From assembly GCA_018062305.1 (NCBI GenBank), contig JAGOSK010000001.1, forward strand, positions 108,826-148,708: a stretch of 39,883 bases of DNA, written 5' to 3'. Origin of the DNA: Minisyncoccota bacterium (GTDB lineage Bacteria > Patescibacteriota > Minisyncoccia > Phycocordibacterales > CAIZLB01). Each line of letters starts with the position of its first letter. The first letter of the stretch is position 1. The position numbers and the translations under genes are program-made. The notes under the pieces are model-generated. The model made no database searches, was not told the origin of the DNA, and was given only the letters and a program-made list of their open reading frames with translations. Positions 1 to 39,883 of the stretch are shown piece after piece.

Positions 1-675
1 TTTGGGGGATTGTCAAATATACCAAGCACTACAGGTAATCCATCAATAAATGCGAGAATAGACGGTAACTCACTCGTTGGGTGGGCGAGAGCGGTTGTCG
101 GTATTAGTGGAGTAAACACTGGTGGTTGGGACGGATGGATTTCACTTAGAGGACTCTCAACTACTGCTGCACCATATGGAGTGTCTGTAAATGGTAATAA
201 CTTCGGAAGCTATGCGTGGGGTTCAGATGTTGTGGGTTGGATTGATTTCTCAGGTGTTTCAAAAATTACCCAAGCAGCATCATGTACTGGTCCTGGAGGG
301 ATAACTATTGCAGATGGTTCGACATATACATATAAAAATGTGAGTGTTGATGGTACTTGTATAAGTGATGAGCAACGGTCATGTAGCGATGGCAAGTTGT
401 CTGGAACATTTACAACACCGGGCGGTTGTATTATTGAACCTCCTGTAGTCCCTCCAGTACCAAAAGCAAATTGTGCTCGAGCTGGTAAGACGGTCTTGCA
501 TGGTCAATCAGCAATATTCTATACAAAATCTATTGCTGGAATAACTGAAACTTGTGCGGATTTGGATGATAGTCTCACTTGTGATGATGGTACGCTAGAA
601 GACTCAGCGGGTAATCCAGATACTGCTCACAAATTTGTAAGATGTATAAACAACCCAGCTTTTAGAGAGAATTAG
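1..675 (+). CDS. Secreted/surface protein, 5'-truncated by the window edge
   Basis: The frame is open from the first base and ends at 675, so only the C-terminal part is present; a TTG at 10 is not a convincing start. The fragment opens with a Trp/Gly-rich segment (GWARAV, GGWDGWISL, YAWGSDVVGWIDFSGV) of a kind common in exported Parcubacteria proteins. Two Cys-containing repeats follow (CTGPGG...GSTYTY...C and a second with GQSAIFY), separated by a Pro-rich linker (PPVVPPVP). The paired cysteines suggest disulphides outside the cytoplasm. No enzymatic motif is visible. A role in surface structure or adhesion is inference. The next gene starts 3 bases downstream, so the two are probably cotranscribed. 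Confidence 0.75.
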   Translation, partial: FGGLSNIPSTTGNPSINARIDGNSLVGWARAVVGISGVNTGGWDGWISLRGLSTTAAPYGVSVNGNNFGSYAWGSDVVGWIDFSGVSKITQAASCTGPGGITIADGSTYTYKNVSVDGTCISDEQRSCSDGKLSGTFTTPGGCIIEPPVVPPVPKANCARAGKTVLHGQSAIFYTKSIAGITETCADLDDSLTCDDGTLEDSAGNPDTAHKFVRCINNPAFREN

Positions 676-678
676 TAT

Positions 679-1299
679 ATGAATTTCGGATTGCTTAAAA
701 ATGAAAAGTCGGCGATTCTTGCTATCACCGTAAAAGTTATATTTCTACTAGCGCTTATTGTCGGAGTTCCGTATGTGTTTCTAACAGTATCACTCAAATA
801 TCAAGACAAAGCTTCTGGAATAGTCGAGCAACAAAATACTATAATTGAAATTCAATCAGAAAAAAGTAATGAAATTAAAATATTAACCCAGGCTGAGGCA
901 ACGACTCTGGCGAGAATACACGATACGATAAGTGGTACATGGCTGAGTGAACAAGACGGCAAATACAAACTTGAGATTGATTCGAACAATAAATTCGAAG
1001 AATATTATGATGGAATAAAAGAGGGGTTTGGAGTGTGGCAGGTATTTTCAAAGGCTACTGCAGTTAACGATGGCACCACAAACAACACTGACGGTAAAAA
1101 TGACAGCACGAGCGCCGAAAAACCTGAAGATATAAAATACTTCCTCAAAAAAGAACAGTATGAACCGAACCACCTAAAAGAAGTGTATTTGTACGAAATC
1201 CAGCAACTTGATACGGAGAAATTTATCCTTGTTTTTAAGGATGGAACAGGAAAGCCTTTACTTTTTATCAAAGCTACATCCACTCCTCAAAATGAATAG
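679..1299 (+). CDS. Membrane-anchored hypothetical protein
   Basis: Protein of 206 aa with a short cytoplasmic N-terminus, one hydrophobic segment at about residues 15-37 (ILAITVKVIFLLALIVGVPY) and a hydrophilic remainder, so probably a signal-anchored extracytoplasmic protein. From about residue 90, alternating strands containing GTWLSEQDGKYKLEI and a later FILVFKDGTGKPLLF look like a small beta-rich, lipocalin-like domain; this is an impression only. A Thr/Asn/Asp-rich low-complexity loop interrupts it. The gene overlaps the PAP2 gene by 8 bases, which suggests translational coupling. Function not recognised. Confidence 0.7.
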   Translation: MNFGLLKNEKSAILAITVKVIFLLALIVGVPYVFLTVSLKYQDKASGIVEQQNTIIEIQSEKSNEIKILTQAEATTLARIHDTISGTWLSEQDGKYKLEIDSNNKFEEYYDGIKEGFGVWQVFSKATAVNDGTTNNTDGKNDSTSAEKPEDIKYFLKKEQYEPNHLKEVYLYEIQQLDTEKFILVFKDGTGKPLLFIKATSTPQNE

Positions 1300-1831
1300 C
1301 ATAAATGTATCTGCAAAATTATTTTTTGAATCAATAGAAAATCCATTCCTGACAAAATTAATGTTGTTTTTAACAGACATTGGTAGTCCAACAAGTATTT
1401 TCTTGTATTGTCTCGTGTTGGTAATGATAATGTGGCTCCACAAGAAGTATACACACATGATTCAGTTCATCGTCACAATTGGGGCAACAGCACTCATAGC
1501 CGTTAGTACAAAAGAAATCGTAAGGCTCCAACGCCCAAGTCAGGGAATAATAACTGAGATTGGATATAGTTTTGCTAGTGCTCATGCCATGATTGCAATT
1601 GTATTTTTTACACTCATATTGTATTCGTACAAAAATCATTTTAAATCTGCATGGATACGCACCTGCTTTAATGCAATATGTGTAAGTCTCGTTTTAATAA
1701 TCGGGTGTAGTAGAATATATCTCGGTGTACACTACGCAACTGACGTATTAGCGGGATTCTTGATAGGTATTATCATTGCTTCAATATCTATATTGATGTA
1801 TGAAAAACACCTAAGAAACATGATACAGTAG
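1292..1831 (+). CDS. PAP2-family membrane phosphatase
   Basis: A polytopic protein of about 179 aa with the three PAP2/acid-phosphatase signatures: KEIVRLQRP (KxxxxxxRP), an ASAH block in the place of PSGH, and SRIYLGVHYATD (SRxxxxxHxxxD). The family dephosphorylates lipid phosphates such as undecaprenyl pyrophosphate or phosphatidylglycerol phosphate at the membrane. The ATG at 1292 is chosen because it overlaps the upstream stop and leads directly into the first hydrophobic region; an upstream in-frame start at 1208 would lie deep in the preceding gene. It sits 4 bases before uppP, so two unrelated lipid-phosphate phosphatases are adjacent. PSGH is replaced by SASAH, but the catalytic His is kept. 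Confidence 0.85.
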   Translation: MNSINVSAKLFFESIENPFLTKLMLFLTDIGSPTSIFLYCLVLVMIMWLHKKYTHMIQFIVTIGATALIAVSTKEIVRLQRPSQGIITEIGYSFASAHAMIAIVFFTLILYSYKNHFKSAWIRTCFNAICVSLVLIIGCSRIYLGVHYATDVLAGFLIGIIIASISILMYEKHLRNMIQ

Positions 1832-1835
1832 TGCT

Positions 1836-2639
1836 ATGAACATATTCGATGCAATCCTATTAGGAATAGTTGAGGGGGTAACAGAATTTTTACCCATATC
1901 GTCCACAGGACACATGATCCTGGTTAGTCATGTGCTACATATTGGCACAGACGCTTTTACAAAAAGTTTTGAAATAATAATACAGCTCGGTGCGATACTT
2001 GCGGTGGTATATTTGTATCGTCAGAAGGTTTTCAGAGACTTTCGACTGATGTATAAGGTGGGCATAGCCTTTGTACCAACAGCAATTATTGGTCTCGCCT
2101 TGTATTCATTAGTAAAAAAATATCTACTTGGAAATATATACGTAGTGGTAGGATCACTTTTTGTCGGTGGAATTATAATTTTACTCTTTGAAAAAAAGTA
2201 TGGTACACAAGCGAAGGGAAGTATTGTAGAGAAAGCTGACACTGAACAACTCACGGAAAATTCAATCTCAATCAAACAAGCTTTATACATAGGTCTTTTC
2301 CAGGCTATTGCTATTATCCCGGGAGTATCACGTTCAGCGGCAACCATCATTGGCGGGCAACTACTCGGCTTATCGCGCAAGGTGATAGTCGAATTTTCAT
2401 TCCTCCTTGCTATACCTGTTATGTGTGCTGCTACAGCGCTCGATTTATATAAGCACCACGACTCCTTTTCGACAGATCAGTTCGGACTTCTTTTTTGGGG
2501 CTTTGTTACTGCCTTCTTTGTGTCAATAGTTGCCGTTAAAACCTTCCTCTCTTACATCCAAAAGCATTCATTTGCAGTGTTTGGTATATATCGCATCATA
2601 TTGGCTTTTATCTTTTTAGGTGTAGTATATTTTATATAA
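1836..2639 (+). CDS. uppP: Undecaprenyl-diphosphatase UppP (BacA)
   Basis: This integral membrane enzyme converts undecaprenyl diphosphate to undecaprenyl phosphate, recycling the lipid carrier for peptidoglycan and other envelope polymers. The 267-aa length is normal. The N-terminus carries the (E/Q)-rich motif GIVEGVTEFLPISSTGH, and the second signature is PGVSRSAATIIGGQLLG with the conserved Arg and Ser. Several hydrophobic helices follow. It starts 4 bases after the PAP2 gene, and its stop overlaps the folD start by one base (TAATG), so the group from 679 to 3508 looks like one operon. Confidence 0.96.
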   Translation: MNIFDAILLGIVEGVTEFLPISSTGHMILVSHVLHIGTDAFTKSFEIIIQLGAILAVVYLYRQKVFRDFRLMYKVGIAFVPTAIIGLALYSLVKKYLLGNIYVVVGSLFVGGIIILLFEKKYGTQAKGSIVEKADTEQLTENSISIKQALYIGLFQAIAIIPGVSRSAATIIGGQLLGLSRKVIVEFSFLLAIPVMCAATALDLYKHHDSFSTDQFGLLFWGFVTAFFVSIVAVKTFLSYIQKHSFAVFGIYRIILAFIFLGVVYFI

Positions 2640-3508
2640 TGCTCATACTCGATGGAAAAAAAATAAATAATGAAATCAAACAGGATTTGAGTACGCAGAT
2701 AGCTATCAAGCTTGCTGATGGGTTTGCCAAGCCGTGTCTTGCTATTGTTCAAATCGGAAATATCAGAGAGTCTACCAAATATATCGAACACAAAAAGAAA
2801 TTCGCCCATAGTATTGGTGTAGAGGTGCTACACATTCATTTACCTGATACTGTTACTAACGAAGATGTGCAAAAAGAATTGCAGGCATTAAATCATGATG
2901 ACACTGTTCATGGAATCATTATTCAACTTCCACTTCCAAAACATATCGATAGAGACATACTGGTTGAATCTACTGCACCAGAAAAAGACGTGGACGGCCT
3001 CACTTCCAAAAATATCAGAGGTCTTTGGACAAACGACAAAGGATATATATTGCCAGCTACTGCGCGCGCGGTTTTGACTATGCTGGAGTATTACAATATA
3101 GAGGTTACGGGTAAAAAAGTAGTGGTGATCGGCAGATCGACACTTGTGGGTAAGCCGATTGCCTTGGCACTGGTAAATAAAGGGGCAACAGTCACGATGT
3201 GTCACTCAAACACAGTAAAACTTGCAGATCATACCCTCGAAGCAGATATCATTATAAGTGCTGTTGGTTTGCCGAGACTTATAGATGAGCATTTTGTTAG
3301 ACCTCATCAAGTTGTTATTGACGTCGGAATTACTTTTATAAAAGATGAAGCAGTTGAAAAAATATCCGGTGATGTAGATTTTAAGGCTGTTTCAGAGATT
3401 GTTTCTGCCATATCTCCTGTACCAGGTGGCATAGGACCACTCACGGTTTCCTCACTATTCCAAAATGTTTTTGATGCATATTGTAAGAAGGTTGCAAGCG
3501 GAATCTAG
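2639..3508 (+). CDS. folD: Bifunctional methylene-THF dehydrogenase / methenyl-THF cyclohydrolase FolD
   Basis: FolD interconverts 5,10-methylene-THF and 10-formyl-THF in the cytoplasm. The 289-aa protein contains the substrate and catalytic segment STKYIEHKKK (Tyr and Lys of YxxxK), the QLPLPKH and EKDVDGLT motifs, the NADP-binding GRSTLVGKP and the C-terminal PVPGGIGPLT. The usual PCTP motif reads PATARAV, which is a variation. Translation is probably coupled to uppP through a one-base stop/start overlap. Together with glyA further along, it would supply one-carbon units for dTMP synthesis by the ThyX-like protein. Confidence 0.96.
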   Translation: MLILDGKKINNEIKQDLSTQIAIKLADGFAKPCLAIVQIGNIRESTKYIEHKKKFAHSIGVEVLHIHLPDTVTNEDVQKELQALNHDDTVHGIIIQLPLPKHIDRDILVESTAPEKDVDGLTSKNIRGLWTNDKGYILPATARAVLTMLEYYNIEVTGKKVVVIGRSTLVGKPIALALVNKGATVTMCHSNTVKLADHTLEADIIISAVGLPRLIDEHFVRPHQVVIDVGITFIKDEAVEKISGDVDFKAVSEIVSAISPVPGGIGPLTVSSLFQNVFDAYCKKVASGI

Positions 3509-3558
3509 GGAGGAATGTAGGGAAGATTTTGGAGAGATGCGCTCCGTGATGTCTCGTG

Positions 3559-3567
3559 TGATATAAT
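3559..3567 (+). promoter_or_regulatory. Extended -10 promoter for the SIMPL-domain gene
   Basis: The element TGATATAAT fits TGnTATAAT exactly. No good -35 is visible at the usual distance, as expected for an extended -10 promoter. Transcription would start around 3574, giving a leader of about 20 bases before the ATG at 3595. Confidence 0.6.
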
Positions 3568-3594
3568 ATGCAAACCAATTAACAAATACCATAT

Positions 3595-4503
3595 ATGCAA
3601 CTTCCAACACATAATTTTAATTTTACATCTGAAGAGTTAAATAATTTTCTCAAAATGGCAGGATCTGTAGCAATCGGAGTGCTGACACTCTTTCTCTTGG
3701 TAAAGACTATCAATGAAATAAAAACATATTCTACTATTGGCGAAAATCCACTAAATAGTGTCCAGAATGTTATTTCAGTTACTGGTAAGTCAGATATGGA
3801 TGTAAAACCTGATATAACTTCATTTTCTTGGAGCGTAGAGTCTGATGGTAAGACTATCGATGCGGCTCAGTCAAAGGCGGCTACAATAAACAATAAGGCT
3901 ATCGAATTTGTTAAAAGTAAAGGGATTAAAGAAGCGGATATCAAGACTCTCTCACTCAACACATATCCAAAGTATGAGACAACATACAAAGGGTGTGTTG
4001 TTCCGAAGCCTGCTGATACAGGTGCATCTTCAGAGGGTAGTATTGGGTCACCGATGATCTCTGTTACTTCATATAATGGGGCTCCATGTAATTCTGAATC
4101 TGTAATTTCAGGATACACAACTTCTCTAAGTGTTCAGGTAAAAGTTCGAGATATCAATAAAAATGAAAAACTAGTGAGCGAACTTGTCGGAGGACTTGGT
4201 TCTATTGGTGTAAAAGCTTCTACTCCTACAAACACTATCGATGATATTGAAACATTTAAGCGAGTTGTACGAAATGAGGCTATTATCAAAGCGCGACAAG
4301 AGGCTGAGGTGCTTGCAAGAGCGCTCGGTGTAAAGCTTGTGCGGATTACTTCATTTAATGAGAACAGCGGGGGTGGATATCCATACGCTATGGACTATAT
4401 GTCAGCTCGACCGGCTATGATGGAGAAGTCAGTTGCTCCAGAATTGCCAACAGGTACAAACAATATTTCATCAGAGGTAAATATTACCTACCAGATTAAG
4501 TAA
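3595..4503 (+). CDS. SIMPL-domain (DUF541) membrane-anchored protein
   Basis: A 302-aa protein with one N-terminal hydrophobic segment (about residues 20-37, AGSVAIGVLTLFLLV) followed by a SIMPL/DUF541 domain. Visible family features are the opening strand VISVTGKSDMDVKPD, the KSKGIKEADIKT helix-turn, and VVRNEAIIKARQEAEVLARALGVKLVRI near the C-terminus. The family is periplasmic or surface-exposed and its molecular role is poorly defined. An insertion with two Cys and a Ser/Gly-rich stretch lies between the two halves of the domain. The gene is monocistronic: its own extended -10 promoter lies upstream and a terminator follows 43 bases after the stop. Confidence 0.88.
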   Translation: MQLPTHNFNFTSEELNNFLKMAGSVAIGVLTLFLLVKTINEIKTYSTIGENPLNSVQNVISVTGKSDMDVKPDITSFSWSVESDGKTIDAAQSKAATINNKAIEFVKSKGIKEADIKTLSLNTYPKYETTYKGCVVPKPADTGASSEGSIGSPMISVTSYNGAPCNSESVISGYTTSLSVQVKVRDINKNEKLVSELVGGLGSIGVKASTPTNTIDDIETFKRVVRNEAIIKARQEAEVLARALGVKLVRITSFNENSGGGYPYAMDYMSARPAMMEKSVAPELPTGTNNISSEVNITYQIK

Positions 4504-4545
4504 TTTGACAAAACTCAAGGAAAGCATAGAATAAGCCCATACATT

Positions 4546-4572
4546 AAAAACACCCGAAAGGGTGTTTTTAAA
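4546..4572 (+). terminator. Rho-independent terminator after the SIMPL gene
   Basis: Perfect 10-bp stem AAAAACACCC / GGGTGTTTTT with a GAAA tetraloop at 4546-4569, ending in a T run. It separates the SIMPL gene from the secE-nusG-rplK unit. Confidence 0.9.
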
Positions 4573-4654
4573 TACAAGTTTTATCACTTAATTAAACTAG
4601 AAAAAGCGTCGTACCACAGCGGTTGGTCACAAGGCGTTATTTCACAAAATCAAA

Positions 4655-4843
4655 ATGGCTATAAAGCAATATATCAATGAAACAATGGCTGAAATGAAGC
4701 ATGTCACTTGGCCGACTCGCCAGCAGACTGTTATCTACAGTATCTTGGTTATAGGTGTTTCTATCGCTGTTTCTGCATATCTAGGACTCCTTGATTCGAT
4801 ATTCGCAGCGGGACTTGCACTACTTATCCCATCTCTGAACTAA
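4655..4843 (+). CDS. secE: Preprotein translocase subunit SecE
   Basis: A 62-aa protein of the short bacterial SecE type: an amphipathic N-terminal helix with the family hallmark EMKHVTWPTRQQT, followed by a single transmembrane helix (VIYSILVIGVSIAVSAYLGL). SecE clamps SecY in the protein-export channel. Its position directly before nusG and rplK is the classical bacterial order and supports the call. The start is preceded by the A-rich CACAAAATCAAA with no Shine-Dalgarno. No tRNA-Trp gene is visible upstream, although one is found there in many bacteria. Confidence 0.95.
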   Translation: MAIKQYINETMAEMKHVTWPTRQQTVIYSILVIGVSIAVSAYLGLLDSIFAAGLALLIPSLN

Positions 4844-4892
4844 ACCGCACGGCATAAAGTTCAATTTTTAATAAATTTTAAATAAAAATCAA

Positions 4893-5435
4893 ATGGCAAA
4901 ACAAGCAGAAGGACAACGAAATTGGTATGCAATCCACACATATGCAGGATATGAAAATGCAGTGCTTCGAAATCTCAAACAGCGAATCGAATCCTTGCTT
5001 ATGGAAGACAAGATTTTTAATGTGATCGTTCCGACAGAAAAGAAAATCAAGATCAAGGCGGGGAAGCGAGTGGAGGAAGAAGAAAAGATTTACCCTGGAT
5101 ACGTGCTCGTAGATATGATCGTTACAGATGACTCATGGTATGTTGTTCGAAACACTCCTCGTGTAACAGGTTTTGTAGGATCTGGAACTGTTCCTGTGCC
5201 TCTCGACAAGTCAGAAGTAGAAACACTCTTCAAGCGAATGAATACTGACAATGTTAAACACACTATTGATCTCGGAGAAGGTGATCTCATTATCATCACA
5301 GATGGTCCTTTCAAAGAGATGGAAGGAAAGGTCTCAGAAGTAGACAATGACCGAGGAAAGGTGAAGGTACTTGTATCAATGTTCGGACGAGAAACTCCAG
5401 TTGAACTCGACTTCTTGCAAGTTAAGAGAACATAA
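4893..5435 (+). CDS. nusG: Transcription termination/antitermination factor NusG
   Basis: The 180-aa protein has the NGN domain (NWYAIHTYAGYENAV at the N-terminus, EEKIYPGYVLVDM, and VRNTPRVTGFVG) and a C-terminal KOW domain (GDLIIITDGPFKEMEGKVSEVD). NusG binds the RNA polymerase clamp and couples transcription with Rho or the ribosome. Length and domain order are standard. It follows secE by 49 bases and precedes rplK by 67 bases, in the conserved cluster order. Confidence 0.97.
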   Translation: MAKQAEGQRNWYAIHTYAGYENAVLRNLKQRIESLLMEDKIFNVIVPTEKKIKIKAGKRVEEEEKIYPGYVLVDMIVTDDSWYVVRNTPRVTGFVGSGTVPVPLDKSEVETLFKRMNTDNVKHTIDLGEGDLIIITDGPFKEMEGKVSEVDNDRGKVKVLVSMFGRETPVELDFLQVKRT

Positions 5436-5502
5436 GGTACTCTAAGCGGACTATTAAAATTAATATATCAAGGCCTGGAATAAGGGTCCTTATACAAAAA
5501 TC

Positions 5503-5928
5503 ATGGCTAAAAAAGTAATAAAGAAGTTAAAGTTACAAATTCCAGCAGGTAAAGCTAACCCAGCTCCACCTATTGGTCCTGCACTTGGTCAGGCTGGTAT
5601 TGCTATCGGAGATTTCGTAAAGAAGTTCAACGATGCAACTATGTCTATGATGGGAGATATTATCCCTACAGTGATCACTGTATATGAAGACCGATCATAC
5701 GACTTCATTCTCAAGACTCCTCCTGCTGCAAACCTTGTAAAGAAAGCTATCAACCTCGAAACAGGTTCTGGAACTGCAAACACAAAGAAAGTAGGAAAGA
5801 TTACTCGAGCTCAGGTTCGAGAAATCGCAGAGCGAAAAATGCCTGACATGAACGCTAAAGACATCGAAGGCGCAATGAAGATGATCGAAGGAACATGTCG
5901 ATCTCTTGGAGTAGAGGTGATTGGGTAA
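5503..5928 (+). CDS. rplK: 50S ribosomal protein L11
   Basis: The 141-aa protein matches L11 throughout: [26 protein letters not shown] at the N-terminus with the proline-rich hinge, [18 protein letters not shown] in the middle, and the rRNA-binding C-terminal domain ending [11 protein letters not shown]11 forms the GTPase-associated stalk base on 23S rRNA. A bidirectional hairpin terminator follows directly and the next genes are on the other strand, so rplA (L1), rplJ and rplL are not here. Loss of L1 is a known trait of one Parcubacteria superclade. Confidence 0.97.
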
Positions 5929-5937
5929 GGCACTCAT

Positions 5938-5993
5938 AAAATAAAAATACACATGTATGGATGCAATCCTGGATACATGTGTATTTTTATTTT
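5938..5993. terminator. Bidirectional terminator between rplK and dut
   Basis: Perfect 21-bp inverted repeat (arms 5938-5958 and 5973-5993) around a 14-base loop. The outer part of the arms is A-rich on one side and T-rich on the other, so it can terminate the convergent transcripts on both strands. Confidence 0.9.
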
Positions 5994-6025
5994 ACTTCGC
6001 TTAATAGTGAAGAAACTGTAGTTTC

Positions 6026-6451
6026 CTAATACTTTCCACTACTTCCAAAAGCTCCATCTCCGCGCTTAGATTCACTAAGTGTTTCTGCTTCTTCAATATC
6101 AACAGTCATTACTGGCATAATAAGCATTTGAATAATCTTTTGCCCAGCTTCAAGCGTCTGTGCTTGCCCAGATTGGTTTATGAGTCCTGCGTGTATTTCA
6201 CCTCTGTAGCCTGAGTCGATTACATTTCCAAAAGTTTTGAGTCCTTGTTTGTGAGACAAACTACTTTTATCAAACATGAGTCCTACGTAACCGTCGGGTA
6301 TCTCCATAGCAATTCCAAGAGGAATGGTTTTTCGATCTCCTGGTTGTAGAGTAATAGATTCGGGGATATATAAATCAAAACCCGCATCACCAAGATGGGC
6401 GTAATTTGGTATCTTTGCGTTGGGATGAATCTTTTTGATTTTCAGTTTCAT
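6026..6451 (-). CDS. dut: Deoxyuridine 5'-triphosphate nucleotidohydrolase (dUTPase)
   Basis: Hydrolyses dUTP to dUMP and PPi, keeping uracil out of DNA and supplying dUMP for thymidylate synthesis. The 141-aa trimeric-type enzyme shows all five motifs: HLGDAGFDLY, DKSSLSHKQGL, GNVIDSGYRGEIHAGLIN, GQKIIQMLI and the C-terminal RGDGAFGSSGK that closes over the active site. Motif 2 reads DKSS instead of the common RSS. It lies 21 bases downstream of the dCMP deaminase gene on the same strand, so the two form a dUMP-producing unit. Confidence 0.96.
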   Translation of the reverse strand: MKLKIKKIHPNAKIPNYAHLGDAGFDLYIPESITLQPGDRKTIPLGIAMEIPDGYVGLMFDKSSLSHKQGLKTFGNVIDSGYRGEIHAGLINQSGQAQTLEAGQKIIQMLIMPVMTVDIEEAETLSESKRGDGAFGSSGKY

Positions 6452-6472
6452 AAATTTGATTTGATTGATGGT

Positions 6473-7009
6473 CTATTTCATATTAGAGTACGTTTCTACC
6501 TCATTGGTTAGTACAATAAGTGGAGTTTTGCTTTCTTTAAAAATCCGCTTTGATTGTTTTGATGCGTGATAATCTTTTTGTACTACGATTCGCTTGATTC
6601 CTGCATTTAATATAATTTTCGCGCACGCATAGCAGGGTGTCATCTTGCAATAGAGGGTTGATCCATCGAGTGCAATACCAACACGTCCCGCGTGCGCAAC
6701 AGCATTTTGTTCTGCGTGAGTTGTACGAATACAGTGCTGAGTTTCAGACCCATCCTCATGAACTACTTTATGCATTTCGTGACCTACTTCGTCGCAGTGG
6801 GGAAGTCCTGCTGGTGCCCCTACATATCCTGTGGCCAAGATTCTCTTGTCTTTTACAATCACACAACCTGCTCTTCCTCGGTCGCAAGTTCCACGTGTTC
6901 CTACCACTTCAGTGATAGCCATAAAATATTCATCCCAAGATGGGCGGGTGTCCATTATTTTATTAGACTGCTTTTTTTGGGTACCCTTTTTTTGAGGTGT
7001 CTTAGACAT
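6473..7009 (-). CDS. dCMP deaminase (ComEB family)
   Basis: A 178-aa zinc-dependent deaminase with the catalytic HAE at residues 98-100 and the zinc-binding PCYAC at 125-129. A CDRGRAGCVIVKDKRILATGYVG segment and an HCDEVGH insertion fit the dCMP deaminase subfamily, where additional Cys/His may bind a second zinc. It converts dCMP to dUMP. The first 20 residues are Lys/Gln-rich and variable. The gene is divergent from the gene at 7134 and upstream of dut, which is consistent with a shared pyrimidine deoxynucleotide role. Confidence 0.93.
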   Translation of the reverse strand: MSKTPQKKGTQKKQSNKIMDTRPSWDEYFMAITEVVGTRGTCDRGRAGCVIVKDKRILATGYVGAPAGLPHCDEVGHEMHKVVHEDGSETQHCIRTTHAEQNAVAHAGRVGIALDGSTLYCKMTPCYACAKIILNAGIKRIVVQKDYHASKQSKRIFKESKTPLIVLTNEVETYSNMK

Positions 7010-7071
7010 GTAAGTAAAGTATATACCAATTCAAAATAAGTGTATAACGTCCCCACCTAGGTATAAAATAT

Positions 7072-7080
7072 TGATACAAT
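7072..7080 (+). promoter_or_regulatory. Extended -10 promoter for the gene at 7134
   Basis: TGATACAAT matches TGnTATAAT with one difference and is the same 9-mer that precedes ssb. It lies in the 124-base divergent gap between the dCMP deaminase gene and the next plus-strand gene, giving a leader of roughly 45 bases. Confidence 0.5.
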
Positions 7081-7133
7081 ATAGGGTACATATACTTACA
7101 TTGTATGGCGTATGTGCAAATAACAAATTAGCC

Positions 7134-7436
7134 ATGTCTAAATCAGTAAAATATATTGTAATACTATTATCATTAGTGGGGATAGCGTTTGCTATTGGCG
7201 GATATATGTATTTACAAGAGAACGGTTATTTTACAGATGGGAAAGATTCTGTGGCAATAGAAGAGGATACAACTCCACTTACGGAAGAAGAGAAAAGTAG
7301 TGCGTTGGATTCCTTACAATCAAGTGTACAGAAAATATCCGTGACTCAAGCAAATAAAATATTGAGTCAAATGGGCAAAGAGCAATTTAAGCCATCAGCA
7401 AAATACATACAAGAGGTGTTTGATAGTCTAAAATAA
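7134..7436 (+). CDS. Small membrane-anchored hypothetical protein
   Basis: About 100 aa: a short Lys-containing N-terminus, one hydrophobic helix (YIVILLSLVGIAFAIGGYMYL), then an acidic and polar extracytoplasmic tail with TPLTEEEKSSALDSLQ and a helical segment near IQEVFDSL. The ATG at 7134 is chosen because it places the anchor at the N-terminus; an upstream frame extension starting near 7071 overlaps the -10 element. It lies 20 bases before a secreted protein gene and is probably cotranscribed with it. Function not recognised. Confidence 0.65.
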   Translation: MSKSVKYIVILLSLVGIAFAIGGYMYLQENGYFTDGKDSVAIEEDTTPLTEEEKSSALDSLQSSVQKISVTQANKILSQMGKEQFKPSAKYIQEVFDSLK

Positions 7437-7456
7437 ACACATTTAATTAAAATAAC

Positions 7457-8806
7457 ATGCAACAATATTTAAAAACAAACTTCCTTTCTTTATTATCAGC
7501 CTTCATACTTTTTGTAGGAGTTCCACTTGCATACGCGTGGACTGCTCCTACCTCAACGCCACCAAATGGAAACACAAAAGCCCCTATAACAGTTTCTCTC
7601 ACTGAACAAACCAAAGAAGGTAAACTAGGCTTGGGAGGATTGGCAGTATTTGGTCAGTCACTCATGAATAAAAGTGCAACAAGTAGTTATACATTGAGTA
7701 CAGCCAGCAGACAAAGCCTTACTCTTGGGGTTAATGGAAAAGTTGGGGCAGAGGAATATTGTGATAAAGATGGATTAAATTGTGTAACAACTCTTGGTTT
7801 GCTTAGTGGCGGAGGTATGGGTACTACCACAGGTACATCGACAGCCACAAGCACATTGCCCGCTGGTGGTATACAAGTAAGAATGGGTCCAATGGGTTGT
7901 AATTATATATTGACTACAAATGCTACTTGTAAAACACAGGGCTGGGAAAATTGCGGAGGTGAAGGGTGTTATTCAAGATATTTTGCGTGTAATGGTGGAG
8001 GAGGAGGAAATGTTTCTCTTACCTGTCCAACAGTCCCAGTGAATCTCATTGTTAAAGCCGCGCCTGCCATAGGTTCATCTTTGAGTGTTGGCTATAGTCC
8101 GGGAACTGTATATCGCCTCGGTAATCTAAATATAGATTGGACGGGGGACAACATTCCTTCTGGTGCCCCTATAAAACTGCAAATCTTAAATTCTGGAGGT
8201 ACAGAGGTGTATAAGTATGCGGGAGACGGCAGTGGTGCGACTTCTAAGACTGTACCCCTCACAGACCTCACAAAATTTACTCAAAATGGAGTATACAAGG
8301 TAGTTGCAAGTACAGTAGTGGACGGAAAAGCACTGTCTGCTACATCACAGAACTTCACTACAATAAATCCAACAGCTGAGTTTAGTTTAACTGGTGACCC
8401 AACTATCACCGCTGTAAACAACCCAACAACAGGTATTACTACAAAAATCATTGCTACATACCCTATGAAAGTGAAAGTAACTGGTGGTTTACTGACTAAA
8501 CCGGTAATTGGAGACTTTGTAGCAAAGTTTGATAACGCGAGTACTTCATTTCCTGAGGTAGACGACACAACCGCAGTATTGAAAGCAACATTCCCAGCAG
8601 GAGCAACTCTCGGTGAAGGTAACCATCAATTTACAATAGAGTCTTCATACAATGTACCTGCAGCGACTGCTGCTAAGCCAACATCTGGCGAGTGGAAAGG
8701 TATGATTAAGACGATTAAGAGTAAGTTTGGAACAATTCCTGCAGAAACACTACCTTACACTAATATCATCACGACAAACTCAGCAACAGTTAAGGGTAAG
8801 TTCTAA
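7457..8806 (+). CDS. Secreted multidomain surface protein
   Basis: The 449-aa precursor has a clear signal peptide (about residues 1-27, ending VPLAYA before WTAP). The mature start WTAPTSTPPNGNTKAPI and the GLGGLAVFGQS segment resemble exported Parcubacteria proteins. A Cys-rich part (CNYILTTNATCKTQGWENC and more) follows a Thr-rich linker, then Gly-rich sequence and at least two Ig-like or fibronectin-like beta domains in the C-terminal half (residues about 190-440). No catalytic motif or sortase signal is seen. A filament or adhesion role is possible but unproven. A terminator follows 21 bases after the stop. Confidence 0.8.
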   Translation: MQQYLKTNFLSLLSAFILFVGVPLAYAWTAPTSTPPNGNTKAPITVSLTEQTKEGKLGLGGLAVFGQSLMNKSATSSYTLSTASRQSLTLGVNGKVGAEEYCDKDGLNCVTTLGLLSGGGMGTTTGTSTATSTLPAGGIQVRMGPMGCNYILTTNATCKTQGWENCGGEGCYSRYFACNGGGGGNVSLTCPTVPVNLIVKAAPAIGSSLSVGYSPGTVYRLGNLNIDWTGDNIPSGAPIKLQILNSGGTEVYKYAGDGSGATSKTVPLTDLTKFTQNGVYKVVASTVVDGKALSATSQNFTTINPTAEFSLTGDPTITAVNNPTTGITTKIIATYPMKVKVTGGLLTKPVIGDFVAKFDNASTSFPEVDDTTAVLKATFPAGATLGEGNHQFTIESSYNVPAATAAKPTSGEWKGMIKTIKSKFGTIPAETLPYTNIITTNSATVKGKF

Positions 8807-8827
8807 TAATCCTTGAGCTTCTGAGAT

Positions 8828-8866
8828 AACAAAAAATACCACCCACAAAGGATGGTATTTTTTGTT
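8828..8866. terminator. Bidirectional terminator between the surface-protein gene and thyX
   Basis: Perfect 14-bp inverted repeat (AACAAAAAATACCA / TGGTATTTTTTGTT) with an 11-base loop. Both strands end in T-rich tracts, which fits convergent genes. Confidence 0.9.
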
Positions 8867-8938
8867 GCGCATCAAAACTTGGGCGAAGTCATTCTTTCTG
8901 CACGGTTTTTTTTACTTACATTCTCCAGTGCTCTATAT

Positions 8939-10348
8939 CTATAAAATCTTCTTTACAATATCCTGAGTTCCTCTTTTTGTGTCCCATTCATCTGCTTCCA
9001 TATCTGCATGAGAGGCGATATTGGGGAGGAGTTCCTTTAGTGTCTTCGCCATTTGCTGTGCTACTACACGCAATGTTGCATGCACTGTTTGATTTGCTCG
9101 AAGCTCTGAAACGTACACAGTTTGTGGGACACTATATGTAACTTCGCAAGCAACTGCAAAGCCCAGAGCTGTATAGTACTGCTTCATATATTTATCACAG
9201 GATAGACTTTCGATATCTGCGATTTGCTCACTTATAATTTGCTCTGCTTTCGTCCGGAAACTTTCTGGAAGCTGTTCAAGATACCATGGTAAAAATCCAT
9301 GATGAGTCACCAATAATGGCATTTCACATACTCCATTTCGGTGCCTCTGAATATCTCGGAAAGAGCCGAAGTCTAGTGGAAACTGAAAAGTAATTGTTCC
9401 ATACTTTGCGAGTTTGATTGGTAGCTCAGTCTTTTGAGGTCGCTTTTCCAAAAGGTCTTTGTGTTCTGAAATTCCTTTTACATCTACTGTCGAAGTGTAA
9501 GAGAAGCCAGCCTTCAAAGCATTCTCCTTTCGATCATAAAAATCCAAAGCTGCGCCAAGAGAATAGTAATCCTCTTGTTCGTCGTATGTCTTGTGACTGA
9601 AACTACTAGGATACTTAGATTTGAGGGCGGAGCGAATAGATGTACCAATATCTCTAATTTCAGGAAGGGGACTATGCTCAAGATATTTGAGGTGATCGTG
9701 TGCTTGTCTAAAGTCAGTATGCCAACTTGCATACGTTGTAATTCCAGCAGGGAGAAAACCTCGCGCGATATCAAATGCTTTCACCTTGATTGCTTTTTCG
9801 TAAATTGATTCTTTTTCACCTTCTTTTATAGGATATTTATTTTTAAGAAATGGAACAAGCTCGATCAGTGCTTCATTATATAAATCCATCCACTTTTGTT
9901 GTATCTTTTTACCAAGTTCAACATCATTTTCTTTGTATGTCGGAAGGTTTTTGTCATCAACAGGGTTTAACACCTTTTGCTTGGACATATCCAAATATCG
10001 AGTACTCGCTTCCTGTCCTCTATATAGCTGCCAGTCTTGAATAGCTTTTGCCCCAAGGATACTGATGTTTTCTGCAAAAAGAGTTGTACTACCACAATCA
10101 CCAATACTTTTATGGCCATACCCAACATAGAAAGTATCCATAAACTTCTCATACCCAACTTCCTTAATCTTTTGTAAATGGTTTACGACACTTTGAGGGG
10201 AGCGTGAATACAGAGCCTGAGCCATGGCTGTAGCTTCTGGATGCATATCGTCGACGATATATATCTCAGATCCTGCCGTAGTGATGGCGTCTGGCTTAAT
10301 AGCTACAGTATCTGCGCTCTGTACAGCGTCTTGATTTGTATTGTTCAT
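8939..10348 (-). CDS. thyX: ThyX-like flavin-dependent thymidylate synthase, tandem-domain form
   Basis: This is about twice the usual ThyX length (469 against roughly 220-250 aa) and reads as two ThyX-like halves. The N-terminal half has GYGHKSIGDCG and, at about residues 109-118, YRGQEASTRY, which keeps the E.S.RY end of the ThyX signature but not RHR. The C-terminal half has DFGSFRDIQRHRNGV with RHR at about 335-337, followed by ELRANQTVHATLRVVAQQMA, but lacks the S.RY end. ThyX makes dTMP from dUMP using methylene-THF and reduced FAD. The start is ATG at 10348, since the frame extends only two codons further to a TTG. The neighbouring dut, deaminase, glyA and tmk genes fit the role. Confidence 0.82.
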   Translation of the reverse strand: MNNTNQDAVQSADTVAIKPDAITTAGSEIYIVDDMHPEATAMAQALYSRSPQSVVNHLQKIKEVGYEKFMDTFYVGYGHKSIGDCGSTTLFAENISILGAKAIQDWQLYRGQEASTRYLDMSKQKVLNPVDDKNLPTYKENDVELGKKIQQKWMDLYNEALIELVPFLKNKYPIKEGEKESIYEKAIKVKAFDIARGFLPAGITTYASWHTDFRQAHDHLKYLEHSPLPEIRDIGTSIRSALKSKYPSSFSHKTYDEQEDYYSLGAALDFYDRKENALKAGFSYTSTVDVKGISEHKDLLEKRPQKTELPIKLAKYGTITFQFPLDFGSFRDIQRHRNGVCEMPLLVTHHGFLPWYLEQLPESFRTKAEQIISEQIADIESLSCDKYMKQYYTALGFAVACEVTYSVPQTVYVSELRANQTVHATLRVVAQQMAKTLKELLPNIASHADMEADEWDTKRGTQDIVKKIL

Positions 10349-10448
10349 GCCCAAATTTTATCACTCGGGCAAGGCCCCGAGCATCTTGTTAACCAGGATT
10401 TTTGATGTCTTGGTTTGGTTTTATTTACCAACTTTTAAATTTCCGTCA

Positions 10449-10454
10449 TATAAT
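10449..10454 (+). promoter_or_regulatory. Putative -10 element upstream of glyA
   Basis: A consensus TATAAT lies 51 bases before the glyA ATG in the 157-base gap between the divergent thyX and glyA genes. No convincing -35 is visible. The same gap holds a small 6-bp hairpin (CTCGGG / CCCGAG) near 10366-10383. Confidence 0.4.
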
Positions 10455-10505
10455 TGATGTGTCAAATTACAAAGGTGTCCGTGGCCGCTTAACTACAAAA
10501 CCAAC

Positions 10506-11747
10506 ATGAAAGACCTTCAAATCAAGAAACTCATAGAAGCAGAAAAGAAGCGACAGAAAAGTGTAATTAATCTTATTGCATCAGAAAACTATTGTTCGAC
10601 TGATGCACTTGAAGCTCTCGGCTCAGTCTTTGATAATAAATATGCAGAAGGTTATCCAGGTGCAAGATACTATGGTGGCAATCAAGTAGTTGATCAACTC
10701 GAATCACTTGCGCAAGCACGAGCATTAAAACTCTTTGGTCTCGATGCAAAAAAATGGCACGTAAATGTTCAACCTTGGTCTGGTGCGAACGCAAACTTAG
10801 CGGTGTATCTTGGGCTTGCTCCTATTGGTTCAAAAATAATGGGAATGGCCCTCACTTCAGGTGGACATCTTTCACATGGCCAAAAAGTTTCTATTACAGG
10901 AAAAGCGTGGACGCCTCTTACATATATTGTAGATCCAGAAACAGAAATGCTTGATTATGATTATGTAGAAGAATTAGCTAAAAGTGAAAAGCCGGCAATC
11001 ATCGTAGCGGGATTTACTGCATATCCTCGAGAAGTTGATTGGAAACGATTTAGAAAAATTGCAGACGAGGCTGATGCACTTCTCATGGTAGATATGTCTC
11101 ATCTTGCTGGGCTTGTTGCGGGTAAAGCATATCCAAGTCCATTTCCATATGCGGATATCGTAACAACAACTACTCACAAAACTTTGCGAGGTCCTCGAGG
11201 TGCAATGATTTTTTCACGAATAGATAAACGAGAGCTTAACAAAAAAATTGATAAGGCCGTTTTTCCAGGACTTCAAGGTGGTCCACACGAGAGTCAGATT
11301 GCAGGTATTGCTGTGGCTCTCAAAGAGGCGGGTGAAGCAAAATTTAAATCATATGCAAAGCAGGTGATTAAGAACGCAAAAGTTTTGGCGGCTGAGTTGC
11401 AAAAACGAGGTTGGCATATCGTTGCAGACGGAACTGATAGTCATATGGTCCTTGTAGACACATGGATGGACGGTGTGAAGGTCTCTGCCGAAGTGGCAGC
11501 GAGCATAAAGCATGGTGAAATGGCATTCGGAGCAGGAGGTGTTCCTGGAAAAGTGGCTGAATTGGCACTAGAAAAGGCGGGAATTATTTGTAACAAAAAC
11601 ACAGTGCCAGGAGAAAAGCGCTCACCATTTGATCCGTCTGGTATTAGACTTGGAACACCTGCTGAAACAACACGTGGTAAAAAAGAAGCAGATTTTAAGA
11701 AGATTGCAGAAAAAATTGATAAAGTTTTGAAATCTATTAAACAGTAA
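10506..11747 (+). CDS. glyA: Serine hydroxymethyltransferase
   Basis: A PLP enzyme converting serine and THF to glycine and 5,10-methylene-THF. The 413-aa protein has SHMT landmarks: NLIASENYCS near the N-terminus, YAEGYPGARYYGG, DMSHLAGLVAGKAYPSP, and TTTTHKTLRGPRG with the PLP lysine at residue 225. The C-terminal part SPFDPSGIRLGTPAETTRG is also standard. It starts a plus-strand group with tmk 58 bases downstream. It feeds methylene-THF to the ThyX-like protein and works with FolD. The start is preceded by an A-rich tract without a Shine-Dalgarno. Confidence 0.97.
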   Translation: MKDLQIKKLIEAEKKRQKSVINLIASENYCSTDALEALGSVFDNKYAEGYPGARYYGGNQVVDQLESLAQARALKLFGLDAKKWHVNVQPWSGANANLAVYLGLAPIGSKIMGMALTSGGHLSHGQKVSITGKAWTPLTYIVDPETEMLDYDYVEELAKSEKPAIIVAGFTAYPREVDWKRFRKIADEADALLMVDMSHLAGLVAGKAYPSPFPYADIVTTTTHKTLRGPRGAMIFSRIDKRELNKKIDKAVFPGLQGGPHESQIAGIAVALKEAGEAKFKSYAKQVIKNAKVLAAELQKRGWHIVADGTDSHMVLVDTWMDGVKVSAEVAASIKHGEMAFGAGGVPGKVAELALEKAGIICNKNTVPGEKRSPFDPSGIRLGTPAETTRGKKEADFKKIAEKIDKVLKSIKQ

Positions 11748-11805
11748 TTGTGCGAGTACAGAAATTAAAGTGGCGGAAATTATCTAACAAAAAATAAAAC
11801 GACCA

Positions 11806-12654
11806 ATGAGCGAACAAGCGTCAAATATCAAAAAAGGAAAGCTTATCGTAATCGAGGGCACGGATGGATCTGGTAAAAAAACTCAGACAGCAAGACTTCT
11901 CGAACGACTGATTGCTCAAGGGGCCACCTTAGCATCTCTCAATGCGAGTCTGTTTACACCACATGCAGCAGGTTTAAAAGCCGAAGCATTGACGGATATT
12001 GATGAAGATAAGGACCCAACAGCAGAGACCTCTCCTATAGATAATTTCGTACAGACAATAGACTTTCCTCGCTATGGTACGCCGTCTTGTTATTTGGTCG
12101 AAAAATATTTACATGGAGGTTTTGGTACAGCAAATGAAGTCGGACCATATGTAGCTTCAATGTTTTATGCTGTAGACCGTTACGATCATTCATTCGACAT
12201 GAGAAAGAAACTTGATGCGGGAACTATTCTTGTGTCCGACAGATATGTTTCAGCAAGTATGGGACATCAGGCGGGGAAGATCGATGATTTAAAAGAACGA
12301 GATGTATATCTTGATTGGCTTGATAATCTTGAGTTTGAAATATTTAAAATTCCAAGACCCGATCTAACCATCATTTTGTACGTCGACCCTGAAACCAATC
12401 AACGACTAATGGCAAGTCGTCCTGATAAAGAATATTTGAAAGGAAAAAAGACAGATATCCACGAAGCGGATTTAGAACACTTGCGGAAAGCGGGTGAAGC
12501 ATTCCTATATGTAGCAAAAAAGTTTGGTTGGACTATTATTGACTGTGCTCCCAAGTCAGCTGAAAACCCAGAAGGAAAGTTGCTTGGTATTGATGAAATA
12601 CACGAGATAGTGTGGAAAGAAACAAAAAAGGTTTTGGAAAATTATGAGCAATAA
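11806..12654 (+). CDS. tmk: Thymidylate kinase, extended form
   Basis: Phosphorylates dTMP to dTDP. The P-loop GTDGSGKKT is at residues 18-26; DFPRYGTPS is the DFPR-type substrate loop, and the DR(Y/x) motif appears as SDRYVSAS. At 282 aa it is some 70 residues longer than typical bacterial TMK. The extra length is mainly an acidic, Thr/Ala-rich insertion (about residues 40-80) between the P-loop helix and the DFPR segment, plus an extended lid region near ASRPDKEYLKGKKTDIHE. The stop overlaps the next gene by 11 bases. The context with glyA, thyX and dut supports thymidylate metabolism. Confidence 0.9.
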   Translation: MSEQASNIKKGKLIVIEGTDGSGKKTQTARLLERLIAQGATLASLNASLFTPHAAGLKAEALTDIDEDKDPTAETSPIDNFVQTIDFPRYGTPSCYLVEKYLHGGFGTANEVGPYVASMFYAVDRYDHSFDMRKKLDAGTILVSDRYVSASMGHQAGKIDDLKERDVYLDWLDNLEFEIFKIPRPDLTIILYVDPETNQRLMASRPDKEYLKGKKTDIHEADLEHLRKAGEAFLYVAKKFGWTIIDCAPKSAENPEGKLLGIDEIHEIVWKETKKVLENYEQ

Positions 12655-13195
12655 AGATTTTACAATCTCAAAATATCTTAAATGGTTTGTTCCGGCGTTA
12701 ATGATTGTTGTGCTCTGTTTCCAGCTGTATTCAGTTTCTTTTTATAATCTTTCGCGTTGGAAGGGAGCAGGTATGGGTATGTTTTCAACGTACAAAAAGC
12801 GTATAGTAAAAGTGTCTTCTCCAGAGTATATGAACAACACTTTGTTTTCTACTCCAATACCAGATCCATTTGAGTTTTCTCTTGAAGAACTCCCAAGTGC
12901 AGGAAATGCAGATGGGTTTTGGAACTTTGTAGTATCAACACATTTTTTTGGAAAGGAGAATCAAATTCATAGTGTTCCATATCTCCACATTGGGGAATTA
13001 CCAAGTTCAATGCGTATCGCAAGAATGTTGAATGAAGTTTCATTGCTAAATCAAATGAGTACTGAACTACGTCAAATACATACAGGAACTGTTCAAGTTT
13101 TTGGTATAAAATCGTACGAAACTGGCCGTGGAATAGTACACTTTGAAACTCTATTAAGAAGGGAATATGGATCGACTAGTCCAATTCATAAATAA
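12644..13195 (+). CDS. Single-pass membrane protein with GMGMFS motif
   Basis: A 183-aa protein with one N-terminal transmembrane helix (about residues 14-32) followed directly by SRWKGAGMGMFSTYKKR and a soluble domain of about 140 residues. A GxGMFS-type motif after one helix is something I associate with small proteins encoded beside HTTM-like (vitamin K carboxylase-like) membrane proteins; this is recollection, not a verified match. The next gene encodes a polytopic membrane protein and begins within or just after this one, which supports a membrane complex. The gene overlaps tmk by 11 bases. Confidence 0.6.
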   Translation: MSNKDFTISKYLKWFVPALMIVVLCFQLYSVSFYNLSRWKGAGMGMFSTYKKRIVKVSSPEYMNNTLFSTPIPDPFEFSLEELPSAGNADGFWNFVVSTHFFGKENQIHSVPYLHIGELPSSMRIARMLNEVSLLNQMSTELRQIHTGTVQVFGIKSYETGRGIVHFETLLRREYGSTSPIHK

Positions 13196-13199
13196 AAAC

Positions 13200-14099
13200 A
13201 TGAAACTTTTAAAAACGTATTTACAAAAGGGCGTCGAATTCTTCGAGAAAGTAGATAGATTTAATTTGTTGGGATATTTGACCCTTTTTATGCTTTTATT
13301 TTTTGGACCAAATGAGTGGTTTTTACTTCCTATATATCAAATAGCTCTACTTCTCTCTCTACTATTTTCTCAAATGCTACGCTCACCAGTATTGTGGGGA
13401 ACACTGTCCTTTGTGACATTTGTTGCACTGTTCGATTTTTGGGAAATAGTTGATAACCATATGTGGCTTATATTGTATTGGCTTCTTGTGCTGTTCCTGA
13501 CAACTTTAAGTAGCCGAATGTATAAGACTGACATCCTGGATTTCGTAAAACACAATGCAATATTTATGATGGTTTTTATAATGGGAGTATCTGTTTTACA
13601 GAAGATTGTGGGAGGAGTTTTTATGGACGGTTCATTCTTTGAGTTCACCATCCTGACTGACGAGAGATTTTATTTAATTGCACACTATTTGGGTGGTATA
13701 TCAACTTTCGATTTTTTCAATAATGTCGATATGTTGTCTAATTTGTCCGACCCTCATTCACCTCTGGTTATAAAAACATCAAACGCTGTACGAACAGTAT
13801 CACTTATTTTTACATACTCTATAGTTTTGCTTGAGATATGCATTGCCACCCTGTTTTTGGTAAAGAATAGAAAAGCCCGTTTATGGGCACACATATTGAA
13901 CGCATTGTTTATTATCACGGTATATTTTGTTGCACCAGTATATGCCTTTGCCTTTCTTATTGCTGTATTGGCTATTGCTACTTTAGACACAGACAGGTCT
14001 TCATCAAGACTTCTGTTGATGTATTTTGCACTTTTGATTCTCATTTTTCTATATAAAATCCCATGGTTCTCTTTGGTGGTGTATTTTGCCAATGTTTAA
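13200..14099 (+). CDS. Polytopic membrane protein, possibly HTTM-like
   Basis: About 299 aa, with seven or more hydrophobic helices covering most of the length after a charged N-terminal helix (KTYLQKGVEFFEKVDRFN). Points suggesting an HTTM-like fold are a DNHMWLILYWLLVLFL helix and VLQKIVGGVFMDGSFFEF after a later helix, but I see no catalytic Lys/His arrangement I can vouch for. The ATG at 13200, four bases after the upstream stop and preceded by AATAAAAAC, fits the local start context better than an in-frame ATG at 13167, which would overlap the upstream gene by 29 bases. Probably forms a pair with the GMGMFS protein. Confidence 0.6.
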   Translation: MKLLKTYLQKGVEFFEKVDRFNLLGYLTLFMLLFFGPNEWFLLPIYQIALLLSLLFSQMLRSPVLWGTLSFVTFVALFDFWEIVDNHMWLILYWLLVLFLTTLSSRMYKTDILDFVKHNAIFMMVFIMGVSVLQKIVGGVFMDGSFFEFTILTDERFYLIAHYLGGISTFDFFNNVDMLSNLSDPHSPLVIKTSNAVRTVSLIFTYSIVLLEICIATLFLVKNRKARLWAHILNALFIITVYFVAPVYAFAFLIAVLAIATLDTDRSSSRLLLMYFALLILIFLYKIPWFSLVVYFANV

Positions 14100-14174
14100 T
14101 GTATTAAGATTTGTTTACTGATGCCATAAGTGCATAAAACAATAAAGTGCAAAATCTCTGTTTTTGTGTAATAT

Positions 14175-16142
14175 ATGAGTACTATACACAGCATTATGAA
14201 AGACGCCCTCAAAGACCACATCGTACAGACACTTCTTCGACTGAACCTTATTGAAGAATCTGAGAAAGATCAGACTCACTCCCGAATTATTATCGAGAGG
14301 CCTGCCGATATGTCTCATGGTGATTATGCAACAAATGTAGCAATGCTTTTTGCTCCAAAAGCAAAAAAGAGTCCTCTTGCGCTAGCTATTGAAATTGTTG
14401 AAAACTTGAGAGAAATACTTCCTATAAGTCTTGCGGGAGAGCCAGCGCAGAGTACTTCCACATCAGACAACGAAAACGAACTGAAAAATATACAAAAAAT
14501 TGAAATAGCTGGTCCGGGATTTATTAATATTTATTTAAAAAATTCTGTATACCGTAAAACAATTTCTGAGATTCTAGCAACAGGCGACACTTTTGGTACG
14601 AACACTTCAGAACAAAGTTCAGTTGGGCAGCAAAAGAAAATCGCTTTTGAATATACAGATCCAAACCCATTCAAGGTTTTTCATATTGGTCACCTTATGG
14701 CAAACACAGCGGGAGAGTCTCTTGCTCGTCTTGCAGAAGTTAACGGTGCAGAGGTAAAGCGTTTTTGTTATCAAGGAGATGTGGGAAGACATATTGCACT
14801 CATGATGTGGGGCTTACGACTTGTGGATGGTGGTATTCCAGGTGAATCAGCTAGTATAAGTGAAAAAGTAGCTTATTTTGGAAAAGCCTATGCCTTGGGT
14901 GCTACTGCATTTAAAAAATTGGAAGATGCGAGTAAGGAGGCAGGAGAAGTGGATGATCAAGGGCGTGCTACGGGTGCAGATTTTAAAAAGATGGAGGATG
15001 AGGTTCGTGAACTCAATAGAAAGATTTATGATCGAAGTGATGTTGAGGTAAATGAAATTTATGACAAAGGAAAAGAATGGAGTTTACAACACTTCGAAGA
15101 GTTGTATGAAATTCTTGGCACTAAGTTTGACCGATACTTCTTTGAAAGTCAGGTGACTGATAAGGGTATAGAAATTGTTAAAGCAAATACTACTCCAAAA
15201 GGTGAATCTGTATTTGAAGAAAGTAATGGAGCGGTTATTTTTGCTGGAGAAAAGTATGGTCTGCACACTCGAGTATTTCTCACTAAAGATGGCCTTCCTA
15301 CATATGAAGGAAAGGAAATAGGCCTCGTACCAACAAAATATGATGCATATAATTATGATCTGGGTTTTTATGTTACAGCAAATGAGCAAGATGAATATTT
15401 TAGAGTTGTATTGAAAGCAGCGTCATTTATTTTTCCAGAAATAATTGCTAAGACAAAACATGTGTCTCATGGAATGCTTAAACTGACTACGGGTAAAATG
15501 TCGTCACGAACAGGTGATGTTATTACTGGTGAATCACTTCTGATGGATATGATTGAGAGATCCCTTGAAAAGATGAAAGATAGAGACATGTCTGAGGGTG
15601 AGAAGAAGGATGTTGCAAAGGATGTGGCTGTTGCTGCAATTAAATACACGGTACTTCGACAGTCGCTTGGAAAAGACGTTGTATTTGATCCTGAAAAGTC
15701 TCTTTCTTTTGAAGGTGACTCTGGTCCATACTTACAATATGCATATGTTCGAGCTAAATCACTTCTCAATAAAGCGAAGGAGATGAGTGTGGTTCAGTAT
15801 GTGGATATGGCAGGAACTTCAAAAGAAGAAGGGGAAAGTGTTGTTGGTCCGACCGCTGATGGAGAAAAGACTACAGACAGCGGGTTGATGTTGAAGCTTG
15901 AAAAGACCCTAGCTCGTTACCCTGAAACTATTGAAAGAGCATGGAAAGAACTTTCTCCTCATCATGTTTCAAACTACCTCATTGACCTTGCCGGTACATT
16001 TAGTTCATTTTATGCGAACACTCAAGTTGTGAAGGTTGACGACCCATCTTCTGCTTACAAGGTAGCGCTTGTACAGGCTTTTTCTATTGTAATGAAAAAC
16101 GGCTTGGCTGTGCTTGGTATACGAGTTCCAGAGAAGATGTAG
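14175..16142 (+). CDS. argS: Arginyl-tRNA synthetase
   Basis: Class I synthetase that charges tRNA-Arg. The 655-aa protein has an N-terminal Arg-tRNA synthetase additional domain (RIIIERPADMSHGDYATNVAM, IAGPGFINIYL), the HIGH motif at 170-173 in DPNPFKVFHIGHL, a KMSSR-type loop at about 441 (GKMSSRTGDVI), and an all-helical anticodon domain ending VLGIRVPEKM. The length is somewhat above the family norm because of Ser/Thr- and acid-rich linkers (about residues 88-105, and near 255-275). It follows the membrane-protein pair by 75 bases. Confidence 0.97.
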   Translation: MSTIHSIMKDALKDHIVQTLLRLNLIEESEKDQTHSRIIIERPADMSHGDYATNVAMLFAPKAKKSPLALAIEIVENLREILPISLAGEPAQSTSTSDNENELKNIQKIEIAGPGFINIYLKNSVYRKTISEILATGDTFGTNTSEQSSVGQQKKIAFEYTDPNPFKVFHIGHLMANTAGESLARLAEVNGAEVKRFCYQGDVGRHIALMMWGLRLVDGGIPGESASISEKVAYFGKAYALGATAFKKLEDASKEAGEVDDQGRATGADFKKMEDEVRELNRKIYDRSDVEVNEIYDKGKEWSLQHFEELYEILGTKFDRYFFESQVTDKGIEIVKANTTPKGESVFEESNGAVIFAGEKYGLHTRVFLTKDGLPTYEGKEIGLVPTKYDAYNYDLGFYVTANEQDEYFRVVLKAASFIFPEIIAKTKHVSHGMLKLTTGKMSSRTGDVITGESLLMDMIERSLEKMKDRDMSEGEKKDVAKDVAVAAIKYTVLRQSLGKDVVFDPEKSLSFEGDSGPYLQYAYVRAKSLLNKAKEMSVVQYVDMAGTSKEEGESVVGPTADGEKTTDSGLMLKLEKTLARYPETIERAWKELSPHHVSNYLIDLAGTFSSFYANTQVVKVDDPSSAYKVALVQAFSIVMKNGLAVLGIRVPEKM

Positions 16143-16291
16143 TTGCGTCAGTAGGCTACTTTGTACTATATTATGCTTAACTATATAAGGTCTTTTGCTC
16201 TACTATTGAGAACTACCTGTGCACTATATAAGTATTAAAAATATACATATATAAACTGACGGAAGACTCCGCCATTTCGCAAAATAAACTA

Positions 16292-17389
16292 ATGACTAAC
16301 ACCGACCCTAAAAATCCATACCAAATCCTTTTATACTACAAATATACTCACGTCGCTGATCCAGAGGCTTTTGTAAAATGGCATAAAGAAATATGTGAAC
16401 AATTTGGTTTTAAAGGTCGTATTCTCATCGCGCACGAAGGAATCAATGGAACTCTTGAGGGTTTGGTTGGTCATACTGAAGAATATATGCGATTGATGCA
16501 CGAGCAAGATGGTGTTCAGACAGAAAGGGGTCAACATTCATTCGGTGATTTTTCCGATATGCCTTTTAAAACTAGTCCGGGTACAGTAGATGGCACTGCG
16601 TTTCCAAAGATGAAAGTGAAAGTGCGAAAAGAAGTGGTATCACTAGGACTTGATCGATATGGAGAAGAAGACATTGATCCAAATAAAATAACGGGAGCAT
16701 ACCTAGAACCTGAAGAGCTAAAAAAATGGTACGAGTCTGGTGAGGATTTTGAAATCATTGATATGCGAAATGATTATGAATTTAAAGTTGGGCATTTTAA
16801 GAATTCAGTAAATCCAAAAATGGATAATTTCCGTGATTTACCAAAAGTGCTTAGTGAATCAGAACAATTGCAAAAAATAAAGAAAGCTTCGGAAGAAGGA
16901 AAGAAGGTGGTTACTGTATGTACTGGAGGTATTCGATGTGAAAAAGCCTCTGGATATATTATGCAAAAAGGTTTTAAGAATGTGTATCAACTTCACGGAG
17001 GCATGCATAAGTTTATGGAGAAATTTCCTGGAGAGGATTTCCTCGGCTCATTGTATGTATTTGATAATAGAGAAATAACTGATTTTGCAACTGAAAAGGG
17101 TATAGAGCGACCAGTGGTGGGTAAGTGTGATATATGCCAGACAACTACTGAAAAATACACTAACTGTGCGAATATCGAATGTCACCTAAAGATGCTCTGC
17201 TGTGAAGGGTGCCTTGCTGATTCTATAAAAGAGATAAAAGATTTAATAATCGAAGAACGAGAGAGTGGAAATGAAACGCAGGCTGTGGCTTTAGAAAAAA
17301 TCCTGCAAGTTGCTAAGGGTTTTGTATTTTGTTCAGATGAATGTCGTGAATGTGTTGGTATGAGAGCAGGGAAGGTGGTGCTTGTTTAA
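16292..17389 (+). CDS. trhO: tRNA uridine(34) hydroxylase TrhO (rhodanese family)
   Basis: The TrhO/YceA family uses O2 to hydroxylate U34 of some tRNAs, forming ho5U. The 365-aa protein has the N-terminal acylphosphatase-like domain (FKGRILIAHEGINGTLEG), a rhodanese domain (FEIIDMRNDYEFKVGHF, active-site Cys210 in CTGGIRCEKAS, QLHGGMHKFMEKFP), and a C-terminal Cys-rich segment (CDICQ, CHLKMLCCEGC, CSDECREC) that could bind metal. The 149-base gap upstream is AT-rich, with a short GGA/TCC hairpin just before the A-rich start context. Confidence 0.92.
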   Translation: MTNTDPKNPYQILLYYKYTHVADPEAFVKWHKEICEQFGFKGRILIAHEGINGTLEGLVGHTEEYMRLMHEQDGVQTERGQHSFGDFSDMPFKTSPGTVDGTAFPKMKVKVRKEVVSLGLDRYGEEDIDPNKITGAYLEPEELKKWYESGEDFEIIDMRNDYEFKVGHFKNSVNPKMDNFRDLPKVLSESEQLQKIKKASEEGKKVVTVCTGGIRCEKASGYIMQKGFKNVYQLHGGMHKFMEKFPGEDFLGSLYVFDNREITDFATEKGIERPVVGKCDICQTTTEKYTNCANIECHLKMLCCEGCLADSIKEIKDLIIEERESGNETQAVALEKILQVAKGFVFCSDECRECVGMRAGKVVLV

Positions 17390-17404
17390 CAGTCAATTAT
17401 CAAC

Positions 17405-17433
17405 TTGACGGTATTTTGTATTGGTGGCACAAT
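17405..17433 (+). promoter_or_regulatory. Putative -35/-10 promoter of the small 17.4-17.75 kb unit
   Basis: TTGACG at 17405-17410 and CACAAT at 17428-17433 are separated by exactly 17 bases. It is one of the few places here with a clear -35. It begins 16 bases after the trhO stop. Confidence 0.5.
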
Positions 17434-17439
17434 GCTATC

Positions 17440-17483
17440 TTGTAAGTCGCACCATCCTCTCAGGACGGTGAAGGGGCTTACAA
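17440..17483 (+). ncRNA. Structured RNA leader of unknown type
   Basis: Two nested helices start right where the promoter above would initiate. The outer stem is TTGTAAG (17440-17446) with CTTACAA (17477-17483). Inside is CACC-a-TCCT / AGGA-c-GGTG (17450-17470) with a 3-base loop and one mismatch. The single-stranded stretch AAGGGG lies between inner and outer stems. I do not recognise a known riboswitch or ribozyme consensus. Confidence 0.4.
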
Positions 17484-17515
17484 ACCAGAACAACGTTAAA
17501 ACCAACAGCATCCCC

Positions 17516-17677
17516 ATGGCAAATAAAGGTACTCCTCCAAGTGCAGGTAAAGGTTCAGGTCCGAACTCAGGCCCAAAAGGTCATAGTCATGGACCTACTC
17601 GTTCCAGTTTCCAACTCCTCCAGAGGACTTGGAGCAATCAACGTCTGAGGACACAACATCTGCGCCCACGAGGGTAA
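17516..17677 (+). CDS. Tiny basic Gly/Pro/His-rich ORF, uncertain
   Basis: A 53-codon frame starting MANKGTPPSAGKGSGPN and containing GPKGHSHGPTRSS. It lies between a promoter-like sequence with a structured leader and a strong terminator, which argues for a real transcript. The last third (QLLQRTWSNQRL onward) looks non-coding. In the -1 frame, open from about 17593, the sequence instead reads an acidic Pro/Ser/Thr tail (FPTPPEDLEQSTSEDTTS) to a TAG near 17685. Either a frameshift joins the two or one part is fortuitous. Not recognised as any family. Confidence 0.35.
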   Translation: MANKGTPPSAGKGSGPNSGPKGHSHGPTRSSFQLLQRTWSNQRLRTQHLRPRG

Positions 17678-17710
17678 TCCAATAGCATCATCCGCCATAA
17701 ACCTAAACCC

Positions 17711-17755
17711 GGCCCCCTATATCAGCTTGAGAAACTGATGGGGGCCTCTTCTTTT
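17711..17755 (+). terminator. Strong terminator upstream of ileS
   Basis: GGCCCCC (17711-17717) pairs with GGGGGCC (17740-17746), and ATCAG with CTGAT continues the stem after a small bulge. It is followed by TCTTCTTTT. It ends the small 17.4-17.7 kb transcript. Confidence 0.85.
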
Positions 17756-17816
17756 ACCTAGTAGAAAAAGTAAAGCTAAAGTGTTACTATAACTTCAAAG
17801 ACGCATTAATTCGCGG

Positions 17817-17829
17817 ATAGGCGCACAAA
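17817..17829 (+). promoter_or_regulatory. 13-base element shared by the ileS and ssb upstream regions
   Basis: ATAGGCGCACAAA occurs here, 31 bases before the ileS ATG, and again at 39035-39047 upstream of ssb. The GCGC is followed by a second GCGC (GCGCACAAAGCGC), which could form a tiny hairpin. Function unknown; it could be part of a 5' untranslated leader. Confidence 0.3.
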
Positions 17830-17860
17830 GCGCAATTTACACACATAACAATCAAATAAA

Positions 17861-20800
17861 ATGGCAGAATCCAATCCAAAGCCCCAGACAGAGGTACATG
17901 CGGGCGATGCATCCAAGACAAAATCTGCCCTGCGAGAAGAAGCTGTTTTGGCTTTTTGGCAGGAGCACAATATTTTTGAAAAAAGTTTAAAGAAAGACTC
18001 ACCTAAGGGTAACTTTGTCTTTTTTGATGGACCACCGTACGCAACTGGTCTTCCACACTTCGGTCACATGATTCCTTCAACAGTGAAGGATATTATTCCT
18101 CGATACAAAACTATGCAGGGCTACAATGTCCAGCGTAAGTGGGGTTGGGATTGTCACGGTCTTCCTATTGAGAATCTTATAGAAAAAGAGCTTGGGCTTA
18201 CGGATAAAAAAGCCATTGAAGAATTTGGTATTGATAAATTTAATAAAGCAGCAAAAGATAGTGTCTTTCGATATGACATAGACTGGAAGCGGCTTGTCCG
18301 TCGCGCTGGGCGCTGGGTTGATATGGAAAATGATTATCACACAATGGATTCAAGCTACACTGAGTCTGTATGGTGGTCGTTCAAAACTCTCGCTGAAAAT
18401 AAAAAATACCATAAAGATGGACTGGTATATGAAGCATTTAAAGTAATGCCATTTTGTCCACGATGTCAGACTTCACTTTCAAACTTCGAAGTAGGGCAGG
18501 GATATAAAGACATTCCAGATATTTCTGCGTATGTGCTTTTCGAATTGCGAGATGAAGGCGACACATCAAGCGGTGGGCACATAGGCGAATCTTTTCTAGC
18601 TTGGACTACAACTCCATGGACACTCCCAGGAAACACAGCTCTTGCCGTAAATCCCGAACTTAAATATTCACTTATAGAAACTGTTCAAAAAGATATTCCT
18701 GTTAAAGTGTGGGTTGCATCTGATTTGATTTCTAAATTGAAAGAAAAAAATATCTTGCCTGAAGCATGCACGACCCTCAAAGAAGTAAAAGGTAGTGAGT
18801 TGGTTGGACAATCTTACGTGCCACCTTTTGATTTCTATACAAAACCTGGAACGCTTCCATCAAATCAAGAAGCAAAAATAAATAATGCATGGAAAGTATA
18901 TGCTGGAGATTTTGTTACCGCAGAAGATGGTACAGGTATCGTGCATATTGCCCCTGCATTTGGTGATGATGACTACAAGCTAGCTGTTGCCCAAGATCTG
19001 CCAATCATCATCCACGTCGGTACAGATGGAAAAATAAAAGAAGGAAATGGTTCGCTTTCTGGTCTATACGCAAAACCAAAAGGGGATCATCAGTTAACGG
19101 ATATTGAAGTAATCAAGTTGTTGGCACATAATACCGTATCTGTCGCAGCTGGAAATGCACCACTCCTCTTTGCAAAAGAAAAACTGGTTCACTCATATCC
19201 ACATTGTTGGCGGTGTGATACTCCGCTTTTAAACTACGCTACTTCATCGTGGTTTGTTCGAGTGACTGAACTCAAAGATAAGCTCATTGAGGAAAATAAT
19301 AAAGTGAATTGGATTCCAAAAGAAGTAGGCGAGGGGCGTTTTGGAAAATGGATTGAAAACGTTCGAGATTGGGCAATTTCACGAAGTCGATATTGGGGTG
19401 CACCGTTGCCAATCTGGAGAGGTCAAAAATCTGGCAAAGTAGAAATAATAGGATCAGTCGAAGAACTCAAGTTAAAAATCAAAGGGCGAGGAAATGCTAT
19501 TACACTTATGCGTCATGGTGAGGCTGAATCAAATGTACTCGATGTGATTAGCTCTGATCGAAGTGAAGAAGGTAGAGAAAAACACGGTCTTACTATGCGT
19601 GGAAAAGGGCAAGTCGAAGAAGCTGCACAAAAAATCCATGCAGACCAGAAAGAGTCTGGTAAAAAAATTACCAAGATTTATGCCTCAGATTTTAGACGAA
19701 CTCGCGAAACTGCTGAGCATGTTGCGAGTGCACTAGGTTTGGATGCATCACAAATCATATTTGACGCACGCCTCCGAGAAATCAATGGCGGAGATTTTGA
19801 TGGTGGTAAATGGTCAGAACGCGCTAGTTTCTTTAATGGTCTCCACGATACAATTTACAAAAAAGTTCCAAACGGCGAATCAGTTGAAGATGTGAAAAAG
19901 AGAACAGCAGAATTTTTGTATGATTTGGATAGTAAACACGAAGATGAAAATATTCTGGTCATAACACACGGACTTCCGCTTCGTCTGATGATAAATACCG
20001 TAAACGGTAAGACATGTCGAGATTTGCTTCGATCAGGTTGGAGAGATTATTCAGACCCAAATGCGTCACTCCATGTGATTGATTTCAAACCACTTCCTCA
20101 TAATGAAAGTATGGAGCTCGATCTACATCGACCATATATTGATGCTGTAACTTGGGAAAGCAAGGTAGAGGAGGGAATCGTGTTTCTTGATGGAACAAAA
20201 TCTGTCGGAGGAGAGACAGAGACAATGGTACGAGTGCCTGAAGTATTCGACGTGTGGTATGACTCTGGTTCTATGCCATTTGCTCAGGCTCATTACCCAT
20301 TTGAAAACAAAGAACTTTTTGAGCAACAGAATAGCCCTATTTTCCCAGCTGACTTTATAGCAGAAGGACTTGATCAGACTCGAGGGTGGTTTTATTCACT
20401 GATGGTTTTGGGTGTGGGATTATTTGATAAAAGCCCATACAAGAACGTAATCGTAAATGGTCTAATGCTCGCTGAGGACGGTAGAAAAATGTCCAAGAGT
20501 CTGAAGAATTATCCGCCGATGGAGCCGACTTTTGATAAGTACGGTGTTGATCCACTCCGATATTTTATCGCTTCGTCATCGGTGACGCATTCTGAAGAAG
20601 TTTTATTTTCTGAAAAGATTCTTGATGAAATTAATAAAAAGATTTTCAATCGGCTGGAAAATGTATATTCATTCTATGTTCTCTATGCCGACAATGTTCC
20701 AATGGGAGAGGGTGGCGAAGCTAGTGAAGCTTCTAACACGCCAGACTCAGTTCCACATTCAGACAATATATTAGACAAATGGATTATCGCTCGGTTGGCT

Positions 20801-21619
20801 GAACTTAAATCAGAAATCGAAAAAGGTCTAGACACATATCAAATAGATAAAGCCGCTCGACCTATTGCAGACATCGTAGATGATCTTTCAACTTGGTATT
20901 TGCGACGTTCACGAGAACGGTTTAAGGGTGATGACGCAAAAGACAAAGAGCAAGCAATGCAAACAACTCGTTTTGCACTACTTACTTTTTCAAAACTAGT
21001 CGCTCCGTTTATTCCATTTATGGCAGAGCATATGTACCAAAACGTGCGAAATGAAATAGCTCGTCTAAGTTCAACTTCAGCAATTCTTATGCCAGAAAGT
21101 GTGCACCTAACAGATTGGCCAACGCTTCCTCCTGTTGACCACACTTTGATTGAATCAATGAAAGTTATTCGAAAACTTGTAGAAACAGGACTCGCTCTGC
21201 GTGCAAAAGCGGGTATAAAAGTGCGACAGCCCTTGGCTTCATTCACATTCACTGAGGAAGATGCGAGCGGCGCAACTGGTATTGAATTCTCTAAAGAGAT
21301 GTTAGAGATAATAAAAGAAGAACTCAATGTAAAAGAAGTTAGAAAGGGTAGTGAATTGGCACTCGATACAAATCTCACTGTTGAACTCAAAGAGGAGGGT
21401 GTGGTTCGAGATATTATCCGTGGTGCTCAAGAAGCTCGAAAGAACGAGGGGCTTGTACCGAGTGACACTATTGCACTGACTGTTTCTGCATCGGCTCCGA
21501 CTCTTGAGATTTTGCGAAAAAATGAAGAGATGCTCAAAAAGCCAATCCAAGCTGAAAGAGTCGAGTATATCGAGATGAATGATGTGGAAGAAGCTTTGTT
21601 GAAGGTCTCTAAAATATAG
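17861..21619 (+). CDS. ileS: Isoleucyl-tRNA synthetase with an inserted histidine-phosphatase domain
   Basis: A 1252-aa class I synthetase of the eukaryote-like type 2: FWQEHNIFEKSL, DGPPYATGLPHFGHM (HFGH at 66-69), GWDCHGLPIE, SRSRYWGAPLPIW, DVWYDSGSMPFAQ, and KMSKS at about 876-880. The C-terminal end has the EARKNEGLVPSD segment seen in this type. Between GSVEELKLK (about residue 540) and DLHRPYID (754) sits a complete phosphoglycerate-mutase-like domain: MRHGE at 550-554, SDFRRTRET at about 610-617, LREINGG with Glu640, and ITHGLP with His703. All four catalytic-pocket elements are present. Both flanks remain in frame with normal IleRS sequence, so this is an insertion inside the catalytic region and not a tail fusion. 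The fold's substrate here is unknown. Confidence 0.96.
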   Translation: MAESNPKPQTEVHAGDASKTKSALREEAVLAFWQEHNIFEKSLKKDSPKGNFVFFDGPPYATGLPHFGHMIPSTVKDIIPRYKTMQGYNVQRKWGWDCHGLPIENLIEKELGLTDKKAIEEFGIDKFNKAAKDSVFRYDIDWKRLVRRAGRWVDMENDYHTMDSSYTESVWWSFKTLAENKKYHKDGLVYEAFKVMPFCPRCQTSLSNFEVGQGYKDIPDISAYVLFELRDEGDTSSGGHIGESFLAWTTTPWTLPGNTALAVNPELKYSLIETVQKDIPVKVWVASDLISKLKEKNILPEACTTLKEVKGSELVGQSYVPPFDFYTKPGTLPSNQEAKINNAWKVYAGDFVTAEDGTGIVHIAPAFGDDDYKLAVAQDLPIIIHVGTDGKIKEGNGSLSGLYAKPKGDHQLTDIEVIKLLAHNTVSVAAGNAPLLFAKEKLVHSYPHCWRCDTPLLNYATSSWFVRVTELKDKLIEENNKVNWIPKEVGEGRFGKWIENVRDWAISRSRYWGAPLPIWRGQKSGKVEIIGSVEELKLKIKGRGNAITLMRHGEAESNVLDVISSDRSEEGREKHGLTMRGKGQVEEAAQKIHADQKESGKKITKIYASDFRRTRETAEHVASALGLDASQIIFDARLREINGGDFDGGKWSERASFFNGLHDTIYKKVPNGESVEDVKKRTAEFLYDLDSKHEDENILVITHGLPLRLMINTVNGKTCRDLLRSGWRDYSDPNASLHVIDFKPLPHNESMELDLHRPYIDAVTWESKVEEGIVFLDGTKSVGGETETMVRVPEVFDVWYDSGSMPFAQAHYPFENKELFEQQNSPIFPADFIAEGLDQTRGWFYSLMVLGVGLFDKSPYKNVIVNGLMLAEDGRKMSKSLKNYPPMEPTFDKYGVDPLRYFIASSSVTHSEEVLFSEKILDEINKKIFNRLENVYSFYVLYADNVPMGEGGEASEASNTPDSVPHSDNILDKWIIARLAELKSEIEKGLDTYQIDKAARPIADIVDDLSTWYLRRSRERFKGDDAKDKEQAMQTTRFALLTFSKLVAPFIPFMAEHMYQNVRNEIARLSSTSAILMPESVHLTDWPTLPPVDHTLIESMKVIRKLVETGLALRAKAGIKVRQPLASFTFTEEDASGATGIEFSKEMLEIIKEELNVKEVRKGSELALDTNLTVELKEEGVVRDIIRGAQEARKNEGLVPSDTIALTVSASAPTLEILRKNEEMLKKPIQAERVEYIEMNDVEEALLKVSKI

Positions 21620-21650
21620 GAGTGCCAAAGTTGCACTTCGATGTATCACC

Positions 21651-22301
21651 ATGTCCCATCACATTTATCAAACCAAAGCATTTATTATAGATAGTGTGGA
21701 TGTTGGAGAAGCAAATAAACTCCTGACTATTTTCACTGCTGACCTTGGATTGATACATGTTTCGGCACAAGGGGTACGAGTGATGAAATCAAAACTTCGA
21801 CAGTCGATCCAAGACTTGTCGTATTCAAAGATTGCACTAGTGCGTGGAAAAGAGTATTGGAGATTGACCAGCGCTGAGAAACTCATCTCGTTGTATGACA
21901 AACGAGTCAATTTGATGACTAGAAAACTCATGGCGCGTGTACTATTGTTTGTAAAACGACTTACAACAGGTGAATCAAAACATGAGGAACTCTTCGATAT
22001 GTTATCCAAACTCTTCACGTTTTGTTTTGAGAATTCGAAACAACTAGCTGAATATCAGCACAAACAAGAAGGTGGCGAAGTACATAGCCAGAACAAAAAT
22101 ATCCTCAGCACATTAGAATTAATTATCAATTTTAGAATCCTAGAATCTTTAGGATACGGATCAGATGACACAGGTTTTGATGAAATTCGTAATATGTTCG
22201 ATTGGAATCTAGCTATGATCGAAGGTTTAGCTTCAGATACAGAGAGAATTAAAAAGATTGAGATGCATATCAAACAGGCAATTATAAGTAGTCACTTGTA
22301 G
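21651..22301 (+). CDS. recO: DNA repair protein RecO
   Basis: RecO helps load RecA on SSB-coated gapped DNA in the RecFOR pathway. The 216-aa protein starts with the N-terminal OB-fold typical of RecO (YQTKAFIIDSVDVGEANKLLTIFTADLGL, SAQGVRVMKSKLRQSIQ, RGKEYWRLTSAE), followed by a helical C-terminal domain. It is slightly short, and the zinc-binding Cys cluster of many RecO proteins is absent, as in several other lineages. It begins 31 bases after ileS, and an extended -10 promoter for the next gene lies at its 3' end. Confidence 0.88.
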   Translation: MSHHIYQTKAFIIDSVDVGEANKLLTIFTADLGLIHVSAQGVRVMKSKLRQSIQDLSYSKIALVRGKEYWRLTSAEKLISLYDKRVNLMTRKLMARVLLFVKRLTTGESKHEELFDMLSKLFTFCFENSKQLAEYQHKQEGGEVHSQNKNILSTLELIINFRILESLGYGSDDTGFDEIRNMFDWNLAMIEGLASDTERIKKIEMHIKQAIISSHL

Positions 22302-22305
22302 TCTG

Positions 22306-22314
22306 TGATATAAT
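22306..22314 (+). promoter_or_regulatory. Extended -10 promoter giving a leaderless mRNA
   Basis: TGATATAAT ends 8 bases before the ATG at 22323. Initiation at the usual distance would fall on or next to the start codon. The identical 9-mer precedes the SIMPL gene. Confidence 0.65.
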
Positions 22315-22322
22315 TTTCCTAT

Positions 22323-24323
22323 ATGTCTATTGATAATAGTAAAATAGAAGACCTAAAAAAGAAGTTATTTTCGAACTCTGGTGAAAAAATGCCATTGCCA
22401 CCGAGAGCAAAACTTCAACGTCACGGCGTCATGGTTAATACTGGCTGGAAAGATGACGATGACGACGAAGATGGTAATGCGCTTTCTGTAGCAACCGATG
22501 ATGTTGTTTCTTTTGCTACGCATGGCAATGCGAAAGGTCTCGATGTGCGACCAGTAGTTGATAGAGGAAATATGTTCAAAAAGATACTGGGTGGAGTTTC
22601 GGTGCTTTTTATATTTGCCTTACTCTTTGCTGGATATACGCTATACACCGGTTCAAATTTTGTTTCAAATAATAATATAGACATAAAACTGATAGGTCCG
22701 GTGATGAGTCCTGCGGGTGAAGAGTTGTCACTTGATGTTGATATTGTAAATAGAAATACAGCAGACTTGATACTAGTTGATCTAGTGATCACATATCCAG
22801 AAGGTACTCGAAATGCTGATGACCGAGTTACAGCAATGACTCAAGACCGTATTGCTATTGCAACTATTGGAAAGGGTAAAACAGTTCGTCAGACAGTGCG
22901 TTCTGTGCTTTTTGGAGAGGAAAATACCAAGAAAAATATCAAAATAGCACTAGAGTATCGAATAGAAGGCTCATCAAATATTTTCGTAAAAGAAAAACAA
23001 TATCCAATCTTTATTGGATCTTCCCCGATTGCTGTAAATGTTGATTCTGCTACGGAAGTTATCCCCGAACAAGAAAATGAATTCAAAATCTCCATCCGTT
23101 CAAACAGTTCTTCTATTATCAAAGGTTTAGTGTTCAAAGCTGAGTATCCATTTGGTTTTGATTTTATTTCAGCAATACCTGCAACAAGTGGGGACAATGC
23201 TACTTGGGTGCTTGGTGACATCAAACCTGGAGAAGAGCGCCAGATAACAGTGCGTGGACGAATTCTCGGTGGCGATTCACAAGAGCGAGTATTTCGTTTT
23301 TATACAGGTACAGAAGATGTGACAGATAAAATGGAAATCGGGACTGTGTTTGTGGCAAACTCAACAGTGATAACCTTGAAGCGACCATTCTTGAGTGCTG
23401 ATCTTTCACTTGATGGAAAGACTGGTGATGTGTATATCGCTCGTGCTGGTGAAGATGTAAAAGGTGAAATCACTTGGCAAAACAATCTCGATGTTCCAAT
23501 AAATGATGCAGTGATAGAAGCTCGGATTACTGGTCCAATGCTCGACAAGGGATCTATTCGTGGCGATCAAGGATTTTATCGTTCAGTAGACAATACTATC
23601 ATTTGGGATAATTCGACCCTCGAAGGATTGAAGGAATTAAAAGCGGGAGATATCGGTAGACTTCAGTTCTCATTTGCAGCACTTCAACCAAGCGTAGAGC
23701 GCAACTCAACCTTTAGAAGAGAATCTATCAAAGTTGAACTTTCTATTCGTGCAAAAAGACTCAATGAAGATAAGGTGCCAGAAGAAATCGTATCGAATGT
23801 AGTGCGTACCGTAAAAATAGCATCAGACATAGCTTTGACAACTCGACTCGTGCGAAATGTGGGACCATTTGTAAATACAGGTCCAATACCTCCAATGCCA
23901 GAACAGCCTTCAACATATACCGTACTAGTTAGTCTTAAAAATTCATATAACAGCGTCAAGGATGTAGTGTACACAGCAACTCTGCCACAGTATGTAGAAT
24001 GGATTGGACAGGTGTATCCAAGCAATAGTTCGGTGACATACAATGCAGACAAGCATCAGATTTCTTGGCAAATAGGGGACATGCAACCTGGTGTTGGGTA
24101 TTCATCGAGTGCAAAAGATTTTGCGTTTCAGGTTTCGTTCTTACCAAGTATCGGGCAATTGGCAACGACACCGCCGATAGTGACCAATCAACGTATTGTC
24201 GGCAAAGACAATTTCACTGGTCAAATCACAGAGACAAAAGCCACTCTGCTTGATATAAAAATAGAAACAGATCCAAAATTCCAGTATGGCGATGATAAGG
24301 TGGGTGGGGAAGATTCCATTTAA
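22323..24323 (+). CDS. Large single-pass membrane protein with repeated extracytoplasmic beta domains
   Basis: The 666-aa protein has a cytoplasmic N-terminus of about 85 residues with a run of Asp (WKDDDDDEDG), one transmembrane helix at about 89-108 (LGGVSVLFIFALLFAGYTLY) and a long exterior part. That part has recurring segments typical of DUF11-like or CARDB-like beta-sandwich repeats: SLDVDIVNRNTADLILVDLVI, ISIRSNSSSIIKGLVFKAEYP, and VLVSLKNSYNSVKDVVYTATLP, each with a WxxGD(I/M)xPG-like turn (WVLGDIKPGE, WQIGDMQPGV). A role at the cell surface is likely; enzymatic residues are not seen. The stop lies at the edge of the inverted repeat that follows. Confidence 0.8.
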   Translation: MSIDNSKIEDLKKKLFSNSGEKMPLPPRAKLQRHGVMVNTGWKDDDDDEDGNALSVATDDVVSFATHGNAKGLDVRPVVDRGNMFKKILGGVSVLFIFALLFAGYTLYTGSNFVSNNNIDIKLIGPVMSPAGEELSLDVDIVNRNTADLILVDLVITYPEGTRNADDRVTAMTQDRIAIATIGKGKTVRQTVRSVLFGEENTKKNIKIALEYRIEGSSNIFVKEKQYPIFIGSSPIAVNVDSATEVIPEQENEFKISIRSNSSSIIKGLVFKAEYPFGFDFISAIPATSGDNATWVLGDIKPGEERQITVRGRILGGDSQERVFRFYTGTEDVTDKMEIGTVFVANSTVITLKRPFLSADLSLDGKTGDVYIARAGEDVKGEITWQNNLDVPINDAVIEARITGPMLDKGSIRGDQGFYRSVDNTIIWDNSTLEGLKELKAGDIGRLQFSFAALQPSVERNSTFRRESIKVELSIRAKRLNEDKVPEEIVSNVVRTVKIASDIALTTRLVRNVGPFVNTGPIPPMPEQPSTYTVLVSLKNSYNSVKDVVYTATLPQYVEWIGQVYPSNSSVTYNADKHQISWQIGDMQPGVGYSSSAKDFAFQVSFLPSIGQLATTPPIVTNQRIVGKDNFTGQITETKATLLDIKIETDPKFQYGDDKVGGEDSI

Positions 24324-24431
24324 AAAATTTGTTAATGGGAGTACGGACGAATTAACCAAGCTCTATTATTTTGATAATTCGCCTCGTGCTCGTGCCGGTC
24401 GCACTCGCAAGTCTCCCATTAACAAATTTTT
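24323..24431. repeat. Long inverted repeat between the surface-protein gene and glyS
   Basis: A perfect 19-bp arm (24323-24341) pairs with 24413-24431. The inside contains a second 7-bp stem (CGAATTA / TAATTCG) and a G+C-rich segment quite unlike the surrounding AT-rich sequence (near GTGCTCGTGCCGGTCGCAC). The right arm ends in a T run, so it could act as a terminator, but 71 bases between the arms is large for that. It may be a small mobile or repeated hairpin element. The remaining gap to glyS holds only promoter-like sequence (TATAGT near 24521). Confidence 0.7.
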
Positions 24432-24537
24432 AAATGTCATCAAACAGGTAGATACATCTTATGGTGAATAATGTGCAATAGGTGGTCCTGTTCCTGCCTT
24501 TGTAAAATGCCCTGAAATCGTATAGTATAAGGACATT

Positions 24538-25995
24538 ATGACAGAACAAAATGCCGACCATAAAGCAGACCAGAAATTAGCAAAATACCCAGAAGGTACA
24601 ATGGAAAAACTTATTTCCTTGGCGAAACGAAAGGGTTTCATCTACCAAGGCTCTGAGATCTACGGAGGTCTTGCTGGTACTTGGGATTATGGACCACTTG
24701 GAGTAGCTCTCAAAAACAATATTCAAAATCTTTGGTGGAAAAAGTTTGTTCTAGATCGAGAAGATATGTATGGTATCGACGCGGCTATTCTCATGAACCA
24801 AGAAGTATGGAAAGCCTCAGGGCACGTTGGCGGTTTTGCGGACCCACTTGTTGAAGACCTCAAAACACAAAAGCGATATCGAGCAGACCATTTACTCGAA
24901 GAAATGGGTGTTGATCCAAAAGAAATGACTCCAGCTCAAATGGATGCGTATATCAAAGAAAAGGGAATCAAAAGTCCTGAAGGAAATCCACTCGGCGATG
25001 TTCGACAGTTTAATATGATGCTGAAGACTAGTGTAGGTGCGAATGAAGACAGTTCGTCTATTTCATATCTTCGTCCAGAAACAGCGCAAGGTATTTTTGT
25101 AAACTTTAAAAATGTGGTTGATTCATTCCACCCAAAGCTTCCATTTGGTATTGCCCAAATTGGTAAAGCTTTTCGAAATGAAATTGCCCCACGAGATTTT
25201 ATTTTCCGAGTTCGTGAGTTGGAGCAAATGGAAATTGAGTATTTTGTTCGACCAGAGCAATGGGAAGAAATCTTTGAGCAGTTATATGCCGAACAGCAGG
25301 CTTTCTTGCAGGAAATTGGTTTGAGTGAAAATAAATTGCATAAAATAATCGTGCCAGATGCTGATCGTGCACACTACTCAAAGCATAGTATAGACACCGA
25401 GTTTGATTTTCCATTTGGTCAAAAAGAACTTTTGGGTCTTGCGTACAGAACTGATTTTGATTTGACGGCTCACTCCACAGCTTCAAAGGTTGATCTTTCG
25501 TACTTTGACGAAGCTGAGACAGACGCTGAAAAAAAGCGCTTTATTCCACACTGTATCGAGCCGACATTTGGAGTTGGACGATTGCTTCTCGCTGTTCTTG
25601 CTGATGCATACCGAGAAGATACGATAGGAGACGAACCACGTGCATATATGAAGTTTTCGCCAAAGGTTGCACCTATTCTTGTTGCCGTTTCTCCTCTTTT
25701 GAAAAATAAGCCACAGCTTGTAGATAAGGCTCGTGAAATCTTTAATACTTTGCGAAAAGTTTTCCCAGGGCGAGTTGCGTTTGATGATAATGGAAACATT
25801 GGCAAGCGATATCGCCGACAAGATGAAATCGGTACACCTTTTTGTGTGGTGGTAGATTTTGATACTGTTGAAACGACAGACGAAAATAAGGGTGCACTTT
25901 TGAATACTGTAACTGTGCGACATCGAGACACTGGAGAGCAGGAGAGAGTAAGTATGGACGCATTAGTTACAATGCTTAAAAAATCTCAGGAATAG
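24538..25995 (+). CDS. glyS: Glycyl-tRNA synthetase, homodimeric class II type
   Basis: Charges tRNA-Gly. The 485-aa protein is the alpha2 (archaeal/eukaryotic-like, also Gram-positive) type: KRKGFIYQGSEIYGGLAGTWDYGPLG at the N-terminus, NQEVWKASGHVGGFADPL, YLRPETAQGIFVNFKN, motif 2 in FRNEIAPRDFIFRVRELEQMEIEYF, motif 3 around PTFGVGRLLLAVL, and a C-terminal anticodon domain (VAPILVAVSPLL, DEIGTPFCVVVDFD). A -10-like TATAGT about 11 bases before the ATG suggests a very short leader. Confidence 0.97.
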   Translation: MTEQNADHKADQKLAKYPEGTMEKLISLAKRKGFIYQGSEIYGGLAGTWDYGPLGVALKNNIQNLWWKKFVLDREDMYGIDAAILMNQEVWKASGHVGGFADPLVEDLKTQKRYRADHLLEEMGVDPKEMTPAQMDAYIKEKGIKSPEGNPLGDVRQFNMMLKTSVGANEDSSSISYLRPETAQGIFVNFKNVVDSFHPKLPFGIAQIGKAFRNEIAPRDFIFRVRELEQMEIEYFVRPEQWEEIFEQLYAEQQAFLQEIGLSENKLHKIIVPDADRAHYSKHSIDTEFDFPFGQKELLGLAYRTDFDLTAHSTASKVDLSYFDEAETDAEKKRFIPHCIEPTFGVGRLLLAVLADAYREDTIGDEPRAYMKFSPKVAPILVAVSPLLKNKPQLVDKAREIFNTLRKVFPGRVAFDDNGNIGKRYRRQDEIGTPFCVVVDFDTVETTDENKGALLNTVTVRHRDTGEQERVSMDALVTMLKKSQE

Positions 25996-26135
25996 TGAGT
26001 TGCCAAATCCAATCTAGGAGTATATCCTTTTGAATAGAATCTTTTGATCTGGAACAAAAGAAGCCTGCAGTACTGGTCTTTTCTAGTATTGTTTCATTTG
26101 AACAACTCAACCATTTAGTTTCCAGAGACTAAATT

Positions 26136-26149
26136 GGAGGATTAATATT
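26136..26149 (+). promoter_or_regulatory. Shine-Dalgarno site deciding a GTG start
   Basis: GGAGG at 26136-26140 lies 9 bases before the GTG at 26150. This contrasts with most genes here, which have no such site. A 7-bp hairpin, ATTTAGT / ACTAAAT (26113-26134), ends one base upstream and could affect access to it. Confidence 0.7.
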
Positions 26150-26671
26150 GTGCTCCGTACAACAACTCCCAGGGAAAAAAAGCAAGCTTTGGTTAAAGAG
26201 ACGGTTCGCCGTCTTTGTGAAAAAGGAAGTTTGGTGCCAGATCTGATTCGACCTATCATAATGGTCCCGATTCACAAAGATCTGACGATTGTCATCGAAT
26301 GGCTCATGGATGTGTTTGGTATTCGTCTGTCAAATGGCAGGTCAAATGACAATAGACACGATGCCATGTTCTATTGGGGGGATAAGACCACTGCGGCTTT
26401 ATACCAGGCGAATTGGAGGGAATTTACTCAGAACGGATTCTTTTCGGTCCGAGCGACGACTGAAGATGCACTCGTCGAGCTGGTCAAAATTCTCAGAGAG
26501 GTAGGGTTTGACTACGTCTGCCCCAGTTACTCTGATGTGGATATGCGATTCTCTCAATTGCATGAACCTTGGTTGGGTCTGACCATCAGAGTCACCTTCT
26601 GGTATAATCTTCCTGAAGATCCAGGTCCTCCCTGGGACACTACTCAGTCAGATTCTGATGACGACGAATAA
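26150..26671 (+). CDS. Orphan hypothetical protein with Shine-Dalgarno and own terminator
   Basis: A 173-aa soluble protein starting at GTG. It has a basic N-terminus (TTTPREKKQALVKETVRRLCEKG), a central segment with SNDNRHDAMFYWGDKTTAALYQ, a later region containing HEPWLGLTIRVTFWYNLP, and an acidic tail (SDSDDDE). No transmembrane helix and no motif I recognise. It differs from its neighbours in having a strong Shine-Dalgarno, a GTG start, a more G+C-rich look and a dedicated terminator 32 bases after the stop. It lies between glyS and the M16 peptidase gene. Possibly acquired or unusually regulated. Confidence 0.7.
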   Translation: MLRTTTPREKKQALVKETVRRLCEKGSLVPDLIRPIIMVPIHKDLTIVIEWLMDVFGIRLSNGRSNDNRHDAMFYWGDKTTAALYQANWREFTQNGFFSVRATTEDALVELVKILREVGFDYVCPSYSDVDMRFSQLHEPWLGLTIRVTFWYNLPEDPGPPWDTTQSDSDDDE

Positions 26672-26702
26672 GCGCTTTCGCCACCGATCATTCAAACTAC
26701 AC

Positions 26703-26740
26703 AGCCGAGCATCACATAGTGGTGCTCGGCTGGTTTACTT
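26703..26740 (+). terminator. Terminator after the orphan gene at 26150
   Basis: A 13-bp stem AGCCGAGCATCAC / GTGGTGCTCGGCT (one G-U pair) with a 3-base ATA loop at 26703-26731, followed by a T-rich tract. Confidence 0.9.
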
Positions 26741-26778
26741 TTTATCTCTGAAAGCGTATATTTTCCTCAATAATAGCT

Positions 26779-28176
26779 ATGAAAAAACCTACTACTTCAA
26801 AACCTTCGAACTCCCTAAAGTTTTCCAAAAAGACCCTCCCAAACGGCCTTCGATATCTTTTCATCCCTATGGAGCAAACACAAACCATGCTCGCTATGGT
26901 TCTTGTTGCAACTGGCACGGACTATGAGTCCAAGAGGGAAAATGGTCTTGCACACTTTTTAGAGCATATGTGTTTCAAGGGGACAACAAAGCGTCCATCA
27001 GCCAAAGATATTGCACTGGAGTTTGATACTATTGGTGCCGATTACAATGCATTCACTTCACGTGGACTTACGGGATATTTTGCGCGTGCGCACAAAAAGC
27101 ATGCTTCACATATTTTTGAAATAGTTTCAGACGTGTATTTGAACTCGATTTTTCCAAATGAAGAAATTGAAAAGGAAAAGGGGGTGGTGATACAGGAAAT
27201 AAACATGTATGCAGATGATCCGCAATCTCGAGTTTCAAAACTTGCTACACATCTTCTCTACGGAGATCAGCCTGCAGGGTGGGAGATACTTGGTACAAAA
27301 GAAACGGTATCAAGTTTTACGCGAAAGGATTTGCTCCGATATAGAAAAAATCAGTACGATGCTAAAAACACTTTAGTTGTCATCGCTGGAAATTTTGATC
27401 AAAAATCACTCGAGTTGCAAATACGAAAAGCATTTGGAAAAATGTCATCTGGCAAAAAGAATACTCGTGCAAAAACAATTGTAAAACAATCCGCTCCGCA
27501 GATCGCAATCGACACACGAAAAACAGATCAAACCCATTTGTTACTTACATTTCGTGCGTATGGATATGAGAAGGGAGGTATCGCTTCTAAACTTGATCTA
27601 AAGAAAAATGGCGTTCTAAATGAAATTGGTGTGCAAAAAAAGATTTCAGCTCTTCGTACACTTTCAACAGCACTCGGTGGCGGTATGAGTTCACGACTAT
27701 TTCAAAAAATGCGTGAAGAACTTGGTATTTGTTATTACGTTGGCTCATCTGCATCACTTCGACCTGATGCTGGAAACTTAGTTATTTCAGCTGGTGTTGC
27801 AAATGACAGAGTAAAGGAAGCCCTCGAAGGGATAATGGAAGAAGTGCGAAAGTTTAAGGCTGAGGGGATAACGCTGGAAGAACTCACAAAGGTCAAAGAA
27901 TATCGACTTTCTGGATTGGTGCTCCACCTTGAAACCACGGAAGACTTTGCTGATTTCTATGGAAAAGAAGAAATATTGAGAGACAAGATAACAACTGAGG
28001 ATGAGGTTTCAAAACGTATTGAAGAAACAATGAAAGAGGAGGTTGATACCGTTGCAAAGGAGATTTTTGTGGCGTCTGGAGTCAATCTGGCTATTACCGG
28101 TCCATTTGGTGGAAAGGATAAAAAGGAGTTTTTGAAGATTATTTCTGACTTTACAAAACCACCTAAAGGAATATAG
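26779..28176 (+). CDS. M16-family zinc metallopeptidase
   Basis: A 465-aa inverzincin. The zinc and catalytic motif HFLEH is at residues 59-63, with the downstream EKEKGVVIQEINMYADDPQ block providing the third ligand region. The C-terminal half contains GGGMSSRLFQKMREELGICYYVGS, the substrate-binding region typical of mitochondrial processing peptidase-like and PqqL/YmxG-like members. No signal peptide is seen, so it is probably cytoplasmic. The family degrades peptides in a closed chamber. It starts after the terminator of the preceding orphan gene and appears monocistronic. Confidence 0.93.
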   Translation: MKKPTTSKPSNSLKFSKKTLPNGLRYLFIPMEQTQTMLAMVLVATGTDYESKRENGLAHFLEHMCFKGTTKRPSAKDIALEFDTIGADYNAFTSRGLTGYFARAHKKHASHIFEIVSDVYLNSIFPNEEIEKEKGVVIQEINMYADDPQSRVSKLATHLLYGDQPAGWEILGTKETVSSFTRKDLLRYRKNQYDAKNTLVVIAGNFDQKSLELQIRKAFGKMSSGKKNTRAKTIVKQSAPQIAIDTRKTDQTHLLLTFRAYGYEKGGIASKLDLKKNGVLNEIGVQKKISALRTLSTALGGGMSSRLFQKMREELGICYYVGSSASLRPDAGNLVISAGVANDRVKEALEGIMEEVRKFKAEGITLEELTKVKEYRLSGLVLHLETTEDFADFYGKEEILRDKITTEDEVSKRIEETMKEEVDTVAKEIFVASGVNLAITGPFGGKDKKEFLKIISDFTKPPKGI

Positions 28177-28256
28177 TTGTTTTAAAATATAGGTCATTGA
28201 ATAAGCGAGATTTAATTCCGCATAAAACAAACAATCAACAGCTCAAATGAGCATGG

Positions 28257-28270
28257 AAGGGGGTTTCTTT
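28257..28270 (+). promoter_or_regulatory. Shine-Dalgarno site selecting the ATG at 28271
   Basis: AAGGGGG at 28257-28263 lies 7 bases before the ATG at 28271. An in-frame ATG eight codons upstream (28247) has no such site and would place the G-run inside the coding region. Confidence 0.6.
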
Positions 28271-28858
28271 ATGGATATTGTCAATTTCAGTGAATTATCA
28301 AATCAAGCACTGTTTCGAACAGTTCTCAATCGTCTGTGGGATGAGTACAGTCGTGGAGGTATTTCGCATCGGCGAAGCTACCAATCCTCACTTATTGAGG
28401 GGTTCATGAATTTCTTTCCGATTCTTGAGGGGTGTCATTATCTAGAAGGTGACTTCTTCAGAATTACACAAATGCGGTGCGAGGAAGTAGTACCCCAAGT
28501 GAATCTATATTCTCAGCTTGAACTGCCATTTACAGAGATGGGAGTTTTGTCACTTGAGGAATTTACACTTGTTTCGCTACAAGAATTGTGTCGTTGGTAT
28601 GACGAAGAATCCACCAAAGAAGGTTTTAATTATCAGTGGCCTAAAAATATAGCCCACTGTTTAGAGAAACTTTTCAGGTTGGCATACTCACAAGTGAGAA
28701 TTGAAAGGATTCGTCACACTCTATCCGACAAGGATTCGATTATCAGGGAGGGTAATTTGCGCTCTCGTATCGCGGCCAAGAATGAGCAAAGAGCTGAAGA
28801 CTTCGAGAAAGGCATAAACCCTTGGACAGATCCGATACAGCAGTTTATGTACAAATGA
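28271..28858 (+). CDS. Orphan hypothetical protein with Shine-Dalgarno and own terminator
   Basis: About 195 aa, soluble, mostly helical in appearance. Notable segments are FRTVLNRLWDEYSRGGISHRRSY near the N-terminus, a central acidic and aromatic part (LEGCHYLEGDFFRITQMRCEE), and a charged C-terminal helix (RSRIAAKNEQRAEDFEKG). It ends in TGA, showing that TGA is a stop in this genome. Like the gene at 26150, it has a real Shine-Dalgarno and a dedicated terminator. I do not recognise a family. Confidence 0.68.
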   Translation: MDIVNFSELSNQALFRTVLNRLWDEYSRGGISHRRSYQSSLIEGFMNFFPILEGCHYLEGDFFRITQMRCEEVVPQVNLYSQLELPFTEMGVLSLEEFTLVSLQELCRWYDEESTKEGFNYQWPKNIAHCLEKLFRLAYSQVRIERIRHTLSDKDSIIREGNLRSRIAAKNEQRAEDFEKGINPWTDPIQQFMYK

Positions 28859-28906
28859 AAGTCTGAGCTGTGGTCGACTCTGTTTCATTGATTGAGTTAT
28901 AAGATG

Positions 28907-28937
28907 AACCTCTGGAAGTACCAGAGGTTTTGTGTTT
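28907..28937 (+). terminator. Terminator after the orphan gene at 28271
   Basis: Perfect 9-bp stem AACCTCTGG / CCAGAGGTT with a 5-base loop at 28907-28929, followed by TTGTGTTTTT. Confidence 0.9.
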
Positions 28938-29107
28938 TTGATTAGTGATTGCATTAATGGTCTAAAAATTGAGAAAACGAGTAATCAACACCCAACCTTT
29001 CCGTCTATGAAGGTGAGTGGTATTCTATATTCGTAATATATCAAATTCGTCGAGTCAAAATCCGCTTAGTTTTGCAAAATAAAACCGCACAATTTCGCCA
29101 AAATCAT

Positions 29108-30208
29108 ATGAAAGAACAAGAAGTAGAACTAAAAAGACTAAGCCTCCATATCAGTATGGGTACCCTTTTCAAGGTGGCTATCTTCGCCCTTGCTGCTTAC
29201 TTTGCTTTTGAGCTCCGAGGTCTTATTCTTATTATTCTCTCATCGGTGGTTATTGCTTCTGTCATTGAGCCTGGTACACGATGGCTAGTTAAAAGGGGAT
29301 TTCAGCGAGTATTTGCTGCTATTACAATGTACCTTGGTATCGTTGCTTTCATCGCTGGTGCTGTGACTTTTGTTATTCCACCTCTATATACAGAAACAGT
29401 TTCAGCTATCAACAATCTCCCAAAGCATATCAAGACTATCGATATCCTCACCCCTATTCACAAGGGGACATACAACACTGTAAAGACATTTTTCCCAGAT
29501 ATCCCAGCAACTGTTTCAGTGGGTGATCTCGCCGGTATTTTTACAGGTACAGTTTCTAACTTTTCAGGAGGAGTGTTTGACACTATCGCGAGCTTCTTCG
29601 GCGGTATTATCAGTATTGTCTTAGTTATGGTTATTTCTTTTTATCTCTCTGTTCGAGAAGATGGGGTAGGAGAGTTTTTGGGTATCATCACTCCGCTTCG
29701 ACACGAACGATATGTAAAAGGTTTATGGCAACGTTCACAACACAAGATCGGTAAATGGATGCAAGGGCAGATTCTGCTGGCATTTTCGGTGGGCCTGGTC
29801 ACATACGTAGCCTTGTTAATTGTAGGTATTCCACACCCACTTTTGCTCGCGTTCATTGCTGGAGTATTTGAGCTTATACCTATTATTGGCCTCACACTTT
29901 CTGTTATTCCAGCCTTCTTACTCGCAATGCTCGATGGAGGTCTCGGTCTCGGACTCATTGTGATCGCTGTCTATGTGGTTATTCAGCAAATAGAGTCTCA
30001 CTTGGTATATCCACTTGTAGTAAAGAAAGTCATCGGCGTGCCACCACTTCTCGTTATTATTGCACTAGTTGCGGGAGCGCAGCTTGCAGGGCTTGTAGGG
30101 GCACTTTTGGCAGTACCTATCTCGGTGGCACTTATGGAGTTTATCGACGATGTAGAGCGGAGGAAGCGGTTTGTGACTCCGGAGGTAGAAGAGGAGGTGG
30201 GGGTTTAG
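29108..30208 (+). CDS. AI-2E family (UPF0118) transporter-like membrane protein
   Basis: About 366 aa with an N-terminal helix pair (LFKVAIFALAAYFAFELRGLILIILSSVVIASVIEPGTRWL), a soluble middle, and a C-terminal block of helices containing GQILLAFSVGLVTYVALLIVGIPHPLLLA, ELIPIIGLTLSVIPAF and IESHLVYPLVVKKVIGVPPLLVIIA. All are hallmarks of the AI-2E/UPF0118 permease family, whose substrates vary. The ATG at 29108 is chosen over a TTG frame extension at 29072. The C-terminus ERRKRFVTPEVEEEVGV reappears as a detached copy at 30591. The 249-base gap upstream holds a terminator and AT-rich sequence only. Confidence 0.92.
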   Translation: MKEQEVELKRLSLHISMGTLFKVAIFALAAYFAFELRGLILIILSSVVIASVIEPGTRWLVKRGFQRVFAAITMYLGIVAFIAGAVTFVIPPLYTETVSAINNLPKHIKTIDILTPIHKGTYNTVKTFFPDIPATVSVGDLAGIFTGTVSNFSGGVFDTIASFFGGIISIVLVMVISFYLSVREDGVGEFLGIITPLRHERYVKGLWQRSQHKIGKWMQGQILLAFSVGLVTYVALLIVGIPHPLLLAFIAGVFELIPIIGLTLSVIPAFLLAMLDGGLGLGLIVIAVYVVIQQIESHLVYPLVVKKVIGVPPLLVIIALVAGAQLAGLVGALLAVPISVALMEFIDDVERRKRFVTPEVEEEVGV

Positions 30209-30215
30209 TTCAGGA

Positions 30216-30533
30216 CTAGAAATAGAAGTAATTTTCAACTATAAGTATTGCTAGAATAATTGCACCAATTATAAATTTATATTTGATATCATAACTAAAA
30301 AATAGAGAAATACCGTATACGATTACGGCTATAATTGCTGGAATTATGACATCTAGTGCATTTAATCTATTTTGAGAAAGTAAGTTTCCTTGTAATGATT
30401 TAGAACTACTTGGAGAATCTGTAAATATAATATGAAAAAACCACGATATGAGATCTGGTAAATTAGAGATTACCAATGTAATAGTGAGCAATATTTGAAT
30501 TACGAATATTATGATTAAGAACGTTATATTCAT
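30216..30533 (-). CDS. Small membrane protein, hypothetical
   Basis: A 105-aa protein with three hydrophobic stretches: an N-terminal helix (MNITFLIIIFVIQILLTITLVI), and two near the C-terminus (DVIIPAIIAVIVYGISLFF and FIIGAIILAILIVENYFYF), separated by a Ser-rich hydrophilic loop. It is more AT-rich than the permease gene beside it and convergent with it, only 7 bases apart. It lies exactly between the permease gene's 3' end and a second copy of that 3' end, so it was probably brought in by a recombination event. Function unknown. Confidence 0.55.
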   Translation of the reverse strand: MNITFLIIIFVIQILLTITLVISNLPDLISWFFHIIFTDSPSSSKSLQGNLLSQNRLNALDVIIPAIIAVIVYGISLFFSYDIKYKFIIGAIILAILIVENYFYF

Positions 30534-30590
30534 GAAATGTAGTGCTTAAATTTATATATTTAAGTATATCATGTTTGTGATTGCAAAAAT

Positions 30591-30644
30591 GAACGACGAA
30601 AACGGTTTGTCACTCCAGAGGTTGAGGAGGAGGTGGGGGTTTAA
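30591..30644 (+). pseudogene. Detached copy of the AI-2E permease 3' end
   Basis: These 54 bases encode ERRKRFVTPEVEEEVGV and a stop, identical in protein sequence to the last 17 residues of the permease gene ending at 30208. The DNA differs at several positions (GAG/GAA, CGG/CGA, AGG/CGA, AAG/AAA, GTG/GTC, CCG/CCA, GTA/GTT, GAA/GAG, TAG/TAA), all synonymous. Similarity stops abruptly on the 5' side. There is no start of its own, so it is a remnant. Confidence 0.85.
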
Positions 30645-30655
30645 ATTTATATAGC

Positions 30656-31147
30656 CTACAAGTCTATAGATGCAAGTATTCCGAAACATAATCCTCCACC
30701 TATTATTAAAAACATTATAATAAAGAGTACGACTAGGGATAAAGCTTTTAATACTTTGTTAGTTGTATTTTGCTTATCAATGTCTGTGTTCTGAGCTATA
30801 AGTTTTTTGAGTCTTTTAATGTCAGACTCAATACTAATTGATTGAACGATTGATCCAACAAACAGTAAAAGAGATATTCCCATGATAAACAGTCCGATTA
30901 GACCAATGGGTGTAAAGCAACTTCCAAAGCCGACGATTAATCCAACCAAAGAAAATAGAAAGGTATGTGCCGTCTTGTTTCTTGCTTTCACTAAACCATT
31001 AATTTTGATTTGGAGAGGATTGGGTAAATATGTTTCTTGAGGAATTTGTTCTGGATAGTTCTGGGCAGGTTGCTGGCTATTTGTAGTATATGAAAAAGAA
31101 TTCTCAACTATTGGTTCATTTTGTATTGGCTCTTCATTTGGATTCAT
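30656..31147 (-). CDS. Membrane protein with proline/glutamine-rich N-terminus, hypothetical
   Basis: About 163 aa. The first 50 residues are polar and rich in Pro, Gln, Asn and Glu (NPNEEPIQNEPIVEN, QQPAQNYPEQIPQE). Then comes a pair of hydrophobic helices (TFLFSLVGLIVGF and LIGLFIMGISLLLFVGSIV), a charged segment (ESDIKRLKKLI) and a C-terminal helix (ALSLVVLFIIMFLIIGGGLCFG). The ATG at 31147 is chosen; the frame continues upstream into the terminator hairpin of the radical SAM gene, which cannot be coding. Function unknown. Confidence 0.6.
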   Translation of the reverse strand: MNPNEEPIQNEPIVENSFSYTTNSQQPAQNYPEQIPQETYLPNPLQIKINGLVKARNKTAHTFLFSLVGLIVGFGSCFTPIGLIGLFIMGISLLLFVGSIVQSISIESDIKRLKKLIAQNTDIDKQNTTNKVLKALSLVVLFIIMFLIIGGGLCFGILASIDL

Positions 31148-31174
31148 GGTGTCTAAATAATACCACGACTTTAT

Positions 31175-31210
31175 AAAAAAGTGCCTGACTGTTGTCGCAG
31201 TCAGGCACTT
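31175..31210 (-). terminator. Terminator of the Lgt-like/radical SAM operon
   Basis: Perfect 12-bp stem AAGTGCCTGACT / AGTCAGGCACTT (31179-31190 and 31199-31210) with an 8-base loop; read on the minus strand it ends in a run of T. It lies 36 bases beyond the radical SAM stop. Confidence 0.9.
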
Positions 31211-31245
31211 GGGTTTTGCCACCAAGGTGGCTGATTGAATCACTT

Positions 31246-32721
31246 TTACCAGAGTGCATTCGATTCATCAAGTCCATTGTAGACCTTGCAGAATGAATGC
31301 AGTTTTCCGTCCTTTCCGACGACACTAGTACAGCACTGGTCAGTGCGCATGCATGCGAAGTTATGGACTCCTTTTGCAAAAGTCATGAACGGCTTGATTG
31401 AGAGGCGGAACAGCGTTCCTGAACTCTCGAGTTGTCCAATCATTTGTCCAAAGTCGGTAACCTCACAGCCACAACGGGTAAGGTCTTGGCTGTCGTAATT
31501 GAGCTTGTCAGCAAGGAAGGAGAGAAGTTGCATTCTCTTTTCATCACTAATGGCACTTCCTATACATGTTCTCGATTCTCGGTGAATCATTCCTATCTGG
31601 TGACAGTTCGGATCACCGCAGGGAAGCGGTACGATACTTCTGTCGCTGATGATCGGGTGAGCTTGGTCAATCAAATGATTGATAACATGCCCGGCATCGA
31701 CGAGACGAGACATCGCTTGTTCGATCCTGCCCCCACCAAACCTTGGCTGATAGTTTACGCCACGAACGCTTGGAACATTGAGTCCTAGTTCTGCAACGTA
31801 CCAGACATCTTTGAGGTTGTTTGGTACGACAGTCATTGCAAGGGTTGTTGAAATGTTTGAAGTTCCAACAAAATCCAAAGCACGCAACTCGTTGCTATGA
31901 GCATTAAATCCCGCGAGAGATATCTGTGCACTTTCCGTAGGTCCGTTGAATTTGAGATATAGATGGACTTTTGTACGATTGACCATTGCATTGAACTTAT
32001 CAGCAAATGCCTTTTGATTCAGCAATGTGCCGTTTGTGTTGATCATGACCACATGAATCCTTGGATGAGCTTGTGCCCATTCAATGACTTCAAAGAACTC
32101 GGGATGAAGGGTTGGTTCACCGCCAGAAATCTGTAGGATTTCAATGTCTTGATTTCGACGATCAATGATACCTTCGAGACGGATTTTTAATTCCACTGAA
32201 GGAATATAGTCTGAATCTTTGACCTTGCTATGAGCGGATTCTGCTAGGCACGTCGGACAGCTCCAATTGCATGTTTTGACGATCTCGATAAGGGTGATGC
32301 ATGGTCGCAGTTTATCGAAGTGATCAAAGCTGGCTGAAAAAGCAGGATTCGTTCCAAGGGCATTGATACCCAAAGGAGCGACGGCTGTGTTGTCAGATGA
32401 TCTGCATGCACATGTGGTGCCACATGTCTTTGAATCGCCCGGTCCAGAGCTGTAGAAAAACCTACTGTCTGAAAAGACGATACCTTCATGTTGATACTTG
32501 CAGTGCTCGCATGTGAACTTGAGTTTGATTGTTTCTGGTTGTCTGTCCGTGAAAGCCCCGTCAAAAAGATATCGACTAGGTCCAAACACATCAGTGGTGG
32601 AATTTTCTGGAACTTTGAGCCAGAGAGCTTTCGTTCTGCTTTGGCAATGCGGACACAAGGTGTGTCCACGTGAAATAATGGCCTGCGGAACAGGCAAGTG
32701 GGTGTCTAAATGTGATTTCAT
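31246..32721 (-). CDS. Radical SAM enzyme of the MJ0619/tetraether-synthase (Tes)-like family
   Basis: A 491-aa radical SAM protein. The cluster motif CNWSCPTC is at 151-158 and the SAM-binding GGEPTLHP follows at 200-207. An N-terminal pair of CxxC motifs (C23/C26 and C71/C74) looks like a zinc ribbon, followed by further Cys (TCGTTCAC). After the barrel come RGVNYQPRFGGGR, PLPCGDPNC, and near the C-terminus CMRTDQCC (457-464) with SFCKVYN. This arrangement matches the MJ0619-like group that includes archaeal tetraether synthase, where extra Cys bind auxiliary clusters. That group couples lipid chains by C-C bonds; the substrate here is inferred only. The gene is more G+C-rich in appearance than its neighbours and follows an Lgt-like gene by 51 bases. 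Confidence 0.85.
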   Translation of the reverse strand: MKSHLDTHLPVPQAIISRGHTLCPHCQSRTKALWLKVPENSTTDVFGPSRYLFDGAFTDRQPETIKLKFTCEHCKYQHEGIVFSDSRFFYSSGPGDSKTCGTTCACRSSDNTAVAPLGINALGTNPAFSASFDHFDKLRPCITLIEIVKTCNWSCPTCLAESAHSKVKDSDYIPSVELKIRLEGIIDRRNQDIEILQISGGEPTLHPEFFEVIEWAQAHPRIHVVMINTNGTLLNQKAFADKFNAMVNRTKVHLYLKFNGPTESAQISLAGFNAHSNELRALDFVGTSNISTTLAMTVVPNNLKDVWYVAELGLNVPSVRGVNYQPRFGGGRIEQAMSRLVDAGHVINHLIDQAHPIISDRSIVPLPCGDPNCHQIGMIHRESRTCIGSAISDEKRMQLLSFLADKLNYDSQDLTRCGCEVTDFGQMIGQLESSGTLFRLSIKPFMTFAKGVHNFACMRTDQCCTSVVGKDGKLHSFCKVYNGLDESNALW

Positions 32722-32772
32722 TGGTAAAGGACTGGTAATTTGTTGTCCGATGATAGAGTACTAGATTTGGAG

Positions 32773-33558
32773 TTATCTAGCAAAATTTGAGATTCTTACT
32801 TTTCTATATATTCGTAAGATGGAAAAACCATAACTTAATATGACAAGTGCACTAGTCCATTGTATTGCAGTGAGTCCTAATAGAATTGGATAGACTGGCT
32901 TGATGAATTCTACAAAGAATCTGAATAAAAAATAGCCCACAATGAATAATCTGAAATATAGTCCAGAACCTAAGGGAAAGGTTTGTATCTTTTTTCTTTT
33001 ATATAATTCAATCAAGATCCAAAGAACTAATACGATGAGTATTTCATACAATGAAGTAGGATGTCGAGGTGTGCCGTCTCCTTGATTGAAGGCCCATGGA
33101 AGAGAAGACACAATTCCGACTGTATGATCTCTAACCCCAAGCATGAAACAACCGAATCTGCCTACTATAATTCCAAGTGCTATTGGTCCAACCATAATGT
33201 CGCCTGTCGATTCTTTTATTTTTAATAATTTTTTAAGCATTTCGACACCAAGGATTCCACCTGCTATGCCCCCAGCAACTGTTTTGACTGAGAAATAAAA
33301 GAATAGTGAAGGCGGATTAAAAAAGAGTGAGGGATACTCAAGCGAAGCGATGAGCCGAGAACCTATAAGTGCTCCTAAGGCCGCACCAATCAAGATCAAT
33401 ATTCTTCGTAAAGATGCATCTATTCTTGTATCGGATATTTTCTGTTCCTTTGAGCTTTTATTGTAGAGATAGGTGTAATATATGCCACCAATCAAAAGTG
33501 ATAAAGTGTCAGTAAATAGATGAAAATATTCGGGTGCATATCCTGGATGCCATATCAT
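32773..33558 (-). CDS. Prolipoprotein diacylglyceryl transferase (Lgt)-like membrane protein
   Basis: A 261-aa polytopic protein with the Lgt layout: GSR at 66-68, AGGIAGGILGVE at 95-106, GRFGCFMLG at 133-141, RHPTSLYE at 165-172 and RFFVEFIKPV further on. Lgt moves diacylglycerol from phosphatidylglycerol to the lipobox cysteine of prolipoproteins. Here the HGG motif of classical Lgt reads AGG, so the conserved His is missing, and the GRIGN motif reads GRFGC. It may be a divergent Lgt or a related lipid transferase. It is the first gene of an operon with the radical SAM gene, under an extended -10 promoter placed for a leaderless mRNA. Confidence 0.82.
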   Translation of the reverse strand: MIWHPGYAPEYFHLFTDTLSLLIGGIYYTYLYNKSSKEQKISDTRIDASLRRILILIGAALGALIGSRLIASLEYPSLFFNPPSLFFYFSVKTVAGGIAGGILGVEMLKKLLKIKESTGDIMVGPIALGIIVGRFGCFMLGVRDHTVGIVSSLPWAFNQGDGTPRHPTSLYEILIVLVLWILIELYKRKKIQTFPLGSGLYFRLFIVGYFLFRFFVEFIKPVYPILLGLTAIQWTSALVILSYGFSILRIYRKVRISNFAR

Positions 33559-33564
33559 TTAATG

Positions 33565-33573
33565 ATTATAACA
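33565..33573 (-). promoter_or_regulatory. Extended -10 promoter of the Lgt-like/radical SAM operon
   Basis: On the minus strand TGTTATAAT is followed by CATTAA and then the ATG at 33558. The 6-base spacing would put the start of transcription at the start codon. Confidence 0.65.
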
Positions 33574-33664
33574 TCTATCAGTTTGGGTTTATTAAAACCG
33601 CCCTGTATGCTAGTATTTTTAGAAATAAAAGTAGATATTACACTTCCAGACTAAAACCCTAAAT

Positions 33665-35146
33665 ATGCCTAAAAAAACCTTCTATATCACCACCACACTC
33701 CCATATGTAAATGCAGAACCACACGTTGGTTTTGCTACTGAGCTTATCCGTGCGGATGTGATTGCTCGAGTCAAAAAACTACAAGGGTACGAAGTCTTTT
33801 TCAATACTGGTACTGATGAACACGGTCAAAAGCTTTTTGATGCCGCCCAAAAAGAAGAGAAGGAGGTACAAACTTACGTAGACGAATATGCTGAAACATT
33901 TCGAGGTTTAAAAGAGGTGTTGGGTATTTCAGACGACGTGCATTTTATCCGTACGACAGATGCATCACATATCGTAGCGGCACAATCTTTTTGGAAAATC
34001 TGTGACGCAAACGGTTTCATTTACAAAAAAGCATATCAATCAAAATACTGTGTAGGATGTGAACTTGAAAAAACTGATTCAGAGTTGGTGGACGGCGAGT
34101 GCCCGATTCATCCCGGAAAACCTGTGCAATTTGTCGATGAGGAAAATTACTTTTTCAAGATGAGTCAGTTCGGCGACAAGCTTCTCGCTTTGTATGCAAA
34201 AAATCCAAACTTCGTAGTACCAGATTTTCGTTTTAATGAAATCAAGGCTTTTGTAGAAAGAGGCTTGCAGGATTTTAGTATTTCACGTCTGAAGACAAAA
34301 ATGTCTTGGGGAATCCCAGTTCCAGGAGATGAAGATCATGTAATGTATGTGTGGTTTGATGCTCTTGTAAATTATATTTCTACGCTTGGGTGGAATGGAG
34401 AAACAGTGGATGGTGAAAATAAGATCAAGGAAGATTCAAACTTTAATAAATTTTGGGTTGATGGCGCACCTGTTCAATATTGTGGCAAGGATAACCTTCG
34501 ACAGCAGACGGCTACATGGCAGGCGATGCTTATGGCTGCAGGACTTCCAAACACAAAGCAAGTAGTAGTGGAGGGATTTCTTACAGGCGAAGGTGGAATA
34601 AAAATGTCTAAGTCTATTGGTAATGTGGTAAATCCATATGATGTAGTCACAGAATACGGTACAGATGCCCTACGTTATTTTTGCGTAGCAGAGATAGCTT
34701 CTTTTGAAGATAGTCCTTTTACTATGGAGCGATTCAAGGATATGTATAATGCAAAACTTGCAAACGGCATCGGAAACCTCACAAACCGAGTAATGAAAAT
34801 GGCAGAGACATATTTGGTTGAGGAGGGCGATCAAGCTGTTATTCCTGAACAAAGTCTCAACGCGGAATATTTTGAACTTTACGATTCATATGATTTGGTC
34901 AAAGTTTCTGCGCATATTTGGAAACATGTTGAAGAAGCAAATTTGATTATCCAAAATGAACAGCCTTTTAAACTTGTGAAGACTGACGAAACTAAGGGTA
35001 AGGAAATTATAAAAGACTTGGTAGTACGACTGTATACTATTGCGGAAATGCTCGCACCCATTATCTCAATAACATCAGAAAAAATAAAAGCTGCAGTTAA
35101 GGCAAACAAAATGCCAGAAGAAGCTTTGTTTTTGAGAAGGGATTAA
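33665..35146 (+). CDS. metG: Methionyl-tRNA synthetase
   Basis: The 493-aa class I enzyme charges initiator and elongator tRNA-Met. The N-terminus reads TTLPYVNAEPHVGFATEL, so the HIGH motif is HVGF (20-23), with Phe in place of the second His. FNTGTDEHGQK, a single zinc knuckle (CVGCE...CPIH), and GIKMSKSIGNVV with KMSKS at about 313-317 are all present. The helical anticodon domain is there, but the C-terminal EMAP-like tRNA-binding domain is absent, giving a minimal enzyme. Confidence 0.96.
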   Translation: MPKKTFYITTTLPYVNAEPHVGFATELIRADVIARVKKLQGYEVFFNTGTDEHGQKLFDAAQKEEKEVQTYVDEYAETFRGLKEVLGISDDVHFIRTTDASHIVAAQSFWKICDANGFIYKKAYQSKYCVGCELEKTDSELVDGECPIHPGKPVQFVDEENYFFKMSQFGDKLLALYAKNPNFVVPDFRFNEIKAFVERGLQDFSISRLKTKMSWGIPVPGDEDHVMYVWFDALVNYISTLGWNGETVDGENKIKEDSNFNKFWVDGAPVQYCGKDNLRQQTATWQAMLMAAGLPNTKQVVVEGFLTGEGGIKMSKSIGNVVNPYDVVTEYGTDALRYFCVAEIASFEDSPFTMERFKDMYNAKLANGIGNLTNRVMKMAETYLVEEGDQAVIPEQSLNAEYFELYDSYDLVKVSAHIWKHVEEANLIIQNEQPFKLVKTDETKGKEIIKDLVVRLYTIAEMLAPIISITSEKIKAAVKANKMPEEALFLRRD

Positions 35147-35203
35147 TTTCATAAAACAGTACCATTTTATACCCTTATAAATAAGGATATAAGGTCGATT
35201 TCG

Positions 35204-35231
35204 ACAAATTGCTCTTTTGAGAGCAATTTGT
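35204..35231 (+). terminator. Hairpin after metG, probable terminator
   Basis: Perfect 12-bp stem ACAAATTGCTCT / AGAGCAATTTGT with a TTTG loop, 57 bases after the metG stop. The T tract is delayed (TTATATAGCATTTTT), so termination may be weak. Confidence 0.55.
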
Positions 35232-35251
35232 TATATAGCATTTTTGAAAAC

Positions 35252-35285
35252 AAAAAAGCACCCGTCCTGTGAAGGATAAGGTGCT
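35252..35285 (-). terminator. Terminator of the orphan gene at 35313 (minus strand)
   Basis: Read on the minus strand, AGCACC and GGTGCT form the base of a stem that continues with TCCT / AGGA, followed directly by TTTTTT. It lies 27 bases beyond the stop. Confidence 0.85.
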
Positions 35286-35312
35286 AGACTTCTTATATGT
35301 GAATGCTTGTTG

Positions 35313-35753
35313 TCACTTCGAGAAGTCGATGATGGAGGCGGGGATGCCTTCCGCTATCTGCTCATCGAGCATGGATACTACGAGTAACAGTTGCCCTTTT
35401 ACTTCAACTAATGTCGGGTAAAACGGTTTGCCGTGTTCAGCAGGGATTAACCAAATTGGGTGGTCTTTCTCAAGATGCAGGTGACCTTGAGTTTCATAGT
35501 CAAAAATAGTGAAGTGAGGGATATTCATTTTGTCTAGATATCCTCCAATACCATACTCGTACCCTTCAGCGTTGTAGCACTCTTTTCCGATATGTCCTTC
35601 CCTGTTGATGTAGCTCCAAGGGATCTGGTGTGAGCCCTCTTCACTGAAGCATTGTGGAAATGCCTCTTGAAGCTTTTCGTTATCTGAATTGTGGCAGATT
35701 GCTGCTTGGATGTGATACGGCAAGCGCATCAGTTCTGTGAAGTTAAGTTTCAT
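35313..35753 (-). CDS. Orphan hypothetical protein with its own terminator
   Basis: About 146 aa from ATG 35753 (KLNFTELMRLPYHIQAAICHNSDNEKL). The frame is open up to an ATG at 35849, but the extra 32 residues look less like protein, so the shorter form is preferred; this is not certain. The middle has YINREGHIGKECYNAEGYEYGIGGYLDKMNIPHFTIFDYE, and the C-terminal half looks like a beta-strand series (YPTLVEVKGQLLLVVSML). No known motif. As with the genes at 26150 and 28271 it is monocistronic, more G+C-rich than its surroundings and followed by a dedicated terminator. Confidence 0.6.
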   Translation of the reverse strand: MKLNFTELMRLPYHIQAAICHNSDNEKLQEAFPQCFSEEGSHQIPWSYINREGHIGKECYNAEGYEYGIGGYLDKMNIPHFTIFDYETQGHLHLEKDHPIWLIPAEHGKPFYPTLVEVKGQLLLVVSMLDEQIAEGIPASIIDFSK

Positions 35754-35862
35754 TTGAGACTGTTTTGGTTTTTGTGTGCTTCTGATTTTCCTCACATTGT
35801 GTGGAAGAACATCTGAAGGGAAGTATAGGGAAACATTGACGTATGTCATAAAATGTTGTGTT

Positions 35863-35903
35863 TAGCCACCTACAGTCAAATATTATTTGACTGTAGGTGG
35901 CTA
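35863..35903. repeat. Perfect 41-base palindrome overlapping the promoter of the toxin locus
   Basis: A 20-base arm (TAGCCACCTACAGTCAAATA) is followed by one central T and its exact reverse complement. It lies 7 bases before the TATAAT that drives the gene at 35925, covering the -35 zone, and also faces the minus-strand orphan gene. Its length and perfection suit an operator or a cruciform-forming site. Confidence 0.85.
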
Positions 35904-35910
35904 TTGAGTA

Positions 35911-35916
35911 TATAAT
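35911..35916 (+). promoter_or_regulatory. -10 element of the winged-helix/MazF locus
   Basis: Consensus TATAAT, 8 bases before the ATG at 35925, so the transcript would be leaderless or nearly so. The palindrome lies immediately upstream. Confidence 0.65.
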
Positions 35917-35924
35917 GGATATAC

Positions 35925-36767
35925 ATGCTTTACACTGAGAAAAAAAATATAGACGATTTAATAATCGAGATACTGTCAGAAAGTCCCAATATAACTGGTC
36001 CAACTCTTTTGGATTTGATAAAAGTGTATCGTGCAAACACTACAAAACAGGCTATGTATTATGCCCTAGAACACTTATTAAACTCCGAGGTGGTAGTCAA
36101 AGTAGGAATAGCCTATTCCATAAGTAACATTTGGAAATTGAAACTTCAGAATAATCTGATTAAAAATTCCTCTGATCTTCAAAGTATCTTGGCTCTACAT
36201 GAAGGAGAGTCTATTTCACTGAAATTTCCAAGTTTATTAACTGCAGATTTTTATTGGGCACACCTGTTTACAGAACTCACAGAGTGGATACCAGAAAAAC
36301 ACCCAATTTTCTTTTATTTAGCTCATGAATGGTTTTTAATAGGACGTGAGTCTGTAGAAAAAACTGTATTAGGAAATTTTGTAGATAAAAATAAAAAAGC
36401 ATATTACAGTATTTCTGGTAAAGACGCCTTAGATAAAGATTTCAAAAATATATACTCATCAAAAAACCTTTCAATTAATACTGATTCAGCAGAAATAGCC
36501 CCAGAATATGTATACATAAACGTATTTAAAGATATCTTGATAGAAGTATTTTTATCAAAAAAACTAGCGGAAGAAATAGATAGTTTTTATAAGAATCATC
36601 AAGTAACGTTTAGTAGACTGACTGATGGTGAAAAAGATAGTTTTATATGTATTATTTCTAAAAAACATCCTATAAGAATCAAAGTTTCTAAGAATACAAA
36701 AAAGACAACGGCGATAAAGAGAAAGTTATCTAAAGATTTTATGATTCCGAAAGAGTTTGTTCTTTAG
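35925..36767 (+). CDS. Winged-helix-like protein, candidate antitoxin/regulator
   Basis: A 280-aa protein whose first 70 residues look like a winged helix: DDLIIEILSESPNITGPTLLDLI, then ANTTKQAMYYALEHLLNSEVVVKV and a strand pair (GIAYSISNIWKL). The middle contains FYWAHLFTELTEWIPEKHPIFFYLAHEWFLIGRESVEKTVL, and the C-terminus is Lys-rich (KVSKNTKKTTAIKRKLSKDF). I recall similar proteins in Parcubacteria but know no named family. It precedes a MazF-like toxin gene by 44 bases and follows a perfect palindrome at its promoter, so an autoregulated antitoxin or repressor role is plausible but unproven. It is markedly AT-rich. Confidence 0.6.
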   Translation: MLYTEKKNIDDLIIEILSESPNITGPTLLDLIKVYRANTTKQAMYYALEHLLNSEVVVKVGIAYSISNIWKLKLQNNLIKNSSDLQSILALHEGESISLKFPSLLTADFYWAHLFTELTEWIPEKHPIFFYLAHEWFLIGRESVEKTVLGNFVDKNKKAYYSISGKDALDKDFKNIYSSKNLSINTDSAEIAPEYVYINVFKDILIEVFLSKKLAEEIDSFYKNHQVTFSRLTDGEKDSFICIISKKHPIRIKVSKNTKKTTAIKRKLSKDFMIPKEFVL

Positions 36768-36811
36768 AATATCTTTATCAAGAATTCATCCCATCTTTGT
36801 AAAATACACAG

Positions 36812-37225
36812 ATGGATAATCTTGATGATATATGCGATGTATACGACACTTGGAATAGTGAGAAGAAAATTCTTGCCTCCAAAGATGATAGAAAAGTATA
36901 TTTTCAAATCCGTGAGGTTTGGTGGTGTTCTATTGGACAAAATCTTGGTAATGAATCAAACGGTAAAGGTGAGTGTTTTATGAGGCCAGTTTTGATAATC
37001 AAAAAACTTAATATTGATACTTGCATCTGTATACCACTTACTACAAAACAGAAGCGGGGTAGTTGGTATTGTGAGATTATACTAAGAAATGAATCTAGAA
37101 TTGCATTATTAAACCAAATTAGAATGTTCCACGTAAGAAGATTTCAAAGGAGAATCGGGATAGTTTCTGAGTATGATTTAATCAAAGTAAAAGAAAAGCT
37201 CAGAGATTTACTCGAGCTTTTCTAA
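36812..37225 (+). CDS. PemK/MazF-family toxin-like protein
   Basis: A 137-aa protein with the MazF/PemK core: REVWWCSIGQNLGNES (residues 34-49), GKGECFMRPVLIIKKL, CICIPLTTKQKRGSWY, and a late helix-forming segment IALLNQIRMFHVRRFQRRIGIV. The RPVLII and IPLTT blocks are the usual beta-barrel strands with the catalytic Arg and Thr. MazF toxins are sequence-specific endoribonucleases. The N-terminal 30 residues extend beyond the classical core. No ordinary small antitoxin gene is adjacent; the only partner is the 280-aa winged-helix-like gene upstream. Confidence 0.85.
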   Translation: MDNLDDICDVYDTWNSEKKILASKDDRKVYFQIREVWWCSIGQNLGNESNGKGECFMRPVLIIKKLNIDTCICIPLTTKQKRGSWYCEIILRNESRIALLNQIRMFHVRRFQRRIGIVSEYDLIKVKEKLRDLLELF

Positions 37226-37277
37226 ATCATCACCTGAAATTAATCAGGATCGGTGGGTATTCCCAAAACATATGTAT

Positions 37278-37283
37278 TATAAT
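37278..37283 (+). promoter_or_regulatory. -10 element upstream of tatD
   Basis: Consensus TATAAT, 13 bases before the ATG at 37297, giving a leader of only a few bases. The upstream gap holds a short CCTGA / TCAGG hairpin near 37233-37248. Confidence 0.55.
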
Positions 37284-37296
37284 AAAGTGAAATAGA

Positions 37297-38274
37297 ATGT
37301 CAAATACGCAAACAACCATAATCAAATTTACCTACATCGACTGCCACGCACACGTAAACTTTCCTGTATACGATACTGACCGAGCTGAGGTTATTACTCG
37401 CGCTCATACAGAAGGCGTGGCTATGATAAACGTCGGCACAACACTTGATGCATCTCGAGATATTGTCGCACTCGCTGAACAATACGAGTCAGGGGTGTAT
37501 GCGATAGTGGGGATGCACCCACTTCATGTGAAGTATGAAAAAGCCGTGACCGACAGCAATGACAGTTCGACAATACCAAAAGAAGCGGAACAGGAGACTG
37601 TAGATCAAGTCGTTGCTGCGATGGATATTCCTCCACCTTCTTCCACTTCCACTCCTGCTCATTACTCTCACGACTACACCGAACACTTTGATGAAGTAGA
37701 ATTTGAGAAGCTTATATCTCACCCAAAAGTTGTTGGAGTAGGAGAGTGTGGCATTGATATCTTTCGGCTTTCACCAGAGCTCGACAATCCCACAGATCGC
37801 CTAGCTCTACTTGAACTTCAAGAAATAGTTTTTCGTAAACAAATACAGCTCGCAGTAAAATATGATAAACCGATTATGATTCATGCTCGCGAGTCATACA
37901 AGAAAATTTTAGAAATACTTGATGAGGAATTTATCACCCATGGTGCAAAATTACGGGGGAATGCACACTTCTTCGCTGGAACTGTCGAAGAGGCGCAGGC
38001 ATTCTTGGATAGGGGTTTTACTGTTTCGTTTACTGGGGTTATCACATTCGCAAAGCAGTACGAGGACTTGGTTAGATGTGTTCCACTCGAAAAGATGCTT
38101 TCTGAAACAGATTGCCCATTTGTAGCACCTGCACCACACCGAGGAAAACGCAATGAACCAGTCTTTGTGAAAGAGGTGGTCAAGAAAATAGCTGAGATAA
38201 AAGGATTAGCCTTAGAGACTGTAGAGAAGACTTTGCTCGAAAACGCCAAACGACAATTCAGAATCGAATTCTAG
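37297..38274 (+). CDS. tatD: TatD-family metal-dependent hydrolase
   Basis: A 325-aa TIM-barrel amidohydrolase related to TatD deoxyribonucleases. Metal-binding features include DCHAHVNF near residue 16, GMHPLHV, GVGECGIDIF with the bridging Glu, MIHARES, NAHFFAGTVEEA and SETDCPFVAP. The length exceeds the typical 255-265 aa because of an insertion (about residues 82-125, Ser/Thr/Pro- and acid-rich) between GMHPLHV and the EVEFEKLI helix. The nuclease or tRNA-hydrolase substrate cannot be told from sequence. Confidence 0.93.
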   Translation: MSNTQTTIIKFTYIDCHAHVNFPVYDTDRAEVITRAHTEGVAMINVGTTLDASRDIVALAEQYESGVYAIVGMHPLHVKYEKAVTDSNDSSTIPKEAEQETVDQVVAAMDIPPPSSTSTPAHYSHDYTEHFDEVEFEKLISHPKVVGVGECGIDIFRLSPELDNPTDRLALLELQEIVFRKQIQLAVKYDKPIMIHARESYKKILEILDEEFITHGAKLRGNAHFFAGTVEEAQAFLDRGFTVSFTGVITFAKQYEDLVRCVPLEKMLSETDCPFVAPAPHRGKRNEPVFVKEVVKKIAEIKGLALETVEKTLLENAKRQFRIEF

Positions 38275-38357
38275 TTTGAGGTCACGTCAATTAGTCTTTA
38301 TTTGAGCCATATTATGGTGATTTCTCTGCGGTAAGAGGGTTGCATATGCCTATTTCT

Positions 38358-38366
38358 TGTGATAAT
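38358..38366 (+). promoter_or_regulatory. Extended -10 element upstream of rpsF
   Basis: TGTGATAAT (TGn then GATAAT) ends 9 bases before the ATG at 38376. This supports that ATG over an upstream in-frame TTG at 38340, which would lie upstream of the promoter. Confidence 0.5.
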
Positions 38367-38375
38367 GTGTACGCC

Positions 38376-38891
38376 ATGTCAACAAAAACAGAACAACATG
38401 AGCGACAAGAGGGAATCCAAGTTTACGAACTAGGTTTTCATTTTGTTCCAACTCTTTCTGAAGACGAGGTAGTGGTTCAATTTTCACACCTAAAGTCTTT
38501 GATTGAAAAGAAAGGGGGTACGTTCATTTCTGAGGAGACACCTCAAATGACCAAACTCGCCTACGAGATTTCAAAGACTGTTAAGGCTACGAAAAAGCGA
38601 TATACTTCTGCATTTTTTGGATGGGTAAAGTTCTCAGTAAGTCCTGAGGAAATTGCACCAATCGAAAAGGAAGTAAAAGCATTTGAATCAATACTTCGAT
38701 ACATCATCATTACAACTGTACGAGAAAATACTCTCGTTGGTAGTAGAGAAGCTGTATCAGCGGCAACACTTGCTGCTTCAAAGAAAGGCGGATCAAAAGA
38801 AGCTAGTGCGGATGCTGAAGCAAGTGTAGAAACTACACCTGCAGAAGAACTTCCTGTCACTTCAGTAGAAGAAACTCCAATCGCGGAATAA
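38376..38891 (+). CDS. rpsF: 30S ribosomal protein S6, extended
   Basis: About 171 aa. The ferredoxin-like S6 core spans about residues 13-115: QVYELGFHFVPTLSEDEV, SLIEKKGGTFISEE, MTKLAYEISKTVKATKKRYTSAFFGWVKF, and AFESILRYIIIT. S6 pairs with S18 on the small-subunit platform. The C-terminal tail of about 50 residues is Ala/Ser/Glu-rich and probably disordered (SKEASADAEASVETTPAEEL). The gene order rpsF-ssb-rpsR is widely conserved. Two alternative starts exist: 38376 is preferred from the promoter position, and an ATG at 38400 is possible. Confidence 0.93.
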   Translation: MSTKTEQHERQEGIQVYELGFHFVPTLSEDEVVVQFSHLKSLIEKKGGTFISEETPQMTKLAYEISKTVKATKKRYTSAFFGWVKFSVSPEEIAPIEKEVKAFESILRYIIITTVRENTLVGSREAVSAATLAASKKGGSKEASADAEASVETTPAEELPVTSVEETPIAE

Positions 38892-39034
38892 TACTGCATA
38901 CAAGCAGGATGTATCTCGCAGATAGATTACAACTTCAGCACTATTGATTTATAAATTATTATAAAATCAGTTGTGCAAATCCTCACATTTCCTCGAGTTT
39001 AAAGAATTAGTTGATACGAGTGTTATGCCCCGAC

Positions 39035-39047
39035 ATAGGCGCACAAA
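39035..39047 (+). promoter_or_regulatory. Second copy of the 13-base element found upstream of ileS
   Basis: ATAGGCGCACAAA lies 64 bases before the ssb ATG, in the 220-base gap between rpsF and ssb. The rest of the gap is AT-rich, with an imperfect inverted repeat near 38944-38970 (TTGATTTATAA / TTATAAAATCAG) and no gene that I can see. Confidence 0.3.
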
Positions 39048-39096
39048 ACATCACAACTTTTAGACGAAAGTAAGTATTTGGATCAAGGTATATAAC

Positions 39097-39105
39097 TGAT
39101 ACAAT
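39097..39105 (+). promoter_or_regulatory. Extended -10 promoter giving leaderless ssb mRNA
   Basis: TGATACAAT ends 6 bases before the ssb ATG at 39112, so transcription would begin at the start codon. The same 9-mer is found at 7072. Confidence 0.65.
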
Positions 39106-39111
39106 ATACAT

Positions 39112-39606
39112 ATGTATCTAAACAAAGCATTAATTATCGGAAATTTGACAAGGGATCCAGAGTTGAAAGCTCTCCCTTCAGGTATACAAGTAGCAAGTCT
39201 TTCAGTAGCGACTAACCGAGTTTGGAAAGACCAAAACGGCGCGAAACAAGAAAGCACTGATTATCACAATGTAGTAGTATTCGGACGACAAGCAGAGACT
39301 GCAGCTCAGTACCTCAAAAAGGGGAGTTCAGTACTCGTCGAAGGACGAATGCAAACACGATCTTGGGATGGTCAGGATGGAAAGAAGCAGTATCGAACAG
39401 AAGTGGTAGCAGATCGAGTCCAGTTTGGAAACAGACCTGGAGACGGCGCTAGTAGTTCAGGTTCAAAACCATCATACGGTGGATCTGCTTCAGCAGGAGC
39501 TACATCATCATCAGCTAAGGCTTCAGCCAAAGCAGATGACGCAGACGGCTTCCCATCAGTAGACTACCCTGAAGAAGAAATCAACCCTGAAGACATTCCT
39601 TTCTAA
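39112..39606 (+). CDS. ssb: Single-stranded DNA-binding protein
   Basis: A 164-aa SSB. The N-terminal OB-fold (about residues 1-105) has NKALIIGNLTRDPELKALPSG, VASLSVATNRVW, DYHNVVVFGRQAETAAQYLKKGS and VEGRMQTRSWDGQDG. A Gly/Ser/Ala-rich linker follows, and the acidic tail ends INPEDIPF, the protein-interaction tip that recruits repair and replication partners, including RecO, which is encoded elsewhere in this window. It sits between rpsF and rpsR as in many bacteria. Confidence 0.97.
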   Translation: MYLNKALIIGNLTRDPELKALPSGIQVASLSVATNRVWKDQNGAKQESTDYHNVVVFGRQAETAAQYLKKGSSVLVEGRMQTRSWDGQDGKKQYRTEVVADRVQFGNRPGDGASSSGSKPSYGGSASAGATSSSAKASAKADDADGFPSVDYPEEEINPEDIPF

Positions 39607-39676
39607 TTTCTACAAATAAATTGAAAGAAGCATCGCGCTAAAAGGACGGTTGCGCGATGTGATTTCGCTAAATCAA

Positions 39677-39883
39677 ATGATTACTAAACAGTGTTATTTT
39701 TCACAAAACAACATAAAGCATATCGACTATAAGGATGTTGATGTTATCTCAAAATTCATCAACCCTCATGGACGAATCATCGGACGAAAGCGATCTGGTG
39801 TTACAGCTAAGTCACAGCGACAGCTAGCTACTGCAATCAAGCGAGCGCGATTCATGGCACTCCTTCCTTACGTAGCAAACTAG
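39677..39883 (+). CDS. rpsR: 30S ribosomal protein S18
   Basis: A 68-aa protein with the S18 core: IDYKDVDVISKFINPHGRIIGRKRSGVTAKSQRQLATAIKRARFMALLPYV. It binds 16S rRNA together with S6. The ATG at 39677, preceded by CTAAATCAA, is preferred over a TTG frame extension at 39650. The TAG stop coincides with the last three bases of the window, so the gene is complete. Confidence 0.96.
   Translation: MITKQCYFSQNNIKHIDYKDVDVISKFINPHGRIIGRKRSGVTAKSQRQLATAIKRARFMALLPYVAN

Follow-up and report, generated by a model that had tools for sequence, protein, structure and literature searches.

A histidine phosphatase domain nested within the isoleucyl-tRNA synthetase of a Minisyncoccota bacterium

Introduction

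Aminoacyl-tRNA synthetases with extra domains are already known. Among isoleucyl-tRNA synthetases (IleRSs), the NCBIfam family NF040702 (ileS_w_GNAT) joins the synthetase to an N-acetyltransferase domain, so that an IleRS carrying an extra enzyme domain is, as a general kind, not new. Type-2 IleRSs, represented by TIGR00392 and by the structures from T. thermophilus (1ILE), yeast (7D5C) and P. megaterium (IleRS2, 8C8U), share a framework with the HIGH and KMSKS motifs, a CP1 editing domain, an anticodon-binding domain and a DUF5915 tail. In the nomenclature of the yeast enzyme, CP2 (420-458) is followed by the linker ARDWNVSRNRYWG and by CP3 (459-526) (PMC7955072). Branch-1 histidine phosphatases (HPs; PF00300), such as iPSP1 (4IJ5/4IJ6), PhoE (1H2E), the A. 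aeolicus HFP (9MMH) and CobC, are free-standing enzymes. The pocket of the A. aeolicus HFP consists of R8, H9, R58 and H149, together with N15 and E82 (PMC12051542).

Here we describe an IleRS gene of a Minisyncoccota bacterium (assembly GCA_018062305.1, contig JAGOSK010000001.1). The whole stretch of DNA analysed, referred to as the window, is 39,883 nt long and corresponds to positions 108,826-148,708 of the forward strand. The encoded protein shares the type-2 framework and differs from the described type-2 enzymes in having about 215 more residues in CP3, which amount to a complete phosphatase. Its extra domain is not that of ileS_w_GNAT, whose model it matches with 312 bits against a cut-off of 1999, and it has no GNAT match in Pfam. 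The phosphatase resembles iPSP1, PhoE, the A. aeolicus HFP and CobC in fold (Z 19-21) and in the pocket residues R, H, N, R, E and H, but is nested in another enzyme. An HP embedded in the IleRS catalytic half throughout most of one order, recurring in valyl-tRNA synthetase (ValRS), appears to be undescribed. An earlier note on this DNA knew of no function for such a fusion, and we likewise found no publication on it or on its substrate in the library searched, which took in few subscription journals and preprints.

Results

An intact type-2 IleRS interrupted in CP3

The ileS gene reads from end to end without a stop and encodes 1252 residues (Table 1). Its product scored 854.4 bits with TIGR00392 (cut-off 621.4), and the NCBIfam models of MupA/MupB-type IleRS also scored high. 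Both Pfam domains named in the earlier note were matched, PF00133 at 5.2e-130 and PF00300 at 1.7e-29 (aa 547-743), along with Anticodon_1 and DUF5915. The closest solved structures by phmmer were IleRSs of T. thermophilus, of eukaryotes and of type-2 bacteria. The match to 1ILE covered aa 25-539 and resumed at aa 787 to run to 1119, with a break that coincides with the insert; the synthetase is therefore normal on both sides of it, as had been read from the sequence before. Motifs and domains follow the type-2 order of HFGH, editing domain, KMSKS, Anticodon_1 and DUF5915. By score, motifs and domains the protein is a type-2 IleRS, and it is predicted to charge tRNA-Ile.

The placement given in the earlier note, between GSVEELK and DLHRPYID and upstream of KMSKS in an unbroken frame, was borne out. 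By the yeast nomenclature (PMC7955072) the insert lies in CP3, on the C-terminal side of the SRSRYWG linker and ahead of DVWYDSG and KMSKS. In many relatives the HP insert splits two CxxC-like pairs of the CP3 zinc knuckle, whereas the window copy is without these cysteines. Across 25 aligned inserts of the order, N545 and P746 at the junctions were invariant and H747 nearly so.

Table 1. Features of the ileS gene and its nested phosphatase (window coordinates)
Feature	Position	Strand	Basis
ileS, type-2 IleRS with inserted HP domain, 1252 aa	17861..21619	+	single ORF, TIGR00392, PF00133, PF08264, PF19302
IleRS N-terminal part: catalytic half with HFGH, CP1 editing domain, CP2, start of CP3, to GSVEELK537	17861..19471	+	phmmer 1ILE aa 25-539
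HFGH, class I HIGH motif, aa 66-69	18056..18067	+	sequence
Inserted segment, aa ~538-753, with conserved junctions	19472..20119	+	gap in 1ILE match, uninterrupted relatives
HP domain, branch 1, aa 547-743	19499..20089	+	PF00300 E=1.7e-29, 1EBB 7.4e-9, AlphaFold2 pLDDT 93.8, Z 21.5 to 4IJ6
R551-H552, phosphate-pocket Arg and nucleophilic His	19511..19516	+	invariant in 25 aligned IleRS inserts
N558, phosphate-pocket Asn	19532..19534	+	at least 90% conserved (25 inserts); role from PMC12051542
R613, second pocket Arg	19697..19699	+	invariant in 25 inserts and in the 82-row alignment
E640, general acid/base	19778..19780	+	invariant in 25 inserts; Asp only in ValRS copies L057 and L059 (82 rows)
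H703, second pocket His	19967..19969	+	invariant in 25 inserts; lost only in ValRS copy L057 (82 rows)
IleRS C-terminal part: remaining CP3 (LHRPYID), second catalytic half, anticodon-binding domain, DUF5915	20120..21619	+	phmmer 1ILE aa 787-1119, Pfam
KMSKS motif, aa 876-880	20486..20500	+	sequence

A complete phosphatase pocket under purifying selection

The active-site elements recognized in the earlier note were found at their places, R551 and H552 in MRHGE, R613 in FRRTRET, E640 in LREINGG and H703 in THG. Together with N558 they supply all six pocket residues of the A. aeolicus HFP. The PF00300 match, at 103 bits, lay well above its cut-off of 21.7, and the phosphatase 1EBB was matched as well. 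By its pocket residues and predicted fold, the domain is a branch-1 HP.

Conservation of the pocket was followed at two depths. The 25 IleRS inserts from the order showed no variation at R, H, R, E and H, and at least 90% conservation at N. In an alignment of 82 HP sequences that takes in ValRS, tandem, fused and free copies, the same five residues were kept in 80 rows. Both exceptions are ValRS copies, one with Glu changed to Asp (L059) and one with Glu changed to Asp and the second His to Ser (L057:391-3369, minus strand), the latter probably inactive. Between near relatives, dN/dS of the domain was about 0.04-0.11, similar to that of the IleRS core, figures that are rough because dS is near saturation; by this measure the HP domain is under strong purifying selection. 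Judged from the conserved pocket, the nested phosphatase is very probably active.

None of the NCBIfam equivalogs of the histidine phosphatase superfamily reached its cut-off with the window protein. The scores were 81.7 bits against 162.9 for CobC alpha-ribazole phosphatase (TIGR03162), 66.8 against 350 for PspA phosphoserine phosphatase (NF045917), 70.3 against 225 for the phosphoglycerate mutase dPGM_arch (NF038349) and 28 against 74.5 for sixA. Naming the function by family is thereby ruled out, and no substrate can be assigned in this way.

The fusion is shared by relatives

We surveyed 61 genomes, the organism's own and others of its genus, family and order, and an HP within a synthetase-sized frame was present in 57 of them. 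All same-genus and same-family relatives sampled carry the insert. Two members of the order (G034 and G041) have a complete, uninterrupted IleRS without HP, in frames of 980 and 974 aa, so the domain can be lost. As for the remaining genomes, the IleRS of one (G029) is cut at a contig end and another (G050, 68% complete) gave no IleRS match. The earlier note had named mis-assembly and insert-less close relatives as grounds for doubt; the insert in every genus and family member sampled goes against both. That the insert is an artefact of assembly or recombination on this contig has next to no probability, since other, independent genomes share the insert, among them contigs named as Paceibacterota, Taylorbacteria and Zambryskibacteria, and nothing was found in favour of an artefact.

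The fusion is not the single oddity it had first seemed, but class-wide in our survey, and many of the ultra-small Paceibacteria and Patescibacteria have it. In the phylum sample, the insert was present within an IleRS-sized frame in all eight members of the class. Across the phylum as a whole, the majority of IleRSs are uninterrupted, about 80 of 103 genomes by an empty-site query whose table was read by eye. When one genome per species was scanned, named matches came from Paceibacterota, Taylorbacteria, Zambryskibacteria and unnamed Parcubacteria or Patescibacteria; the scan used one peptide pattern and was non-exhaustive, so that it is compatible with fusions outside Patescibacteria.

Other hosts, other sites and evolutionary history

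HP domains were also found in ValRSs of Patescibacteria, namely L031 (945 aa), L032 (933 aa), L057 (993 aa), L059 (1108 aa), L064 (1278 aa, two copies) and L159 (928 aa). These agree with the window IleRS in domain type and in location, the corresponding region that separates the catalytic halves; they differ in being another synthetase and in being rare, and most of their HPs sit elsewhere in the HP tree. All HP-bearing synthetase frames that were classified, a subset, were IleRS or ValRS, a recurrence that hints at a link with these two synthetases. Within IleRS, tandem HP pairs occur (L066, 1480 aa; L067, 1467 aa), and a second site for HP lies past KMSKS, ahead of the anticodon-binding domain (L065 and L091). 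With this second site, the ValRS copies, the tandem pairs and the loss in relatives, a fixed spatial relation of HP to the synthetic site does not seem to be needed. The earlier proposal that a phosphatase beside that site could act on a nucleotide, on tRNA ends or as a regulator of charging finds no support in these data.

Several of these loci have features of their own. The 1451-aa Patescibacterial IleRS of L065 (3138-7490, minus strand) carries a GNAT acetyltransferase before KMSKS and HP after it. At L091 (32-5521, plus strand), the second-site IleRS has downstream of it, in one row, a 161-aa ORF similar to YbaK-type deacylases, a free HP and a threonine dehydratase-like gene, as read by eye. 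The neighbours of free-standing HP relatives were mixed and, apart from that row, shared nothing among the loci examined. HP is also fused to a 2-hydroxyacid dehydrogenase in two genomes, to a nucleotidyltransferase-like protein and to pyruvate kinase (L068, L070, L069 and L071).

The CP3 loop accepts other sequences as well. In one Patescibacterial family (L134-L137) it holds an insert of about 135 residues that is not HP and that, in L134-L136, gave no match in a Pfam scan; the site thus tolerates insertions.

A tree built from 114 IleRS cores calls for no fewer than 16 changes between HP-bearing and HP-less states, or 14 once weak nodes are collapsed; with shuffled labels the mean was 31. 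A single insertion without loss is accordingly not favoured. Distances between HPs correlated with those between cores (r=0.40), more strongly than in any of 999 permutations, which lends only weak support to purely vertical inheritance. In the HP tree, IleRS and ValRS copies fall into several groups, with free-standing HPs among the IleRS ones, and the second tandem IleRS copy adjoins ValRS copies (0.93 support). This scatter fits repeated gain, exchange and loss. By these comparisons, the HP-IleRS fusion is genuine and old, with repeated gains or losses.

Predicted structures

The window IleRS (aa 15-1135) was modelled by AlphaFold2 with 19 sequences, giving a pLDDT of 83.6 and a pTM of 0.78, with about 90 for HP and 87-91 at both junctions. 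Against yeast IleRS (7D5C), 829 residues of the synthetase aligned at Z 40.2 and rmsd 3.2. HP modelled alone reached pLDDT 93.8 and pTM 0.91. Its best match was the phosphoserine phosphatase of H. thermophilus (4IJ6; Z 21.5, rmsd 2.5, 184 residues), followed by a near-tie of small-molecule phosphatases and mutases that includes glucosyl-3-phosphoglycerate phosphatase, PhoE and a riboflavin-pathway phosphatase. In these models the IleRS fold is intact despite the insert, and the HP fold is predicted with confidence. The conserved junctions, with pLDDT of 87-91, suggest fixed docking of the domain and not a loose passenger, which is compatible with a function in regulation or at the end of the tRNA.

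Discussion

With an HP nested in an intact IleRS, the gene product would be a two-enzyme protein. A branch-1 HP has entered the insertion-tolerant CP3 loop of a type-2 IleRS, leaving the predicted IleRS fold unbroken, and isoleucine charging would continue as usual. The phosphate of the substrate would pass to H552, held by R551, R613, H703 and N558, with E640 as acid/base, and phospho-H552 would then be hydrolysed by the standard chemistry of the family. The substrate would be the phosphatase's own, most likely a small phosphorylated metabolite, with no direct step in aminoacylation, and the domain would stay tethered to the synthetase. We give about even chances to an active phosphatase tethered to IleRS and acting on its own, probably small substrate. 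The complete pocket, the presence in 57 of 61 genomes, the low dN/dS, the intact folds and the small-molecule enzymes among the nearest structures count for it, and the copies in ValRS, in tandem and at the second IleRS site, the loss in relatives, the unrelated inserts in the CP3 loop and the fusions to other enzymes favour independence of the phosphatase from the synthetase. The missed NCBIfam equivalogs count against this reading, and so, as regards independence, do the conserved, confidently modelled junctions and the restriction of classified hosts to IleRS and ValRS. If independent, the phosphatase would clearly exemplify a hotspot at which small genomes lodge enzymes inside an essential gene.

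It is less probable, and on balance doubtful, that an undescribed phosphatase step is coupled to charging with Ile and Val in Patescibacteria, by taking a phosphate off the tRNA acceptor end or off a signalling nucleotide produced or sensed at the synthetase, although this would explain the repeated placement in IleRS and ValRS. A phosphatase tied to charging would be a new repair or control step in the translation of Patescibacteria.

One form of such coupling, in which HP acts on the acceptor end of the tRNA, for example clearing a charging-blocking 3' phosphate or another terminal phosphate before or during charging, we consider unlikely. The CP3 location adjoins the CP2-CP3 linker, which in the yeast enzyme forms part of the wall of the catalytic site (PMC7955072), the junctions look rigid in the model, and ValRS bears HP at the matching place; however, the second-site and tandem copies misfit any one fixed geometry, the structures nearest to HP act on small molecules, and two relatives have lost the domain.

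Quite unlikely, too, is regulation of the synthetase, in which HP would tune charging by dephosphorylating a regulatory nucleotide, a partner protein or IleRS itself. Among the hosts classified, fusion is repeatedly to the Ile and Val enzymes only, and the superfamily includes protein phosphohistidine phosphatases such as SixA (PMC7948535). Neither a kinase partner nor a regulatory phosphosite came to light, however, and the window protein falls far short of the sixA model's cut-off.

Improbable, finally, is the reading of HP as a structural spacer with no remaining need for catalysis: the degenerate ValRS copy in L057 and the non-HP inserts in the same CP3 loop would fit it, but none of the 25 aligned IleRS inserts departs from the core pocket residues and dN/dS is as low in HP as in the IleRS core.

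The neighbours of ileS in the window, ArgRS, a UPF0176/rhodanese protein and RecO, gave no lead to the function of HP. The gene lies in a translation-rich stretch, with ArgRS upstream (14175-16142) and a class II tRNA synthetase (PF00587 and HGTP_anticodon) downstream (24538-25995). At two further loci (L138 and L139), the CP3 loop of IleRS carries short extra stretches that resemble translated repeat elements.
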